A stretch of 64,000 nt of DNA from Acidimicrobiales bacterium (GTDB lineage: Bacteria; Actinomycetota; Acidimicrobiia; Acidimicrobiales; SZUA-35). Shown piece after piece: positions 1 through 64,000 of this stretch. The stretch lies in the NCBI GenBank assembly GCA_020629155.1, contig JAHDDW010000014.1, positions 1 through 64,000 on the forward strand. Reading direction: 5' to 3'. The position numbers were made by a program, and so were the translations under genes. The notes beneath the pieces were generated by a model. That model made no database searches. It had not been told where the DNA came from and saw only the letters and a program-made list of their open reading frames with translations. Each line of letters starts with the position of its first letter. The first letter of the stretch is position 1.

Positions 1-330
<330 letters not shown>

Positions 331-453
331 ATTACTTGCACTTTGCAATAACACATGGGTTTATATTTCAGCTCGTGCTCGCTATTCAGTTATTAAAAAC
401 ATAGATAATTCGACATATCTATTCCAACCTTTCATGGTTCGGATAGAGTCACA

Positions 454-574
454 TAGTTTCGGTGGCGATTGCGAAGGGGTCACACCTGTTCCCATCCCGA
501 ACACAGAAGTTAAGCCCTTCAGCGCCGATGGTACTTGGTTAGAGATGGCCTGGGAGAGTAGGACGCCGCCGGAT
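454..574 (+). rRNA. rrf: 5S ribosomal RNA
   Basis: The segment has the conserved 5S core CCCATCCCGAACACAGAAG, the block CAGCGCCGATGGTA, and the closing GGGAGAGTAGGACGCCGCC. The two ends (TTTCGGTGGCG and CGCCGCCGGAT) can pair as helix I. Length is close to the usual 117-120 nt; exact ends are estimated. It lies about 125 bases after the 23S gene and just before a strong terminator. Confidence 0.95.
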
Positions 575-580
575 TTCTTA

Positions 581-613
581 AAAGAATCCACCCTTATTGA
601 GGGTGGATTCTTT
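581..613 (+). terminator. rRNA operon terminator
   Basis: A perfect 13-bp inverted repeat (AAAGAATCCACCC and its complement) with a 7-base loop begins a few bases after the 5S gene and is followed by TGCGTTTTGC. Position and strength fit an intrinsic terminator of the rRNA operon. Confidence 0.88.
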
Positions 614-666
614 GCGTTTTGCTAGCTGCTAGTGGCGTGTCGTTTAATTAATCGACGTCGCCATTC

Positions 667-683
667 AGACGACACACCACTAG
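667..683 (+). repeat. Short dispersed repeat, copy 1
   Basis: The 17 bases AGACGACACACCACTAG occur again at 9777-9793. The copy here also forms an imperfect inverted repeat with CTAGTGGCGTGTCGT about 40 bases upstream. Its last bases overlap the proposed -10 box TAGAGT (681-686) of the ferrochelatase gene. It could be the end of a very small mobile or regulatory element; this is inference. Confidence 0.55.
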
Positions 684-692
684 AGTGGCAGC

Positions 693-1691
693 GTGGAAAT
701 TCCCTATGACAGTATTCTTCTTTTTTCGTTTGGCGGCCCTGAAGGTATGGACGATGTTCTGCCTTTCCTTCGTAACGTTGTCAAAGGTCGTAACGTGCCC
801 GATGCTAGGCTGCAGTCAGTGGTCAAACAGTATGAACTGTTCGACGGGGTTTCTCCGCTCAACGATCAATGCCGTGCACTCAAAAAGGCGCTAGAGCAAG
901 AACTAGCCTCAGCTGAGATCAATCTGCCTGTGTATTGGGGTAATCGTAATTGGCATCCGTTCCTTGCTGATGCAGTCGAACAGATGCAGTCGGACGGCAA
1001 AAAGAATGCCTTAGTTTTCGTAACGTCGGCGTTTAGCTCCTATTCAGGCTGTCGTCAATATCGGCAGAACTTAGCTGAAGCTATGGAACTGGCTAGCGAT
1101 ATAAACTTGCAAAAGCTTCGCCTGTTCTACAATCATCCAGGTTTTATAGAGCCCCTTGCCGAGAATCTACGAAACTGCAGTAACAAAGCATCGCAAGACG
1201 CACAGATTGTTTTCACTGCTCATTCGATACCACTATCGATGGCAGCTGTAAGCAATTATGAAGAACAACTTAACGAGGCTGCTTCACTTGTGATGGATGC
1301 TGCAGGACTCCAAAGCCGACCTTTTGCTTTGGTCTTTCAGAGTCGCAGCGGGCCACCTCATATTCCATGGTTAGAGCCCGATATTGTTGACCATCTTACT
1401 GCAATGAAAGAGAGTGGATTGTCGTCAGCGGTTGTTGTTCCTTTGGGCTTCACAAGTGACCATATGGAAGTGCTCTTTGATCTAGACACACAAGCAGCGC
1501 AAACTGCAGCAAAACTAGATATCGAGTTTGTGCGTGTGCCTACAGTCGGAACTGCTCCACGTTATGTGGCAATGATTCGTGAGCTAATCGAAGAACAACT
1601 ACACGGGACACAGCCACTGGCAGTAGGATCGCTAGGCCCCTGGCCAGACCAATGCCCAGAAGGTCATTGTCTTGTCAAAGAAAAAATGTGA
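693..1691 (+). CDS. hemH: Ferrochelatase (coproporphyrin ferrochelatase type)
   Basis: Inserts Fe2+ into coproporphyrin or protoporphyrin at a late step of haem synthesis. Length (332 aa) is normal. The N-terminal FGGPEG motif, the metal-binding His in FTAHSIP (about residue 177) and GFTSDHMEVLFDLD are visible. Cys120 (in YSGCRQY) and C-terminal Cys321 and Cys326 (CPEGHC) fit the [2Fe-2S] cluster found in actinobacterial ferrochelatases; a fourth ligand was not assigned. The start is GTG at 693, chosen because a TAGAGT box ends 6 bases before it, the spacing expected for a leaderless transcript. Its stop lies one base from the stop of the convergent small membrane-protein gene. Confidence 0.95.
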   Translation: MEIPYDSILLFSFGGPEGMDDVLPFLRNVVKGRNVPDARLQSVVKQYELFDGVSPLNDQCRALKKALEQELASAEINLPVYWGNRNWHPFLADAVEQMQSDGKKNALVFVTSAFSSYSGCRQYRQNLAEAMELASDINLQKLRLFYNHPGFIEPLAENLRNCSNKASQDAQIVFTAHSIPLSMAAVSNYEEQLNEAASLVMDAAGLQSRPFALVFQSRSGPPHIPWLEPDIVDHLTAMKESGLSSAVVVPLGFTSDHMEVLFDLDTQAAQTAAKLDIEFVRVPTVGTAPRYVAMIRELIEEQLHGTQPLAVGSLGPWPDQCPEGHCLVKEKM

Positions 1692-1692
1692 G

Positions 1693-1935
1693 CTAGAACG
1701 CCTCGACGATGAGTACAGCAAAGGCGAGTAGGATAGGCAGACCGAAAGCGATAAAGATAATGATTCTCGCACGCCGCCGAGCTTGGCTCGAACCGTTAGC
1801 GTTTGCATAGGCCAGGCCCCTAGCCGCAGCTACTTCTGGGGCGGTGTAGTCAAATTGGTCATCATGAGTCGTAACGTTTTCTGTATAGGCTAAGGAATTA
1901 GATTCTTGTAATTCTGGCACAGCAACCACTTTCAT
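1693..1935 (-). CDS. Small C-terminally anchored membrane protein, unknown function
   Basis: Not recognised. The most likely start is the ATG at 1935, giving 80 aa; the reading frame is open further upstream, but that stretch overlaps the promoter region of the divergent TPR gene. The protein has a soluble, mildly acidic N-terminus, then a basic cluster (ARRRAR) and one hydrophobic segment of about 22 residues ending IVEAF at the C-terminus. The topology fits a single-pass tail-anchored protein with the N-terminus in the cytoplasm. Convergent with hemH and divergent from the TPR gene. Confidence 0.6.
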   Translation of the reverse strand: MKVVAVPELQESNSLAYTENVTTHDDQFDYTAPEVAAARGLAYANANGSSQARRRARIIIFIAFGLPILLAFAVLIVEAF

Positions 1936-2031
1936 AGACAAGCTTGTATTTTTTAGTATAGGTTGCGAGAGTAATAAAAGAGATCGCCTGTTGTCGTATC
2001 TCACCGGTTGCGCCCTACACTTGACGTTCGT

Positions 2032-2694
2032 ATGGCGACACAGCAACGACCTAAAAAAAAGTCTAGAAAAAGAAACTCTGCATCTGATAGTGTTAGGTTC
2101 GGTTCAGTGTCTGCTGCGACGAACAAGAAGCTGCAAGAGCGCCTTGCTTCAGCAGCGAATGCTTTCCAAGCAGAACGATTCGACGAAGCTGATCGTATGC
2201 TTCAATCAATAACTAAAATAGCGCCTGGTGTTGCTGAAGTGCACGAGCTGCAAGGTTTGACGTATTATCGAATGGGTAAATGGGTAAAAGCTATTGCCGA
2301 GTTTGAAGCGTTTGGCAAGCTGACAGGCTCAGTTGAGCAGCATCCCGTCTGGGCTGACTGTTGCCGTGCGTTAAAACGGTGGAACGAAATGGACCGTCTT
2401 TGGAAAGAACTTGGCGCTGTGTCACCAGGCCCTGAACTTGTTGAAGAAGGCCGGATTGTGCAAGCCGGTTCGTTGGCCGATCGCGACCGTTTGCGAGACG
2501 CCATCCGATTCTTAGAAAAGGCTCCTTCGCCTAAGAAATCACCGTCGGTCTATCATCTGCGACGATGGTACGTTTTGGGTGACTTGTATGAACGTGCTGG
2601 AGATAACCCGAAGGCAAGAAGAATATTTAGCCAAATTATAAAAAATGATCCGCAGTTTGGTGATGCTAGCGAACGTCTCGCAGCTTTGGGTTAG
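2032..2694 (+). CDS. Tetratricopeptide-repeat protein
   Basis: A 220-aa soluble protein with a very basic N-terminus (RPKKKSRKR) followed by helical repeats. Two TPR-like units are readable: around residues 40-100 (AFQAERFDEADRML, LTYYRMGKWVKAIAEFE) and 180-215 (LGDLYERAGDNPKARRIF). TPRs mediate protein contacts; the partner is unknown. The ATG at 2032 is preferred over an in-frame TTG at 2008 because it begins MATQQRPKKK and follows a TACACT box (2016-2021) by 10 bases, giving a very short or absent leader. Confidence 0.75.
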   Translation: MATQQRPKKKSRKRNSASDSVRFGSVSAATNKKLQERLASAANAFQAERFDEADRMLQSITKIAPGVAEVHELQGLTYYRMGKWVKAIAEFEAFGKLTGSVEQHPVWADCCRALKRWNEMDRLWKELGAVSPGPELVEEGRIVQAGSLADRDRLRDAIRFLEKAPSPKKSPSVYHLRRWYVLGDLYERAGDNPKARRIFSQIIKNDPQFGDASERLAALG

Positions 2695-2714
2695 AGCCTG
2701 CTAGGATTGTGGCT

Positions 2715-3779
2715 ATGAACCATTCTTTCAGCCCAGGTGTCCTCACGGGACAAGAAGTTTCCGACATGTTTGCTTTTGCGCAAGCGAATAGTTTCGCGCT
2801 TCCAGCCGCTAACTGCGTCGGTACTAACTCGATTAACGCTGTTCTAGAGACAGCTGCTAAGTTGAACTCGCCTGTTGTTATTCAATTTTCAAACAGCGGC
2901 GCACATTTTTTTGCTGGCAAAAGTTTAGAAACCCAGCAAGGCACCATCGCAGGAGCGATCGCAGGGGCACGTCATGTGCACACCTTGGCAGAGTCTTACG
3001 GCGTCAGCGTTATTTTGCACACTGACCACGCAGCTAAAAAATTATTGTGGTGGATCGACGGTTTGTTAGAAGCTGGAGAAGCGCATTACGAAAAAACAGG
3101 TAAGCCGCTTTTTAGTTCTCACATGCTTGACTTAAGTGCTGAAACCATGGAGGAGAACCTTTCAATCTGTGAAAAATACCTTAAACGCATGGCTGCTATA
3201 GACATGACGCTCGAAATTGAATTGGGGATAACAGGCGGCGAAGAAGACGGCGTTGATAACTCGGATGCGAAACCAGAAGATTTGTACTCCAAACCAGAGG
3301 AAGTAGCGGAGGCCTACGAGCGGTTACGCACTATTAGCGACCGCTTCACCGTCGCTGCTGCGTTTGGTAATGTGCATGGCGTGTACAAGCCAGGCAACGT
3401 TACGCTGACCCCGTCGATTCTTGACGAGGCGCAAAAACATATCGAAGCGAAGTTCTCGACTGAAACAAACCCAGTTAATTTTGTTTTTCATGGTGGGTCA
3501 GGTTCGACGGCTGCTGAGATCAAAGAAGCCATTAGCTATGGTGTCGTGAAAATGAACATTGACACTGATTTGCAGTGGGCGTTCTGGGATGGAATCAGAA
3601 ACTACGAGGCTTCTAATCGCGACTATCTACAAGCACAGATCGGCAATCCCGATGGCGCTGACGCTCCGAACAAAAAGAAATACGACCCGCGTGTTTGGCT
3701 GCGTGAAGGCGAGCAAAGTTTCGTTACCCGTTTAACGCAAGCGTTTGAAGAGCTAAATAACGTCGGCACGCTTAGCTAA
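2715..3779 (+). CDS. fbaA: Class II fructose-1,6-bisphosphate aldolase
   Basis: Zinc-dependent cleavage of fructose-1,6-bisphosphate to dihydroxyacetone phosphate and glyceraldehyde-3-phosphate in glycolysis and gluconeogenesis, in the cytoplasm. The 354-aa length and sequence match the class IIA (E. coli FbaA-like) group. The zinc/active-site segment HTDHAAKK lies near residues 97-104, the acidic metal ligands sit in ELGITGGEEDG, and the phosphate-binding FHGGSGS loop and KMNIDTD follow. Start chosen at ATG 2715 rather than GTG 2709 because TAGGAT (2702-2707) ends 7 bases before it, implying a leaderless mRNA. Confidence 0.96.
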   Translation: MNHSFSPGVLTGQEVSDMFAFAQANSFALPAANCVGTNSINAVLETAAKLNSPVVIQFSNSGAHFFAGKSLETQQGTIAGAIAGARHVHTLAESYGVSVILHTDHAAKKLLWWIDGLLEAGEAHYEKTGKPLFSSHMLDLSAETMEENLSICEKYLKRMAAIDMTLEIELGITGGEEDGVDNSDAKPEDLYSKPEEVAEAYERLRTISDRFTVAAAFGNVHGVYKPGNVTLTPSILDEAQKHIEAKFSTETNPVNFVFHGGSGSTAAEIKEAISYGVVKMNIDTDLQWAFWDGIRNYEASNRDYLQAQIGNPDGADAPNKKKYDPRVWLREGEQSFVTRLTQAFEELNNVGTLS

Positions 3780-3859
3780 GCGATGTTTCGTTATTGCGTT
3801 TTGTCTGTTGATAAACAGCTTCGGCGCATGCATGTTTTCCAGTTCAGTAGCTACTAGAT

Positions 3860-4657
3860 ATGCGTCGGCGTTTAGATTCAGAAATGGTTCGTCGTGGCCT
3901 TGTCGATACTTGTGCCGAGGCGCAGCGATTGATTGAAAATCATGTCGTGTTGATAGATGGTGCGGTGGCTTCTAAAGCTTCGTCCCAAGTCGCGTCGCAT
4001 CAAAATGTGTTGCTTAGCGCTCCGAAACCTCGGTTTGTGAGTAGGGCAGGCGCAAAGCTGCAAGGAGCGTTGCAAGCGTTTTCTATTGACCCGACAGCGA
4101 TGAGATGCCTTGACGTCGGGTCTTCGACAGGCGGTTTCACCGACTGTCTTTTGCAAGCAGGTGCTTCACAGGTGACAGCCGTTGATGTCGGCACCCATCA
4201 GCTGCATGAGCGGCTACGTGGCGATAGGCGAGTCAGCCTGTTTGAGCAAACCGATATTCGTTCGTTTGTCATCGATGAGCGTTTTGATCTGATTGTTAGT
4301 GACGTGTCATTTATCTCACTGCGGTTTGTTTTTCCAAAGATGGCTCAGCTGTTGGAAGCATCGGGGGCTATTGTTTGCCTAGTGAAACCTCAATTCGAAG
4401 CCGATAAACAAGAGGCCTCAAAAGGAAAGGGTGTGATTACTGACCCAATAGTTTGGCTGCGTATCCTTGAAGAAGTTCTCGCCGAAGCAGAACAATGTTC
4501 GCTCAGCGTCGCTGGTCTTGCCCCTTCGGTCGTTAAAGGCACAAAAGGTAACGTCGAGTTCGTCTTGCATCTACGGGCTGCAGGCAACATCGACGGCTTG
4601 GTAGATCAGTCATTGTTGATAGAGTCGTGTTTGCAAGCGGTCGACAAAAGCTTGTGA
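3860..4657 (+). CDS. tlyA: TlyA family rRNA 2'-O-methyltransferase / haemolysin-like protein
   Basis: TlyA enzymes methylate ribose 2'-OH groups of 16S and 23S rRNA cytidines using S-adenosylmethionine. The first 60 residues form an S4 RNA-binding domain (MRRRLDSEMVRRGLVDTCAEA). The rest is an FtsJ/RrmJ-like methyltransferase: SAM-binding DVGSSTGGFTDCLLQAG near residue 85, LIVSDVSFISLR, LVKPQFEA and GNVEF supply the K-D-K-E catalytic set. Length (265 aa) is typical. The next gene, nadK, starts only 9 bases after its stop, and tlyA-nadK-recN order is common in Actinomycetota, so these probably share transcription. Confidence 0.93.
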   Translation: MRRRLDSEMVRRGLVDTCAEAQRLIENHVVLIDGAVASKASSQVASHQNVLLSAPKPRFVSRAGAKLQGALQAFSIDPTAMRCLDVGSSTGGFTDCLLQAGASQVTAVDVGTHQLHERLRGDRRVSLFEQTDIRSFVIDERFDLIVSDVSFISLRFVFPKMAQLLEASGAIVCLVKPQFEADKQEASKGKGVITDPIVWLRILEEVLAEAEQCSLSVAGLAPSVVKGTKGNVEFVLHLRAAGNIDGLVDQSLLIESCLQAVDKSL

Positions 4658-4665
4658 GGAGCAGT

Positions 4666-5517
4666 ATGAAAAAGCTAGGGATAGTAGTGCACTGGCATCG
4701 AGCCGAGGCATTGGAAGTAGCTGCCAAAGCATTGGTGTGGGCAGAAGGTAAGGTTTTGGTTGCGTTGCCGCCTCGTGACGCTGAACTTTTAGACAGAGAC
4801 GATCTCGCAGTTGACGAGAAGGTGTTTGCATCTGAGATAGATTGCTGCCTCAGCCTTGGCGGCGACGGAACTATTTTGCGTAGTGCCGCGTTGCTTGCTC
4901 CTCATGAAGTGCCAATCATCGGTGTGAACGGTGGCAGACTTGGCTATCTCGCAGAAGATGATCCAGCGAATTTGCAGCAAATTCTCAACGGCTGGCTTGC
5001 AGACTCGTTAGTGCCGCAAGAGCGAATGATGCTTGCGGCCCGGGTCGAAGGTGAGACTCCATGGAAAGGCTACGCTTTAAACGAAGCGGTGTTGTATCGC
5101 AGCGAAAGTGGCAGGTCGATGAGCTTGTCGGCAGCTATAGCTGGTAAATCGTTTTTGCGGTATATGGCAGATGGAGTCATCTTGGCAACACCAACAGGCA
5201 GCACAGCGTACTCGCTTTCAGCTGGTGGTCCAGTTGTTGAACCCAACTTTGAAGCGCTTGTTTTGACTCCTGTGGCTGCGCATACGGCTTTTAATCGTTC
5301 GTTGGTGTTAGCGCCGACGACAGAGGTGGCGTTAACTGTTGAGGGGTATCGTCCAGCAGTGCTTTCGCTCGATGGAAGAACGGCGTTGGACCTTGAACCT
5401 GGCCAAACAGTTATTTGCAAAGCTGCTGATCATAAAGTTAAATTTTTGCGCTACAACCCTAAAGATTTTCACGCTGTTCTGAAAGATAAATTTGGGCTAA
5501 AAGACCCAGCAACATAA
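4666..5517 (+). CDS. nadK: NAD kinase
   Basis: Phosphorylates NAD+ to NADP+ using ATP or polyphosphate. The ATP-cone motif LSLGGDGTILR, GVNGGRLGYLAE and the glycine/serine-rich TPTGSTAYSLSAGGP loop are all present. ATG 4666 is the right start: it has a GAGGAG ribosome-binding site 5-10 bases upstream, and the predicted protein (283 aa) then begins MKKLGIVVHW as in homologues, whereas the open frame reaches back into tlyA. It follows tlyA by 8 bases and very likely is co-transcribed. Confidence 0.95.
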   Translation: MKKLGIVVHWHRAEALEVAAKALVWAEGKVLVALPPRDAELLDRDDLAVDEKVFASEIDCCLSLGGDGTILRSAALLAPHEVPIIGVNGGRLGYLAEDDPANLQQILNGWLADSLVPQERMMLAARVEGETPWKGYALNEAVLYRSESGRSMSLSAAIAGKSFLRYMADGVILATPTGSTAYSLSAGGPVVEPNFEALVLTPVAAHTAFNRSLVLAPTTEVALTVEGYRPAVLSLDGRTALDLEPGQTVICKAADHKVKFLRYNPKDFHAVLKDKFGLKDPAT

Positions 5518-5660
5518 AGGCGTCTCCATTTTCGCTCCGCTTAGGGTGTTTGCGCGCAGCTTTAGTAGAGAATTTGTGGTCATTACTAGGCAATACATCT
5601 GTGTGTTGTTGCATCTTGAACCTGTGGTGCGGTACTCTAAATAGATGGGAGGCGTTAGTA

Positions 5661-6803
5661 ATGGAAACAAAAAAACCTGGTATGGGGTTTATCTATGGCT
5701 TGTCAATGGCGCTACTTCTTGTCGTTGTTATAGGTTTTGCTATTGTCTCGCAAAGTAAAAAAGAAGATACGACAAGGTCGGAAGCTGCGCGGGTAACGAC
5801 TTTGACCACCCAACAATTGTTTGCTCTTGATGAAAACGTTGCGCCGCAAACGCCTGTGACTGAACCACAAGCGCTGCCGCCTGTATCTTCGGAAACGACT
5901 ACGACTGTCTCGGCGCCTGCTCCAGTAAAAGCTGCGCCAGCGCCAGTTCCTGTGCAAGAGTTGGCGGCAAATACTTTACCAGCTACTCCTGCGATTGCGA
6001 CGTCGACGACGCAGCCGCCAGTTAAAGTGCAGATGCGTGATGGCGATTTCAAACTGTTCACTGGGGAGCAAGGGCAGGTAATAATCGAAGGCGCTATAGA
6101 AAATTGTGCAGCTATAGACGATTTAGTTTTTTATTACCGCATTGAGCTGCAAGAGACGGCCGTTGCGTTTGATTGCAGTTTAGGTGTGGCCAGCATCTAT
6201 GAACCGATTAATGGTGTTAATCTTAGCGAGAGAATTAAAGTCGATGTAGGTATACGGTCAGTATCAGAACCAGATATTGACTCGTCATTGCGTTTAGAAG
6301 TCGATTCGAACTACAGTAACCCTTTCCCGGCTATCCCCGCTAATTCAGGTGAGGGTAGAAGAATCATTTATGACAATCCAAATCAACGTGTCTGGATGGT
6401 TGGCGAAAATAACTTTGTGTATGATTCGTATCTTGTTTCAGGAAAAAAAGACACCCCCAAGCCAGGAACTTATTCTGTGTTTTCTAAGTCGGAGAGAGCA
6501 TATTCTAGTGCCCCTGATGCGTGTAAAGGCCTGCCAGCTAGTGAATGGCCTACATGCGCTGCGAAAGAAACAATTTATATGAGTCATATGGTGCGATTTG
6601 TGCGTCCAGACCCAAGCATTGAAGGCGACCTAGCTATTGGTTTTCATGGGATTCCTGTTGACCCAACGAAAAAAGGCGCTCCTTTGCAGACTGAGGCTGA
6701 GCTTGGCAAGTTTCTTTCAGCTGGGTGTGTTCGTCAGAACGATCATACAGCGAAAAAGCTTTTCGATTGGGCTGAAGTAGGCACGACTGTCGTAGTGTTG
6801 TAA
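5661..6803 (+). CDS. Membrane-anchored L,D-transpeptidase (YkuD domain)
   Basis: L,D-transpeptidases crosslink peptidoglycan stem peptides (3-3 links) or attach proteins outside the membrane. This 380-aa protein has a short cytoplasmic N-terminus, one transmembrane segment (about residues 12-33), a Pro/Thr/Ala-rich linker (about 45-130), a middle region of unclear fold, and a C-terminal YkuD domain with HGIPVD and the catalytic SAGCVRQND. The start at ATG 5661 has a GGGAGG site upstream; the open frame extends further back without similarity. It interrupts the usual nadK-recN neighbourhood. Substrate specificity cannot be read from sequence. Confidence 0.88.
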   Translation: METKKPGMGFIYGLSMALLLVVVIGFAIVSQSKKEDTTRSEAARVTTLTTQQLFALDENVAPQTPVTEPQALPPVSSETTTTVSAPAPVKAAPAPVPVQELAANTLPATPAIATSTTQPPVKVQMRDGDFKLFTGEQGQVIIEGAIENCAAIDDLVFYYRIELQETAVAFDCSLGVASIYEPINGVNLSERIKVDVGIRSVSEPDIDSSLRLEVDSNYSNPFPAIPANSGEGRRIIYDNPNQRVWMVGENNFVYDSYLVSGKKDTPKPGTYSVFSKSERAYSSAPDACKGLPASEWPTCAAKETIYMSHMVRFVRPDPSIEGDLAIGFHGIPVDPTKKGAPLQTEAELGKFLSAGCVRQNDHTAKKLFDWAEVGTTVVVL

Positions 6804-6805
6804 AG

Positions 6806-6819
6806 CGAACATTTGTTAG
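6806..6819 (+). promoter_or_regulatory. Candidate LexA (SOS) box upstream of recN
   Basis: CGAACATTTGTTAG resembles the Gram-positive/actinobacterial SOS operator CGAAC-N4-GTTCG with one half-site mismatch. It lies 41 bases before the -10 box of recN, a gene induced by DNA damage in many bacteria. This is a near-consensus match only, and no LexA gene is in the window. Confidence 0.4.
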
Positions 6820-6873
6820 CTTTTTGGAACGCTTGAGTGGTTTGCGGATCGGTGCACTAGTAGACTAAGCTCC

Positions 6874-8475
6874 ATGTTGCTTGAACTTTCGGTGAAAGAT
6901 TTAGGTGTTATTGATTCACTTGTTTTAGAGTTGCCGCTTGGCATGATTGCGTTAACAGGTGAAACAGGCGCAGGAAAAACGTTGCTTGTAGATGCGATTT
7001 CATTGTTGGTTGGCGGTAGAGCTGACCCCAAAATGGTCCGTCCAGGGGCGAAGGAAGCAAGCATTGATGGTCGGTTCGAGCTTCATGGCCAAGAAATTAT
7101 TCTCACTAGGGTTGTGTCGGCCGCTGGTCGTTCAAAAGCCTATATTGATGGTCGCCCAGCGACAGTAACAGCTGTCGCCGAGGTTGGCGCGTCGTTGCTT
7201 GATCTCCATGGGCAGCACACGCATCAGTCGCTGCTTGGCGCTGGGGCACAACGAGAGTCGCTTGACCAGTTTGCGAACATTGATCTTGCACCGCTTTTAG
7301 AGGCGAAACAAACCTTAACTGACATCGCAAATCGGTTAGAAGCGATGGGTGGCGATGAACGAACACGCGCTCGTGAGCTTGACCTTGTCCGCTACCAGGT
7401 GACCGAACTGGAAGATGCGGCGATAAAAGAGGTCGATGAGCTTGATTCTTTAGCGCAAGCAGAAGATGAGTTGGCGCACGCTGTGACGCATCAAGAGATT
7501 GCGACGCAAGCGCTGCATTCTTTAGTTGGAGAAGACAACGTTGACGAAAAAGCGTTGCGTGATTTGTTGGCTCAGTGTATGGAGCAAATGACCGATGTGT
7601 CCTTGTTTGCTACGGTGCAGAGCCGTTTGGAAAGCCTTGTCTCTGAGCTTGATGACGTGGGCGACGAGTTGCGATCTATTAGCGCTAACATTGAACAAGA
7701 TCCGCAGAAACTTGAAGAGATCCAGACTCGGCGGCGTTTGCTGCGAGAGCTGTGTCGCAAATATGGCGATGATTTACCTGCGGTTGTGGCTGAACGTGAC
7801 CGTTTGCAGAACCGGTTGCGTGAGCTTGAAGATTTTGATGTGCTCGCCGCTGAACTTGACCAGCAGCAAAAAGCCGCGAATGTGGCATTAGGCGAGGCTC
7901 AGCAAAAGGTTCGAGCTGCTCGTGAAGCCGCTGCGCCGCAACTTGCCCAAGCGATAGAGGCCCGGTTGCCTGAGCTTGCCATGGGCAAGGCAAAGGTCGC
8001 GATAGAAGTAGCAGGTGACGCTGGTGAAGAAGTCAGCTATTTGCTTTCTGCAAACCCTGGGTCGCCGCTTCTGCCGTTAGCTAAGGTTGCTTCTGGCGGA
8101 GAGCTAGCTCGCACAATGTTGGCGCTTCGTTCAGTTCTGTCGCATTCGCCTCCTGTCCTTATTTTTGATGAGGTTGATGCTGGTATCGGCGGCGAAACTG
8201 GTTTTGCTGTTGGTCGTTCATTAGCAAATCTGGGTGATAAACATCAGGTTTTTGTTGTTTCTCATCTCCCGCAAGTCGCAGCGTTTGCTGATGCACATCT
8301 GTATGTTGAGAAGAAGCAAGGGGAGGCAGAAACAGTTTCTAACGCCAGGCTTCTTTCTGATGACCAGCGAGTGCGAGAAGTGGCTCGGATGCTTTCTGGC
8401 CAGCCTGATTCTGCGTCGGCGCAGACACACGCAAAAGAGCTGCTTGCTTCTGCGCAGGCAGCAAAAAATGGGTAG
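6874..8475 (+). CDS. recN: DNA repair protein RecN
   Basis: SMC-like ATPase that tethers broken DNA ends during double-strand break repair. At 533 aa it is close to normal length. Walker A is GETGAGKT near residue 30; the Q-loop region LLDLHGQHTHQSLL, a central coiled coil (about 150-370), the signature ASGGELARTMLALR and Walker B VLIFDEVDAGIGGE are in order, followed by VVSHLPQVA. The ATG at 6874 is preceded by TAGACT (6861-6866) with a 7-base spacer, so translation is probably leaderless. A possible SOS box lies further upstream. Confidence 0.97.
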   Translation: MLLELSVKDLGVIDSLVLELPLGMIALTGETGAGKTLLVDAISLLVGGRADPKMVRPGAKEASIDGRFELHGQEIILTRVVSAAGRSKAYIDGRPATVTAVAEVGASLLDLHGQHTHQSLLGAGAQRESLDQFANIDLAPLLEAKQTLTDIANRLEAMGGDERTRARELDLVRYQVTELEDAAIKEVDELDSLAQAEDELAHAVTHQEIATQALHSLVGEDNVDEKALRDLLAQCMEQMTDVSLFATVQSRLESLVSELDDVGDELRSISANIEQDPQKLEEIQTRRRLLRELCRKYGDDLPAVVAERDRLQNRLRELEDFDVLAAELDQQQKAANVALGEAQQKVRAAREAAAPQLAQAIEARLPELAMGKAKVAIEVAGDAGEEVSYLLSANPGSPLLPLAKVASGGELARTMLALRSVLSHSPPVLIFDEVDAGIGGETGFAVGRSLANLGDKHQVFVVSHLPQVAAFADAHLYVEKKQGEAETVSNARLLSDDQRVREVARMLSGQPDSASAQTHAKELLASAQAAKNG

Positions 8476-8530
8476 CTGCACGTTTCATAGCTGATATATC
8501 ATCGCAGAACAAATACGATACGATACTTTT

Positions 8531-9742
8531 ATGGCGAAGATAGTGCGGTCGGCGATTATAGGTTTATTTTTTTGTGGCTTGGCTATGTCTTGCGGCTCTG
8601 AAAATAGTGCACAGATGCAAACAGGTGTAGCCGAAAACGGTGAGTCGTTTCGCTATGGGCAAGCTACGACGCTAGCTCTTTCACCTGTAGAAAGCATAGA
8701 GTCTCAGAACAGTGTTTCTGCTCCTAGCAGTACAGCCGTCGATGCGAAAACAACTCAAAACACAGCCGAAACAACGGAAGGATCGTCTTCGTCATCCAAT
8801 CGGTCATCTGGGGTGCCGCTTATAATCTATGACACTGATATGGGGCCAGATATAGACGATGCTCCAGGTTTAGCAATGCTGCATGGCTATGAAACTGATG
8901 GAAAGGCTGAACTTGCGGCGGTAACTGTTTCTCGTCAAGGATTTGATGGGGCACAGTTCAGTGATGCGTTGAATACGTTCTATGGCCGCCCTGATGTTCC
9001 TGTTGGGATATATAAAGGATCGACGGGTGCGAACAGTAGTCAATATACGTATTTAGTAGATTCTTTTCCGCATGATCTGAGCGAAGCTCCAGATGGTTTT
9101 AAGGTGCAGCGGCAGGTGCTTGCCGATGCTGAAAAATCTGGACGCAAAGTGATCATGATTCAGGTCGGTTTTTCTAGCAATATTTCTGAATTGTTAAACA
9201 GCAGAGCAGACGAAATTTCTGATAAATCAGGTCTAGAGCTGGTTGAAAATAATGTTTCGTTGCTTTCAATCATGGCTGGTGCGCCGACGTCTGTGGAGTT
9301 TAATATTAAACATAATCTTCCTGCAGCTGAGAACCTTTTTGCGAAGTGGCCTGTTGACATGGTGGTTTCTTATTGGGACACTGGCGGGCACGTTTACTAT
9401 CCATATAGCGCGATTCAGAAACTGCCGACAGACCATATTGTGCGACAAGCCTATGAGGTCGGTGGCCCAGGTAATTCTCCCTACGCTGGGGGAGGCTGGC
9501 ATGAACCTGCTGGCGATTTCTATAATATGCGGTCATGGGATTTAACATCTGTGCTTCATGCGTTAGAGCCCGAGCGAGACTACTTTGGCATATCATCTGC
9601 TGGAACAGTGCGATTAGAAGGCGGTGTTGCCAAGTTCTCTGAAGGAGATGGCGGCCGCCACTATATTTTGAGCAACACGTCAGGGTATTCTGCTGAGCAA
9701 AAAAACAAAGCTGCTACTGCTATGGCAGCAATGATTCGTTAG
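8531..9742 (+). CDS. Lipoprotein with nucleoside-hydrolase (IUNH) fold
   Basis: Inosine/uridine-preferring nucleoside hydrolases split ribonucleosides into base and ribose. The first 21 residues are a lipoprotein signal ending LAMSC (lipid-attached Cys21), followed by a Ser/Thr-rich linker to about residue 95. The family's N-terminal calcium/ribose-binding motif reads YDTDMGPDIDDA; Pro replaces the usual Asn or Val at one position, while the aspartates are kept. Being extracytoplasmic it may scavenge nucleosides, or act on another ribosyl substrate. TACGAT (8519-8524) lies 6 bases before the ATG, so the gene is probably leaderless. Monocistronic. Confidence 0.82.
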   Translation: MAKIVRSAIIGLFFCGLAMSCGSENSAQMQTGVAENGESFRYGQATTLALSPVESIESQNSVSAPSSTAVDAKTTQNTAETTEGSSSSSNRSSGVPLIIYDTDMGPDIDDAPGLAMLHGYETDGKAELAAVTVSRQGFDGAQFSDALNTFYGRPDVPVGIYKGSTGANSSQYTYLVDSFPHDLSEAPDGFKVQRQVLADAEKSGRKVIMIQVGFSSNISELLNSRADEISDKSGLELVENNVSLLSIMAGAPTSVEFNIKHNLPAAENLFAKWPVDMVVSYWDTGGHVYYPYSAIQKLPTDHIVRQAYEVGGPGNSPYAGGGWHEPAGDFYNMRSWDLTSVLHALEPERDYFGISSAGTVRLEGGVAKFSEGDGGRHYILSNTSGYSAEQKNKAATAMAAMIR

Positions 9743-9776
9743 TCTCAAATATCTCGCCGCAGCCACGCCACTATTT

Positions 9777-9793
9777 AGACGACACACCACTAG
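9777..9793 (+). repeat. Short dispersed repeat, copy 2
   Basis: AGACGACACACCACTAG is identical to 667-683. Here it lies between the convergent nucleoside-hydrolase and SulP genes and is flanked by GCCACTATT and AATAGAACCAGTGGC, which can pair imperfectly, so it may also serve as a weak terminator. Confidence 0.5.
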
Positions 9794-9853
9794 CAATAGA
9801 ACCAGTGGCAGAGCAAGTCGACTCGCTGTTTTTAACGACAGCAGATGTTTCAG

Positions 9854-11356
9854 CTAGCATGCTTCTATGGTGTCTTGCTCTTGTTGAAGGCGCTCAAGAA
9901 GAATCGTCGTGTTTGCAGGAGTATTGCGAAAAGCTATGTTCTTATGCGAGATCAGTTTCTTTATAACTTCAGTGTCGATTGCTGGAATGGCTGCAAAGTC
10001 GAGATGGAATGTCGTATCTGATTGTGTCGTCGCCCGTGCTGTGACTTGTCGTAAAAAAGATGCGTGAGACCCAAACCACAAAATACCGTGTAGACGCAAA
10101 ACAATATCGCCGTCTGTGGTTGTAGTTTCTGTCATTTTGAACCCAACGGTGAAGTGATAGAACACGGTCAAAGCAAGGCCAGCGAGTAATGCCCAATGAA
10201 TATTGGGAGCCCAAAATAGCGTGCCAACAAATGTTGCTGTTGCTAGCAGAAACTGGCTGCGAGAGCGGCGCCAAAGTTCCAGTAAAAGCGCTGGACGAAT
10301 AAGACGGTACGCGGCACCAAAAACAACACCACCTAGCACAGCAAGTGGTAGTGGATTTAGTGCGCTGGCAAATGGTAAAAGTGCAAGCATGGTCAGTCCT
10401 GTTACGCCGCCACTCCATCGAGTTTTAGCGCCTGCGAATCGGTTAAGCGAGCTACGGCTAAAAGAACCGCCAATAGGGATAGCTCCCGAAATCGCCGAAA
10501 CGAAATTTGCGAGGCTTGACGCAAATAGTTCACGGTTAACATTCCAAACTTGTTGGTCTTCATCAGCAAAGGTACGTGCAATTGTTGAAGGTTCGGCAAA
10601 ACCGAGGATAGCTATCACTAGCGCCCCAATAAAAAGCGACTCTGTTGCGTTCCATGTAAACGAAAACTGCAAAGATGGGAACCCCTCAGGTATAGACGAC
10701 GTTTGGCCGACGATGTCTCCTGTATAGAGAGCAGTTTCAGATACCGTAATGCCAATGATGACCGCAACAAGTACTCCAGGAAACAGCGGATGGACTTTTT
10801 TGCCGCCAAACATAGCAGCTAGCGTTATAGCAGCTAATGCAAGTGCGCCGAGCTGCCATTGCGTCGGGCGGCTAAGCGCCCACAGCGCTTCTTGTATCGC
10901 CCCACTATCTGGAACTGCGAGGCTTAGCCCAACTACTTTAGGCAGTTGTGAGGCGAGTATGACGATGGCGGCGGCTGTTGTGAAGCCCATCATTACAGGC
11001 TCGCATAACACGTAGGCGAGTTTGCCGAGTTTGGTTACAGCTAGAATAAGTCGAATAGCGCCCACAAGAAGGGCGAGAAGTGCGCCATAGGCAACAAAGT
11101 CTGGGTCGTCTGTGCTGTAGCCAGCGCCTTGCAACGTGGCGAAGATCAGCAATGCAGTAACAGCCGTTGGTCCTGTCTGCAAATATGGTGATGACGCAAA
11201 ACATGCAAAAACTATGAGTGGTAATGCTGAAGCAAATAGCCCAACATGTGGTGGCATGCCTGCAAGTTGTGCATAGGCTAACGACTGAGGTAGAAGAACA
11301 AGAGCAACAGTGAAACCAGCCGCCAGATCAGCTAGAGTTGGTTTCACAATGTTCAT
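9854..11356 (-). CDS. SulP-family anion transporter with STAS domain
   Basis: SulP (SLC26) proteins move sulfate, bicarbonate or other anions across the membrane, usually coupled to H+ or Na+. This 500-aa protein has the family's N-terminal start (LADLAAGFTVALVLLPQSLAYAQLAGMPPHVGLFAS), about 10-12 membrane segments to residue 390, and a short C-terminal STAS domain (about 400-495, with FHLDFAAIPAIDTEVIKKL). GSFSRSSLNRFAGAKT marks the conserved SulP loop. The substrate is not predictable. Its promoter region is divergent from the nucleotidyltransferase gene. Confidence 0.9.
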   Translation of the reverse strand: MNIVKPTLADLAAGFTVALVLLPQSLAYAQLAGMPPHVGLFASALPLIVFACFASSPYLQTGPTAVTALLIFATLQGAGYSTDDPDFVAYGALLALLVGAIRLILAVTKLGKLAYVLCEPVMMGFTTAAAIVILASQLPKVVGLSLAVPDSGAIQEALWALSRPTQWQLGALALAAITLAAMFGGKKVHPLFPGVLVAVIIGITVSETALYTGDIVGQTSSIPEGFPSLQFSFTWNATESLFIGALVIAILGFAEPSTIARTFADEDQQVWNVNRELFASSLANFVSAISGAIPIGGSFSRSSLNRFAGAKTRWSGGVTGLTMLALLPFASALNPLPLAVLGGVVFGAAYRLIRPALLLELWRRSRSQFLLATATFVGTLFWAPNIHWALLAGLALTVFYHFTVGFKMTETTTTDGDIVLRLHGILWFGSHASFLRQVTARATTQSDTTFHLDFAAIPAIDTEVIKKLISHKNIAFRNTPANTTILLERLQQEQDTIEAC

Positions 11357-11432
11357 AACTATTCTTATCGGATGATCGTAGGATGTTATGATGCTACTTG
11401 TTTAAGTGAAATGTAGCGTACGGAGGTAGAAG

Positions 11433-12272
11433 ATGAGTTTTTCTTTAGTAATTATGGCCGCTGGTTTAGGGAGCCGTTTTGGTGGCACGAAGCAGTTAGC
11501 TGATGTTGGCCCAAATGGTGAGGCCTTTCTAGATTTTTCGATTCGAGATGGCGCTGCGGCTGGCTTTGATGAAATCGTTATTATTGTGCGCACCGAGATA
11601 GCTGACGCTGTGCAAAGCCATGTCGAAGCGCAACACCCTGGTCTGGCTGTCACCTATGTTGTGCAAGACGAGTTTGGTCCGCAACGGGCAAAGCCTTGGG
11701 GTACACTTCATGCGGTGCTTAGTGCACAAGGTGCGGTTTCTAAACCGTTCGCAGTGATAAATGCAGACGACTATTACGGTCAGGGTTCGTTTCAAATAGC
11801 TGCGCAGGCATTGCAGCAGAGCACACCAGGGTTGGCAACAAATGTTGCATTTGAGTTGGCGAAAACAGTTCCTTCTGAAGGATCGGTAACTCGTGCTGTG
11901 ACAGAAGTGAAAGATGGGTTTTTAACTTCTATTGTTGAAACTGAGCAATGTCAACGTCTGACTGATGGCACCTTTAGTGCTGGTGGTATGGCTGTGCCTG
12001 CGGAAACGCCGGTGTCTATGAACCTATGGTGTTTTGACAATAGCGTGATGGCAGATTTCGCCAAAAGGTGGGAAATTTTCTACGAAGCAAATAAAGATGA
12101 AGCTTCTGCTGAAGCGCAGCTGCCGACAGTCGTTGGTGAATTAATGGATTTAGATCTTTTACGCGTTGCTGTGAAACCGTGTGATGAACAATGGATAGGT
12201 ATCACAAACCCTGCTGATTATGAGACTGCGAAGGCGATGCTTGCGACTCGATCCAAGAGATCGAGCAACTAG
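11433..12272 (+). CDS. Sugar-phosphate nucleotidyltransferase-like protein
   Basis: A GT-A fold nucleotidyltransferase: the N-terminal pyrophosphorylase signature is LVIMAAGLGSRFGGTKQ and the metal-binding acidic motif is VINADDYYG. Such enzymes transfer a nucleoside monophosphate from NTP to a sugar phosphate. At 279 aa it is short and lacks the extra domains of GlmU or GlgC; the actual sugar is unknown. A clear GGAGG ribosome-binding site precedes the ATG, so this gene has a leader, unlike many neighbours. A 7-bp perfect hairpin (12247-12265) lies near the end of the coding region. Confidence 0.8.
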   Translation: MSFSLVIMAAGLGSRFGGTKQLADVGPNGEAFLDFSIRDGAAAGFDEIVIIVRTEIADAVQSHVEAQHPGLAVTYVVQDEFGPQRAKPWGTLHAVLSAQGAVSKPFAVINADDYYGQGSFQIAAQALQQSTPGLATNVAFELAKTVPSEGSVTRAVTEVKDGFLTSIVETEQCQRLTDGTFSAGGMAVPAETPVSMNLWCFDNSVMADFAKRWEIFYEANKDEASAEAQLPTVVGELMDLDLLRVAVKPCDEQWIGITNPADYETAKAMLATRSKRSSN

Positions 12273-12334
12273 AACAATAGTCTAAAGCTATGTTCTTGAT
12301 TTAATCTATCGATTTGTTCAATGTGTAATTCTTG

Positions 12335-12352
12335 TTATGCTAATCAGCATAA
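12335..12352 (+). promoter_or_regulatory. Inverted repeat upstream of ahpC, possible operator
   Basis: TTATGCT-AATC-AGCATAA is a perfect 7-bp inverted repeat, followed closely by the near-palindrome CAGGTAACGTGCCTG. Both lie within 60 bases of the ahpC start, where a peroxide-responsive regulator could bind. No regulator can be named from the sequence. Confidence 0.45.
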
Positions 12353-12392
12353 GCAGGTAACGTGCCTGTTTTAATACAAGAAGGAATACGTA

Positions 12393-12956
12393 GTGTCTTT
12401 AATAGGTACAGAAATTAAGCCCTTTACTGCCCAAACTTTCCATAACGGTGAGTTCAAAGAAATAAGCGATGCTGATCTTAAAGGTGGCTGGTCGGTAGTA
12501 TTTTTCTACCCAGCAGACTTCACTTTTGTATGTCCAACTGAGCTTGGCGACTTGGCAGATAACTACAGCGAGTTTCAGGCTGCAAACACCGAAATTTACG
12601 CGGTTTCTACCGACACGCATTTCACCCACAAAGCGTGGCACGAATCGTCAGAGACAATCGGTAAGGTTCAGTACCCTCTTGTTGGAGACCCAACAGGCGA
12701 GATCTCTCGAAACTTTGAAGTGTTTATCGCTGAAGCTGGTCTAGCTGATCGCGGAACATTTGTTATCGACCCAGAAGGCAAAATTCAGATCATCGAAGTT
12801 AACGCTGGCGGCGTTGGCCGTAACGCATCTGAGTTGCTTCGTAAAGTAAAAGCTGCGCAGTACGTTGCGGCGAACCCTAACGAAGTATGTCCTGCTAATT
12901 GGGAAGAAGGACAAGAAACGCTAGCTCCTTCTCTCGACCTTGTAGGCAAAATCTAA
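12393..12956 (+). CDS. ahpC: Alkyl hydroperoxide reductase subunit C (2-Cys peroxiredoxin)
   Basis: Reduces H2O2, organic peroxides and peroxynitrite. The peroxidatic Cys47 is in [12 protein letters not shown] and the resolving Cys166 in [11 protein letters not shown]; length 187 aa is exactly that of the AhpC/Prx1 group. The start is GTG 12393, with an AGAAGGAA ribosome-binding site upstream. The reductase partner AhpF follows on the same strand after about 210 bases carrying a hairpin and repeat sequence, so the two may be transcribed separately or partly coupled. Confidence 0.97.
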
Positions 12957-12973
12957 GACAGACCTACTAAGTT

Positions 12974-12998
12974 ACTCACAGCTCGACCAGCTGTGAGT
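12974..12998 (+). terminator. Hairpin after ahpC
   Basis: ACTCACAGCT-CGACC-AGCTGTGAGT is a perfect 10-bp stem with a 5-base loop 18 bases after the ahpC stop. There is no clear T-run, so it may act as an attenuating terminator or as an mRNA-stabilising end. Confidence 0.55.
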
Positions 12999-13019
12999 GA
13001 CTAGTAAGGGCCAGCCCCA

Positions 13020-13110
13020 AGCTGGGTTACTCCCCAGCTGCAGTTTCGTCACCCCGGCTCTAGCGTCATCCCCGGCTCTAACGTCATCCCCAACTTGATT
13101 GGGGATCCCC
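13020..13110 (+). repeat. Dispersed hairpin repeat, partial copy 1
   Basis: Three degenerate units of the form CGTCAYCCC-CGGCTCTA (about 19-20 bases) lead into the hairpin ATCCCCAACTTGATTGGGGAT (13087-13107), given here by position. The left half matches the larger copies at 17.2, 38.4 and 42.7 kb; the second hairpin of the core is missing. It separates ahpC from ahpF. Confidence 0.75.
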
Positions 13111-13168
13111 AGTGAACCTGAGGACGACAGAGTTACAACCCAAGTTTTTCTAATGAAAGAACATACTC

Positions 13169-14734
13169 ATGCTTGATTCAACGCTGGCGCAGCAGTTGCG
13201 CACACATCTTGAAAAAATAACCGATCCGATTCGGCTTGTCGCAACGCTTGATGACAGCGCAAAGTCTTTAGAGCTTCATAGTTTGCTTGAAGAAATAGCT
13301 GCGATGTCACCACAGATTTCTTATGAACAGCCAGAACCTCCTTCAAGCGATAACGCACGTGTGCCGTCATTTAGGATTGAGCGTGTAGCTGACGCTACTG
13401 TGGCGGTTACCTTTGCTGGTATTCCACTTGGGCACGAGTTCACGTCGCTTGTTCTGGCGTTATTGCAAGTCGGTGGCTATCCACCAAAGTTCGATGATAA
13501 GGTAATCGAACAGATCAAAGCGCTTGATGGCGACTATGTCTTTGAAACATTCTTTTCGCTGTCTTGCCAGAACTGTCCAGATGTTGTGCAAGCGTTAAAT
13601 GCAATGTCGGTGTTGAACCCTCGCATACAGCACACTGCAATCGATGGTGCACTATTCCAAGATGAAGTAGAACGGCGCGAAGTTATGTCAGTGCCTACGA
13701 TTTTTCTAAACGGTGAAAAATTTGACCAAGGGCGTATGACAGTCGAGCAAATTGTTGTCAAGCTTGACACAGGTGCGAGCGAGCGTGCCGCGGCCGAGAT
13801 AAACGCTAAAGACCCTGTCGATACGTTGATTGTCGGCGGTGGCCCAGCTGGAGCTGCTGCTGCTGTTTATCTGGCTCGTAAAGGTGTCGACACTGCTATG
13901 GCTGTGGAGCGCTTCGGCGGTCAGGTTGTTGACACGATGGGTATCGAAAACCTTATTTCTGTGCCATACACCGAAGGGCCGAAGTTGGCTGCGGCGTTAG
14001 AACAAAATGTAAAAGAACACGATGTTGATGTTATGACGTTGCAGCGTGCGAGCTCAATTGAGGCGGACGAAACAACTGGTCTGAAAACGGTGCAACTCGA
14101 AAGTGGCGCATCATTACAGGCAAAAACAGTGATTGTGTCAACGGGTGCAAGGTGGCGTAAATTAAACGTGCCAGGTGAAGAGCAGTATGCAAATAAAGGT
14201 GTGGCATATTGTCCGCATTGTGACGGTCCGCTGTTTAAAGGCAAACGTGTGGCGGTTGTCGGCGGCGGCAATTCTGGTGTTGAAGCGGCGATCGATTTAG
14301 CGCAAATCACTAGCCATGTGACAGTGATTGAGTTTAGTGACAAACTTATTGCCGACGAGGTGTTGCAAACTAAGCTTCGCAGCTTGCCAAATGTGACAAT
14401 TATTTTGAACGCGGCAACCACCGAAGTGTTAGGCGACGGGTCAAAGGTGACAGGGCTAGTCTATGATGATCGTAGCGATGGGACGAGTCACACTGTGGAG
14501 TTGGAAGGTATTTTTGTGCAAATCGGTTTGCTGCCGAACACGGAATGGCTTGCAGGTAGCGTGAAACTGAGCGAACGAGGCGAAGTGGTCATCACCGATC
14601 GTGGTGAAACGTCTATGCCTGGTGTGTTCGCCGCTGGTGATTGTACAACCGTGCCATACAAACAAATTGTGATAGCACTTGGTGCAGGATCAACCGCTGC
14701 CCTTAGCGCCTTCGATTATCTTATACGCTCGTAA
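13169..14734 (+). CDS. ahpF: Alkyl hydroperoxide reductase subunit F
   Basis: FAD/NADH disulfide reductase that recycles AhpC. The 521-aa protein has the AhpF layout: a tandem thioredoxin-fold N-terminus with redox CQNC (Cys133, Cys136), then a thioredoxin-reductase-like part with FAD-binding [15 protein letters not shown] (about 222-236), the active-site pair in YCPHCDGP (Cys348, Cys351), NAD(P)-binding [16 protein letters not shown] and C-terminal [16 protein letters not shown]. It is paired with the upstream ahpC. Confidence 0.96.
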
Positions 14735-14762
14735 CGTTAAGACAAAAATTAAGTTAAAAAGA

Positions 14763-14803
14763 GAAAGAGGTTTGATTGAGTCAGACTCAATCAAACCTCT
14801 TTC
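14763..14803 (+). terminator. Bidirectional terminator, near-perfect 41-nt palindrome
   Basis: Two perfect 20-base arms surround a single central base; each arm carries GAAAGAGGTTTGATTGAGTC or its complement. It lies between ahpF and the convergent hypothetical gene and would terminate both. The arms begin with an A/G-rich run, giving pyrimidine runs after the stem on either strand. Confidence 0.85.
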
Positions 14804-14835
14804 CAAGTTAAAGATAAAGATGGTGCGCCGCCAGG

Positions 14836-15393
14836 CTAGGCCGCTAAGCTGTGGCTTGCTTTAGTGTTCAAGGCTGGAGTGCGAGGAAGAGATAAAGGAA
14901 TAGCTATGGTTGGCATATCGTTAACGACAGAAGTGATTGTCGTTTTTGAAAGAGGTGCTTCGCCGCTGAAAGCTTTGTATGCTTCGAGTACGGTTCCTCG
15001 TTGGGTGTCAGTAGGGCTGCCCAGATCTGCGATCTGTTCCGCCAGATTGTCAAACACGCCACTATCAGCAAGGTCCTGTACGGCCAGTGCACGAGTAGGA
15101 ACATATGCAGGAGATGCTATTTCTTCTAAGGAAGGTAGATCGCCTATCTCAGCTGTCATTGTCTCGCCGTAGGCTGACCATGCAGCGACCTGTTCTTTTC
15201 GTAAGGCCGTTGTGTGGACGTCTTCGTCTGAAAGCGTCTTAGGTTCTTCTTCTGGAGCGCTGCTAGACGATTGTGCTTGTTTTGCTTTTGCTGCTAACTC
15301 TTCTAACCTCTTTAGCAAAAAAGCTTGCCAATAATAACGCGCTTCAGTCTCGCTTTGTGCGATTTGTGCTTCTGTTTCTGTAACTACACTCAT
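14836..15393 (-). CDS. Hypothetical protein, unknown function
   Basis: Not recognised. A 185-aa soluble protein without signal peptide or membrane segment. Residues 1-45 look like a helix or coiled coil (TEARYYWQAFLLKRLEELAAKAKQ), then a Ser/Glu-rich linker (SSSSAPEEEPKTLSDED), a mixed acidic middle and a low-complexity C-terminus. A good ribosome-binding site (AAAGGTGG) precedes the ATG at 15393. It is downstream of menE on the same strand and is followed by the strong palindromic terminator. Confidence 0.6.
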   Translation of the reverse strand: MSVVTETEAQIAQSETEARYYWQAFLLKRLEELAAKAKQAQSSSSAPEEEPKTLSDEDVHTTALRKEQVAAWSAYGETMTAEIGDLPSLEEIASPAYVPTRALAVQDLADSGVFDNLAEQIADLGSPTDTQRGTVLEAYKAFSGEAPLSKTTITSVVNDMPTIAIPLSLPRTPALNTKASHSLAA

Positions 15394-15473
15394 AACGATT
15401 CCACCTTTCGGATCCCACTATAACATAGGTAATGGCAAAAAACATCTAAACAAAGCAGTATGCTTTAGCATCA

Positions 15474-16592
15474 TTACCATAAACGTACTTTTTTAGGGGC
15501 TGCCCATGGGGGAAGCATAGCTTTAACAGACTCTTTTAACGAGTCAAGTGATAGCGTCGCTGGGTCGATGCCTGGTGCGGGAGTGACATGCGCAACGACG
15601 ATGGAACCCCATTGAGGGTCGGGTTCGCCGACGATGCGTACCGCAGCTACATCTGGTCGAGCGAGCAAAACTTTCTCAACCATCGCAGGCCATACGTTTT
15701 CGCCTCCAGTGCGTATCACCTCACCTCGACGACCGAAAATAGTCAGCTTGTCGTCGGCGCTCAACGTGCCACCATCGCCTGTGGCTAACCAGCCATTGTC
15801 ATGCTGCACCGCCTGAGTCCCAGAAGATGAAGACGATGCAGCTGATCTATAACAGCGCATCAACATTGGGCCTTTCACCCACACCTCGCCATCAACAATT
15901 TTGATGCGAGCTCCGTCGATTGGCCAGCCATCATAGACAAGCCCAGACCCAGTTTCGGTCATCCCGTAGGTGGCAACAGCATTGCTTGGTTTATCAGGGG
16001 GGACAGGGCCGCCGCCTAACAAAATGCGTCGAAATAAACTCGTATCGATTTGACGCATCGCTCTCGTCACCAGCGAAACGAGGGAGGCACCGTTGGTAGC
16101 AGCTTGTGTCACGGCCGATGCATCAAAACCTTTATGGACCACCAAGGAAGTGTTTGTCAACAACGCTCTGATCACGACTGACAAGCCACCTATGTGCGAG
16201 AGTGGTAAACACGCCAACCATGTATCATCACGTTGCACTTCTAACGCACTGCTTGTCGCTTTTGCAGAGGCAGCAATCGAAGCGTGGGTGTGGATCACGC
16301 CTTTCGGGTCACCAGTTGAGCCGCTTGTTGTAAGCACCAGCGCATCACCTTGTTCTAGCGGTCGAACAGGCAAAGCGTCAATTCCGCGAGTAAGATTGCT
16401 GGCAGAAAGCGACCGTTGTTCCCGGTCGGCTTCAATCACAGTGTCAGGGGCAAGAGCTGCAATTATTTGACGTTGTTGTGCTACTGGTAGCCTCATATCG
16501 AGAGGCGCTATAGCATCGCCATTTGCCCAGACTTGTTGCATAGCAGCAACAAAATCGGGTCCTTCTAGCGCTAATAAAACAAGTTTAGGCAC
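15474..16592 (-). CDS. menE: o-Succinylbenzoate-CoA ligase-like AMP-forming enzyme
   Basis: Acyl-CoA synthetase superfamily: ATP-binding TTSGSTGDPKGV, ATYGMTETGSG (A5) and the hinge GRRGEVIRTGGENVWP with TGDGG before it. The small size (372 aa) and the start KLVLLALEGPDF fit MenE of menaquinone synthesis, which activates o-succinylbenzoate with CoA. No other men gene is in the window, so the substrate remains an inference. The GTG at 16592 is preferred because it overlaps the upstream stop (GTGCCTAA, 8-base overlap), implying translational coupling; an ATG at 16616 is possible. Confidence 0.78.
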   Translation of the reverse strand: MPKLVLLALEGPDFVAAMQQVWANGDAIAPLDMRLPVAQQRQIIAALAPDTVIEADREQRSLSASNLTRGIDALPVRPLEQGDALVLTTSGSTGDPKGVIHTHASIAASAKATSSALEVQRDDTWLACLPLSHIGGLSVVIRALLTNTSLVVHKGFDASAVTQAATNGASLVSLVTRAMRQIDTSLFRRILLGGGPVPPDKPSNAVATYGMTETGSGLVYDGWPIDGARIKIVDGEVWVKGPMLMRCYRSAASSSSSGTQAVQHDNGWLATGDGGTLSADDKLTIFGRRGEVIRTGGENVWPAMVEKVLLARPDVAAVRIVGEPDPQWGSIVVAHVTPAPGIDPATLSLDSLKESVKAMLPPWAAPKKVRLW

Positions 16593-17082
16593 CAGCTTGT
16601 GCTTCCATGTAGTCATGCAATTTGCGTGTGGAGCTAGCGGTGTGTAGCTCTAGTATCTTCTCTAAAGCTCCAGTCCAAAAAGACCCGTCATAGTGCAGCG
16701 ACACACTAAGTTTACTTTTCTTAGTAGGCGCGCTGGTTGTCTGCTTGCGATCAGAATCGGCTGTTTCGATGTCAGCAGTAAGGTCTGCTATATCTTCAAC
16801 TGTGGCTTGCATAACCCAGTCGCTATGGTCGCGGCCGTCGACCTCTTGTCGAGTGAATGTCGCCTGTTTAGTGTTTTGGTTGAGCGAGCTAACCATGCGT
16901 AGCTTTTTAGAGCGCACGAAGGGGCCTAGTTTCGCCGTAATTGTGACTAGAAATGCATCTGGTTTATCTGCTGTGACATCGCTCACCAAATCAAGCCAAT
17001 GTGGGTATGTTTGCAAGTCGGAAACAACAGCAAAAAGCTCGTCAGCCGTCGCATCGCTAAAGATAGTTAACGCTTGATTCAT
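16585..17082 (-). CDS. SRPBCC (START/polyketide cyclase-like) family protein
   Basis: A 165-aa single-domain protein of the lipid/hydrophobic-ligand-binding SRPBCC fold: typical beginning ALTIFSDATADELFAVVSDLQTYPHWLDLVSDV, a central variable insertion (TADIETADSDRKQTTSAPTKK) and a closing long helix (GALEKILELHTASSTRKLHDYM). The ligand is unknown. A TAGGCT box on the minus strand (17089-17094) ends 6 bases before ATG 17082, so it is probably leaderless and its start is firm. Coupled to menE by overlap. Confidence 0.75.
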   Translation of the reverse strand: MNQALTIFSDATADELFAVVSDLQTYPHWLDLVSDVTADKPDAFLVTITAKLGPFVRSKKLRMVSSLNQNTKQATFTRQEVDGRDHSDWVMQATVEDIADLTADIETADSDRKQTTSAPTKKSKLSVSLHYDGSFWTGALEKILELHTASSTRKLHDYMEAQAGA

Positions 17083-17149
17083 GCGCAAAGCCTATCGGTT
17101 TCAAAGCAGATGCTGCGACTAGGGTGGTTGATTCTAAGCCTATTCTGGT

Positions 17150-17410
17150 CGTCTTTCCCAGTTAGTCACGTCATTCCCAGCTGCGTCCACGTCTTTCCCA
17201 GCTGCGTCCACGTCTTTCCCAGCTGCGTCCACGTCATTCTTAGTTGCGCTCCCGTCATTCCCAGCTACGACTGGGAATCTGGCCAAGGAGAGATCCCCAA
17301 TCAAGTTGGGGATGACGTGATCAAGTTGGGGATGACGTGATCAAGTTGGGGATGACGTGATCAAGTTGGGGATGACGTGATCAAGTTGGGAATGACGTGA
17401 TCAAGTTGGT
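17150..17410 (+). repeat. Dispersed hairpin repeat, copy 2, with tandem arms
   Basis: A 64-bp core (17253-17316) contains two hairpins: TTCCCAGCTACGACTGGGAA and TCCCCAATCAAGTTGGGGA. It is identical to the reverse complement of the core at 42740-42803. The left arm is a run of about 20-22-base units (CCCAGCTGCGTCCACGTCTTT type, about four copies from 17157). The right arm is five units of TCAAGTTGGGGATGACGTGA (17301-17400, the last one with one mismatch) plus half a unit. It fills the gap between the SRPBCC gene and the Lrp regulator. Confidence 0.9.
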
Positions 17411-17520
17411 CTGCGATCTGTTTCGCTAAGTCGCGTATCTGTGACGTTTCTTGTTTCATGTTTATCTCACCTTTTGTTGATTGGTTGGAGATAATTTTAT
17501 TGCTTTTTGGGTAGGGTAAA

Positions 17521-17558
17521 ATTGCAAACTATTGCACTTTTGATTATCATTTTGCAAT
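17521..17558 (+). promoter_or_regulatory. Spaced inverted repeat upstream of the Lrp-family gene
   Basis: ATTGCAAA (17521-17528) and its exact complement TTTGCAAT (17551-17558) are 30 bases apart, start to start, close to three helical turns. They lie in an A/T-rich region 62-99 bases before the Lrp start. Lrp proteins often autoregulate by wrapping such sites. Candidate only. Confidence 0.45.
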
Positions 17559-17619
17559 GATGTTAGCAAATATGCTTATTTGAGAAATAAATATTGTTCA
17601 ACTTCAAAGCGGGTTTTTG

Positions 17620-18060
17620 ATGAAACTAGACGCCACTGACCAACAGATACTCGACGAGCTCTCTCGTGATGGCAGAATCACAAATGTCGAACTGGCAGAC
17701 CGTGTCGCATTGTCGCCATCGGCTTGCCTTAGGCGAGTGCAAGAACTTGAACGCAGTGGAATTATTGTTGGCTACAAAGCGGAGATTGATCATAAAGCCC
17801 TTGGTATTGGTTTTGTTGCGTATCTAACTGTTCGCCTAACTGTTCATACAAAAGAAAGTCAGGGCGCATTCGAAGATACAGTGCGCAATATTGCTGAAGT
17901 TCGAGAATGTCACAATGTCACAGGCAATATTGAATATATTCTCAAAGTAGAAGTCGCTGATATAGGGGCCTATAAGCATTTTCATACAGAGATTATTGGC
18001 GCACTTCCACACGTGGCCTCACTGTCAACCTATGTTGTTTTAAACACCTCCAAAAACTAA
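17620..18060 (+). CDS. Lrp/AsnC family transcriptional regulator
   Basis: 146 aa with an N-terminal winged helix-turn-helix (DATDQQILDELSRDGRITNVELADRVALSPSACLRRVQELE) and a C-terminal RAM ligand-binding domain (residues 65-140, with VTGNIEYILKVEV). The family usually senses amino acids. The ATG at 17620 fits homologue lengths; a TTG immediately before it is not needed. Its targets are unknown; the upstream inverted repeat suggests autoregulation. It sits between the repeat element and the Fic gene. Confidence 0.9.
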   Translation: MKLDATDQQILDELSRDGRITNVELADRVALSPSACLRRVQELERSGIIVGYKAEIDHKALGIGFVAYLTVRLTVHTKESQGAFEDTVRNIAEVRECHNVTGNIEYILKVEVADIGAYKHFHTEIIGALPHVASLSTYVVLNTSKN

Positions 18061-18117
18061 TAGTGGCGCTTTGGTTTGATAGGTGAAGTTGACAAACAAG
18101 CTCAGTGTTGAAGATTC

Positions 18118-18171
18118 TCTAGCAAATTTGTTTACTTTTTCTAGCAAATAGTTTACAATTTTTCTAGCAAA
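18118..18171 (+). promoter_or_regulatory. Three TCTAGCAAA repeats before the Fic gene
   Basis: The 9-mer TCTAGCAAA occurs at 18118-18126, 18140-18148 and 18163-18171, at intervals of 22 and 23 bases (two helical turns). The intervals also share TTTAC, so each unit extends to about 20 bases. The last copy ends 5 bases before the Fic ATG. Regular spacing on one DNA face suggests cooperative repressor binding at the promoter. Confidence 0.6.
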
Positions 18172-18175
18172 CATT

Positions 18176-19666
18176 ATGGCAGATTCTTACTACGAAATAG
18201 AAGAAAAAGCGCAATCCTGGCTGCGTGATCGAGCGCCTGGCCAGCTTGTTCATAAAAAATCGGCGATTGACCCCATTATCTATCGTTATCTCAAAACCAA
18301 TGGGTTCCTTGCTGATGTGTATGCGAGCTATTTTTTTATCAAGAAAGACTCGCTAACGACAGATGAAGCTTTTAAACAAAACTATTGGACTATTGTTGGA
18401 CAATTACTAGACCAGCGTTTCGGCACGCAGGCAGCAAAACTAGGGTGGTATCTTTCAGGGCGGTACGCCTACGAATTCTTAGTCGATAGTGTTAGTGTCC
18501 CTCAAGCAGACGAACAAATTACGATACAAACTAAGGGCGCTTCCAACACGACATTAACTCTACTAGGGAAATACCCGTTAGTCGCTGTGCAAGATCGACA
18601 GTTTCACAAGAAAAAGATTGTTAGCAGGACAAACCACGACAGCCCTATCTATTTACTTAAACCAGAACTACTCCTTGTTTACTCTACCAAAACGCACTAT
18701 TTAAAGTATGAAAAACAGTTTGTTTCATACATCCAAAGTAAAGATTTCGATTTCAATTTTGTTGAAGAACACTTCAAGAAGAACCCTTCACAGACTCTTT
18801 TGGCAAGGTTTATAGGGGCTTTGCAACAAGCTGACAAAAAAATTCAAGCGCTAAAACTGAAAGAGTTGTACAAAAATTTTGGCTATACCGCCACAATCGA
18901 GAACACGTTCAATAGCGACTACGCCTTGAAAGGCCGAGCTGTTCCAAGTTATGTTTCCAGATTCAGATTGTCGATGCAAGATGCTCAAAACTATCTAGAA
19001 GCAATGGCGATCCCAGAACAGTCTGGCCCAGTGACAGCACAAGAAATAGAAGTCGTTTCTGTGTCAGAAACCTATCACAGCTTAACTATTGAAGGCTACG
19101 ACGTAACAAAAGAGATCATCCAAAAAATTCAACAACAAGATATAGTTGAAGGCGATTTGAGGAGCAAACTAGCGGCGAAAGGCTTTTTGTCTGCGCTTGC
19201 CTTCTGTAAACTTCTCGTCGGATCATCATATAACTTTAACCAAGAACTAAGCGAAGAGCTTTGGAAAAAATTGTGGGCTCCTAGCATTCATGCCTCGGAT
19301 GATGACTTGGCTATCTACAGAAACCACTTCGTTTTCCTCCAAGGATCAAGGGCTGTGCCTCCCAACCATGAGAAAATCCATTACTTGCTTGAAGAATTCT
19401 ATTCACAAGCAAATGACTTTTCTAACGGTTTCAGGCAAGCTATTTTCCTTCACTATTTCTATGTGACAATACACCCACATAGTGACGGCAACGGAAGAAT
19501 CTCAAGGTTTTTAATGAACTTGGCGTTGATAGGTGACAACTATAGCTGGTTGACTATCCCTATAGAAAAAAGAGAGGCTTATTTTAAGAGCTTGGAGCGA
19601 TCACAGCTAGAAGACGACATTAGCCATTTCGCGTCGTTCATCAATGACCAGTGGAGACAGCCTTAA
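18176..19666 (+). CDS. Fic domain protein (class II, self-inhibited)
   Basis: Fic enzymes transfer AMP or another nucleotide from NTP to hydroxyl side chains of target proteins. The 496-aa protein has the catalytic motif HPHSDGNGR (residues 433-441). An inhibitory motif SLTIEG (302-307, S-x-x-x-E-G) precedes the Fic core, as in class II Fic proteins. The first ~260 residues form a long unusual extension; its start (AQSWLRDRAPGQLVHKK, YRYLKTNGFL) might be a DNA-binding region, but this is weak. It may bind the three upstream repeats. The next gene encodes an AAA/nuclease protein. Likely acquired by transfer. Confidence 0.85.
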   Translation: MADSYYEIEEKAQSWLRDRAPGQLVHKKSAIDPIIYRYLKTNGFLADVYASYFFIKKDSLTTDEAFKQNYWTIVGQLLDQRFGTQAAKLGWYLSGRYAYEFLVDSVSVPQADEQITIQTKGASNTTLTLLGKYPLVAVQDRQFHKKKIVSRTNHDSPIYLLKPELLLVYSTKTHYLKYEKQFVSYIQSKDFDFNFVEEHFKKNPSQTLLARFIGALQQADKKIQALKLKELYKNFGYTATIENTFNSDYALKGRAVPSYVSRFRLSMQDAQNYLEAMAIPEQSGPVTAQEIEVVSVSETYHSLTIEGYDVTKEIIQKIQQQDIVEGDLRSKLAAKGFLSALAFCKLLVGSSYNFNQELSEELWKKLWAPSIHASDDDLAIYRNHFVFLQGSRAVPPNHEKIHYLLEEFYSQANDFSNGFRQAIFLHYFYVTIHPHSDGNGRISRFLMNLALIGDNYSWLTIPIEKREAYFKSLERSQLEDDISHFASFINDQWRQP

Positions 19667-19721
19667 ACACTTCCAAAAACTAGTGAAGCCGTTATAATTT
19701 TCTTATCGAAAGCAGGTCGCA

Positions 19722-21281
19722 ATGAGAACACTTCCTATTGGCATTAGCACTTTCCAAAAAATACGTGAGGAAGGCCATATCTATGTCGACAAAACAATAT
19801 ATATAGAGAAGCTACTCGCAGAAGGAGATTACTATTTCTTGTCTAGGCCTCGCAGATTCGGGAAGTCTCTTCTTGTTGACACCATACGCGAGCTTTATGA
19901 AGGCAACGAGCCGCTTTTCAAAGGCCTTCATATTCACAGCTCTTGGGATTGGGAAACGCAGCACCCAGTTCTCTCATTCTCCTTCGCACGAGGAGGAATA
20001 CAGTCTGCGGAACAGTTACATGGTCGTATCCAAGAACTTTTGCAAGCAGCAAACCAACGACTAGATCTCAATTGTGAAGCGTCGCATGATAACGGGAAAT
20101 TTTTTTCAGACATACTCGAAGCTGCACAAAAAACACATGGCCAGAAAGTTGTCGTACTCATTGACGAATATGACAAGCCTTTATTAGACAATATTACTAA
20201 CACCGAAATCGCAACGAAGATCCGCAATACGCTTGGCGCTTTCTATTCAACGATTAAGGCACAAGATGCGAACATCAAATTCGCTTTCCTCACTGGCGTT
20301 TCTAAATTCTCCAAGGTATCGATTTTTAGTGGACTAAATAATCTGCGGGATATAACGCTGAGCCCTTCCTATAGCGCGATGTGCGGCTACACCCAGCAAG
20401 AACTTGAAGAAAACTTTACTCAACACCTTGAAGGCGCAGATTTAGAAGAGGTGCGAGCGTGGTATAACGGCTATAGCTGGGAAGGCGAAAAAGTGTATAA
20501 CCCAGCAGCCATCTTAGCTTTTTTGCAGGAGGAGCAACAGTTTGCGTCGTATTGGTTCGAAACGGCAACTCCTGGTTTTCTTATCGAGCTTTTGAAGCAA
20601 CGTTACTATCACATCCCAGATTTTGAGAACCTTCGTGTTCCTCGTGAGACGCTTGGACAGTTTGAGGTAGACCATCTTGACATCGCGGCGATACTTTTCC
20701 AGACAGGCTATTTAACGATAAGTAACGTTGAGAGGCGATTCGGGAAACCTATCTATACGCTCCAGTTTCCGAATAAAGAAGTCCGCACCAGTTTCAACGA
20801 CATGGTCTTGCGAAACTATCTTATAAAAAGCCATAGAGATCCTTTGCCGTTAGCGCAAGCTCTTGAAGAGGCTGATACCAAAGCGTTGGAAGAACATTTC
20901 CGTGCGTTGTTTGCAGGTATTGCTAACGAGAACTATCGAAAAAACTCTATTGGAGACTACGAAGGGTATTACGCTTCGGTCATGTACGCCAGTTTAGCTT
21001 CTCTAGGTTTTGAGGTGCACGCCGAGGAAAGCACCAACAGAGGCAGAATAGATTTAACAGTTGCTTTAAAAAATTCCCAAGGCGTCAAGATTGTCTATAT
21101 TTTTGAGTTTAAAGCGGTTGACTCAAGTAGCGGCGATGATGCGGCTCTAGCGCAAATTAAGCAGAAAGGCTACGCTGAAAAATATCGTACTGCTGGTGCG
21201 AGGATTCTTCTCGTTGGTATTGCGTTTGATAAAACTAGCCGCTCTGTCAGTTCATTTACTGTCGAAGAAGATGCTGGCTGA
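19722..21281 (+). CDS. AAA-ATPase with C-terminal PD-(D/E)XK nuclease-like domain (DUF1703 family)
   Basis: 519 aa. The N-terminal AAA region begins LPIGISTFQKIREEGHIYVDKT, with P-loop-like RPRRFGKSLLVDTI and Walker B VVVLIDEYDKPLL, which is diagnostic of this family. The C-terminal part (about 440-500) has GRIDLTVAL...YIFEFKAV, a D...E-x-K nuclease-like arrangement. The family is widespread, is often present in many copies in Bacteroidota and other gut bacteria, and has no firm biochemical role; conflict or mobile functions have been proposed. It lies 55 bases after the Fic gene on the same strand. Confidence 0.88.
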   Translation: MRTLPIGISTFQKIREEGHIYVDKTIYIEKLLAEGDYYFLSRPRRFGKSLLVDTIRELYEGNEPLFKGLHIHSSWDWETQHPVLSFSFARGGIQSAEQLHGRIQELLQAANQRLDLNCEASHDNGKFFSDILEAAQKTHGQKVVVLIDEYDKPLLDNITNTEIATKIRNTLGAFYSTIKAQDANIKFAFLTGVSKFSKVSIFSGLNNLRDITLSPSYSAMCGYTQQELEENFTQHLEGADLEEVRAWYNGYSWEGEKVYNPAAILAFLQEEQQFASYWFETATPGFLIELLKQRYYHIPDFENLRVPRETLGQFEVDHLDIAAILFQTGYLTISNVERRFGKPIYTLQFPNKEVRTSFNDMVLRNYLIKSHRDPLPLAQALEEADTKALEEHFRALFAGIANENYRKNSIGDYEGYYASVMYASLASLGFEVHAEESTNRGRIDLTVALKNSQGVKIVYIFEFKAVDSSSGDDAALAQIKQKGYAEKYRTAGARILLVGIAFDKTSRSVSSFTVEEDAG

Positions 21282-21423
21282 CAGCGTGTCAATGTGGTTG
21301 TCTACTGTTGCGCTCTCAAGGAGAACAGCGGACTGACTGTGACGGGGCTAGCAAACCGTGACTATTGTTGCTTTATCAGATGACGGCTTTAGAATTACCA
21401 CATCGTAGATTTTTGGAGGAATA

Positions 21424-22341
21424 ATGGCAGCTGGTGGAGGCACCAAAGCAGTAGTCGCAGCGTTAGTCGGCAATTCACTTATCGCCGTCGCAAAATTTAT
21501 AGGGTTTTTGTTGACACGCTCGTCAGCGATGCTGGCCGAGGCCATCCACTCGGTTGCTGATGCAAGCAACCAGGCGTTACTTTTGCTTGGAAAAAAGTCG
21601 GCGAAAAAAGTCGCCGACAGTGAACATCAATTTGGCTACGGTCGCGAACGGTACTTCTGGAGTTTCGTAGTTGCGCTTATTTTGTTTGCGTTAGGTTCTG
21701 CCTATGCGCTTTATGAAGGTGTCGAAAAGATTCTTCACCCGCATGAGATAGAACGAGTCGGTATAGCTTTAGCTATTTTGGGTGCTGGTATCATCATCGA
21801 AGGTTTCACGCTTTGGACTGCGGTGAAAGAATCATTGCCGTTAAAAGGGTCGATGACCTGGTGGCAATTTATTCGCCGCTCGCGCACGCCAGAGCTGCCT
21901 GTTGTTTTGCTCGAAGACTTAGGTGCGCAGCTTGGTTTAATAACAGCGTTCCTCGCTATTATTATGGCCAAAGTCACAGGCAACGCCGTGTGGGACGGCA
22001 TCGGAACACTGGCGATCGGCATTTTGCTTGGTATTATCGCCGTTATTTTGATTATTGAAATGCGCAGCCTGCTTATTGGTGAAGGTGCCGACATTGACGA
22101 GATGAAAGCGATCCGTAGCGCAATAAGCGATCATAACCAGGTGACCAGCTTGATTCACTTGCGCACTCAATATTTAGGGCCTGAAGATCTGCTGGTAGCA
22201 GCGAAGGTAGCATTCGACGAGACGTTAACGGTCGAACAGCTAGCAGACGCTATCGACAGTGTCGAAGTGGCTGTGCGCGAACAAGTAGCACACGCTCGAC
22301 CAATGTATATAGAGCCAGACTTACGCCATAGCGTTTCATAG
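21424..22341 (+). CDS. Cation diffusion facilitator (CDF) family transporter
   Basis: Exports divalent metals such as Zn2+, Fe2+ or Mn2+ by proton antiport. 305 aa with six predicted membrane segments. Metal-site residues are visible in transmembrane 2 (AEAIHSVADASNQ) and transmembrane 5 (LLEDLGAQLGL); the C-terminal cytoplasmic ferredoxin-like domain covers about residues 215-305. A strong ribosome-binding site (TGGAGGAATA) precedes the ATG. The yaaA gene starts 6 bases after its stop, so the two are co-transcribed, which suggests a link between metal and peroxide stress. Confidence 0.9.
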   Translation: MAAGGGTKAVVAALVGNSLIAVAKFIGFLLTRSSAMLAEAIHSVADASNQALLLLGKKSAKKVADSEHQFGYGRERYFWSFVVALILFALGSAYALYEGVEKILHPHEIERVGIALAILGAGIIIEGFTLWTAVKESLPLKGSMTWWQFIRRSRTPELPVVLLEDLGAQLGLITAFLAIIMAKVTGNAVWDGIGTLAIGILLGIIAVILIIEMRSLLIGEGADIDEMKAIRSAISDHNQVTSLIHLRTQYLGPEDLLVAAKVAFDETLTVEQLADAIDSVEVAVREQVAHARPMYIEPDLRHSVS

Positions 22342-22347
22342 GGCAGC

Positions 22348-23133
22348 ATGTTATTTCTGCTTTCTCCTGCTAAATCGCTTGTGATGGATGGGACTGTTGC
22401 GACGCAGCAACATAGCATTGCCTCATTTCTAGATCAGTCGCAAACGCTTGTTGAAACGTTGCGAGATGTTTCTGTTGATGGGCTTGCTTCATTGATGAAT
22501 ATTTCCGATGCATTGGCGCAAGAAAATCATGAACGTTATGTGCAGTGGGAACAGCCCGTTGCTCCCGATGAAGCCACGCGTCAAGCATTGCTAGCGTTCG
22601 ACGGCGATGTCTATAAAGGCATGGAAGAGGTAGGTCTGTTTGATGAAAGCGACTATGCCTATAGCCAACAGGTGTTGCGCATTCTGTCGGGGCTCTATGG
22701 CGTATTGCGACCGCTGGACCTGATTAAGGCGTATCGCCTTGAAATGGGCACAAAGCTGACTGTGGGCGAGCACAAGAATTTGTATCAATTCTGGGGCTCA
22801 GCACTGACTGCCCAGGTGACGGCTGACCTGGAAGCAAGCAGCGGTGAACCTGTAGTCGTTAATCTAGCTTCGCAAGAATATTTTAAAGCAATCAAACGCA
22901 AAGAACTCGCTGCTTCGGTGATCTCGCCCCGCTTCCTCGACGCAAAAGAGGGCGCTGAATTCAAAGTGATCAGTTTTTTCGCGAAGCGAGCTCGTGGCGC
23001 TATGGCAGCCTGGGCAATAAAAAACCGAATCGAAAATCCAGCAGACCTGTTAGCTTTCGATGCGCTTGGCTATCACTACAGCCCAAAACACTCCGAAGAC
23101 GCTACACCTACATTTGTGAGGACGTATGAGTAG
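22348..23133 (+). CDS. yaaA: Peroxide stress protein YaaA
   Basis: YaaA (DUF328) lowers the amount of free intracellular iron during H2O2 stress and binds DNA. 261 aa, with the invariant N-terminal SPAKSL, the conserved YSQQVLRILSGLYGVLRPLDLI block, NLASQEYFKAI and the C-terminal AFDALGYHYSPKHS region. It follows the CDF exporter by 6 bases. The 3' end overlaps the convergent hypothetical gene by 26 bases. Confidence 0.94.
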   Translation: MLFLLSPAKSLVMDGTVATQQHSIASFLDQSQTLVETLRDVSVDGLASLMNISDALAQENHERYVQWEQPVAPDEATRQALLAFDGDVYKGMEEVGLFDESDYAYSQQVLRILSGLYGVLRPLDLIKAYRLEMGTKLTVGEHKNLYQFWGSALTAQVTADLEASSGEPVVVNLASQEYFKAIKRKELAASVISPRFLDAKEGAEFKVISFFAKRARGAMAAWAIKNRIENPADLLAFDALGYHYSPKHSEDATPTFVRTYE

Positions 23134-23989
23134 TAGGATGAGAGTCGCCCAACATGTGTTCTGGAGTGGTTGGTTTCCCTGCCGTGCTTGATGGGCTGTA
23201 CTTAGATGTCCAATGTCTAGAAGGATTTATTACGCTACCCCAGAGTCCTCCCACTGGAGAAATTGTCCCATCATCACCTGAGCCAGCCGCTCCACTGTTG
23301 TTTCCTCTCGTGGCTAGTTCTGGTTTATCAAGGGCAAATACTGCGTCAGGTCGTAAAGTAGTAGTTCCTTGAACAAGATTTACAGGTTTGTTCTCTACCA
23401 AGACCGAGCACGCCCCTTTTTCGTAAACGATTGAGACCTCAGAGCCGAATGAATCCTCTAACCAGAAATTCAAATAGTCAACCCCTAGCGTTTTTGCTAA
23501 CTTAGTCACCTTTTCAAGAAATTTAGCTTCTCCTAAGAAGTGATTCGAAGGAATCTCAACTGCTGCATTTGGGTCTTGTGAATTTTGCCATGTAGTAATG
23601 TTCCATCGCCAGTTTTTCTTGTTTGTGCTGATTAAGCGCCCAAAATATGCTTCGGAAGATTGTTGATGTGAATCTGATTCAAATTGGAAACCGTCGGTTT
23701 CATAGGTAGTAGTATTTTCAAGCTCTTCTTTGGAGTTGGCTTGATTCTCTCTATTGACTAGAAACCGCCTTGTCATAACAAGAGTTGGTGTAATAGCTGC
23801 CCACGTAGCTAGTAAGGTCAACTTTCCTGTAGAAGGTAGAAGGGGAGCGAGTACTGCTGCTATCGGAAGTGAAATTGCCGCTAGGCTTATCCAAACAAAT
23901 ACAGGTCTGTAGTTATCGTGAGCTTTGCCTGCCGCTTTCGATCTTTGGTTGGCCTTTCTTGCTGTAACTTGTTTCCATCCGTTCGCCAT
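23108..23989 (-). CDS. Hypothetical membrane protein with two N-terminal helices
   Basis: Not recognised. 293 aa: a basic N-terminus (KQVTARKANQRSKAAGK), a hydrophobic hairpin at about 28-72, then a soluble part with KNWRWNITTWQNSQDPNAA and FLEKVTKLAKTLGVDYLNFWLEDSFG, and a low-complexity Ser/Thr/Pro/Gly C-terminus. A TATTAT box (23996-24001, minus strand) ends 6 bases before the ATG, so it is probably leaderless, which supports it being a real gene. Its 3' end overlaps yaaA tail to tail. Confidence 0.62.
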   Translation of the reverse strand: MANGWKQVTARKANQRSKAAGKAHDNYRPVFVWISLAAISLPIAAVLAPLLPSTGKLTLLATWAAITPTLVMTRRFLVNRENQANSKEELENTTTYETDGFQFESDSHQQSSEAYFGRLISTNKKNWRWNITTWQNSQDPNAAVEIPSNHFLGEAKFLEKVTKLAKTLGVDYLNFWLEDSFGSEVSIVYEKGACSVLVENKPVNLVQGTTTLRPDAVFALDKPELATRGNNSGAAGSGDDGTISPVGGLWGSVINPSRHWTSKYSPSSTAGKPTTPEHMLGDSHPTTHTSSQM

Positions 23990-24001
23990 AGTGCAATAAT
24001 A

Positions 24002-25510
24002 CTAGGTTCTTGCAGGTAAATCCACATGGAAGACTGAACCTTGGCCTGGTTCAGAAGTTGCGCTAATCGTTCCGCCTTGGGCTGCGACCAGTTCTTTGCA
24101 AATCGCTAACCCTAAACCGCTGCCACCACTTTGACGATTGCGAGACGAATCTACTCTATAGAACCGATCAAAAACGTGAGCCAAATGTTCAGGCGCGATA
24201 CCTTCGCCAGTGTCTGAAACAAGGATCGTTACAGTCTGTGCTTGTTTGTCGATAGTCGCAGCTAAGGTGATCTGGCCGTTTACCGTATGGCGAGCAGCGT
24301 TAGCAAGCAAATTGCTGAGCACTTGTCGCAGCCGCAGCGAGTCAGCAACCACTTCAATCGTGTCAGCAACGTCGTAGCAAAACGAGACGCTCATGCCTGC
24401 AAGACGTGACTCGTACTGCGCGGCTAACGAATCTGTAACTTCGGCAAGAACAACAGGTTCAAGTGCGATCGTTAACGCCCCAGATTCTGCCAATGTGAGC
24501 ACTTGCAAATCTTCAACAAGCTGCTGCAGAACTAACGTATCTTCATGCAGCGAGTCGATAAGTTCCTGGTTGATAGGGGTCACGCCGTCTTGTGCCGATT
24601 CGATATAGCCACGAATATTGGCAAGCGGGTTGCGTAACTCGTGGGCGATGTCGCTTGTGTAACGTTTACGTCTCACGTCTTCGTCTTCAATATTGCTGGC
24701 CATAGTGTTAAACGAAGCTGTTAATGTTTGCAGCTCATCAGCCCCTGAAGGTGTCACCCGAGTCGAAAAATCTCCCTGCCCCATAGCCCGAGCAGCAGAA
24801 GAAAGGCGTTCGAGAGGGGCGACAATGCGGCGAAACGTTAACCAGGCAACGAATGCTGATATGGCCAGAACAACCAACACCACAATAAGCAGCAACGGCG
24901 CAGGCCCTTTCGAAAATAGCGAACCGTTTGTTTCGGTGGCATCGCCAAGCAGCAAGATTGCAGGCTCATCAACCGCAACTGCTGGAGAAATCAGACATTC
25001 TTCCAATAGATTGAGCGCTTCTGTGCTCTGGTCAAGTTCGTCTTGGCTCAGGTCAAAAGGCATTTGCTCCAAAGGTAGGACAGAGCAGTTCATAGCAGCT
25101 TGGTCAAGAAACACGCCATCGCCGATGCCTTCGGTCTCAAACATCTCAAAAGCAGCGAAACTAGCGCTGATAAAACGAAACGTTATGGGCGCTGCTTTTT
25201 GAAACTTGCCATCCACCTTTGGCTTAGAGTCAGCAAAAACGTCGCCTTCGATCGACGCAAGTGCTACACGCTGGTCAAAATTAGCCGCAAGCCGATCGAC
25301 AAGGTTTTGCGACTCAGTCCACGACTGATTCTGGTTAGCGTATGCTATGACCTCTTCGACAATCCGCTGCTCACTCGCCTGGTTGTTCTCAAAACTATCT
25401 TGCAAATCGTTACGTGTCACAACTTGTGTTGCCCACGCAGTCGCAGCGATAGCAACCAAAGCCACCGCAAACACAACGAATAGAAGGCGACCACGCAACG
25501 AAGAAATCAC
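24002..25510 (-). CDS. Sensor histidine kinase
   Basis: 502 aa: transmembrane 1 (about 8-28), an extracytoplasmic sensor region (30-203), transmembrane 2 (204-226), a HAMP linker (227-280), HisKA with phospho-accepting His290 in DIAHELRNPLANIRGY, and HATPase_c with NLLANAARHT, DTGEGIAPEHLAHVFDRFYRVD and GSGLGLAICKELV. It autophosphorylates and passes phosphate to the upstream-encoded response regulator, whose stop overlaps this start by 4 bases. The sensor domain is not one I recognise; it holds two cysteines (Cys142, Cys172) that might pair. Confidence 0.93.
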   Translation of the reverse strand: MISSLRGRLLFVVFAVALVAIAATAWATQVVTRNDLQDSFENNQASEQRIVEEVIAYANQNQSWTESQNLVDRLAANFDQRVALASIEGDVFADSKPKVDGKFQKAAPITFRFISASFAAFEMFETEGIGDGVFLDQAAMNCSVLPLEQMPFDLSQDELDQSTEALNLLEECLISPAVAVDEPAILLLGDATETNGSLFSKGPAPLLLIVVLVVLAISAFVAWLTFRRIVAPLERLSSAARAMGQGDFSTRVTPSGADELQTLTASFNTMASNIEDEDVRRKRYTSDIAHELRNPLANIRGYIESAQDGVTPINQELIDSLHEDTLVLQQLVEDLQVLTLAESGALTIALEPVVLAEVTDSLAAQYESRLAGMSVSFCYDVADTIEVVADSLRLRQVLSNLLANAARHTVNGQITLAATIDKQAQTVTILVSDTGEGIAPEHLAHVFDRFYRVDSSRNRQSGGSGLGLAICKELVAAQGGTISATSEPGQGSVFHVDLPART

Positions 25511-26217
25511 TGTTCGCCTTCTTCCGCAAGGCGATAGCCCACGCCGTAGACTGTTTTCAGAAACGTTGGATTTGTCGGGTCGTCTTCCAGCTTTTTGCGT
25601 ACATTAGCGACGTGCACATCAATAGTGCGATCCAGCCCATAATAGTCGTTACCAAAAGCGGCATCCATAAGTTGCCTGCGGTTAAATACTTTGCCTCGTT
25701 CAGCCGCTAAAGCTGCAAGCACCGCAAACTCTTTCGCTGTCACATCGACCGTTTCCCCATTTTTGGTGACTTTATGTGACCGCAGATTCACGTCGATCGT
25801 GCCCATTGTAAATGCGTCTGCTTGCTGTGTTGCTACGATGCCTGAGCGCCGCAACACCGTGCGGACTTTTGCGACAAGAACTCGCGGTGAATATGGCTTT
25901 GTGAGGTAATCGTCAGCACCCAAATCAAGACCTAAAAGCTGATCTTCTTCAGTGCTGCGGGCAGTAACAAAGATGATAGGAATATCCATCTCGTACCTGA
26001 TAGCCCGACAAACATCAAGCCCATCCATGTTTGGCATCATAATATCGAGAATTGCCAGCTGTGGCTGACGTTGACGAGCCAAATCTAAGGCACTGCGACC
26101 ATCATGAGTGACTAGCGTTTGAAAGCCCTCAACCGCTAAAGATCGGCGAATAAGCTCTGCCTGCTTTTTGTCGTCCTCGGCGATAAGAATTTGAGCGCTT
26201 GATGACCTAGGTGGCAT
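25507..26217 (-). CDS. OmpR/PhoB-family response regulator
   Basis: 236 aa with an N-terminal receiver domain (acidic pocket EDD at 14-16, phosphorylation site Asp58 in LAILDIMMPNMDG, conserved KPYSPRVLVAKV) and a C-terminal winged-helix DNA-binding domain (about 135-230, KEFAVLAALAAERGKVFNRRQLM, TIDVHVANVRKKL). AAGGAAAG precedes the ATG. It overlaps the kinase gene by 4 bases. The acidic secreted protein gene lies 236 bases upstream on the same strand and could be part of the regulon or signal. Confidence 0.95.
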   Translation of the reverse strand: MPPRSSSAQILIAEDDKKQAELIRRSLAVEGFQTLVTHDGRSALDLARQRQPQLAILDIMMPNMDGLDVCRAIRYEMDIPIIFVTARSTEEDQLLGLDLGADDYLTKPYSPRVLVAKVRTVLRRSGIVATQQADAFTMGTIDVNLRSHKVTKNGETVDVTAKEFAVLAALAAERGKVFNRRQLMDAAFGNDYYGLDRTIDVHVANVRKKLEDDPTNPTFLKTVYGVGYRLAEEGEQ

Positions 26218-26391
26218 GTGATGATCTTTCCTTAACGTTATTTCGGGGATATTTTTTATAGTGCATCCCCTCAGTGTTTCCGCTCTGCTCGGGACGGTAT
26301 CACGCAGATTTTAGCATTTCTCTCTGTGTCAGAGGTTCAGCATAAAAACTAAACGCCCACTAACAGATTTTACACGTCTCTAAACGTATGC

Positions 26392-26441
26392 GGCATGGAA
26401 CGCACGGCTGGGTTTAACAGCGGGCCCGATTGTTCCATGCC
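26392..26441 (-). terminator. Hairpin after the acidic repeat protein gene
   Basis: GGCATGGAAC (26392-26401) and GTTCCATGCC (26432-26441) form a perfect 10-bp stem with a 30-base loop, directly after the stop of the gene ending at 26454. There is no clear T-run. It may end that transcript before the two-component operon. Confidence 0.45.
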
Positions 26442-26453
26442 ACAGGACTAGTG

Positions 26454-27242
26454 TTAGTTGTCTTTCACAGCTTCAGCAGTTTCGAGGTGCGCTAGGTCGC
26501 CTTCGATAAAGCAGTCGCTTTCGATGACAAACGCATCGACTCCGAAGACTTCTTCGGCAACGCTACTTGCTTCTTCGTTGTGAAAATCCCAGTTGATGAA
26601 CTCTATGCCATCTTCTGTGTCAACGTCATAGTCAATATCTGCAGCGTCAAACGCTACTTTGAGTTTCTCGTTCTCCTCAGCAATTTCGGCTTTGATATCT
26701 TCTGGCAGTTCATCAAATTCAACCATTTCACCTTCGGCTAGCGCTAGGTCGTCGTTAAAAAGCTCTTCAAGTTCTTCATCTGAAAGCTCTTCGATGTCAA
26801 CGCCTTCAGGCAACTCGAAAGACCCCTCTAGGACTTCAACGCCTTCAGGCAACTCATCAAGTTCAAAAGTTTCCCAGTCGCCTTCAAAAACTTCAACGCC
26901 TTCAGGCAACTCATCTAGTTCGAAAGCTTCGATTCCTTCAACGAGATCGTCGTTGAGAAACTCTTCAAGTTCTTCGTCTGAGAGCTCTTCGATGTCAACG
27001 CCTTCAGGTAACTCATCAAAGATTGCAACATCGCCGTCGAGGAACTCGACTGATTCTTCTAGGAAATCAACGTCGCATGCATGATCTTGCGTTACCTCTT
27101 CGTTTTCGGCTTGCACGACCGTTTCGCCAGATGTATTCTTCTCATCTGCCGAAGCAGGCAAGACAAACGCCGCCGCTCCAAGGGTTCCCGCAGCTACTAG
27201 TGCCGCAGCGACCTTCACTGTTGTTTGTTTACGTATTCTCAT
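26454..27242 (-). CDS. Secreted, highly acidic repeat protein
   Basis: Not a family I recognise. 262 aa: a Sec-type signal peptide (MRIRKQTTVKVAAALVAAG..., cleavage probably after ASA at about 33), then a mature part extremely rich in Glu and Asp. The phrase ELPEGV(D/E) occurs five times, once as ELPEDI. A longer unit ELPEGVDIEELSDEELEE is present twice (around 78-100 and 143-165), and FELDELPEGVEV twice. The C-terminal third is less repetitive and has two cysteines overall (in HACDVDF and SDCFIEG). Such composition suggests cation (Ca2+) binding or surface charge. It precedes a two-component system on the same strand. Confidence 0.8.
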   Translation of the reverse strand: MRIRKQTTVKVAAALVAAGTLGAAAFVLPASADEKNTSGETVVQAENEEVTQDHACDVDFLEESVEFLDGDVAIFDELPEGVDIEELSDEELEEFLNDDLVEGIEAFELDELPEGVEVFEGDWETFELDELPEGVEVLEGSFELPEGVDIEELSDEELEELFNDDLALAEGEMVEFDELPEDIKAEIAEENEKLKVAFDAADIDYDVDTEDGIEFINWDFHNEEASSVAEEVFGVDAFVIESDCFIEGDLAHLETAEAVKDN

Positions 27243-27351
27243 TGTTCTACTTTCTGGTAGGTTACTCCGCTAGTATCCGACAGAACCTGTTAAGAACGTA
27301 TGAAGAACAAGTAAGGTGTTCACTTTTCTTGCGCAGCGCTCAGAGAAAGCC

Positions 27352-27807
27352 TTAGTTCGATTTCTCAGCTTCCTCTTTCAACGCTGTATTTCTAATTTCT
27401 ATAAGGCGTTCCATGTATGTAGCAAGAAAAATCTTGTCGACAAGTCTGCCAATCAGCCCCAAAGGTGAAACAAATTCGATTTCATCGACCATTTCAGTGA
27501 TACCCATAGTCTCCGTGAAGGTATGGACGTGGCGAAAGCGTTTAAAAGGCCCTTTCGTTTGCTCATCAACAAAACACGTAGGAGATGAGAATGCAGTAAT
27601 TTTGCTTGTCATTTTGAAAGGGACTTTAAAGTGAGTCGCTCGCCAAGTGACAGATTCCCCCATGCCGATTAGGCCACTTGTCACGCCTGCAATCGCCTTC
27701 TCGTTAGAGTCAGCTAATGAACGAGTGTGTGCGTCGATATCTCTAGAAAGGTCGAATACGGTTTGGATCTCTGCATCTATTCGAGTTGTGCATGTAAAAG
27801 AAGCCAT
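27352..27807 (-). CDS. SRPBCC family protein
   Basis: 151-aa single-domain hydrophobic-ligand-binding fold, similar to cyclase/dehydrase-type proteins: beginning ASFTCTTRIDAEIQTVFDLSRDIDAH, middle VTWRATHFKVPFKMTSKITAF and a C-terminal helix (FLATYMERLIEIRNTALKEEA). Function unknown. TAGACT (27814-27819 on the minus strand) lies 6 bases before the ATG, so it is predicted to be leaderless. It is divergent from the NADH dehydrogenase gene. Confidence 0.78.
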   Translation of the reverse strand: MASFTCTTRIDAEIQTVFDLSRDIDAHTRSLADSNEKAIAGVTSGLIGMGESVTWRATHFKVPFKMTSKITAFSSPTCFVDEQTKGPFKRFRHVHTFTETMGITEMVDEIEFVSPLGLIGRLVDKIFLATYMERLIEIRNTALKEEAEKSN

Positions 27808-27921
27808 AAAACAAGTCTATAGTCGTGATTGTTTATTGATTTCCAACTGGCCCAGTTGCGTCTGAGTGGAAATACTGTGGGATCTACAATTTTTAGAGAT
27901 GCCGCTGTACGATGTGTATAC

Positions 27922-29202
27922 GTGAACAATACTAAAAATTTGCCGCACGTTGTTATCGTCGGTGCTGGGTTTGCTGGGGTAGCGGCAGCCAAATCGCTAA
28001 AAAAGTCCCCTGTGCGTATCACGCTACTGGACAAAGAAAATCATCATTTGTTTCAGCCATTGCTGTATCAAGTAGCCACAGCTGGTCTTAACCCTGCCGA
28101 TATAGCCCGCCCAACCCGGCGGATGTTTCGCAAACAAGCGAATTGCACAGTGCAGATGCGCACCGTGGAACGCATTGACGTTGCCGCTAAGACCGTTTTT
28201 TGTGAAGACGAAGCTGCTATTTCTTACGACTATTTAGTGGTGGCTACAGGCTCTACGCATGCCTATTTCGGTAACGAGCATTGGGAAACCAACGCCCCTG
28301 GTCTCAAAACGTTAAAAGACGCTCTCGACATTCGTGGCAAAATATTTTCCGCATTCGAACAGGCGGAGCTCGAAACAGATCCCGAAAAAATCGCCGCTCT
28401 GCTCACCTTCGTTGTTGTCGGCGGCGGGCCAACTGGCGTCGAAATGGCTGGGTCTATCGCAGAGATAGCTCGCAGCTCAATGAAACGAGATTTTCGCTCA
28501 ATAGACCCTACGAATGCACGAATTTTGCTTATAGAAGCTGGCGATAGCGTGTTGTCAACGTTTACGCCGAAGCTGTCGGCATCAGCTGAAAAACAGCTGA
28601 AAGAGATCGGCGTTGACGTGATAACCAGCACCCGAGTCACCGATGTTGCTGCTACACACGTTGAAACAACATCGCTTGGTCGAATAGACTGTGAAACCGT
28701 TATTTGGGCCGCTGGCGTCGCCGCTTCTCCACTTGGGACATCGTTAGATGGCGCGGAACTTGACCGCAGCGGGCGAGTCGCAGTAGCCGATGATTTAACC
28801 CTTCCAGGGTATCCAAATGTGTTTGTTGTCGGCGATCTTGCGTCTAAAAAGTCAAAAGGTAAACCTGTGCCCGCTGTTGCGCCTGCGGCAAGTCAAGGCG
28901 GTGCGTTCGCTGCCGACTGCATAAAGCGTGACCTTGAAGGCGAAGAGCGCAAGGTTTTTCGCTACAAAGATAAAGGTTCGCTGGCTACTATCGGACGGTC
29001 GGCTGCTATCGCAGATCTAGGCAGGGGCCGCAAATTTAAGGGATGGTTCGCTTGGGTGCTGTGTTGGGCGATTCACATACTGTTTCTTATCGATTTTCGG
29101 TCGAAATTCTATGTAATGTTCGGCTGGGCATGGCAATACCTCACCTTTCAACGCAGCGCTCGTTTGATATCAGAACATGCGCAACGAGACGAAAAAAGTT
29201 AA
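27922..29202 (+). CDS. ndh: Type II NADH dehydrogenase (NDH-2)
   Basis: Single-subunit flavoprotein that passes electrons from NADH to quinone without pumping protons. 426 aa from GTG 27922: FAD-binding VVIVGAGFAGVAAAKSL at the N-terminus, HHLFQPLLYQVATAGLNPADIA, NADH-binding VVVGGGPTGVEMAGSIAE, the second FAD motif NVFVVGDLAS, and a C-terminal membrane-binding amphipathic region (HILFLIDFRSKFYVMFGWAWQYLTFQRSARLI). A TACGAT box lies 8 bases before the GTG. The last 191 bases of the gene are repeated exactly at 29796-29986. Confidence 0.94.
   Translation: MNNTKNLPHVVIVGAGFAGVAAAKSLKKSPVRITLLDKENHHLFQPLLYQVATAGLNPADIARPTRRMFRKQANCTVQMRTVERIDVAAKTVFCEDEAAISYDYLVVATGSTHAYFGNEHWETNAPGLKTLKDALDIRGKIFSAFEQAELETDPEKIAALLTFVVVGGGPTGVEMAGSIAEIARSSMKRDFRSIDPTNARILLIEAGDSVLSTFTPKLSASAEKQLKEIGVDVITSTRVTDVAATHVETTSLGRIDCETVIWAAGVAASPLGTSLDGAELDRSGRVAVADDLTLPGYPNVFVVGDLASKKSKGKPVPAVAPAASQGGAFAADCIKRDLEGEERKVFRYKDKGSLATIGRSAAIADLGRGRKFKGWFAWVLCWAIHILFLIDFRSKFYVMFGWAWQYLTFQRSARLISEHAQRDEKS
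29007..29197 (+). repeat. 191-bp direct repeat, parental copy (3' end of ndh)
   Basis: This stretch of ndh is identical base for base to 29796-29986. It covers the C-terminal ~63 codons almost to the stop codon. The flanks on both sides differ from those of the other copy. Confidence 0.95.
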
Positions 29203-29211
29203 ATCTTTTTG

Positions 29212-29625
29212 TTAAAGCGTTCTTTGAGCTGGGTGGTTTGTTCCTTGTATCCCAGCAATATGTTCCCTGTAAGCTTTCTGGTCATTGGTTGGTAACAATG
29301 GAGGTTCCAGCTCTGTGGTGCCAGATTTTGGATCTTTTCTTTTTTTTCTGCTAAAGTTACCGTCCGTAATTTTTTGTGTTCTGGAGTGAAAAGACATAAG
29401 TTTTAGAAACAGCTTTGGTGCGACCTGTATTGCTTTTTCTACGTCCCCTTCAGCAGCTATTTTCTCATATTGGGTGGCAGCCGCTTGCTTTGCCCAGTTG
29501 AGGTATTCCCCAAGTTTTTCTGCTGATCTCGCTTGCCCAAGCGTGTCTGCTTTAGATTTGCCTTCTTGAAGAATATCTTCTAGCCCTGCAAGAGGGTCAA
29601 AATCTTGGTTCGTAAACTCATTCAT
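29212..29625 (-). CDS. Hypothetical protein in the ndh-metX variable locus
   Basis: Not recognised. 137 aa if started at ATG 29625 (AGGCGGCG upstream); an in-frame ATG at 29643 would add six residues. No signal or membrane segment. The first 80 residues are acidic and probably helical (PLAGLEDILQEGKSKADTLGQARSAEKLGEYLNWAKQAAATQYEKIAAEG); the C-terminus is basic and low in structure (FSRKKRKDPKSGTTELEPP). It lies opposite in strand between ndh and the duplicated fragments, and may be one of two alternative cargo genes at this site. Confidence 0.55.
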   Translation of the reverse strand: MNEFTNQDFDPLAGLEDILQEGKSKADTLGQARSAEKLGEYLNWAKQAAATQYEKIAAEGDVEKAIQVAPKLFLKLMSFHSRTQKITDGNFSRKKRKDPKSGTTELEPPLLPTNDQKAYREHIAGIQGTNHPAQRTL

Positions 29626-29758
29626 ATCGCCGCCTATTTTCATATCGCCCAGGAACCTATTGTAACGAGACCATCGAAGATTAGAAGCTCAGGCATCGTA
29701 AACAAAGCAGAATTGTTGAGATGTATAATAGAAAGACATTTCCATAAGTTGTATGGGC

Positions 29759-29792
29759 GAATGAAAAACGTCTCGATATAAAAACGATCCGA
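29759..29792 (+). pseudogene. Fragment of the metX 5' end
   Basis: About 34 bases match 30678-30712, the first codons of metX (GAATGAAAAAC, then CTCGATAT-AAAACGATCCGA), with one missing base and one substitution. The fragment is fused directly to the copied ndh end at 29796. It cannot be expressed as MetX. Confidence 0.8.
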
Positions 29793-29795
29793 AGT

Positions 29796-29986
29796 TATCG
29801 CAGATCTAGGCAGGGGCCGCAAATTTAAGGGATGGTTCGCTTGGGTGCTGTGTTGGGCGATTCACATACTGTTTCTTATCGATTTTCGGTCGAAATTCTA
29901 TGTAATGTTCGGCTGGGCATGGCAATACCTCACCTTTCAACGCAGCGCTCGTTTGATATCAGAACATGCGCAACGAGACGAAAAAA
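29796..29986 (+). pseudogene. Duplicated 3' fragment of ndh (191 bp)
   Basis: Identical to 29007-29197. It lacks the rest of ndh and is preceded by a metX 5' fragment, giving the order metX-fragment/ndh-fragment that is expected at the internal junction of a tandem duplication of an ndh-to-metX segment. The absence of any mismatch indicates a recent event or ongoing gene conversion. Confidence 0.92.
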
Positions 29987-30094
29987 CCGAATTCGTGATC
30001 GTTGCGTGACATTTATTTTACATGAGACTACTTGAATACCGTTAGCTGTCTAGGTGCTGTATCTTGAAGTTTGTTCAATAGTGTGGGTGGGTGT

Positions 30095-30589
30095 ATGAAA
30101 ATCAATATTCTGAAAAGTGTTTGTCTGGCGGTTGTTGTGAGTTTGCTGTTTGCAGCTTGCACAACAGACGCGAAACGTAACGAAGCAGGCGATGTGGAAG
30201 AAGCCAAAGACATAGACGTTGTTAACCTGAGAGATGGTGACTGCTTTATAGACCCTAGCGACTTCGGTTCAGAAGAAGATGTAGAGGTGTATGAACTAAC
30301 GGTTAAGCCTTGTGACGAGACGCACAGTTCACAGGTGTATCATGTCTATGACGTTCAAAGCAATGAGTACCCAGGTACAGATGTAATATTTGCCGAAGCT
30401 GATGAAAAATGTCTAGACGAATTTGAAAAGGAAATTGGTTCGACCTACGAGGAATCAGCTTTGGACTTTACATACATGTATCCGCTAGAAAATAGCTGGG
30501 ATCTTGATAAAGGTAAAGAAGTGCTTTGTTACGTATTTATGGTAGATGGCAGTGAACTGAACCAAGATGTCTTAGGTAGCGGTTTGTAG
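30095..30589 (+). CDS. Lipoprotein with septum-formation-like domain
   Basis: 164 aa from ATG 30095, which has GGGTGGG upstream. The signal peptide ends LLFAAC (lipid Cys22). The mature part has NLRDGDCFIDP, VKPCDETHSSQVYHVYDV and a late LCYVF, a cysteine pattern and order typical of the actinobacterial septum-formation (Septum_form) domain. The exact role of the domain is not established. It lies between the ndh fragment and metX, in the position matching the opposite-strand hypothetical gene in the first half of the duplication. Confidence 0.72.
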   Translation: MKINILKSVCLAVVVSLLFAACTTDAKRNEAGDVEEAKDIDVVNLRDGDCFIDPSDFGSEEDVEVYELTVKPCDETHSSQVYHVYDVQSNEYPGTDVIFAEADEKCLDEFEKEIGSTYEESALDFTYMYPLENSWDLDKGKEVLCYVFMVDGSELNQDVLGSGL

Positions 30590-30663
30590 CTCATCTAGGC
30601 TTGGCTTGGAGAGACGAGCAGGATAAATAAGAAATATTTTTGGGTAAATTCTGTGTCAAAAGT

Positions 30664-30669
30664 TAAGCT
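30664..30669 (+). promoter_or_regulatory. -10 box of metX (leaderless)
   Basis: TAAGCT ends 6 bases before GTG 30676. The fixed TANNNT-N6-start spacing seen at many genes here sets the metX start and implies transcription begins at the start codon. Confidence 0.65.
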
Positions 30670-30675
30670 AGATAG

Positions 30676-31857
30676 GTGAATGAAAAACAGTCTCGATATG
30701 AAAACGATCCGATCCCTGCAACTGGTGCGTGGCAAGTTGGCGACGCCGTTGGTAATCGAATGTTTTTCGAGATGGAGCCTAAAAAAGTTCTTGCTTTAGA
30801 GGGTGGCGGTTCGCTGCGTGGCGCTACCGTCGCTTATGAAGCATGGGGTACGTTAAATGCTGAAGCTTCAAACGCTATTTTGTTATGTCATGCCTTAACA
30901 GGCGATTCTCACGTGATTGGTTCTTCTGGGTCGGGGCATCCTTCGGAAGGGTGGTGGGAGCCGCTTGTCGGGCCTGGCAAAACGTTCGATACCGACCGTT
31001 TCTTTATCGTGTGCGCTAACGTTTTGGGTGGTTGTCAAGGGACAACAGGGCCGTCATCAATCAACCCAGAAACCGACAAACCTTATGGTAGTGCGTTTCC
31101 TGTAGTAACAATTCGCGACACCGTGCGTTCGCAAGCGTTGTTGGCTGACCATCTCGAAATTGACAAATGGTTGGCTGTTGTTGGCGGTTCTGTCGGCGGC
31201 ATGCAAGTGCTTGAGTGGGCGCTTATGTTTCCGCAACGTGTCGGGGCAATCGCGACGCTGGCGTCTGCATATTCAGCGAGCCCGCTACAAATAGGGTGGA
31301 GTCAAGTTGGTCGTCTTGCTATTGCGCTTGATCCGAAATGGCGTGGCGGCAACTATTATCATGCCGATGATGGCGACGGCCCGCATCAAGGTTTGATGTT
31401 GGCGCGTCGGATCGCGCACCTGCATTATCGCAGTGACGCATCGCTGTCTGATAAATTTGCTCGTAGTTGGGTCGATCCTCTCTATCTTTTCGAGCCGTGG
31501 GACAGATTTCAGGTCGAAAGCTATCTAGATTATCAGGGGCAAAAACTTGCTCGACGGTTTGATGCCAACAGCTATATTTTGTTGAATAAAGCGATGGATC
31601 TCTTTGATGTGACTCGGGGGAGGGGAAGATTAAAGATGGCGTTGCAGCGGATCAAATGCCCCACACTTGTAGCCTCGATTACTTCAGACATGTTGTATCC
31701 ACCTCGTCAGCAAGAGGAGCTGCGCGATGGCTTGCAAGAAGCAGGGGTCGACGTTTCTTATCATGTGATTGATTCAGATCACGGCCATGATGCGTTTCTT
31801 GTCGAATATGAACAAGTGGAAGCTTTTCTGCGCCCTTTTATTGACAAAATTAGCTGA
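30676..31857 (+). CDS. metX: Homoserine O-acetyltransferase
   Basis: Acetylates homoserine from acetyl-CoA in methionine synthesis. Alpha/beta-hydrolase fold, 393 aa. The family block LLCHALTGDSHV, GCQGTTGPSSINP, the nucleophile Ser in VVGGSVGGMQVLEW and the late His in DSDHGHDAFL are visible. GTG start supported by the TAAGCT box 6 bases upstream. No metY is adjacent. The first codons are partly duplicated at 29759-29792. Confidence 0.94.
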   Translation: MNEKQSRYENDPIPATGAWQVGDAVGNRMFFEMEPKKVLALEGGGSLRGATVAYEAWGTLNAEASNAILLCHALTGDSHVIGSSGSGHPSEGWWEPLVGPGKTFDTDRFFIVCANVLGGCQGTTGPSSINPETDKPYGSAFPVVTIRDTVRSQALLADHLEIDKWLAVVGGSVGGMQVLEWALMFPQRVGAIATLASAYSASPLQIGWSQVGRLAIALDPKWRGGNYYHADDGDGPHQGLMLARRIAHLHYRSDASLSDKFARSWVDPLYLFEPWDRFQVESYLDYQGQKLARRFDANSYILLNKAMDLFDVTRGRGRLKMALQRIKCPTLVASITSDMLYPPRQQEELRDGLQEAGVDVSYHVIDSDHGHDAFLVEYEQVEAFLRPFIDKIS

Positions 31858-31891
31858 CCTTTCAACTATTTAAAAAAACGTTTTCATAAAA

Positions 31892-31922
31892 CTTGACAAT
31901 GGTCTTGTCAAGAAAGTATCAT
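31892..31922 (+). promoter_or_regulatory. HAIR-type HspR operator over the dnaK promoter
   Basis: CTTGACA-N7-TGTCAAG (31892-31912) is a perfect inverted repeat matching the layout of the HspR-associated inverted repeat (consensus CTTGAGT-N7-ACTCAAG) with two changed positions per arm. It contains a -35 hexamer TTGACA; TATCAT (31917-31922) lies 18 bases downstream as the -10. HspR is encoded at the end of the same operon, so negative autoregulation relieved by heat is expected. Confidence 0.88.
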
Positions 31923-31983
31923 AATTCTCGAATAGGTGATAGAACTACTATGTACCAAATTCGCATACGAGGAGAAAAACATT

Positions 31984-33840
31984 ATGGCTAAGGCTGTAGG
32001 TATTGATTTAGGAACCACAAACTCGGTGGTAGCAGTTCTAGAAGCGGGCGATCCTGTAGTGATCCCCAACGCTGAAGGCGCACGCACCACACCATCGGTT
32101 GTTGCGTTCAGCAAAGACGACGGCGAAGTGCTTGTCGGTGAAGTGGCAAAACGTCAGGCAATCACCAACCCAGATCGCACAATTCGTTCAGTAAAGCGTC
32201 ACATGGGAACAAAATGGACCCAAGACATTGACGGCAAAGCATATACAGCGCAAGAAATAAGCGCTCGCACACTTATGAAGCTTAAACGTGACGCAGAAGC
32301 ACACTTGGGCGACAAAGTCACCCAAGCTGTTATCACTGTGCCGGCATATTTCGATGACGCACAGCGAACAGCAACAAAAGAAGCTGGTCAGGTTGCAGGT
32401 CTTGAAGTGTTGCGTATTATTAACGAGCCAACCGCTGCTGCTTTGGCATATGGTCTCGATAAAGACGATGATAAAGATCAAACAATTTTAGTGTTTGACC
32501 TTGGTGGCGGTACGTTCGACGTTTCGGTTTTGGAAATTGGCGATGGCGTCTTTGAAGTAAAAAGCACCTCTGGTGATACTGAACTTGGTGGCGATGACTG
32601 GGATCAAGCAATTATCGATTGGATGGTTGCCGAATTCAAGAGTGGTCACGGTGTTGACCTAGCAGAAGATAAGATGGCTGCTCAGCGTCTGAAAGAAGCA
32701 GCTGAAAAAGCGAAGATTGAACTTTCGCAGGTGCAGCAAACATCAATCAACTTGCCGTTTGTTACCGCAACGTCGTCAGGTCCACTTCACCTTGAGCTTT
32801 CACTCAGTCGTTCAAAGTTTCAGGAGTTAACGTCTGACTTGCTTGCTCGTTGTAAAATCCCTTTTGAAGCAGCGATCAAAGATGCTGACTTGAAAAAGAG
32901 CGATATCGACCACGTTGTAATGGTTGGCGGCTCTACCCGTATGCCAGCGGTTGTTGAACTTGTTGAAACAATGACAGGTAAAGAAGCGAACAAATCTGTG
33001 AACCCAGACGAAGTGGTTGCTGCTGGTGCAGCTATCCAAGCTGGTGTGCTAAAAGGCGACGTCAAAGACGTTCTGCTTCTAGACGTGACGCCTCTGTCTT
33101 TGGGAATTGAAACCAAAGGTCAGATTATGCACAAACTGATTGAACGTAACACAACAATTCCTACACGTCGCTCTGAAACATTTTCAACTGCTGACGACAA
33201 TCAGCCGTCTGTGGAAATTCACGTGCTGCAAGGTGAACGTGATATGGCGATGTACAACAAAACGTTAGGTAAATTCCAGCTCGCTGATTTGCCTCCAGCG
33301 CCTCGTGGCGTGCCACAAATCGAGGTTGTATTTGACATCGACGCAAACGGTATTGTGCATGTATCAGCGAAAGATAAAGCCACAAACAAAGAGCAGTCAA
33401 TCACGATCACAGGTCAGTCAAGCTTGGATAAAGATGATATCGACCAAATGATTAAAGACGCTGAATCGCATGCCGAAGAAGACAAAGCACGTAAAGAAGA
33501 GGCAGAGGTTCGCAACAACGCCGATTCGCTTGTCTATCAAACAGAAAAGTTGATCAAAGACCAAGGCGACAAGCTGAGCGACGATGACAAAGCGGAAGTA
33601 ACAACAGCGCTTGAAGACGTGAAAAAAGTGTTGCCAGAAGACGACTTGGATGCGATTAAAGACGCAACCGAGAAATTGATGACAGCTAGTCAGGCCTTGT
33701 CTACCAAAATGTATGAGCAAGCTTCTGCGGCGAGCGAGACCCCAGCTGAAGGTGATGCTGCTTCTGATGATGATGGCGACGATGTAATCGACGCAGAAAT
33801 TGTTGAAGACGAAGACGATGAGAAGTCTGAGGAAGCATAG
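31984..33840 (+). CDS. dnaK: Chaperone protein DnaK (Hsp70)
   Basis: ATP-dependent chaperone that binds exposed hydrophobic segments of proteins. 618 aa from ATG 31984, which has GAGGAG upstream and begins [16 protein letters not shown]. ATPase signatures ([47 protein letters not shown]), the linker [14 protein letters not shown], the substrate domain and an acidic C-terminal tail are all in order. First gene of dnaK-grpE-dnaJ-hspR, under the HAIR operator; its stop shares one base with the grpE start. Confidence 0.98.
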
Positions 33841-34562
33841 TGGCCGAGAAAGACGTCAAGAAGTCGACAGACTTTCTGAACGTAGACGAAACGGAAACTT
33901 CTAGCGAGTGGGCGAAAAAAGTCGTTGACGGAGCTGTGGGAGAGAAACCATCTTCAGCGAAGTCGGCGGCTGCGCCACAGACGCCAGAAAGTTCGCAGGA
34001 CAACATCACAATAGACGTTGACCCTGGTGCTTCTTCACCTGCTGACAAAAAAGTTAGCGAAGAAGTAGCAGCAGAAACAGAAGTTGAAGAGGTGCAAGAG
34101 TCTATCGAACAGTCAGCTGAAGCTGAGGAATCTTTGGATATTGCGATGCTGCAAACACTCGAAGCTGAAAAAAATCAGTATTTAGAAACCTCTCGTCGTG
34201 TTCAGGCAGAATTCGAAAACTACCGCAAGCAAGTAGCGAAACGTGAAGTTGAATCGCGTGAACGTGCAAATGAGAAGCTTGTAACCGAAATTTTGCCTGT
34301 TATCGACGCTTGTGACGGGGCTATAACAAACGGATCAGCGGACGTGGCTCCTGTACGTTCAGCTCTTGTAGACACCTTGGTCAAGCAAGGTCTGGAAACA
34401 GTAGAAAGTGCTGGAGGGCCTTTTGACCCCGAGCTGCATGAAGCTGTTATGCATGAAGAGGCGAAAGATAGTGATGGCTCTGTTGTTACTGAAGTGCTTC
34501 GTGTCGGATACAAATGGAAAGGGCGTTTGATTCGTCCAGCAATGGTAAAAGTCCGTGGATAA
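33840..34562 (+). CDS. grpE: Nucleotide exchange factor GrpE
   Basis: Releases ADP from DnaK. 240 aa, with a long acidic, disordered N-terminus (1-95) and then the GrpE core: the coiled-coil start QAEFENYRKQVAKREVE, EILPVIDACDGAI, and the beta domain with GGPFDPELHEAVMHEE and VLRVGYKWKGRLIRPAMVKV. The GTG start overlaps the dnaK stop (TAGTG), so translation is coupled. A 19-bp hairpin begins at its stop codon. Confidence 0.96.
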   Translation: MAEKDVKKSTDFLNVDETETSSEWAKKVVDGAVGEKPSSAKSAAAPQTPESSQDNITIDVDPGASSPADKKVSEEVAAETEVEEVQESIEQSAEAEESLDIAMLQTLEAEKNQYLETSRRVQAEFENYRKQVAKREVESRERANEKLVTEILPVIDACDGAITNGSADVAPVRSALVDTLVKQGLETVESAGGPFDPELHEAVMHEEAKDSDGSVVTEVLRVGYKWKGRLIRPAMVKVRG

Positions 34563-34601
34563 TATGATGGGAAGCTAGAATTTTCTAGCTTCCCATCATA
34601 T
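34562..34601 (+). terminator. Strong hairpin between grpE and dnaJ
   Basis: Two perfect 19-base arms around a TT loop start at the grpE stop codon (ATATGATGGGAAGCTAGAA and complement). There is no T-run after it on this strand, and a further promoter-like TACAAT lies at 34659-34664 before dnaJ. It may lower readthrough so that dnaJ-hspR levels differ from dnaK-grpE, or protect the mRNA end. Confidence 0.6.
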
Positions 34602-34675
34602 GTGTAGTCTGCAGACTAATACACGATTGCTGGGCATCGCCTTTCAAAACATTCGTTATACAATGGCAGGTAGAT

Positions 34676-35617
34676 ATGTCTCAACAAGATTGGCTAGAAA
34701 AAGATTTCTATAAAATTCTGGGAGTTTCTGAGTCTGTTTCAGACAAGGAACTCACTAAGGCCTATCGTAAGTTGGCGCGTAAATTCCACCCCGACGCTAA
34801 CCCAAACAACTCCAGAGCTGAAGCAAAATTCAAAGACGTTTCACGAGCATATGACGTCCTCGGCGATGCAAAAACTCGCAGAGAATACGACGAAGTTAGA
34901 AAATATGGTGCAGGTGCTAGCCGATTTGGCAACCCGTTCAAGCATCAGCAGCAAGGTGGACGTCCAGCAGGTGCGTCAAATTTTGGTTTTAATGGACCTG
35001 ACTTTTCTGAGTTTGTTGGCGATATCTTTGGCGGCGGTTTCAGAGGGGCTTCAAACCAGACAGGCCCCCAAAAAGGTGAAAATATTCAAACCGAGATTTT
35101 TATAACGTTCAACGATTCTATCTCTGGGACGATGATGTCAATCAGCGTGCCAGGCAAGTTAGCGTCGTCGAAAGTAAAAGTGCGGATACCCCCAGGTGTG
35201 CGCAATGGCCAAAAAATTCGTTTAAAAGGCCAAGGAGGTCCAGGGCTAAACCGTGGCCAACCTGGTGATCTTCTTGTGATCGTTAAAGTTGGCGCACATG
35301 CGTTTTTCGGTCGTTCTGGCAATAATCTGACGCTTGAATTGCCAGTGACGATAGCTGAAGCTGCCTTCGGGGCAAAAGTAAAAGTGCCAACCTTAGACGG
35401 CGGCTCGGTGACACTTAAAATTCCTGCAGCAACTAACGCAGGTAAAGTGCTTCGGGTGCGTGGCAAAGGGATTAAGGCGCAAAACGAACAAGGTGACCTG
35501 ATGGTGACGATTCGAGTCGATATTCCAGAGGTGCTTTCGTCAGAGCAAGCAGACGCGTTACAAGCCTACGCCGATGCTACATTTGATAACCCCAGAGCCT
35601 TCTTGGAAGGGGCGTAA
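34676..35617 (+). CDS. dnaJ: DnaJ-type co-chaperone without zinc finger
   Basis: Stimulates the DnaK ATPase. 313 aa: J domain (about 8-75, with the HPD motif in RKFHPDANP), a Gly/Phe-rich stretch (80-130), and the two C-terminal beta domains. The CxxCxGxG zinc-finger repeats of classical DnaJ are absent, so it is a type II (CbpA-like) J protein even though it is in the dnaK operon. The start has a short GGTAG leader; a possible TACAAT promoter lies 11 bases upstream. hspR follows by 2 bases. Confidence 0.93.
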   Translation: MSQQDWLEKDFYKILGVSESVSDKELTKAYRKLARKFHPDANPNNSRAEAKFKDVSRAYDVLGDAKTRREYDEVRKYGAGASRFGNPFKHQQQGGRPAGASNFGFNGPDFSEFVGDIFGGGFRGASNQTGPQKGENIQTEIFITFNDSISGTMMSISVPGKLASSKVKVRIPPGVRNGQKIRLKGQGGPGLNRGQPGDLLVIVKVGAHAFFGRSGNNLTLELPVTIAEAAFGAKVKVPTLDGGSVTLKIPAATNAGKVLRVRGKGIKAQNEQGDLMVTIRVDIPEVLSSEQADALQAYADATFDNPRAFLEGA

Positions 35618-35619
35618 TC

Positions 35620-35967
35620 GTGGCTAGAGGAGATGCAGTACATGCGGTCTATGTCATATCTGTTGCTGCTGAACTGGCTGGTGTTCACCCACAAACTCTT
35701 CGGATATATGAGCGTAAAGGGTTAGTAATGCCAGCTCGCACTGGCGGCGGCAGTCGACGCTACAGCGACGCTGATATCGCATTGCTACGGCGAATTCAGG
35801 ATCTGACTGATGAGGGGCTTAACTTAGCAGGTGTCAAGAAAGTGCTTGCGTTGGAAACAAAAATAGCTCGATTGCAGAATCAGATAGTCCAACTAGAAAT
35901 GGTCATGGGTGACACATCGTCAGTCGTGCCGTTGCAGCAGAGCGTTACGATTTATAAACGTGACTAG
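35620..35967 (+). CDS. hspR: Heat-shock repressor HspR (MerR family)
   Basis: 115 aa MerR-type winged helix (YVISVAAELAGVHPQTLRIYERKGLVMPARTGGGSRRYSDADIALLRRIQDLTDEGLNLAGVKKVL) followed by a short dimerisation helix (LALETKIARLQNQIVQLEMVM). In actinobacteria HspR, helped by DnaK, represses the dnaK operon through HAIR sites; such a site precedes dnaK here. The start is GTG 35620, two bases after the dnaJ stop. Its stop overlaps the convergent sigma-like gene by 4 bases. Confidence 0.92.
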   Translation: MARGDAVHAVYVISVAAELAGVHPQTLRIYERKGLVMPARTGGGSRRYSDADIALLRRIQDLTDEGLNLAGVKKVLALETKIARLQNQIVQLEMVMGDTSSVVPLQQSVTIYKRD

Positions 35968-37310
35968 CGTGTAACCCGTTGGCAGAGCACGGGTATTGAT
36001 GTTTGTTGCCCATTGTTAGCAGCGACATAAAATACTTGATTTGTTCGGAAACCATTAGTAACAGCTAGCCACTCTAGCTCTTGAGGGTCGTCTCGCTGTG
36101 GGGCTTCTAAATTTTTTGTTTGCTTGATTTGTTCAAGTTTTGAGTTGTAGAAAATATAGTTGGGTCTGAAGTTTTGTGTTGGTTCAAAAACTTCAACGCC
36201 TGCGCTGAGATTATCCCATAATTGCACTTCGCAACTTTGAGGAGGTGCGAGGAATGACTCTATAAGCGTAGTTGTTGGTGCGGTGCTGGGTATTGGTTTA
36301 GCTGAGGTGGTTGGCCTAACAGTAGTTGTCGGTTTCTGCGTTGTTGTAGATTGAACTATTTCTTTAGTCGTGGTCAAGACTTCAGCAGAATCGACAGCTA
36401 CAGAATTTTTTGTAGTCGCTGTTATTTTTGTTGTCGTAGAGTTTTGCTGGGTAGTAGAAGCCAGCAAAGTGTTCGGTGTCAAAGTGGTTTCAGCCGCCGC
36501 AGTTGCAGTAGCGCGATAGCTGCCGTTCCAAACGAGATATGTTGCCGATGCCCCTGCGAGAACAAGCAGCGTTATGACGCTTAAGAGAAGGAGAAGTTTT
36601 TTCCTTGAAGGTTTTTCTTCCTCATCGAAACTGACTTGGGGAGTTTCAGCAGTGGCTTCGGTTTCTGTTTCGTTTTGAGGGGCGGCGACATTGCTGTTTG
36701 TTTGTGTCGGTTGTTCTTCTTGAATAATCTGAACATCGCCAAAAATATCATTAGTTTCACTGTCTTGTTTGTCATTGTCTGAACGTTGTTCAGGATTTTG
36801 AAGTCCAGTACGTTCATGCCTCGATGCAAGTGACGTCTTTTCGGTTTCTGTTTTCTCAGCGCTTGTGCCGCTCGTTCGATTTTTTTGGTTTATAAGTTTT
36901 TGTGTTGCCTGTGTTGCGAGGTTTTGAATATGCAATGGCGTTGAACTTGACAGCGTAGCGATTTGTTCATAGGAAAGACCGAAAAAAATGTTCAAAGAGA
37001 GAACTTTGTGATGTTCAGCAGTTACGAAATCATCACTATCGAGCAGATCAAGTGCTATTTTTTGGTGGATAATTTCATAAAGGTACGCTGCGAAAGCAGA
37101 ACTATCGCCTCGAAAGGTTTGTAGCTGCTCAAAAGCTGTTGTGAAAACAGTGTCGACTGACGCTTCAAGGTCGCTTTCCTTATGGGTCGCTATGTATTCG
37201 CGTACCTGTGGCGTATATGTGTCTAGTAGATAATCGATAGACTCTTGTTTTTCCATTCGCGCATTTGTTAAGTGTAAAATGAACTCGGTATTTGTATTCG
37301 TATTTGTCAT
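35964..37310 (-). CDS. Membrane-anchored sigma-factor-like protein with extracytoplasmic domain
   Basis: 448 aa. Residues 20-90 resemble sigma-70 region 2 (VDTVFTTAFEQLQTFRGDSSAFAAYLYEIIHQKIALDLL) and 98-142 resemble region 4 (VLSLNIFFGLSYEQIATL, then a recognition-helix-like segment). Next come a Glu/Thr/Gln-rich linker (145-235), one transmembrane helix (238-261, after RKK), a Thr-rich stalk (265-360) and a C-terminal domain with two cysteines (CEVQLWDNLSAGVEV..., VLCQRV). The topology puts the sigma-like part in the cytoplasm. It could be an ECF-type factor fused to its own sensor, or a degenerate DNA-binding protein. A GGTGAG site precedes the ATG. Confidence 0.72.
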   Translation of the reverse strand: MTNTNTNTEFILHLTNARMEKQESIDYLLDTYTPQVREYIATHKESDLEASVDTVFTTAFEQLQTFRGDSSAFAAYLYEIIHQKIALDLLDSDDFVTAEHHKVLSLNIFFGLSYEQIATLSSSTPLHIQNLATQATQKLINQKNRTSGTSAEKTETEKTSLASRHERTGLQNPEQRSDNDKQDSETNDIFGDVQIIQEEQPTQTNSNVAAPQNETETEATAETPQVSFDEEEKPSRKKLLLLLSVITLLVLAGASATYLVWNGSYRATATAAAETTLTPNTLLASTTQQNSTTTKITATTKNSVAVDSAEVLTTTKEIVQSTTTQKPTTTVRPTTSAKPIPSTAPTTTLIESFLAPPQSCEVQLWDNLSAGVEVFEPTQNFRPNYIFYNSKLEQIKQTKNLEAPQRDDPQELEWLAVTNGFRTNQVFYVAANNGQQTSIPVLCQRVTR

Positions 37311-37481
37311 CTCACCGAAACCTGGTAGCTGCTTGTTGAATAATGTGCCAGTGTATCACTTGGCGAGCGTCTGTATACTCCCGGTGAGGGGATGTGCTTA
37401 GCGATACCAGGCGTCTACCTAGATGGCAGAGAATTGTTAGCAGCCCTGTCAGTTATATTTTGGTCCGCGAAGGAGTGGATA

Positions 37482-38291
37482 ATGAAGGTAGCGGTAGCGC
37501 AGATAGATTGCGAAGTCGGCGCGATACAACCTAACGCGGAAAAGGCGGTAGACCTTGTTGGTCGCGCAGCCGAGCAAGGGGCGAAGGTTATTGTGCTGCC
37601 AGAGATCGCAGATGCTGGCTATTTACTTGATCAGGTTGTGGCTTGTGCGACGCCGTTGCATGAAAGCCCCTATATCGCTGCCCTTTCTAAAGTTGCGGCT
37701 GAGTCAACCATGTCTATTGTTTCTGGGGTCGCAGAACGTGATGGATCAGATGTTTTTAACACGACTGTCGTTATTGATGCGTCAGGGAGTGTGTCTGCTA
37801 CCTATCGTAAAACGCATTTAGTGACGGCTGAGCCAATGTGTGAGCACCTTCACATGGGTGAAGGTCAAAAATTTATGGTTACTGATGTGGCAGGTGTCCC
37901 CTCGGGTTTTATGACCTGTTATGAAATTCGATTCCCTGAGGTAGCACGGTCGTTGATGCTTGCTGGTGCGCAAGTGATCTATCTTGTTTCGGCGTTTCCG
38001 CTTGTGCGAGTTAATCATTGGCGTATCTTAACTAAGGCAAGAGCTATCGAAAATCAGTTGTATGTTGTAGCGGCAAATCGAGTTGGCAATGACGGGCCCG
38101 ATTTAACATTCTGTGGTGTTAGTTGTGTCATCGACCCCTATGGGGTGGTGCTCACAGAAGGGTCAGAAATTGACGAGCAACTTCTGACAGCTGATATCGA
38201 TATAGCCAGGGTAGAGCAGGTTCGCGCCACTATGAAGGTATTGCAAGATCGTCGCCCAGAGCTATATGGCGATCTAGATGGTGTATTCTAA
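37482..38291 (+). CDS. Carbon-nitrogen hydrolase (nitrilase superfamily)
   Basis: Hydrolyses a C-N bond in an amide, nitrile or N-carbamoyl compound. 269 aa from ATG 37482 (AAGGAGTG upstream); the frame is open further back but without similarity. The catalytic triad is Glu41 (VLPEIADAGY), Lys110 (YRKTHL) and Cys146 (MTCYEIRFPE). The layout resembles predicted amidases such as omega-amidase or deaminated glutathione amidase; the substrate is not clear. Followed by a dispersed repeat. Confidence 0.87.
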   Translation: MKVAVAQIDCEVGAIQPNAEKAVDLVGRAAEQGAKVIVLPEIADAGYLLDQVVACATPLHESPYIAALSKVAAESTMSIVSGVAERDGSDVFNTTVVIDASGSVSATYRKTHLVTAEPMCEHLHMGEGQKFMVTDVAGVPSGFMTCYEIRFPEVARSLMLAGAQVIYLVSAFPLVRVNHWRILTKARAIENQLYVVAANRVGNDGPDLTFCGVSCVIDPYGVVLTEGSEIDEQLLTADIDIARVEQVRATMKVLQDRRPELYGDLDGVF

Positions 38292-38302
38292 GGTGTTTGT
38301 GT

Positions 38303-38566
38303 CCCGTCATCCCCAACTTGTCCCGTCATCCCAAACTTGGTCTTGTCATCCTCGACTTGGTCTTGTCATCCTCGACTTGGTCTTGTCATCCTCGACTTGT
38401 TCCTGTCATCCCCAACTTGATTGGGGATCTCTCCTTGGCTAGATTCCCAGTCGTGGCTGGGAATGACGTGGCCGTGGCATGGTCGTGGCTTGGGAGTGAT
38501 GTGGTTGTGGCTGGGAATGACACGTGTTTAGCTGAGAAAGAGGGACTTGGAATAAACCAGCTAGCG
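38303..38566 (+). repeat. Dispersed hairpin repeat, copy 3, with tandem arms
   Basis: The 64-bp core is at 38405-38468 and differs from the 42740-42803 core at two bases. The left arm has about six 20-base units of the GTCATCCTCGACTTGGTCTT type (38306-38404). The right arm has degenerate units of GTGGCTGGGAATGA type (to about 38522). A shared end, GAAAGAGGGACTTGGAATAA followed by ACCAGCTAGC, closes the element at about 38535-38565, close to the stop of the broken GNAT gene. Confidence 0.9.
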
Positions 38567-38576
38567 TAGTGGCGGC

Positions 38577-39121
38577 TTACAGTTTTTTATAGAAGAAGTG
38601 TGTGTCGACAAGCTCGCCTTTGGGTGTCTCAACGAATTCTGGAATAGTGCCATAGAGGGTATAACCAAGTTGTTTGCTGATCGCGGCCATTACGTTGCTT
38701 GAGGTGTCCAATGTTACTATTGTGCGATTAGCGTTCCGTGCCTTTTCTTCGGCAAGTCGCACCAGGTTGTTTGCAACGCCATTTCTTTGATGCGAAGGCG
38801 CAACCATCAATTTCTCGATTGAACAGTGATGGTTAAGAATCGCTTTCTGGCTAAAAACTACTTGGGCAGTACCGATGGCAGTAGCTCTGATCCCTCATGC
38901 GTAGAAGCAAAAGCTATGAGTAAAATCTTACGGGTATTCTGCAAGTCATGGCGAAGAGAAAGCCAATATTCTAACGCCTGGTCAATGGTGAAACCACTAC
39001 TTTGGCTCATGACAGCGCCGTTGGTTACTGCTTCGTGATACATTTTGGCAAGTTGGTCGACATATCGATCAAAATCTTCATAACGAAGAGCAGCAACAGT
39101 GTAGTCAGTGTTATGCGTCAT
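38577..39121 (-). pseudogene. GNAT-family N-acetyltransferase, frameshifted
   Basis: Two open segments belong to one gene. The first (39121 to about 38880) gives MTHNTDYTVAALRYEDF...LIAFASTHEGSELL and then reaches a stop. The second frame continues with IGTAQVVFSQKAILNHHCSI, then EKLMVAPSHQRNGVANNLVRLAEEKA, the acetyl-CoA-binding block, and ends at 38577. One frameshift near 38875-38880 separates them. The repaired protein would be about 180 aa, a normal GNAT size. It lies two bases after panB on the same strand, so it was probably part of the pan operon. Confidence 0.82.
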
Positions 39122-39123
39122 AA

Positions 39124-39930
39124 TTAGTAGCTTTCATCTTTATTAGGGAACTCGCCAGAGCGTACGTCGGTCGCATAGCGTTTAACTGCATCAACATGAT
39201 CGCTGTACGCGTCGCTGTAACGTCGCACGAACCTAGGTTTGAAACGATTTTCAAGCCCGATCATGTCATGAAAGACGATAACCTGGCCATCGGTGCCGTC
39301 GCCTGCGCCTACCCCGATAGTTGGGATTGTAGTAGCGTCAGTAATCTGTCGGCCGACGATAGCGGGCACAGCTTCGACCACTAACGCAGAGCACCCTGCT
39401 TCTTCAACACGGCTAGCTTGTTCTACTAGTTCGGCGACAGCCTCACTAGTTTTACCTTGGACTTTGAAACCACCCAATGCTACAGCCGATTGAGGTGTTA
39501 AACCAATATGGCCGATCACAGGAATTTCAGCGTCAAGAAGCGCTTCAATAACCTGTAGCCTTGAGTCGCTTGCGCCTTCAACCTTGACACATTGCGCACC
39601 TGCTCTAATTAACTGGGCGGCGTTACGCACAGCATCGCGTGGACCCGTATGATAGCTAAGCCACGGCATGTCTGCAACGATCAAACCAGCAGGCTTCATT
39701 CTGGCAACAGCAGCCGTGTGATAGGCCATATCAGCAAGAGTGATCTCTAACGTTGAACTATAGCCAGCGATAACCATAGCAGCCGAATCGCCTACTAAGA
39801 TAATGTCGACGCCTGCTTCGTCGACTATCCGCGCACTTGGCGCATCATAGGCTGTAATAGCCACAAGAGGGGCAAGGCCTCGCGTTTGCTTGTAGCCAAC
39901 CAAATCGTTGATAGAGAAAGTTTTTGTCAT
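39124..39930 (-). CDS. panB: 3-Methyl-2-oxobutanoate hydroxymethyltransferase
   Basis: Adds a hydroxymethyl group from 5,10-methylene-tetrahydrofolate to alpha-ketoisovalerate, giving ketopantoate for pantothenate and CoA synthesis. 268 aa, with the conserved VAITAYDAPSARIVDEAGVDIILVGDSAAMV, ADMPWLSYHTG, VKVEGA, PVIGHIGLTPQS and GVGAGDGTDGQVIVFHDM. The start overlaps the panC stop by 4 bases (operon). A broken GNAT gene follows. Confidence 0.96.
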   Translation of the reverse strand: MTKTFSINDLVGYKQTRGLAPLVAITAYDAPSARIVDEAGVDIILVGDSAAMVIAGYSSTLEITLADMAYHTAAVARMKPAGLIVADMPWLSYHTGPRDAVRNAAQLIRAGAQCVKVEGASDSRLQVIEALLDAEIPVIGHIGLTPQSAVALGGFKVQGKTSEAVAELVEQASRVEEAGCSALVVEAVPAIVGRQITDATTIPTIGVGAGDGTDGQVIVFHDMIGLENRFKPRFVRRYSDAYSDHVDAVKRYATDVRSGEFPNKDESY

Positions 39931-40814
39931 CGTTGTGGCTTTGGTTGGGCTGCACAGTTATCGATAAGACGTGTAGCTCCGAAACGAACAGCAGTCATAA
40001 GCCTTACTTCGCTAGTTATCGTTTTTGGTGTCTGCAGCGAATCTGGGCAGACCACAGCTACATAATCTGGCGTTGCTAAAGGTTCGTCAGCAAGAACAGC
40101 GTGCATAGTCTTGGAGACAACACCAGGGTCAGTTGCGCCTTTTTCTATGGCGGTTTTTCCTGCGTCTAACGCTGCTTTAAGGACAAGTGCTGCTTCGCGG
40201 GCTTCGGTATTCAAATAGATGTTGCGGCTTGATAACGCTAGCCCATCAGGTTCGCGAACAATAGGACAGCCCACAACCGAAACATCATAGGATAAGTCTC
40301 GAATAAGTTGTTTGATTAAGGCTAGCTGTTGAAAATCTTTCTCCCCAAAGTATGCCGTGCAAGGGCCGACGATATTAAAGAGTTTTGCGACTACAGTCGT
40401 GACTCCTTTGAAATGTGATGGCCTGTGCTGACCTTCCCAAAATGACGAAATTTTGTTGACAGTAACTGAGGTGAGGACGTGCTGCAAATAGTTGGTGCCA
40501 GTATCCATTTGTGGATACATTTCTTCAACGTCAGGAACAAAAAGATAGTCAATGCCTTCTTGTCGCGCGATGGCTAAATCTTTTTCTATATCTCTAGGGT
40601 AGGTTGCTAAGTCTTCTTCAGGAGCGAACTGAAGGGGGTTCGCAAACACGCTTGCGACAGTGGTTTGGTTTTCTGTTGATGCGCGTTTCATCAATGAAGC
40701 GTGGCCTGCGTGGAGGTAACCCATAGTTGGAACAAAGCCTATCGAAGCGTGTTGTTGTCTCGCCGTTGCTAGTGCTGCCCGTAGGTCTTTGATGGTAGAT
40801 ACTTGCTGCGTCAT
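39927..40814 (-). CDS. panC: Pantothenate synthetase
   Basis: ATP-dependent joining of pantoate and beta-alanine. 295 aa, with the ATP-binding GFVPTMGYLHAGHASLM, VASVFANPLQF, YFGEKDFQQLALI and LALSSRNIYL. First gene of panC-panB. On the minus strand TAACGT (40822-40827) ends 7 bases before the ATG, so the transcript is probably leaderless. Confidence 0.96.
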   Translation of the reverse strand: MTQQVSTIKDLRAALATARQQHASIGFVPTMGYLHAGHASLMKRASTENQTTVASVFANPLQFAPEEDLATYPRDIEKDLAIARQEGIDYLFVPDVEEMYPQMDTGTNYLQHVLTSVTVNKISSFWEGQHRPSHFKGVTTVVAKLFNIVGPCTAYFGEKDFQQLALIKQLIRDLSYDVSVVGCPIVREPDGLALSSRNIYLNTEAREAALVLKAALDAGKTAIEKGATDPGVVSKTMHAVLADEPLATPDYVAVVCPDSLQTPKTITSEVRLMTAVRFGATRLIDNCAAQPKPQR

Positions 40815-40882
40815 TAATAAAACGTTAGCAGCAAAGCCAGCTAGCTAGAACGCTGGTTAGCTATTTCTAACTAATTGACTGG

Positions 40883-41347
40883 TTAGATGTTTGCTTCGAG
40901 CTTCTGAGTGATGCGTTGGAGAACACGATCAACCGTTTCGGTTTCTGACTCGTCAAGATTATCGAAAAACCATTTGCGGATATCGTTTGTATGGTTCGGT
41001 CTTGCCGATTCTAGAATGTCACTGCCTTGGGTGGTTAGAGTCGCCCAGAGCCCCCGGCGGTCGTCTTCGCACTCTTCGCGTTCGATGTAATCGACGTTAG
41101 TAAGACGATCGACTCGATACGTTAACCGGCTTCTAGAAACAAGTACCTTATCGGCGAGTTCACTCATCCTAAGTTTTTGGTCGGGTGCTTTGGCAAGAGC
41201 TTCGAGGATCTCATAGTCAGTGATAGAAATCAGTGAATGAGTTTGCAGGTCATGGTCAAGTTGCTCCATCAAACGGACATTTGCAGTAAGGAACGTTTTC
41301 CAAGTAGCTTGTTCTTTTTTCGTGAGAGAATCAGTCACATGGCGCAT
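40883..41347 (-). CDS. MarR-family transcriptional regulator
   Basis: 154 aa from ATG 41347; the open frame extends upstream without similarity. The winged helix is visible at ISITDYEILEALAKAPDQKLRMSELADKVLVSRSRLTYRVDRLTNVDYIEREECEDDRRGLWATLTTQG, a full MarR core. Members often repress efflux pumps. The gene upstream on the same strand is a broken MFS transporter, a likely former target. Confidence 0.88.
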   Translation of the reverse strand: MRHVTDSLTKKEQATWKTFLTANVRLMEQLDHDLQTHSLISITDYEILEALAKAPDQKLRMSELADKVLVSRSRLTYRVDRLTNVDYIEREECEDDRRGLWATLTTQGSDILESARPNHTNDIRKWFFDNLDESETETVDRVLQRITQKLEANI

Positions 41348-41516
41348 ACTAGAACACTTTGTTGCATGAAAAGGCGCTTTGAAACATAAATGACACATAA
41401 TAAAAAGGGATGACTTGGTCCTTAAAAACTTGATCAAAATGGTTGGGAAATAGAACACAGGTAAGAGAAGTTGCAGTCGCTTTAAACTGGCTATGTGTTG
41501 ACTCTAGAGATTTCTT

Positions 41517-42531
41517 TTATGCATGCGAATCGGTATTTTTGTTTACTAAACTGAGGACAAAAGGTTTGATACTTTCTTGAGCAGCGCAAACTAGCAAAAA
41601 TGACAAGATTCCAAATGCAAGGTTGTTTGTGAAAAGCACAACGGCGAAACCGAGAATATATGTGAGCGAGGCAAGAGAGGGTAGTCGATCGGCTGCCAGC
41701 GAGGAAAGCCTCCCATAATAATAGCTAATGACGATTGTAGGGATCAGTACGAGAGCGAATATGTAGCTAAAAGATTCACCAGTAAAACCGAAATGTGCTG
41801 CTGTGCTTTGCCTAACGACATCTGAATATGTCATAAAAAGCATGCTGAAAAATAATACCGGTAGCGTAAAGTTTATGAACGATTTAGTGAAAATCGATTT
41901 GGTTCCAGATCGCAACTTCTTGAAATATTCAGTGTGGCTTATGTTCTGATTAATGTTCTTGAGATCATCAAGGAAGAGTAGCGTCGCTAAGGAACCTACA
42001 TGAAAAGGGCTACAGCAGCCAGAGGTAACGAAGGATCGACCCCGTAGAGCAAACCTCCAGTAGCGATAATCGCTACGGTTAAAGCTAGTTTTATGGAATT
42101 TACTTTGCCTAGAATTTCGTCGTAGAACTCAGTTTTATCAACTTGTAGAACTGCTTCGTAGAGCAACGCATCGTATGTTCCTGATATGAGGGCAAACGCT
42201 AGAAACATTACAAGGCTTCCGACGAGGAATTGGGCAAAAGTTTCGCCAGTAATTAAAATAGCGGAAGAAAGAACCATGCTAAAGTTTGCAGTTATTAACG
42301 TTTTTTATATCCCAGTAAGTCTGCGATGGCACCAGAAGGAATCTCCATAAAGATTTGTAAGACTTTTGCCGTGCCGCTTAGTAACGCAATCTCTTTAATG
42401 GAGATGAACTGGTTAAAATAAAAAACCCAGTTAGGCATAAAAAACCAGGCGTTTAGGAAAAACGTTAAAAAGTAATAGAGGCGTATATTTCGGCTGCCAT
42501 AATCGGGAAAACTTTTAGCCAGCTTGTTCAT
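41517..42531 (-). pseudogene. MFS transporter, broken by two frameshifts
   Basis: Three open segments in different frames make one gene: 42531-42295 (transmembrane 1-2, ending IADLLGYKKR), 42277-41996 (transmembrane 3-6) and 41915-41517 (transmembrane 7-10). The first shift is in an A6 run near 42300: one extra A restores GYKKTLITANFSMVLSS. The second is near 41997, where a change of frame restores VGSLATLLFLDDLKNINQN into RSGTKSIF. Reassembled it would be about 335 aa, shorter than the usual ~400, so the last two membrane helices also seem lost. Adjacent to a MarR regulator. Confidence 0.83.
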
Positions 42532-42675
42532 AGTTTGCTTCAGGGTACCCTGTATTAATTGTTTTCTGCAGGTCGTCTTACTGGAGGATTCTTTAGATGG
42601 TTATTCCAATGTGTTTATGTATTTTAGGTTATTCAAGATGTAGCAAAAACAACTTTTGTCGATTTCTTCATGCCC

Positions 42676-42844
42676 CGATCACGTCATCCCAACTCGATCA
42701 CGTCATCCCAACTCGATCACGTCATCCCAACTCGATCACGTCATCCCCAACTTGATTGGGGATCTCTCCTTGGCCAGATTCCCAGTCGTAGCTGGGAATG
42801 ACGGGGCGTAGCTAGGAAAGAGGACTTGGAATAAACCATCTAGC
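42676..42844 (+). repeat. Dispersed hairpin repeat, copy 4, with tandem arm
   Basis: Four 19-20-base units (CGATCACGTCATCCCAACT, from 42676) lead into the 64-bp core 42740-42803, identical to the inverted core at 17253-17316. The right end AGGAAAGAGGACTTGGAATA with AACCATCTAGC (to 42844) matches the end of copy 3. The final bases reach the fpg stop codon. The rest of the intergenic stretch 42532-42675 shows nothing recognisable. Confidence 0.92.
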
Positions 42845-43656
42845 TAAAGCTGTTGGCAGTGGGGGCACCAGGTGGTTGTGCGAGCGTCGAGCTGTTGCGA
42901 AATCATGGGTGTGTCGCAGCGAACGCATGGTTCTCCTGCTTGACCATAGGCATAGAGCTGCTTTTGGTTCGTTCCTTGGTTGCCTTGCGCATCGACATAG
43001 TTGTTCAGTGTTGTGCCGCCGTTGTCGATTCCTTTTTGCAGTACTTCTTTGATAGTTTCCAAAAGAATTGTGGCTTGTGATTCGGTGAGCGTTGTGCGCA
43101 TTGGATGGATGCGGGCAAGCCACAGCGCTTCATCTGCATAGATATTGCCGACCCCAGCAATAGGTTTCTGCGACAACAGCTGCGTTTTGATTTTGCGTTT
43201 GCTTTTTTGGAGACGCTTCCAAAACGCTGTTGCGTCAAGCGCTGGATCGAAAGGCTCAGGCCCCATTGTCCGCAGTGCGCCGATATGGTTATACTCGCCT
43301 GCTTTAGTCACATAGATTCGGCCGAAGCGGCGAACATCGTTAAATTCAAAAAAGCGTGTCTCTTGCGCGTCGTCTTGTAGAAGCCACCATGCACGCGTGT
43401 AGTTATCTTCGGCCATGTCAATGCTGAGACGCAGCTTGCCTGTCATGCCCAGGTGAATGATAAGTTCACGACCGTCATCGAGAGCAGTAATGAGAAACTT
43501 GCCGCGACGGCGCATCTCGCCGAAACGTGCGCCTTCGATTTCTCTCGCTGGTGTAAATTTCTCCGAGCTATGCGAGCTAGCTTCTATGACGGTGAGGCCA
43601 GAGAGCTTTGGGGCCAGCTGGCGGCGGATCGTTTCAACTTCTGGCAACTCAGGCAT
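42844..43656 (-). CDS. mutM: Formamidopyrimidine-DNA glycosylase
   Basis: Removes 8-oxoguanine and other oxidised purines and nicks the site. 270 aa: the N-terminal PELPEVETIRR (catalytic Pro2, Glu3), Lys in RRRGKFL, GVGNIYADEALW, and a C-terminal zinc finger CVRCDTPM...TWCPHC. TAACGT (43663-43668, minus strand) ends 6 bases before the ATG, suggesting a leaderless start. The gene ends at the boundary of the repeat element. Confidence 0.96.
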   Translation of the reverse strand: MPELPEVETIRRQLAPKLSGLTVIEASSHSSEKFTPAREIEGARFGEMRRRGKFLITALDDGRELIIHLGMTGKLRLSIDMAEDNYTRAWWLLQDDAQETRFFEFNDVRRFGRIYVTKAGEYNHIGALRTMGPEPFDPALDATAFWKRLQKSKRKIKTQLLSQKPIAGVGNIYADEALWLARIHPMRTTLTESQATILLETIKEVLQKGIDNGGTTLNNYVDAQGNQGTNQKQLYAYGQAGEPCVRCDTPMISQQLDARTTTWCPHCQQL

Positions 43657-43735
43657 CGTGTAACGTTAAACTTTCTGATAGTAAATTACAAGTGTATACG
43701 CCTGCGTGGCAACGCCCCGAGCGGAGCGGAAATAG

Positions 43736-43777
43736 AAAGATGTAAAGAAGATCTCTAGAGATCCTCTTTACATCTTT
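43736..43777 (-). terminator. argS terminator hairpin
   Basis: AAAGATGTAAAG (43736-43747) pairs with CTTTACATCTTT (43766-43777), and the inner GATCTCTAGAGATC is itself a palindrome. The argS stop codon is in the hairpin, and a pyrimidine run (TCTATTTCC on the minus strand) follows. Confidence 0.75.
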
Positions 43778-45537
43778 TCAGGAACCTGGATCAGCAATAT
43801 GTCTAAAATTGCTGTGAAGATAGACTGTGTTGTTTCTAGCAGCGCTAACCAAGACTGCTGGGTTTCTGCGTTTGGTTCTGAAAGAATATGGCATTTGTCA
43901 TAGAAACGGTTAAACGTTGCCGCAAGCACATAGCTATATTCAGCGATTATATTTGGTGCGTTGCCAGCGACAGCTCGTTCGACTATTTCAGGCAGTTTCG
44001 TCAGTTCAAGTTGTACGTTGCGTTCTTCGTCACAGGTGGCAGCGCCAAGCGTCCCAGCGTGTAGCCCTGCATCGGCTGCTTTCTGTAACGCCGATTTGAT
44101 GCGCACCGCTACATATTGCAGGTATGGCCCTGTTTGGCCTTTCAGCTCGGTGAACTTTTCAAGATCGAAAATATAGTTCGTTGTTCTATGGTTCGACAAT
44201 TCGCCATAAGTCAACGCCGCTAGACCAACCAGTTCAATAACGCTAGCCCGCTCAGTTTCGCTCAGATCTTCGGCTAAGTTGTTTTCTTCGATTTGCGCGG
44301 CAGCAAGTTTTTGTGCATCAGCAACAAGCTCTCCCAATCGTGGCAGCTTGCCGTCACGTGTTTTAAAAGGCTTATTGTCTTTGCCAGTGACCATTCCATG
44401 TGATGCGTGAATTAGTTGTGTCGAAGCAGGTGCCATCTTGGCCTTATCGGCTGCTCGGAAAAGCTGCTGGAAATGCAATGACTGGCGTGCATCAGTAACA
44501 TACACAATAGCGTGTGGCGCAGGTCCTTTCACTCGCTGTTCAATTGTTGCTAAGTCGCTTGTGGCGTAACTATAGCCGCCACGAGAGTTCTGCAACATAA
44601 ACGGAGGCAGCTCTTTTTTATCTTTAGGGTCGGCAACATCGATAATAAGCGCCCCGTCGCTTTCTTGTGCTATCTGGTTTGCGACAAGTTTTTCAATCAT
44701 CGGCGCCATATCATCAGCGACACTTGCCTCGCCGAGCCAAAGCTCGAAATGGACGCCAAGTTCTGCATAGATCGCAGTCATATCAGCAACAGAAAGTGTG
44801 CGGAAATGGTTCCACAACGCTCGATAGCCTAGATGGCCTTTTTGTAACGCTAGTGTTGCTTGCTGCGCTTTTGCTGCGAAGGCTTTGTCTTCTTTGCAGC
44901 GAGCTGATGCTTGCGGATAAAGCTCCTCTAAATCTTCAATTGTCACAGGCGATTCGGTTGGATACGGCCCCTCAGAAGTGGCAGCACCGTCAGCGAAATA
45001 GGGCAGTTCAGGCGACGCGTCTTCGATCGCTGCGATAAGTTGCCCCATAGGCAGACCCCAGTCACCCAGGTGCACATCGCCGATAGCGTCGTATCGGGCA
45101 AAACGGTAAAGCCTTTTAACGCTTTCGCCGATAACGGCTGGGCGCAGGTGCCCGACATGAAGGCTTTTGGCGATGTTCGGGCCGCCATAGTCAACAATCA
45201 CTTGCTGGTTTTTTGCTTCGATGCCGAAATGATTACCAGCAGTGAGCTGCGCGCTTTGTTCTGCAAGAAAATCATCTTCCACACTGATGTTAAGAAAGCC
45301 AGGGCCTGCAACGTCTGCGAGTGCTATGCGATGGTCGTCGTTGAGCGCTGCGGCCAGCGCTGTTGCTAACTCGCGAGGGTTTTTGCCAGCTTTTTTGGCG
45401 AGCGGAAGCGCACCGTTGCATTGGAACTGGCACAAGTCTGGACGCTGTGAAACAACAACATCGCCATAGCTTGGATCTAACCCTTGAGCTGTGAAAACGC
45501 TTTGAACAAGCTCGGTAAGTTCACGAAGTAAAGACAT
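43768..45537 (-). CDS. argS: Arginyl-tRNA synthetase
   Basis: Charges tRNA-Arg with arginine. Class I enzyme of 589 aa: N-terminal additional domain (1-100), HIGH motif as HVGHLR in GPNIAKSLHVGHLRPAVIGE, conserved GDVHLGDWGLPMGQLIA, YVTDARQSLHFQQLF, and the KMSK-equivalent region MVTGKDNKPFKTRDG (this class lacks a canonical KMSK). The C-terminal anticodon domain ends AILDILLIQVPEKM. TAGACT (45544-45549, minus strand) ends 6 bases before the ATG: leaderless. Confidence 0.97.
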   Translation of the reverse strand: MSLLRELTELVQSVFTAQGLDPSYGDVVVSQRPDLCQFQCNGALPLAKKAGKNPRELATALAAALNDDHRIALADVAGPGFLNISVEDDFLAEQSAQLTAGNHFGIEAKNQQVIVDYGGPNIAKSLHVGHLRPAVIGESVKRLYRFARYDAIGDVHLGDWGLPMGQLIAAIEDASPELPYFADGAATSEGPYPTESPVTIEDLEELYPQASARCKEDKAFAAKAQQATLALQKGHLGYRALWNHFRTLSVADMTAIYAELGVHFELWLGEASVADDMAPMIEKLVANQIAQESDGALIIDVADPKDKKELPPFMLQNSRGGYSYATSDLATIEQRVKGPAPHAIVYVTDARQSLHFQQLFRAADKAKMAPASTQLIHASHGMVTGKDNKPFKTRDGKLPRLGELVADAQKLAAAQIEENNLAEDLSETERASVIELVGLAALTYGELSNHRTTNYIFDLEKFTELKGQTGPYLQYVAVRIKSALQKAADAGLHAGTLGAATCDEERNVQLELTKLPEIVERAVAGNAPNIIAEYSYVLAATFNRFYDKCHILSEPNAETQQSWLALLETTQSIFTAILDILLIQVPEKM

Positions 45538-45699
45538 TCCACTAGTCTAGAGGTATCCACGCATAGAGCGGATATTTTTATGGCTAGAACAAAAGGTAGG
45601 TAGTAAGATCTCCACCATGAGCTATGAAAATGCATAACAGACTTAACGAGTAGCGATCTTGAAGCTTGTTAATCATATGCGCTTAGCCTGGGTATCGGC

Positions 45700-45705
45700 T
45701 AACAT
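45700..45705 (+). promoter_or_regulatory. -10 box of the RNA ligase gene (leaderless)
   Basis: TAACAT ends 6 bases before GTG 45712. This places the gene start well upstream of the longest open frame and shows that the sequence before the frameshift belongs to the gene. Confidence 0.6.
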
Positions 45706-45711
45706 AGCTGC

Positions 45712-46787
45712 GTGAGAATATCTACATTGTTTGACCAAAGTCTTTTAGAGGAAATGCTTTCTGACGGGTATGTAAGACGATTCGAACATAAGAACGGAGA
45801 CATCGCAGGATATATTACACAGCGAAAGCTCAGTGGGAAAAAATTTGGAATGACGTGACATTGAATTGTCGAGGTCTTCTTGTTGATTCTCAAGGAAACA
45901 TTTTAGCTAGACCATTTCCAAAATTTTTTAACATTGGTGAACAGCCTGAACAAGACAGACTGCGTGTCGGCACTTCTTTCCAGATGTTTGAAAAGCTTGA
46001 TGGATCGCTAGGAATTCTCTATGAATGGAATAAAAAAGCTTGCATAGCGACGAGAGGTTCATTTCACTCTGATCAAGCGGAATGGGCGTCAAATTTTTTA
46101 GTGGAACAATATCCAACTTGCGCGGCTCCTGTTGCTGTGACAGCGCTGTTTGAAATTATTTACCCCGAAAATCGCATTGTCGTGGACTACGGAAATCGCA
46201 AAGATTTAGTTTTTCTGGCAGCTATCGACAATCATGATGCTAAGCGTGTCGAATTTGATTGGTCTGGTCCGAAGGCGAAAGTCTATAAATTCGACCATGT
46301 TAAACAGATATCTGCTGAGAAAAAGCAAGATGATTTTGCTGCATTTGACACAGGTAATTTCGAAGGTTTCGTAGCAGAATATAGCGATGGTTACCGAGTG
46401 AAAATTAAGCTCGATGAGTATGTACGGCTTCATCGAATTATGGCTCACACAACGAACAAATCTATCTGGGAAGCGTTAGCTGCTCAGTCTGACTTATCAC
46501 AAATGCTTGAGTCAGTTCCCGATGAATTCTATGACTGGGTGCAAAGCGAGATTAGTTCTTTTGTCGACCAATACGAAGAAATCGATTTGGAATGCCAAAA
46601 GAGATATCAAACAATAGTTAAGAAAATTGGGTCAGACTTTGAACGTAGAGATTTTGCAGAGCAGGCAAAGTCGAGCGAATTATCAGCTGTTCTGTTCGCA
46701 ATGTTGGACAACAGGTCGTATGAGAAACATATTTGGAAAACTCTTAAACCCATCACAATAAAGTATCCACCACTAGGATGCGGATAG
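45712..46787 (+). CDS. T4 Rnl1-like RNA ligase, with a frameshift
   Basis: ATP-dependent RNA ligases seal 5'-phosphate/3'-OH ends via a lysyl-AMP. Motif I is FEKLDGSLG (Lys nucleophile), FEIIYPENRIV, FEGFVAEY (IV) and VKIKL (V) are present. The gene starts at GTG 45712 (RISTLFDQSLLEEMLSDGYV...). It shifts frame at an A6 run (45838-45843): one extra A would join ...YITQRKLSGKK to IWNDVTLNCRGLL, the conserved Rnl1 block. As given, the first frame stops at 45858, and the second is open from 45855. The repaired length is about 358 aa. No repair partner gene lies next to it. Confidence 0.82.
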
Positions 46788-46799
46788 TTAGATCTCCAG

Positions 46800-48038
46800 T
46801 TAAGTTAGAGATGACAGTGCGTTTAGAATTTTCTTAGCGGCGATTCGCCCTGAGCGTAAAGCACCGTTGATTGAAGGCTCGGCGAGGTAATCGCCGCAGA
46901 ACCAAACACCGTTGTTGCTGTGGAGGTAGCCAGGTCTTTTATAGCCTAACTTTTGCAAGGGGTGGGCTTTGCGGATATGTTGCACATCGAGCACTTCCCA
47001 TTTTTCAACCTGCGGACCGAACCAGTCGACAAGCTGGTTTGTTATGGCGGTTGGAGCCTGCTCAACGCTTGACGGTACGCTTGCAACAATAGTAGCCTTG
47101 TCGGTAGGCGCATAGCGTTGGCTGATGTTGCTCATTATCGCAACTGAATTGATTGGCGCTTTGCCGCTTGCGTTCAACAGCAAGTACGGCTTTGTAAACG
47201 GCGGCTCTGGTGCACTGAACCAGACACTTGTCGTTGCATGCCAACGTGCTAAATCGGGCAACTCTTTTGCGTCGGTCAGTTTCGAAGCGGTTGAAACGTC
47301 GGTCGCCACAAGCGTCGCATCTGCTTTCTGCGTCGTTCCGTCAGCAAAGGTCAGCGCTGAAGATGTAACCTTGGCGACTTCTGAGCCTAGTTTCAGTGTT
47401 TCGGGGCTAAGTTTCTGCGATAGTTGTGTCGCGATTTGCCCCATCCCTTGTGCAGGCACAGCCGATGAACCTTTGGCTAGCATCGCGAAAGTGAATTCTG
47501 TAAATCGGCTTGATGTTTGCAACGTCGGGTCTAACGTAATGCCAGCAAATAATGGCTGCAAAAAGTTGGTGACTATCTTGTCACTAAAACCATAGTTCTC
47601 AAAAAGTTTCTCAGTTGGCAGGTCATCACGCACCCACAGATCGTCAAGGCTTGCGCCGAGAATATTTCTGCGCATAGCTAAAAGTTTGGTTTTGTCTCGC
47701 AGCGATCCCACAGGGGCGAGAAGCGTTTTGAAAAGATCTTTCGGGTTCCTAAACGGATCGCCAATGGTGTGAAACTTGTCGTTTTTATAGAGCATTGATC
47801 CTGGAGTAAAATTACAAAGCTCAAGTGCATCATAGTCAAGAAGGCGTTTCGCTTCAGGGTAGTCAGTTAGCAGAATCTGGAACCCAGCATCAACGATATG
47901 GCCATCAATAATTCGACTGGCGACTCGTCCTCCTGGTTGCGATGCCGACTCAAAAACGTTGACGCTATGGCCTTGTGCTTCTAACTCAATCGCTGCGGCT
48001 AAGCCAGCGAGCCCAGCCCCGACAATGTGTATATGCAT
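46800..48038 (-). CDS. FAD-dependent amine oxidase/phytoene desaturase-like oxidoreductase
   Basis: 412 aa. The N-terminal dinucleotide-binding motif IHIVGAGLAGLAAAIELEAQGHSVNVFESASQPGGRVAS is followed by the family's GHIVDAGFQILLTDYPEA. The C-terminal FAD motif is GVWFCGDYLAEPSINGALRSGRIAA. Members oxidise amines, protoporphyrinogen or carotenoid precursors; the substrate is not readable. Length is somewhat short for a phytoene desaturase. Monocistronic and convergent with the RNA ligase gene. Confidence 0.85.
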   Translation of the reverse strand: MHIHIVGAGLAGLAAAIELEAQGHSVNVFESASQPGGRVASRIIDGHIVDAGFQILLTDYPEAKRLLDYDALELCNFTPGSMLYKNDKFHTIGDPFRNPKDLFKTLLAPVGSLRDKTKLLAMRRNILGASLDDLWVRDDLPTEKLFENYGFSDKIVTNFLQPLFAGITLDPTLQTSSRFTEFTFAMLAKGSSAVPAQGMGQIATQLSQKLSPETLKLGSEVAKVTSSALTFADGTTQKADATLVATDVSTASKLTDAKELPDLARWHATTSVWFSAPEPPFTKPYLLLNASGKAPINSVAIMSNISQRYAPTDKATIVASVPSSVEQAPTAITNQLVDWFGPQVEKWEVLDVQHIRKAHPLQKLGYKRPGYLHSNNGVWFCGDYLAEPSINGALRSGRIAAKKILNALSSLT

Positions 48039-48287
48039 TACGTTTTTCTATCAGAATTATTTAAGCCTGACTCTATTTGTCCGTTTTTTATTAAATTGCT
48101 TAACAAGAAATCACTAAAACTTGCGTGAAGCATCTCCAAGCGGAGCGGACCTCGGCTCTCGGAGCGATGAGGGTAGTTACAATTAGAAGATGCCATATAG
48201 GTAGATTATAACAAGAGGAATAGTCCTATAGAATCTATAGAAAATATGGTTGTGTGCCGAAAACATTCATGAGATAAGGGAAGGTCT

Positions 48288-48689
48288 ATGTTTGCTCGAC
48301 ACAAGCAAGACACAGAACGAGGGGCTAGTATTGTCGAGTTTGCTTTGGTAGCACCTGTCCTGTTGATGCTGTTGCTCGGCATAGTCCAAGTAGGTATTGT
48401 CCTGAATCAGAAGCAAGGTTTGCAAGCCGCAGCAAGAGAAGGCGCTAGGACAGCTTCTCTGGCATCGAGTGATGCAGCTTCGATAACGCAAGATGTGCTA
48501 AACACGATGGAAGGTATTTCGATATCTTCACCCATTATCACGATTACGCCAAACGTTGATCAACCCTGTGCGGGAAGATCAGGACAACCTGTAACAGTAA
48601 ATATCGAGACAACAACACAATTAGATGTTCCGTTTGTCTCAGGGCAAGCTATAGCTATTGCAGGTGAAGGAACTTTCCGCTGTGAATAG
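48288..48689 (+). CDS. tadE: TadE-like minor pilin/assembly protein
   Basis: 133 aa. Starts with the classic TadE segment QDTERGASIVEFALVAPVLLMLLLGIVQVGIVL (ERGAS followed by Glu and a membrane helix, about 15-45), then AAREGARTASLAS. TadE-type pseudopilins need processing by a prepilin peptidase and help assemble the Tad/Flp pilus. GGGAAGG precedes the ATG. The tadG gene overlaps its 3' end by 8 bases. Confidence 0.87.
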   Translation: MFARHKQDTERGASIVEFALVAPVLLMLLLGIVQVGIVLNQKQGLQAAAREGARTASLASSDAASITQDVLNTMEGISISSPIITITPNVDQPCAGRSGQPVTVNIETTTQLDVPFVSGQAIAIAGEGTFRCE

Positions 48690-49644
48690 CCAATCAGAAC
48701 GAGGGGCGAGCACTGTTTTTTTAGCGTTGAGTTTAGTTATGTTAGGTGCGTTCGCAGCGCTTGGAGTAGACGCTGGACAGTTCTGGACGACACGACGTTC
48801 ACTCGTAACTGCAACCGACGCTGCTGCTTTAGCAGGAGCGAACGCCGTAGTTGATGGTCAAGATGGTTGCAGTGCTGCATATAGCTATTTACAACTTAAT
48901 TACGAAAATCTAGACGCCTACACATGTACGCAGACATCTTCTGGGGGGTCTGACGGGGTAATACAAGTAACAGCTACAGACGATGTAGCTTTTGCTTTCG
49001 CTCCTATAATCGGCATTTCAAGCAGGCCAGCTGAGTCGAGCACATCAGCCTCTTTCGGAGTAGAACTTGAGTCTGGTTTACGTCCTTTTGCGTTCTGTGA
49101 ACAAGCTACTACTGATTTACAACAATGGCTTGTAAACCCAACAGTAAAACAAACTATACGGTTTTCATTCACCAGTGATACGAACGTAGCAGCATGTAGC
49201 GCAAACGGCGCCGCTCCAGGAAACTGGGGATTCGTCGACTTTAACGGAGGGTCAAATAACACACCAGAAATAGTTGATTGGATTCTTAACAGCTACCCAG
49301 AGGGAGTAATGACAACGTCTGCAATCACTTCATGTTCGGTCGAACCCGTTGGATGCTATGAAGGATCACCTGGCGCGCTGTCAGGAGCGCATAAATCTGC
49401 ATTAACAACACTTAAAAACTCTGGTGCGTTATTTTCTGTTGCATTATTCAGTCACGCTGAGGGCAACGGAGCGAACTTGCAAATGAAATTAACTAAAATC
49501 GTAAGTGCAAAGTTGACAGACTTCAAAGTTACAGGTAAGAACAGCGGAAGGTATATCGAAGTAGAATTGCAGCCAGGGATTATCCAAGATGGGGACCCTG
49601 AACCGTCGGTAAAGATTTGTAGCGTCGATGGTGCCAACTGTTAA
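48682..49644 (+). CDS. TadG-like pilus assembly protein
   Basis: 320 aa from GTG 48682, which overlaps the tadE stop. NSQSERGASTVFLALSLVMLGAFAALGVDAGQFWTTRRSLVTATDAAALAGA is the standard Tad N-terminal helix region. The rest is an extracytoplasmic domain with several cysteines (for example SCSVEPVGC). The von Willebrand A domain that many TadG proteins carry is not seen; a vWA is instead fused to the TadB protein encoded nearby. Convergent with the tadC end of the main Tad operon. Confidence 0.8.
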   Translation: MNSQSERGASTVFLALSLVMLGAFAALGVDAGQFWTTRRSLVTATDAAALAGANAVVDGQDGCSAAYSYLQLNYENLDAYTCTQTSSGGSDGVIQVTATDDVAFAFAPIIGISSRPAESSTSASFGVELESGLRPFAFCEQATTDLQQWLVNPTVKQTIRFSFTSDTNVAACSANGAAPGNWGFVDFNGGSNNTPEIVDWILNSYPEGVMTTSAITSCSVEPVGCYEGSPGALSGAHKSALTTLKNSGALFSVALFSHAEGNGANLQMKLTKIVSAKLTDFKVTGKNSGRYIEVELQPGIIQDGDPEPSVKICSVDGANC

Positions 49645-50540
49645 CCCAAACCATTTTGGGCTACCCTAATAATAACAGGTCCGATTAACACAATAAATAG
49701 TGCGGGTAACATACAAAAAACCATCGGGAAAATAAGTTTTACAGGGAGGCGCATAGCTGCTTCTTCAGCGGCTAGCCGTTGAAGTTCTCGCATTTGTTCA
49801 CTTTGTGTGCGAAGTATGCGTGCAATAGGTATACCTAGATGGTCTGCTTGGCGAATGGCAGAAATAAATTGTTTAAGTTCCTCGACATCGGTTCGGTCTA
49901 CTACTTGACCCAAGGCATCATGGCGTGTTTGCCCCAAGCGAATTGCATAAAGCACACGAGCAAACTCTTCAACAAGGGGTCCTTCAGAGCTTTGTACAAC
50001 TTTGCGTAAGGCACTATCGAAACCTAAACCAGATTCGACGATGACGGTTAACTGGTCCATCACTTCGGGAAGGTCCGAGCGGATAGCTTTCTGCCGTGCG
50101 TCTGCGGCGCGACTGATCCGAATATCTGGTAGCAGAAATCCAACAAAGGCCGAAAAGATAGATAGTGCTAGTTTGGTGAGAAAAGGATTAAATGGTGCGA
50201 ATAGAAATACAAGTAAACCTATAAGGATGCCGCTAACCAATTTTATCCCTAGCAAAACTTCGATGGATATTTTAGCGACGAAACCTGAAAGAATTAACTT
50301 TTCAGCAGTAGATTCAGTAAACCCTCCAGGAGTTAATTTTTTGATGTAACGTGCTAAAGTTAGAAACGGCGGCATAAGAACTCGTTCTAAAGGCGAGACG
50401 CTCAATTTGCGTTGACGAAAAGGTGAAATTGGTCGGTTCGTTAAGAGATTGGGTTTCTGTCGTGGCGCAAATATGTAGAAAAGTAAACCAAGTGAAATAA
50501 CTATGGAGGTACTCGCTGCATAGATAGTTATCGTTGTCAT
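49641..50540 (-). CDS. tadC: TadC-like type II secretion F-domain platform protein
   Basis: Inner-membrane platform for the Tad pilus motor. 299 aa: one N-terminal helix, then the T2SSF domain (about 145-270; LPEVMDQLTVIVESGLGFDSALRKVV, FARVLYAIRLGQTRHDALGQVVDRT, AIRQADHLGIPIARIL) and two C-terminal helices (LIFPMVFCMLPALFIVLIGPVII). Its start overlaps the stop of the vWA-TadB gene by 4 bases. Last gene of the operon. Confidence 0.9.
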   Translation of the reverse strand: MTTITIYAASTSIVISLGLLFYIFAPRQKPNLLTNRPISPFRQRKLSVSPLERVLMPPFLTLARYIKKLTPGGFTESTAEKLILSGFVAKISIEVLLGIKLVSGILIGLLVFLFAPFNPFLTKLALSIFSAFVGFLLPDIRISRAADARQKAIRSDLPEVMDQLTVIVESGLGFDSALRKVVQSSEGPLVEEFARVLYAIRLGQTRHDALGQVVDRTDVEELKQFISAIRQADHLGIPIARILRTQSEQMRELQRLAAEEAAMRLPVKLIFPMVFCMLPALFIVLIGPVIIRVAQNGLG

Positions 50541-52351
50541 AGCGACACCGATGAGATCATTTTTTTGAGCCAGAGACCACCCAAAATGAGAAGCAGTAGC
50601 TGACAGCCAAATAAGCCATACCCGATTGAAGTTCCCCAGATACCTTCAAAGTATTCTGGGTTTATCAGAGCTATGAGAAGCGTTAACGATGGCGGTAATC
50701 CAAGCAGAACAAAAGCTGATAGTCTTCCTTCCGCAGTCAAAGCAGACACTTGCGCTTTCAGACGAATCCGTGCGCGTATTGTTTGTGACACATTTTCTAA
50801 TACTTCGACGAGGTCGCCACCGACTTGCGCGTTTATTTCTATTGCGTCAACAGCCCATTGCATGTCATTATTTCCAGTTCGGCTAGCGACGGCTCCTAAA
50901 GATTGAGTTAAATCTCCGCCGATTCTTGCTTCGATTAAGGCTCTGTTGAGCTCAGAATGAATCGGCTCGTGGACATCTTTTGTTACAGCGTTCACTGCTT
51001 GAGGTAAAGAGTACCCTGCCTTCAAAGAGTTTGATAGTAAATTCAACACAGCAGGGAGTTGATCAGCAAATTTTTTAAGTCGACGCTTACGTAGTAAACG
51101 CAAAAAAAGGTTAGGTAAAGCAATCCCTAGAAAACCTGCGAAAAGGCCGAAAAAGAAACCAAATGCTAGAGAAGCGATAGCAGCTAGAAACATGGTCAGC
51201 AAAACGATAATAAGGAGAAATTCTCCTGCTCGTATTTCTAAACCAGCCTGTTCAATTTTTAGTGCCAGGTCAGCTTTTGTTTCGTTTCGGACAAGGTTAC
51301 CTTCAAAAACGTTAGTGGCATTTTGTCGCAGTTCTCGAAGTGTGGCAAGTTGAGGTGAGCGGTTAGACTTTTTTTGTGAGTGGTCTTTCCGGCTCGATAC
51401 GAGGTACCATCCTGTGCAAACCACCGCACCACATAGCAATACGGTGCCTACCCACAACAAACTTGCCGACGAAGCAAAACTTTCGGTAGAAAGAAATACT
51501 TGTGGGTCTGGCTGGGCAGTAAATGTTGCCGAGTCGCCTTTGCTGAGAGCCGAAGGTAGAACTGTTCTTGACCAATTGGTAGAACCAACTTGGATAGTTA
51601 CAGAAGTTTGACCTTCTTCCGGGAAAGGAGCAATGATCTCATATTCAACGCCGAGACCAATAGCAATATCGCTAAAAATTTGCTCTAAGTCTTGCGTTGA
51701 ATCAGCAGAAACGCTTTGACCGCCAGATGCTTGAGCGAGTTGTTGTAACACCTCGCTATTTGCTTCGTCCGTTGCTAGACCAACAGAAAAAAGACGAGCA
51801 GATGAACTTTCTACTGCCTCTATACTTTCTTCGAGCGTTGATTCGCTGACAGTGTCGCCACCGTCACTTAAAAGCACAACGGCTTGTCTGTTCGTCTGTG
51901 GTAACGATTGCAGGCCGATAGCAACCCCGTCATAAAGAGACGTTTCACCTTGAGCCTGAAGGTTATTTATAGCTGCTAGCAGAGAATCTTGGTTAGAAGT
52001 GGCTGGTTGAAGCAATGTCGATTTTTCACCCGCAGCGATAATAGACACAAGAGAGTCTTGGGGTAGGGAAGAAATAAACTGAATTGCGGCTTCTTGCGCC
52101 GACGCTAAGGCTTCGCCTTGCATCGAACCAGAAGTGTCTATAACTAAACTGATGCCAAGCGACTCTACTTGAGTGCCATTGATTTGAAAATCGACAGGTT
52201 TTCCTGCAATTTGTAAAACAACTGTTCCTTCTGTTACCTCTTCAGTATCGAGTGGTTTCAGAAAACGTAAACGAACCTCTCCAGGAGTGCGTGTATCGAT
52301 AGAAATGACAGGTAACTCGGTTGCTTCATTTCCTGAAGACGTGGTTTGCAT
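50537..52351 (-). CDS. tadB: von Willebrand factor A domain fused to TadB-like platform protein
   Basis: 604 aa. Residues 65-260 form a vWA domain with an intact MIDAS (DTSGSMQGE, Asp72/Ser74/Ser76; SDGGDTVSES). Then come a beta-rich linker, a membrane helix (about 300-322), further helices near 380-420 and a TadB T2SSF domain (LPAVLNLLSNSLKAGYSLPQAV, IGGDLTQSLGAVASRT, INAQVGGDLVEVLENVSQTI). No signal peptide precedes the vWA. The ATG follows the TadA stop directly and in the same frame (GGG TAA ATG), so no upstream extension is possible. The topology of the vWA part is therefore uncertain. Confidence 0.88.
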   Translation of the reverse strand: MQTTSSGNEATELPVISIDTRTPGEVRLRFLKPLDTEEVTEGTVVLQIAGKPVDFQINGTQVESLGISLVIDTSGSMQGEALASAQEAAIQFISSLPQDSLVSIIAAGEKSTLLQPATSNQDSLLAAINNLQAQGETSLYDGVAIGLQSLPQTNRQAVVLLSDGGDTVSESTLEESIEAVESSSARLFSVGLATDEANSEVLQQLAQASGGQSVSADSTQDLEQIFSDIAIGLGVEYEIIAPFPEEGQTSVTIQVGSTNWSRTVLPSALSKGDSATFTAQPDPQVFLSTESFASSASLLWVGTVLLCGAVVCTGWYLVSSRKDHSQKKSNRSPQLATLRELRQNATNVFEGNLVRNETKADLALKIEQAGLEIRAGEFLLIIVLLTMFLAAIASLAFGFFFGLFAGFLGIALPNLFLRLLRKRRLKKFADQLPAVLNLLSNSLKAGYSLPQAVNAVTKDVHEPIHSELNRALIEARIGGDLTQSLGAVASRTGNNDMQWAVDAIEINAQVGGDLVEVLENVSQTIRARIRLKAQVSALTAEGRLSAFVLLGLPPSLTLLIALINPEYFEGIWGTSIGYGLFGCQLLLLILGGLWLKKMISSVSL

Positions 52352-53689
52352 TTACCCTCCTTCAAAAATTGAGGAGTCGAGCGAGACACCATTTTTCATA
52401 AGCTTGTCGCTATGTTGAGGCCTAACACCTGTTGCAGTAAGGGTTGGGTTCTGATCTGATTCGTTGCGGTAATGGAGCTTAAAAATTTCGTTTAAGGTGA
52501 TTTGTTCACCTTCCATGCCGACAACTTCGGTGATATAAGACACGACACGTTTACCATTTCGAAGTCTCTCTAGTTGTACGATTAAATCGACAGCAGATGC
52601 GGTTTGTTCACGTATAGCGCGCGTTGGTAGGTCAAATCCTGTTAACAAAACCATAGTTTCTAGTCGAGAAATAGCGTCTCGTGGTGTGTTCGCATGCAAT
52701 GTCGTTAGCGACCCCTCATGGCCTGTATTCATTGCCTGGAGCATATCTAAGGCTTCGCCGCCTCTGCATTCGCCAACGATGATACGATCAGGTCGCATAC
52801 GTAAGCTATTGCGCACAAGATCACGAATAGCAATCTCACCTTTGCCTTCCATATTGGGAGGTCTGCATTCTAAACGGATAACATGGCGTTGTCGCAAGCG
52901 TAACTCGACAGCGTCTTCAATCGTGACAATTCGATCGCCTTCTGCGATAAAGCTAGACATCACGTTCAGAAAAGTGGTTTTGCCTGTGCCAGTCCCGCCA
53001 GAGATAACAATGTTTAGTTTGCCTTGCACACACGAACGCACGAAATGTAAAGCAGGGAGTGTAAGAGAACCGCTAGCAAGCAAATCGTCAGCGGTTAAAC
53101 CATCTTTGGAAAATTTACGGATAGTTAACGATGGTCCGTCTACGGCTAGTGGCTCTATTATTGCGTTGACACGCGAGCCGTCAGGGAGTCGTGCGTCGAC
53201 CATAGGGATCGATTCGTCGATTCTTCTTCCCACGGTTGAAACAATTTTTTCGATTACACGACGCAGATGTTCATTTGTGCGAAACCTTATGTCCGTTAGT
53301 ACAACTTTGCCAGCAATTTCAGCGTAAATGGAATCTGTGCCATTAACCATGATTTCGCTGACCTGAGAGTCTTGCAGCAAACTTTCAATTGGTCCGTACC
53401 CTAGAACGTCGTTGATGACGTCAGAGAGTACTTTGCTTTGCTCAGAAGGGTTAAGAGGTAAGTTCTCGGCAGCTATTAACAGTTTTAGCTCTTCTGAAAC
53501 CTTTACACGTAATTCGTTGGAGCTGATATCATCGTTGAACGAGGCACCGATACGTTCGACAAGTTTCAAACGAGCGCGATCGCTGAATCCTTCAATTGGA
53601 CTTTGAGACATGTTCTTGTCGTCGTGATCTTTGCTAGCAGGTGGTGGTTTGCGTCCTTGCGCAGAAAGTAACATTTTGCCCAGAGACAT
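52352..53689 (-). CDS. tadA: TadA/CpaF-type secretion ATPase
   Basis: Hexameric ATPase that powers pilus assembly. 445 aa: N-terminal domain with VLGYGPIESLLQDSQVSEIMVNG, Walker A VISGGTGTGKTTFLNV, Walker B RIIVGECRGGEALDMLQAMNTGHEGSLTTLHANTP with the Asp/His boxes. The first 30 residues are basic and disordered. The start shares one base with the tadZ stop (TAATG), and only one in-frame stop separates its end from the next ORF. Confidence 0.95.
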   Translation of the reverse strand: MSLGKMLLSAQGRKPPPASKDHDDKNMSQSPIEGFSDRARLKLVERIGASFNDDISSNELRVKVSEELKLLIAAENLPLNPSEQSKVLSDVINDVLGYGPIESLLQDSQVSEIMVNGTDSIYAEIAGKVVLTDIRFRTNEHLRRVIEKIVSTVGRRIDESIPMVDARLPDGSRVNAIIEPLAVDGPSLTIRKFSKDGLTADDLLASGSLTLPALHFVRSCVQGKLNIVISGGTGTGKTTFLNVMSSFIAEGDRIVTIEDAVELRLRQRHVIRLECRPPNMEGKGEIAIRDLVRNSLRMRPDRIIVGECRGGEALDMLQAMNTGHEGSLTTLHANTPRDAISRLETMVLLTGFDLPTRAIREQTASAVDLIVQLERLRNGKRVVSYITEVVGMEGEQITLNEIFKLHYRNESDQNPTLTATGVRPQHSDKLMKNGVSLDSSIFEGG

Positions 53690-54870
53690 TATTTAAACCA
53701 TCCTCTAGATTTCGGTTTATTAGTCGTTGTAACGGTTTCTCCTTTAACAATGTGGGCAGCGTGTTTAAAACCAGAGGATAATGGGCTCTTCGGTTGCATC
53801 TCAAGGTATGGGATAGCTTGGTTGCCTGAAGTAATCACCTTCGGTTCTTCAGGAAGAACTATAGATACTTCTAACCCCACGATGGACTCAATGTCTTCTT
53901 GTGTTAACCCGCTTTTTGGGTTTGCTTTGTTTAGAATGAGATGCTGCTTGCGTGACACTAGGCCGACTGTATGCAGTGCTTTCATATGTTTATCTAAAAC
54001 TCGTACTCCGCTGACTTCAGGACATGTCACAAAAATAACATCAGAAGCCGTTTGTATGGCTGCCAGCGTGGCATCTGTAGAACCAGGCCCCGTATCGATA
54101 ATGACGTATCTAAAAGAATTTCTAAGCTGCTCAAAAATAGGCCCAAGAACATCTTCATCTACTTTTTCGGCCTGTCCTAGATCAGAAGGAGCGGGGAGTA
54201 CTAATAAGCCACTTGCATGGGAAGCAAGGCTTAACTTGAGGTTTGTTGAATTAACAACCCAATCTTTAACAGCTAGATGCGATATATCTGTGGTTGCTTC
54301 GATGTGAAGAAGTTCGGCTATTTCTCCTGCTACTAGATCTAAGTCGACAAGTACAACTTCATTGGGGTGTTCTTGTGCTAGAGCGACGGCGGTGTTTACC
54401 GCAATAGTTGATTTTCCTACCCCTCCGATTGGCCCGACGATAGCGACGATACCGTCTCTTTCTGATACAGTCTTGTTTGCTTCGTAGGCTGTTTTAGCTT
54501 TCGATATACGTTCTAGAACAAGTAGAGATTTTGTAAGCTTGTCGGGTCCTCCTGAAGGGTCTACGACATCTCTTACGCCGCTTTGCATTGCTTTTCTTAG
54601 AAAGTTTTCGGTTGGGTTTGCCAGGGCAAGGCATTCTGTTCTACCTGCAATAGAGATAGCTAGTGATGTTTCGAGTAAAATATTTTCTTCCACATCTGGT
54701 CCGAAAACAAGAACTTGTGCCGATGCAGCCGTTGTTCTGCGTTGGATTTCTTCTGAAGTAATTTTATCAGGGGCGAATTTTTCTACTAGTAGCTCGTATT
54801 CGCTTCCCAAAGAGGCTGGCTCTAACTGTGTCCAGTGATGATCGTTTGTTAGAAGTAGTATTTGATGCAT
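53689..54870 (-). CDS. TadZ/CpaE-like ATPase (MinD/ParA family)
   Basis: 393 aa: an atypical receiver-like N-terminal domain (1-130) and a ParA/MinD ATPase domain with the deviant Walker motif VGPIGGVGKSTIAVNTAVALA, VVLVDLDLVAGEIAELL and YVIIDTGPGSTD. TadZ proteins position the Tad machine at the pole or site of assembly. TAATG overlaps at both ends show tight coupling with cpaB upstream and tadA downstream. The C-terminus is basic (NKPKSRGWFK). Confidence 0.88.
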   Translation of the reverse strand: MHQILLLTNDHHWTQLEPASLGSEYELLVEKFAPDKITSEEIQRRTTAASAQVLVFGPDVEENILLETSLAISIAGRTECLALANPTENFLRKAMQSGVRDVVDPSGGPDKLTKSLLVLERISKAKTAYEANKTVSERDGIVAIVGPIGGVGKSTIAVNTAVALAQEHPNEVVLVDLDLVAGEIAELLHIEATTDISHLAVKDWVVNSTNLKLSLASHASGLLVLPAPSDLGQAEKVDEDVLGPIFEQLRNSFRYVIIDTGPGSTDATLAAIQTASDVIFVTCPEVSGVRVLDKHMKALHTVGLVSRKQHLILNKANPKSGLTQEDIESIVGLEVSIVLPEEPKVITSGNQAIPYLEMQPKSPLSSGFKHAAHIVKGETVTTTNKPKSRGWFK

Positions 54871-55736
54871 TACTGCTCCTGTCTGTCTGCAGCAGGCTGT
54901 GAAGATCCGTCATCTGAGTCATCAGCTTCATCGATAGAAGGTTCTGTCGGAGAAGAGAGTGCTATATCTTCGAACAGTGTTTGTAACGTAATAAGATCAA
55001 GATCCGTTTCTGCTAACAGAGCAGGCTCGCTTGCTAACCAGATAGATCCGTACTCTTTCGCGAAGATAATACGTTGCAGCTGTTCTGGTTCGACGGCCAC
55101 AGTAAACAACAAGTCTGAAGCAGGTGTTTGTCTGATCCTGTCTTCCTCTTGACCTGGATTGATAGCTGTATCTGGTAAAGCTAACGCTCCGCCTGTTTGA
55201 ATGTTTGTTACCAGAACGCTTGTGAGGAGGGTCTTGGTTGCTGGAACAGTTTGACCGTTCTGATCAATATCGATTGAGACAAGCAGCGAGATTTTGTCAC
55301 CTGGTTCAATTTGTCCACCAACGGCGCGTTCAGGATTTATTTGTATAGTCGCTTCAAGTAGTCCATCTGGTACAGGAACTTGTCCTCCTGCGACTGTCCG
55401 AGAGAGGCTTGCTGAGAAGCGGCTTTGGACAAGTTGTTCTCCGGCTACTAAGTCAACGCTAGTAACGAGTTCGCCTAGTTTGGAAAGGTCGACAATTGAT
55501 CCATCGGCTTTGATATTGGCAGGTATTTTTCTTTTTTCTACTGATGATTCTAATTCTTTAGCTGGTGTCCCTGCTTGTATCGCATCGGAAACGATATAAA
55601 CCTCGACTAATTCTTGTCCAGCTAATGCCCGTTCTTCACTAGTTTGAACAAACCTGACGAGCGTGAAGACACCTCCGACACCGAGAAAGATGGCGAGAAC
55701 TGCAGCTATAATCCTTCCTTTGTTAGAGTCATCCAT
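54870..55736 (-). CDS. CpaB-like (RcpC) SAF-domain pilus assembly protein
   Basis: 288 aa from ATG 55736, which has AGGAAG upstream; the open frame begins 33 bases earlier. N-terminal membrane helix (about 8-28), then an SAF domain (VYIVSDAIQAGTPAKELESSVEKRKIP) and the RcpC domain (VPVPDGLLEATIQINPERAVGGQIEPGDKISLLVS). Periplasmic/cell-wall part of the Tad system. The C-terminus is acidic and disordered (SIDEADDSDDGSSQPAADRQ). First gene of the operon cpaB-tadZ-tadA-vWA/tadB-tadC. Confidence 0.85.
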   Translation of the reverse strand: MDDSNKGRIIAAVLAIFLGVGGVFTLVRFVQTSEERALAGQELVEVYIVSDAIQAGTPAKELESSVEKRKIPANIKADGSIVDLSKLGELVTSVDLVAGEQLVQSRFSASLSRTVAGGQVPVPDGLLEATIQINPERAVGGQIEPGDKISLLVSIDIDQNGQTVPATKTLLTSVLVTNIQTGGALALPDTAINPGQEEDRIRQTPASDLLFTVAVEPEQLQRIIFAKEYGSIWLASEPALLAETDLDLITLQTLFEDIALSSPTEPSIDEADDSDDGSSQPAADRQEQ

Positions 55737-55776
55737 GCTGCTTCCTTCATAGGATCTTGTCGGCAGCAAACAGACC

Positions 55777-56547
55777 TTAGTTAGAATTTGAAAGAAAATG
55801 TGTTGTTACTATACTGACTAGTTTTTCATGACATGCACCATTAGAGAGCAACGTGCCGCCAATAGGTCTGTCATAGCGGTCGACGTTGTTTCCTGAAAGG
55901 TCCGTTACTTTCCCGCCTGCTTCTTCGATGAGTAGCGACGCTGGTCCGACGTCATGAAAGTCAGAGGTGTGTTTTATAACAGCGATGGCTTTGCCGCGGG
56001 CGACTGAAATACACTTGTAGCCTGTCGCTGGTACAGGTTGGACTTTGCCGCCGTGTTGTTTGATAGCGTCAACATAAGGAAAAGCTGTTGTGCCTAGCAA
56101 AACATAGCCATCTTCAAAGTGTGCATCGTTGACGTTGATTTGTTCATCGTTGCAAAATGCGCCTTTGTTTTTGATGGCGTGAAACATCTCATTCGTGTAC
56201 GGGTTATAGAGCAGCGACATGACAGGTACGCCGTTTTCTAGCAGCGCAACCATAAAAATGCTGGCTGGGATAGCAAGCATATAGGGGACAGTGCCGTCGA
56301 TCGGATCGCAAAGCCACTGATATTTTTCTTGACCGCTGCCCCAACTTGCTTCTTCACCGAGCACGCCATGGTCGCTATAGTTCGTCTGCACTTGTTTGAT
56401 CAGAAGGTCATTGATCGCTTTGTCAATCGCTGTAACAGGTGTGCGGTCATCCTTTGTCTCATAGCTATGATCTTTGCCAAAGTTTTTAAGCATCATCACG
56501 CCAGCTTGCTGCGCAATAGCTTTAGCAAATTGCAGTTCTTGTTCCAC
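55777..56547 (-). CDS. Inositol-monophosphatase-family phosphatase
   Basis: Mg2+-dependent phosphatase superfamily (inositol phosphate, histidinol phosphate or fructose bisphosphate). 256 aa with metal ligands in VLGEEASWG and LCDPIDGT. The C-terminal motif reads HDVGPASLLIEEAGGKV, where His replaces the more common Trp before Asp. Substrate not certain. The start is GTG 56547: TAGAGT (56554-56559, minus strand) ends 6 bases upstream, so it is leaderless. It is downstream of nothing on its strand and lies just after the Tad operon promoter. Confidence 0.85.
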   Translation of the reverse strand: MEQELQFAKAIAQQAGVMMLKNFGKDHSYETKDDRTPVTAIDKAINDLLIKQVQTNYSDHGVLGEEASWGSGQEKYQWLCDPIDGTVPYMLAIPASIFMVALLENGVPVMSLLYNPYTNEMFHAIKNKGAFCNDEQINVNDAHFEDGYVLLGTTAFPYVDAIKQHGGKVQPVPATGYKCISVARGKAIAVIKHTSDFHDVGPASLLIEEAGGKVTDLSGNNVDRYDRPIGGTLLSNGACHEKLVSIVTTHFLSNSN

Positions 56548-56684
56548 GCACTTACTCTAATGGCATCTTGCCTAGGTTTGCCTACATAAGGATGAGGTTT
56601 TGGCTAGCTAAGATAATTTTGCTACCCCTTGCATAGTGAAACAATATGCAATAAGTAACTTTAAGGTCTATAATTGGTCGTCTA

Positions 56685-57326
56685 ATGGCAGGACAACCCG
56701 ACGAGTTCATAGCGTTCATAGACGAATCAAAACGTCCCATGCGAAACCGTAGAACAGGCAAAGTAGATATCACTCAATGGCACTACGTTCTAGCCGTCGT
56801 GATCATAATGCGAATAGATCTAGAGAGCGTACGCCAAAAAATACTACGGATCGAAGCCGATCTAAACTACGAGCTTCACTACCAAGAAATGAAAAGCAAC
56901 ACTCGCCGTTGTAACGCAATAGAAGCGATTGAGCAGATAAAAGAATGGAACGGCATACTCTTTGAAACGATGAAACCCATTGGACAGAGTAACGCTGAAG
57001 AACACAGAACACGAGCCAGTCAACTCAAACAATCATTTCAAATGCTCGCTAATAATTACCAATCAACGAAAGTTATTTTAGAAACACGGGCCAAACGAAA
57101 AACCAGCCGACCTACGCTAGACAACAAAGATATCGCGGTTCTTCAGAAACTCTACGCCACTAAAAAAGTAGCTCGAACCTTTCAAATCAGACATGAAACG
57201 AAACAAGAACCCATACTAAAAATAGCTGACCTGCTTGCTAGCTCACGAACCGATATGCTTTGTGTGAGCGACGAAACGATCTATCCACAAATTGGGCATA
57301 GAGTCATAATCGTCAAACCTAAATAA
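56685..57326 (+). CDS. DUF3800 domain-containing protein
   Basis: 213 aa. The N-terminal FIDESKRP, followed by YVLAVVII, an internal LHYQEMKS, and the C-terminal PILKIADLLASSRTD match the DUF3800 layout, an RNase H-like fold with conserved acidic residues that is predicted to act on nucleic acid. DUF3800 genes often sit in mobile or defence regions. TATAAT lies 10 bases before the ATG. Function unknown. Confidence 0.75.
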   Translation: MAGQPDEFIAFIDESKRPMRNRRTGKVDITQWHYVLAVVIIMRIDLESVRQKILRIEADLNYELHYQEMKSNTRRCNAIEAIEQIKEWNGILFETMKPIGQSNAEEHRTRASQLKQSFQMLANNYQSTKVILETRAKRKTSRPTLDNKDIAVLQKLYATKKVARTFQIRHETKQEPILKIADLLASSRTDMLCVSDETIYPQIGHRVIIVKPK

Positions 57327-57350
57327 AAACAACCCATAAAAACGCAGAGA

Positions 57351-57409
57351 CCCTGGGGTCTTGCAACAAGACAGAGCCAGGGCGTACTTACACGCAGCTA
57401 ACTGCGTGT
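57351..57409 (+). other. Structured intergenic RNA or terminator
   Basis: CCCTGG (57351-57356) and CCAGGG (57377-57382) enclose the perfect hairpin GTCTTG-CAA-CAAGAC (57358-57372). A second hairpin follows, ACACGCAG-CTAA-CTGCGTGT (57390-57409), with CTGTTTCC after it. Together they could end the DUF3800 transcript or form a small structured RNA. The rest of the gap to 57571 shows only weak complementarity (AGTGAGAGAG near 57486 and CTCACTCACT near 57558). Confidence 0.5.
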
Positions 57410-57571
57410 CTGTTTCCATTATCGGCTAAAATTAACAAAAAGTCAACCCTGCTATGCAATAGAACTTTAAAAAATGCTGTGAAGTGAGAGAGTCACGATA
57501 ACAGCTTTTACAAGTTTATGTCGATGTGATGTTTCGTAACACATCTAATGCTTATTCCTCACTCACTTTAA

Positions 57572-57607
57572 TAGCTGGAGACCTTCAATAAAAGGTGCTT
57601 CCAGCTA
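57572..57607 (-). terminator. Terminator hairpin of the polysaccharide operon
   Basis: TAGCTGGA (57572-57579) pairs with TCCAGCTA (57600-57607), with an inner ACCTT/AAGGT pairing. It lies 8 bases beyond the wzm stop on the minus strand. Confidence 0.65.
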
Positions 57608-57615
57608 GTTGTGCT

Positions 57616-58509
57616 CTAAATCACGTCGGCGAAGGATTTTTCTAGGCGTACGAACGTGGTCAAAGCAAGCGCCAACAAGGCAAGGCCGCTGAGTGCTGAG
57701 ATCCAGCTATAACTCGGGAAAGGTGTGCCGAGTAGTGCCCATCGTAAACCATCAAGTGCGGTTGTTGCTGGGTTCAAACGATACAGCGGCAGCCATGTTT
57801 CGGGCACAATCGTCGAGCTATAAGCAATCGGAGTAAGATAAAACCACAGCTGGCTTGCAAACGGAATCATATGTTTCACATCACGATAGTTTATGTTCAC
57901 GGCTGCAAGCAGCACGCCAGGCGCTAACGCGCAAAGCACCAGCGCTAGTGCCCAAAGGGGAGTGGTTAGCACCCGCCAAGATGGCCACTGATCATAATAA
58001 GCAAGCAACGGAACCAGCAAGACCATGCCGACAGCTAAGTCAACTAAAGCAGGCAGCACACTGCCTAACGGTGCATGCAGCCGAGGGAAAAAGATTTTAG
58101 CTAGCAAATCTGGGTTGGCGACCAAGCTATCTGAAGCAGCGGTGAACGAACGTTGAATATAGGTCCAGCCGACAAACCCTGTGTAGGCAAATAAAATATA
58201 GGCGACGCCATCACTCGGAGCGTTAAGCAGACGCCCGAAAATAAACAATGCAATAACAGCTTGTGCGACGGGTTGGATTACCGCCCACGCAACCCCAAAA
58301 AAGGTTTGTCGATAACGTAGCTTGAGATCTCGCGCGGCGAAAAAGAAGGCAAGTTCTTTCGTCGCCGCTAATTCACGCAGACGACTCGGCCATCGCCGCT
58401 TTGCACTGCTATTGGTCACCCACAGGTTGTTATCGGCAATGCTCGTAAGGTCAACAGCTGGACCTATCTCGATGTCATCAACACTATGGCTGGCAACCGT
58501 CTGTTTCAT
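57616..58509 (-). CDS. wzm: ABC-2 type polysaccharide exporter, permease (Wzm-like)
   Basis: 297 aa, a cytoplasmic N-terminus of about 45 residues and six membrane helices. The segment RDLKLRYRQTFFGVAWAVIQPVAQAVIALFIFGRLL is typical of O-antigen/teichoic-acid exporters. It pairs with the ATPase encoded immediately upstream (4-base overlap) to export a lipid-linked glycan. Last gene of the flippase-glycosyltransferase-sulfotransferase-wzt-wzm operon. Confidence 0.92.
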   Translation of the reverse strand: MKQTVASHSVDDIEIGPAVDLTSIADNNLWVTNSSAKRRWPSRLRELAATKELAFFFAARDLKLRYRQTFFGVAWAVIQPVAQAVIALFIFGRLLNAPSDGVAYILFAYTGFVGWTYIQRSFTAASDSLVANPDLLAKIFFPRLHAPLGSVLPALVDLAVGMVLLVPLLAYYDQWPSWRVLTTPLWALALVLCALAPGVLLAAVNINYRDVKHMIPFASQLWFYLTPIAYSSTIVPETWLPLYRLNPATTALDGLRWALLGTPFPSYSWISALSGLALLALALTTFVRLEKSFADVI

Positions 58510-59711
58510 GAGGCACCTGCTTTCTCGACTGTCCAGCGTGATCGTAGATCTAGAATGCGACCATCAGCAGGCCGTTGCGACGTGCTAACTTCAAAAACTA
58601 AAATGTCGTCTTCCCAAACATCCCACGATTGGTCGACAATTTGCACCCAATAGCCAAGACGATACGTGCCTGGTGCAAGCACGCCAGGCACCGTAAAACT
58701 GAACGTATATTCACCTGGCGTCATTGGGTTAGGCATCACACTCTCAGGCGTAAATTCGTCAAAAACATGCGTCCCATCGTTCGTTAAAAGATAGGCACTG
58801 ACCATACATTGCGTTGTAGCATCTCGCAGATATCCAGTGAGCGCTAAGGTAAACGATTCGCCAGCTTTCACCGTTTCGTTTTCGCCAGCGTCATTCATTT
58901 TCGCTTCTGTTAGAGTGAAAGGCTGGTCTTTGCGAGGTCGCTGTATTTGTGACTTGCCGCCAGAAGCATCGAGATACGTATCAAGCACCTTTGGTGTCGG
59001 CCCGTCATCGATGATAGAACCCTCGCTGAGGAAAATAGAGCGGCTGCACAGCTGACGCACCGCTGCCATATTGTGGCTAACAAGTAAAATAGTACGTCCA
59101 GATTTTTCGATCTCACCCATCTTGGCCATGCACCGTTTTTGGAATTCATCGTCACCAACGGCAAGCACCTCGTCGATAATTAAAATATCGGCAGCGAGAT
59201 GAGCAGCCACAGAGAAAGCAAGTCGCATCTGCATACCAGAGGAATACCGCTTAAGCGGGGTATCAATAAAACGTTCTACATTTGCAAACGCAACGATGTC
59301 GTCGAATTGTCGAGTGATCTCTTGTCGTTTCATCCCTAAAATAGTGCCGTTAAGATACACATTTTCTCGCCCTGTCAACTCACGAGAAAACCCTGTTCCT
59401 ACTTCGAGGAGTGAACCGACCCGGCCATAGGTTCGGCTATAGCCTTCTGTCGGGGTCGTTATACGGCTCAAAATCTTTAACAGCGTGCTTTTGCCAGCGC
59501 CGTTACGGCCAACAATACCCAGCGTTTGTCCTTGCGGCACTGTAAACGAGATGTCTTTAAGCGGCCAGATTTCATTCGTCTCAGCCGACGTTTTGCGTTT
59601 TCTGCCTGCAAACGTATTCGAAATCGCCTCAGTAATGCTGCTTGCCTTATGTCTACCAATCACATACCTTTTCGACAGGCCAACAACCTCGATAGCGTTA
59701 GAACGTTGCAT
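58506..59711 (-). CDS. wzt: ABC polysaccharide exporter, ATPase with C-terminal binding domain (Wzt-like)
   Basis: 401 aa. ATPase domain (1-250) with Walker A GRNGAGKSTLLKIL, signature RYSSGMQMRLAFS, Walker B ILIIDEVLAVGD and the switch His in LLVSHNM. A C-terminal beta-sandwich (about 265-395; AGESFTLALTGYLRDATTQCMVSAYLL) resembles the Wzt domain that recognises the glycan end, so a particular modified polymer is probably the cargo. It overlaps the permease gene by 4 bases and follows the sulfotransferase by 8. Confidence 0.92.
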   Translation of the reverse strand: MQRSNAIEVVGLSKRYVIGRHKASSITEAISNTFAGRKRKTSAETNEIWPLKDISFTVPQGQTLGIVGRNGAGKSTLLKILSRITTPTEGYSRTYGRVGSLLEVGTGFSRELTGRENVYLNGTILGMKRQEITRQFDDIVAFANVERFIDTPLKRYSSGMQMRLAFSVAAHLAADILIIDEVLAVGDDEFQKRCMAKMGEIEKSGRTILLVSHNMAAVRQLCSRSIFLSEGSIIDDGPTPKVLDTYLDASGGKSQIQRPRKDQPFTLTEAKMNDAGENETVKAGESFTLALTGYLRDATTQCMVSAYLLTNDGTHVFDEFTPESVMPNPMTPGEYTFSFTVPGVLAPGTYRLGYWVQIVDQSWDVWEDDILVFEVSTSQRPADGRILDLRSRWTVEKAGAS

Positions 59712-59719
59712 AACATCTC

Positions 59720-60562
59720 TTACAACTCATAACCCAAATGTTTGCTTTCAAAAGCGACAATGTCGAGAATATCTTCCTCGTATTGCTTCAAAACGAAACG
59801 GGCGTCGACATGTCTGTTCGCGCCAGGTTTCTGGTGGAACGTGTCGAAAGCTTTTTTGATATTGCCTTCTAACCCAAGTTGGTTCATCAAAACGTGCGGC
59901 TCTTGCAAAAAAAGCTCATAGCGGATAAAAGGTGTCCCCTTACCCCATGCTTTAAGAGCACATTTGGCCATCTCCTGCCAACGCAACGCAAGTTTATGGA
60001 TGAGTACATCAAGGGTTAATTCTGTCTCATAGTCGGGTGCGTTCGGATTATCACGCATGTTAACAAGATGTGTCCACGGATATGGAATCTCCACAGGTGT
60101 AGAAATAAGTTCACCATTGACTAAAAATCCCATACGGTCGAGACAGCTTCTAATGTTATCGAAAGGGTTACGTACCACGAAAATAGCTTTTGCGTCGCTG
60201 AAACGAGCAAGAAGGTCTTCCCAAAAGAACGTGAGCGAAGGTTCTTTAAAAACGCCAGACGCGAAACGATGGCGCGAACGATTAATAACAGTTTCTAAAT
60301 AGTTCGAATCGCTAGGATGCAAGTGGCGGTAAGTGGGCGAGTAGCGTTCAAGTGCTAAGTCGTTTGTGAAAGCAGTATCACAAACTTCGGCGAGTGCTGC
60401 GGCAAGAAGTGATGTGCCTGATTTCTGATTGCCGAAAACGAAATAGTCAGGCGAGGCCGCTAGACGGTTTTTAAAGTTTTTAAAATGCTCAGCTGATGCT
60501 TGCAAGCGAAAGCGTGAGGGGCGTTTGATCTTGGCGTGAGGGTTAGCTGCTTGTGCTGTCAT
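59720..60562 (-). CDS. Sulfotransferase (PAPS-dependent)
   Basis: 280 aa. The 5'-phosphosulfate loop is FVFGNQKSGTSLLAAAL and the 3'-phosphate site is AIFVVRNPFDNIRSCLDRM, the two hallmarks of the family. It would transfer sulfate from PAPS to a hydroxyl, here plausibly on the exported polysaccharide or glycolipid. Overlaps the upstream glycosyltransferase gene by 20 bases. The basic N-terminus lacks a signal, so it acts in the cytoplasm. Confidence 0.87.
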   Translation of the reverse strand: MTAQAANPHAKIKRPSRFRLQASAEHFKNFKNRLAASPDYFVFGNQKSGTSLLAAALAEVCDTAFTNDLALERYSPTYRHLHPSDSNYLETVINRSRHRFASGVFKEPSLTFFWEDLLARFSDAKAIFVVRNPFDNIRSCLDRMGFLVNGELISTPVEIPYPWTHLVNMRDNPNAPDYETELTLDVLIHKLALRWQEMAKCALKAWGKGTPFIRYELFLQEPHVLMNQLGLEGNIKKAFDTFHQKPGANRHVDARFVLKQYEEDILDIVAFESKHLGYEL

Positions 60563-61667
60563 AAATGTCTTCTAGCTCAGGTGTTTGTCGTCGGATATCG
60601 AAGTTGTCTTGTATGTGTTTTTTGCCCAGAGTAACAAGCTCATCCCTCATGATTTTGTTATCTAGAATTTTCTGTGTTTTGGTGAAAAGCGCTTGCAAAT
60701 CTTTTTCCTCTACAAGCAAATCTTCGGGCGTCACTTCAGCGATGCCTCCATGGCGATAGCCAACGGGGGCGCAACCTGCAGCAAGCGCTTCTGCAAATAC
60801 TAGACCTAAAGATTCCGCATCGCCACTTGAAGCGGTTTGGCTTGGCAAAATAGCGACAGCTGATTGACTTAGCACCTGCAAAAGCACGTCATGCGGTTGC
60901 GCACCTAGCCAGGTGATGTCTTCATATTCTGAGCAGAGTCTCTTGACAAGCGGTGCTTCTATCCCATCGCCAACGATAGTCACAGGGTTTTTGTACCCTA
61001 ACCCTCGGAGGTGGCGAATTATCTTTACAAAGTCTGGGATGCCTTTTTTAGGGGCGAGTCGACCGACAAACGCTATCTGATTATCTGCTTTTTGTGCTTG
61101 ATATGGTTCTGCTTGGCTGACAATGTGGTCATAGTCAATCCCGATGTAATGGCGAATAAGGTTAGCTTTTTTGTAAGCGCCATGTTTACGAGCGTTTTTA
61201 TAAAGAAAGTCAGAGACACAGATAACCGTTGAAGCATAGTCTGCGGTTTTCTTTTGCTGCATCAAATACGCAAGCCATTGTGGGCTGCGATGACTATGAC
61301 GTTTGGAAAGCACGTCAAACCCGTGCAAGGTGACAACAAGAGGGATAGCAAGCGCTTTACATGAAGGCATGATTTGCGTGGCATCTGGCCCGAAATGTGC
61401 GTGAGTCACGGTAGCTTTGGTTGTCGCTAATACTTCGCTAAGCGCTGTAGATTCTTTGCCGAATGCAGTTTTCATCAGTTCTGTTTTGCTTGGCCACGCC
61501 AGCGAGAATCCGTCTTGCTGTTTGCCAGTATGTTGCTTGTCGAGCTGGCAGCCAACAAGATGTGGGTCATAACGGTGAAGCAGTTTGGCTTGAGCGGTAA
61601 CAAAAGTTTCCGACGCTTTAAAAAGTGTCGCCCTATAAATAGCAACGATTTTCTGGTCATCTGTCAT
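60543..61667 (-). CDS. Glycosyltransferase family 4-like
   Basis: 374 aa, GT-B fold. The N-terminal half binds the acceptor; the C-terminal half carries the sugar-nucleotide site with IAFVGRLAPKKGIPDFVKII and the E-x7-E-type motif in GDAESLGLVFAEALAAGCAPVGYRHGGIAEV. The retaining mechanism is typical of the family; donor and acceptor are unknown. Its start overlaps the flippase stop by 4 bases. Confidence 0.92.
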   Translation of the reverse strand: MTDDQKIVAIYRATLFKASETFVTAQAKLLHRYDPHLVGCQLDKQHTGKQQDGFSLAWPSKTELMKTAFGKESTALSEVLATTKATVTHAHFGPDATQIMPSCKALAIPLVVTLHGFDVLSKRHSHRSPQWLAYLMQQKKTADYASTVICVSDFLYKNARKHGAYKKANLIRHYIGIDYDHIVSQAEPYQAQKADNQIAFVGRLAPKKGIPDFVKIIRHLRGLGYKNPVTIVGDGIEAPLVKRLCSEYEDITWLGAQPHDVLLQVLSQSAVAILPSQTASSGDAESLGLVFAEALAAGCAPVGYRHGGIAEVTPEDLLVEEKDLQALFTKTQKILDNKIMRDELVTLGKKHIQDNFDIRRQTPELEDIYDSTSS

Positions 61668-63010
61668 GATGCTATTTTCCTTCTTTTAGAGCGCATATCA
61701 GACGCTAAATCAATGTATGGCTCTTTGCGTAAACAAAAGGTGTCTATACCTGTTCGAGATTTTACAGCTCGTAAAAGCGTGTAGGGCCAAAAGAACCCTG
61801 GGAGAATTAGCGCTAGCGCAAAACCCAGTGGTTGGTCGCCAAGCACCACAATAAGCGCCGCTGTTGACACAGCACGTAGTAGGCCTGAACGAAAAACAAT
61901 TGCTGCGTTGCCGCTTAGCTGTAGTTGCGTGCCTGTGATGCCTAAGAATGCGTTCCACAGCTGGATGGCAACAGCAGCGCAAACAAGGCCTATGAGCAGC
62001 GGTCGTAGCTGCGGCGAAAACAGTGTTGAAGCTGGGTACAGTGCAGCTAAAACGATGCCAGCTGCGCCGAGCGATAACGCAGCGATTGGGGCGGCAGCTC
62101 TATCATGAATCTGCTGAAGGTCTTTGGTGTTTCGCTGTTCTTTATTTGATATTCCAAGGTTAGCGATAAAGCGGCTTTGCACTGCCAACATTGTTGCGCC
62201 TATGGGAGCTGCCATTTGCATCGAAAATTGCAGTACACCGATTTGCTCTGCACTTAAGACAAAGGTAGCAAACCATGCAGGTATCGCTGCGTTAAAAGGC
62301 CCGACTGCTTGTGAGGCAACAAGTTGCAGAGCATACGATCGGTGTACTTTCTGGTAGAGATGCTCGGGCCCTATTCCCCATTGCGTCTGTTCGTAAGCTT
62401 TGACGATTGCAAAGGCAAGGGCGCAGAAACACCCCGCTGCATACCCTAGAAGTAGCATGGTCGGTGATGTTTGTGAAAACATTTTTGCTGCGACGAGGCT
62501 CGCGAGTGCGATGATCGCAGCGAGAGGCCCGCCTAGCCTGCCGAGAATAAGATCAGCGGTGATGTTTCTTTTCGCGGCTCGGTGCAGGTCAGCAAATAAC
62601 GCTAGCCACCCAGCATGCAGCGTGTGGAGTGTTCCTAGCAAGATGAACCAGGTTTTGTTAAACTCAATTTCGCCAACTTGCATAAGCAGAAAAGAAGCTA
62701 TTGCGATGTGGAGCGTCGCAGCGAGAAGGCTCCACAACAAAATATTTTTTGTGTTTGCATTCAAGAAAGCGAGCCCGTTCGCATACGGTTTTTCTCCTAA
62801 GTCTCGCAAGATAACTCTGCCTACGCCGCCAGCGGCAACGGTTGAGAGGAGCCCTGTTGTGACTAGTGAAAGCGAAGCGATGCCGAATGCGCTTTCTCCG
62901 AGCCAAAAAACACCAGCGGCCGCCACGCCTGCGGTTGTGGCTATTGCCACGGCACGCATACCTAAAGCCGAAATGATGCTATAGGTTTTTTGAGACGGAC
63001 GAAATTTCAT
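61664..63010 (-). CDS. Polysaccharide flippase-like membrane protein (Wzx/MATE-type)
   Basis: 448 aa with about 12-14 predicted membrane helices and few charged residues, as in O-antigen/polysaccharide transporters of the MOP superfamily. No short diagnostic motif is available, so the call rests on hydropathy, length and context as first gene of a polysaccharide operon. It would flip lipid-linked sugars; together with Wzm/Wzt in one operon this would be an unusual doubling of export routes. Confidence 0.75.
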   Translation of the reverse strand: MKFRPSQKTYSIISALGMRAVAIATTAGVAAAGVFWLGESAFGIASLSLVTTGLLSTVAAGGVGRVILRDLGEKPYANGLAFLNANTKNILLWSLLAATLHIAIASFLLMQVGEIEFNKTWFILLGTLHTLHAGWLALFADLHRAAKRNITADLILGRLGGPLAAIIALASLVAAKMFSQTSPTMLLLGYAAGCFCALAFAIVKAYEQTQWGIGPEHLYQKVHRSYALQLVASQAVGPFNAAIPAWFATFVLSAEQIGVLQFSMQMAAPIGATMLAVQSRFIANLGISNKEQRNTKDLQQIHDRAAAPIAALSLGAAGIVLAALYPASTLFSPQLRPLLIGLVCAAVAIQLWNAFLGITGTQLQLSGNAAIVFRSGLLRAVSTAALIVVLGDQPLGFALALILPGFFWPYTLLRAVKSRTGIDTFCLRKEPYIDLASDMRSKRRKIAS

Positions 63011-63242
63011 AGGCTGCTAACATTGGAGGGTTGCGCCAGCTTATTCGAGCAAACCCACCCAATCAATTACGCAGTCAAATTACCCTGTGGAGATCAGAGT
63101 TCTATGGGATGCCTCCTGGGGTTGACCCTTGATTTTGTACTTACTATTTGAAAGGGAAACTATAGTTGTTATGAGTAGAAGGGCTTGACTAAATCATCGA
63201 CTACAATTAGATGGAGAGTAAGTTAATGTTGTAGGCGGTGTT
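63011..63242. other. Divergent intergenic region
   Basis: It holds the promoters of the polysaccharide operon and of the NRPS-type gene. A TTGATT...TATAGT pair near 63130-63160 is a weak promoter candidate for the latter. No repeat or RNA gene was recognised. Confidence 0.35.
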
Positions 63243-64000
63243 GTGGTTAGTTCTGTTAGAGATTTCTGGAATTTCGAAATAGATGAAGTTGATAGTGTTA
63301 CTGTGGACCATTTGTTTGTTGAACAGGTAAGGCGTACACCTAACCTGATTAGTGTCGAGTTCAGTGGAAGATCTTTAACTTACCAAGAGCTTGATGATAA
63401 AGCTAACCAACTAGCAAATGAGATACTTGATAGCGGCGTTAGCGCTGGTGAGTTGGTCGGAGTCTGCATGGACCGTTCGATAGAAATGATTGTTGCTGTC
63501 ATAGGAATTCTAAAGTCAGGTGCTGGGATTGTTCCCTTAGATCCAAACTATCCTTTAAATCGCATTAGGTTTATGGTCGCTGATTCTGGTATTAGTAAAG
63601 TTATCTTGGGTAAGAATTACATTGCAACTGAGCTGCGTCGTGCATTCGATCGACTGGAATTGTTAGCCTATGATCTAGATAGAACAACTCAAATATCTTC
63701 TATCTGCCCAAATACTGCATCCAATTCAGAATCTATTGCTTATTGTATATATACTTCTGGTTCTACAGGTAAACCGAAAGGTGTAGAGATTCAGCATAGC
63801 GCACTTGCAAACTTAATCGCTTGGCATAAGAACGCATGGTTGTCTGATCCTGGTACTAGGATTCTTCTCTATTCGCCCATAAGTTTTGATGTAGCTTTCC
63901 ATGAGATATTTGCTGGGTTGTGTACTGGCGGAACACTTATCCAAGTTGATGAGCCAACTCGTGTAAATGCGATGACGTTACTAGAGTACGTATCTGAGAA
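63243..64000 (+). CDS. NRPS-type amino-acid adenylation protein (partial, runs off the window)
   Basis: Open from GTG 63243 to the edge (252 codons, no stop). Adenylation core motifs are in order: LTYQELDDKANQLA (A1-like), LKSGAGIVPLDPNYP (A2), CIYTSGSTGKPKGVEI (A3) and FDVAFHEIFAGLCTGGTL (A4 region). The protein begins VVSSVRDFWNFEIDEVDSVTVDHLFVEQVRRTP, a normal lead-in to an adenylation domain without a preceding condensation domain, so it may be a loading module or a stand-alone ligase. AGGCGG precedes the GTG. The base composition looks richer in A/T than the neighbouring operon. Divergent from the flippase. Confidence 0.88.
   Translation, partial: MVSSVRDFWNFEIDEVDSVTVDHLFVEQVRRTPNLISVEFSGRSLTYQELDDKANQLANEILDSGVSAGELVGVCMDRSIEMIVAVIGILKSGAGIVPLDPNYPLNRIRFMVADSGISKVILGKNYIATELRRAFDRLELLAYDLDRTTQISSICPNTASNSESIAYCIYTSGSTGKPKGVEIQHSALANLIAWHKNAWLSDPGTRILLYSPISFDVAFHEIFAGLCTGGTLIQVDEPTRVNAMTLLEYVSE

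Follow-up and report, generated by a model that had tools for sequence, protein, structure and literature searches.

Membrane C-terminal extensions of actinobacterial ECF sigma factors, which an earlier note on the DNA analysed here had mentioned, are on record for ECF48, ECF52 (SCO4117 of Streptomyces coelicolor), and ECF53, in which an ECF domain is combined with a transmembrane (TM) helix, a low-complexity stretch, and an extracytoplasmic domain (PMC5826349, PMC8999054). In IutY (ECF243) of Pseudomonas putida, an ECF sigma factor is fused to a membrane anti-sigma/sensor part and is activated by proteolysis (PMC8999054). PhyR of Alphaproteobacteria represents another use of the same fold, in which a sigma2/sigma4-like domain acts without promoter reading (PMC4598750). 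These are the closest described systems for a protein encoded in the window, by which we mean the whole 64,000-nucleotide stretch that was analysed from contig JAHDDW010000014.1 of an Acidimicrobiales bacterium (GCA_020629155.1).

This protein, hereafter the window protein, consists from N to C terminus of a helical domain (residues 1-145), an acidic linker, an RKK sequence, a TM helix, a Thr-rich stalk, and an ectodomain, which holds its only cysteines, C360 and C443 (Table 1). The earlier note had described a single polypeptide that unites a sigma-like domain, a membrane anchor, a Thr-rich stalk, and an outside domain bearing two cysteines, and this description was borne out. The reading frame that it reported is real as well; the strand, which it left out, is the minus strand.

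Table 1. Features of the window protein gene and its convergent neighbour (window positions).
Feature	Positions	Strand	Basis or remark
448-aa sigma-derived single-pass membrane protein (window protein)	35964..37310	-	ORF; orthologue at the same place in G001
Sigma2-like domain, residues 8-92	37035..37289	-	Fair conservation of regions 2.1-2.2; region 2.4 without its basic residues
Sigma4-like domain, residues 98-145	36876..37019	-	Region 4.1 kept; 4.2 recognition helix without basic residues
Cytoplasmic linker, acidic and of low complexity, residues 146-235 (17% Glu)	36606..36875	-	Sequence
TM helix, residues 239-261, preceded by cytoplasmic RKK	36528..36596	-	Sequence; equivalent helix in relatives
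Thr-rich extracytoplasmic stalk, residues 263-349, 33% Thr	36264..36524	-	Sequence
Ectodomain, residues 350-448, FN3/Ig-like beta sandwich, invariant Cys360 and Cys443, absent from Pfam	35967..36263	-	
hspR, convergent neighbour	35620..35967	+	3' ends overlap by 4 nt with the window protein gene

The gene adjoins a dnaK-grpE-dnaJ-hspR cluster and meets hspR tail to tail, as the earlier note had observed, the two ends overlapping. The same placement was found in G001, a genome of the same genus, where an orthologue of 522 aa (L040:3842-5410) lies at the same place, which rules out a chance open reading frame. HspR and DnaK are 74% and 81% identical between the two genomes, respectively, whereas the window protein and its orthologue are 26% identical overall, with 19.6% in the sigma part and 26% in the ectodomain. 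The frame is intact in both species, with no stop and no deletion into the TM helix. Within the genus the gene was found in two genomes only, the third being 55% complete. In other genera of the family, hspR is mostly followed by a same-strand clpB-like frame (clpB being inferred from reading frames) or by other genes, and a window-type gene beside hspR was absent from all 28 other loci examined. A general position beside hspR across the family was thus rejected, and the fusion stands there in this genus only. When named genomes were scanned using the window protein, no matches were obtained. The DnaJ of the cluster (window positions 34676-35617) has no cysteines and therefore lacks the zinc-finger domain; the DnaJ of G001 (L040:5773-6879), which is 49% identical to it, has the zinc finger.

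The sigma homology of the window protein is real but weak. Pfam Sigma70_r2 matched region 2 with an E-value of 0.012 (15.8 bits against a curated cut-off of 24), NCBIfam TIGR02937 (sigma70-ECF) matched with an E-value of 3.3e-5 (23.6 bits against a cut-off of 42.9), and region 4 had no Pfam match in the window protein, while Sigma70_r4 matched the orthologue below its cut-off (E 0.0021). The window protein therefore reaches no curated Pfam or NCBIfam cut-off for region 2 or 4, a mark by which ECF (group IV) sigma factors are recognised. When the window protein and its orthologue were compared with four canonical ECF sigma factors by hhalign, both regions were spanned with a probability of 98.6 and an E-value of 8e-16. 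Residues 1-149 were modelled by AF2 with a mean pLDDT of 88.5 from a 25-row alignment of mostly canonical sigma factors; this input may favour a sigma fold, and the model and the claim of homology are therefore not independent lines of evidence. Searches with Foldseek and VIA-align matched the sigma2 part to sigmaE, SigW, CnrH, and BldN, with sigmaE as the best match (Z 12.3, 2.3 A over 91 aa), and residues 93-149 to sigma4 folds (for example, 3vfz with Z 9.0, and 1rp3 with Z 10.0 and 1.0 A over 52 aa). PhyR-NepR structures were also among the fold-search matches of the sigma part. Sigma2 and sigma4 folds in order, a feature of ECF (group IV) sigma factors, are thus present. The curated cut-offs that were not reached might suggest an unrelated helical membrane protein misread as sigma-like, a reading that we regard as very improbable given the hhalign E-value, the fold matches to sigma2 and sigma4 in the proper order, and the canonical ECF sigma factors that relatives with the same ectodomain hold in the same position. 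The region 2-like and region 4-like segments of the earlier note are supported by profile, fold, and homologues alike; of the checks that it had proposed, the sigma-70 r2/r4 profile search gave sub-cut-off matches that hhalign confirmed, and structure prediction of the region of residues 1-145 returned a sigma fold.

The features by which a sigma factor reads a promoter are largely missing. Basic columns were defined as those with at least 75% Lys/Arg among 28 relatives in the alignment. The window protein keeps 0 of 7 such columns against 37 of 44 hydrophobic ones (Fisher p 3e-5). For the orthologue the corresponding figures are 3 of 8 and 32 of 44, a difference that by itself does not reach significance (p 0.096). 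These counts are alignment-dependent, and the columns are not independent of one another. The 28 relatives keep 2-7 of 7-8 basic columns. Genome composition bias was rejected as the cause of the missing residues, since 12 other ECF sigma factors of the window genome keep 2-6 of 8. The linker is reduced to a similar extent in both orthologues: between fixed sigma2 and sigma4 anchors there are 16 residues in the window protein and 19 in the orthologue, as compared with 40-56 in 40 related sigma factors. About 30 residues, corresponding to the sigma2-sigma4 linker and the first sigma4 helix, are absent ahead of the sigma4-like domain of the window protein, and in the AF2 model the last helix of sigma2 (70-92) and the first remaining one of sigma4 (98-110) are only about five residues apart. 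In Mtb sigmaL, sigma2 and sigma4 sit so far apart on RNA polymerase that the 20-residue connector has to be fully extended to bridge them (PMC6372665), and deletion of the sigmaH linker abolishes transcription in vitro (PMC6411747). Two features of ECF (group IV) sigma factors, a linker long enough to thread RNA polymerase and the conserved basic residues of regions 2.4 and 4.2, are thus wanting in the window protein. The loss of basic residues and linker, like the fold, the architecture, and the orthology, was shown by computation.

Other parts of the domain are better kept. Compared with the split-operon sigma factors of the family, which are described below, the window protein is 39% identical in regions 2.1-2.2, 36% in 2.3-2.4, 44% in 4.1, and 15% in 4.2. 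The orthologue keeps 4.1 (50% identical) and little of region 2.2, and the two proteins together range from 44-50% in region 4.1 and from 15-21% in region 4.2. Regions 2.2 and 4.1 are the docking sites of sigma factors on RNA polymerase, and for this reason the pattern suggests docking without promoter reading.

Judged from these sequence features, the window protein is probably not a working sigma factor. We consider it unlikely that it is a membrane-tethered ECF sigma factor of unusual promoter specificity that is released by regulated proteolysis upon an ectodomain signal, following the logic of ECF52 or IutY. The retained sigma fold, the better conservation of 2.1-2.2 and 4.1, the plentiful canonical TM-ectodomain fusions in the family, and the proteolytic release shown for IutY and proposed for ECF48/52/53 (PMC8999054) would all agree with such a function, but neither orthologue has the linker and first sigma4 helix, basic columns are absent from the window protein and few in the orthologue, the precedent of sigmaH is one of inactivity after linker deletion (PMC6411747), and there is no zinc-finger anti-sigma motif in a protein whose two cysteines are both outside. 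The arrangement that the earlier note had envisaged, in which a single chain serves as both sensor and transcription factor and no separate anti-sigma factor exists, accordingly fits about 20 relatives and is unlikely for the window protein itself; the loss of all promoter-contact residues in homologues, which the note had named as evidence against its reading, applies to a large extent to the direct orthologues and not to the wider family. Its suggestion of a shared promoter motif led no further, as a sigma70 promoter scan for the window gene gave no more matches than shuffles and no GGAAC-type ECF -35 element was seen by eye in the 81 nt upstream. Autoregulation of the gene has no support from these two results.

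The ectodomain was modelled by AF2 with a pLDDT of 94.4 and a pTM of 0.86. Its closest folds are FN3/Ig-like sandwiches with Z up to 6.6; this score is middling and may reflect no more than a shared arrangement. We found no convincing match in Pfam families or PDB sequences, in agreement with the earlier note, which could not name the domain. Cys360 and Cys443 recur without exception in 12 homologous ectodomains, which makes a disulfide between them likely. The ectodomain was present in 11 of 39 genomes of the Acidimicrobiales family and was not found outside the family among the genomes sampled.

Within the family, the same ectodomain occurs in several settings. L023 encodes a protein of 452 aa in which canonical regions 2 and 4 are fused to a TM helix and this ectodomain. 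In L020, L021, and L022, a membrane protein ending in the ectodomain is encoded beside an ECF sigma gene and an SNF2-helicase gene, the sigma and partner genes overlapping by 4 nt (start/stop) in L020 and L022; L024 and L043, both truncated by the end of their contig, probably carry the same split pair. In L042, L044, and L046, the ectodomain ends membrane proteins that have no sigma part. The sigma parts of the window protein and its G001 orthologue joined the split-operon sigma factors in a tree with support of 90/70, which is not firm; their branches are very long, at 2.65 and 2.93, the median being 0.69. Ahead of its ectodomain, the orthologue has a stretch resembling, by eye, the CNA/SdrD-like domain of the split partners. 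The common ectodomain, the tree grouping, and this stretch give moderate, not firm, support to a putative descent from a linked pair of sigma factor and membrane partner. The split partners share a conserved region at the N terminus ('FEFALAG') that is a candidate anti-sigma element and is not present in the window protein. An SNF2-linked pair with a different ectodomain (G007, L211:923-3099) has a partner with a similar 'EFxFALAG' N-terminus, a region that no family model matches. A simple in-place fusion at the SNF2 locus was not supported, as this locus in the window genome holds neither a sigma nor a partner gene.

Sequence comparison further places a one-chain sensor and sigma factor in this Acidimicrobiales family. 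About 20 further proteins from two genera have a canonical ECF sigma factor in which only a few residues separate region 4 from a TM helix, and their ectodomains are ricin-type, RTX, pentapeptide, DUF642, pectate-lyase-like (by eye), or unnamed. Among 298 sampled genomes of the order, matches through the TM helix came from this family and one other (G303), with one interrupted candidate (G109), and 346 sampled genomes of the phylum held at most a few fusion candidates. The ricin-type, lectin-like ectodomain is found in L056, L057, L063, L066, L068, L071, and L075, apparently without an anti-sigma domain. In L058-L062 the ectodomain ends in Gly/Asp-rich repeats (RTX calcium-binding by Pfam in L058), in L065:2242-3813 a pentapeptide-repeat ectodomain is joined to the ECF sigma factor and TM helix, and L025:5463-8012 encodes an 849-aa fusion whose outside part is pectate-lyase-like by eye. 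In three genomes (L064, L069, and L070), a TM-fused ECF sigma gene is immediately preceded by a soluble one of its own subfamily, resembling a duplicated pair. The canonical fusions would represent a compact sensor design with interchangeable ectodomains, the FN3-like one included.

The explanation that we favour, and hold to be somewhat probable as a whole, is a fusion of sigma factor and partner, followed by loss of promoter reading, that now serves as a membrane-anchored sigma mimic. An ECF sigma factor would have fused with the membrane protein that was its partner and that carried a TM helix and this ectodomain; after the fusion, within the genus, the sigma part would have lost its linker and the basic residues contacting -10 and -35 DNA. 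The hydrophobic core would have been kept, with region 4.1 kept best of all (along with 2.1-2.2 in the window protein), and the window protein most likely no longer initiates transcription. As to what the ectodomain senses and what the sigma-like domain binds, we infer that the disulfide-closed FN3/Ig-like domain on its Thr-rich stalk would meet something outside, and that inside the cell the sigma-derived domain, held by a flexible acidic tether, would bind a sigma partner, either an anti-sigma factor or the flap/clamp of RNA polymerase, and so sequester or free that partner. That the protein docks on RNA polymerase or an anti-sigma factor, reads no promoters, and lets an outside signal shift sigma competition or anti-sigma availability is a more tentative proposal. 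We found no comparable membrane-bound sigma mimic in the literature searched.

The evidence from two orthologues only, which are 20% identical in the sigma part and keep different subsets of residues, also fits drift and speaks against the favoured explanation. An inert relic, in which ectodomain and anchor are retained for an adhesion or envelope function while the cytoplasmic sigma-derived part decays, would account for the low identity of the sigma parts (19.6%), for the different subset kept by each orthologue, and for the proteins of L042, L044, and L046 that carry the ectodomain without any sigma part. We nevertheless think a relic improbable: the hydrophobic core is kept at 37 of 44 columns in the window protein and at 32 in its orthologue, the helical fold is confident, the frame is intact into the TM helix in two species, and the ectodomain, at 26%, is hardly better conserved. 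Mimic and relic are separated by nothing beyond this retention of fold and frame in two species. If the protein is indeed a sigma mimic, an outside signal would alter sigma competition without the sensor itself initiating transcription. The family appears to present three steps, namely a sigma factor with a separate partner, a fused and apparently functional form, and a fused form that has lost promoter reading. This series makes it testable how one-chain sigma sensors form and decay, and also lets the reuse of a former sigma factor as a mimic be tested.

Within the family, the canonical fusions (L023, L025, L056-L075) have the same order of parts as the window protein, and L023 has the same ectodomain, but they keep the promoter-contact residues and the linker, and their TM helix follows a few residues past sigma4, where the window protein has a 90-residue acidic tether. 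The split pair (L020-L022, probably L024 and L043, with G007 as a variant) has the sigma factor nearest to the window protein by tree and identity and a partner that ends in the same ectodomain; it differs in being two genes with a complete sigma factor rather than one chain. Among described systems, the window protein shares with ECF52, ECF48, and ECF53 a TM helix followed by a low-complexity stalk and an extracytoplasmic domain. In ECF52 a zinc-finger anti-sigma domain separates sigma4 from the TM helix, whereas the window protein has no cytoplasmic Cys and no Pfam match to a zinc finger; the zinc-finger domain described for ECF48/52/53 also sets these groups apart from the canonical fusions of the family. 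Outside the membrane, ECF52 has a carbohydrate-binding domain, and the window protein has an ectodomain of predicted FN3/Ig-like fold that matches no Pfam family; the sigma part of the window protein is also defective. IutY is an active sigma factor of siderophore cell-surface signalling in a Gram-negative envelope and is in these respects unlike the window protein. With PhyR the window protein shares a sigma-like domain without promoter-contact residues and, under our proposal, action without promoter reading; PhyR is soluble, has a receiver domain, and binds NepR, whereas the window protein has a TM helix and, by Pfam, no receiver domain. The window protein shares some features with ECF48/52/53, with IutY, and with PhyR, and it departs in at least one defining feature from ECF52, by its lack of a zinc finger, and from PhyR, by its lack of a receiver domain.
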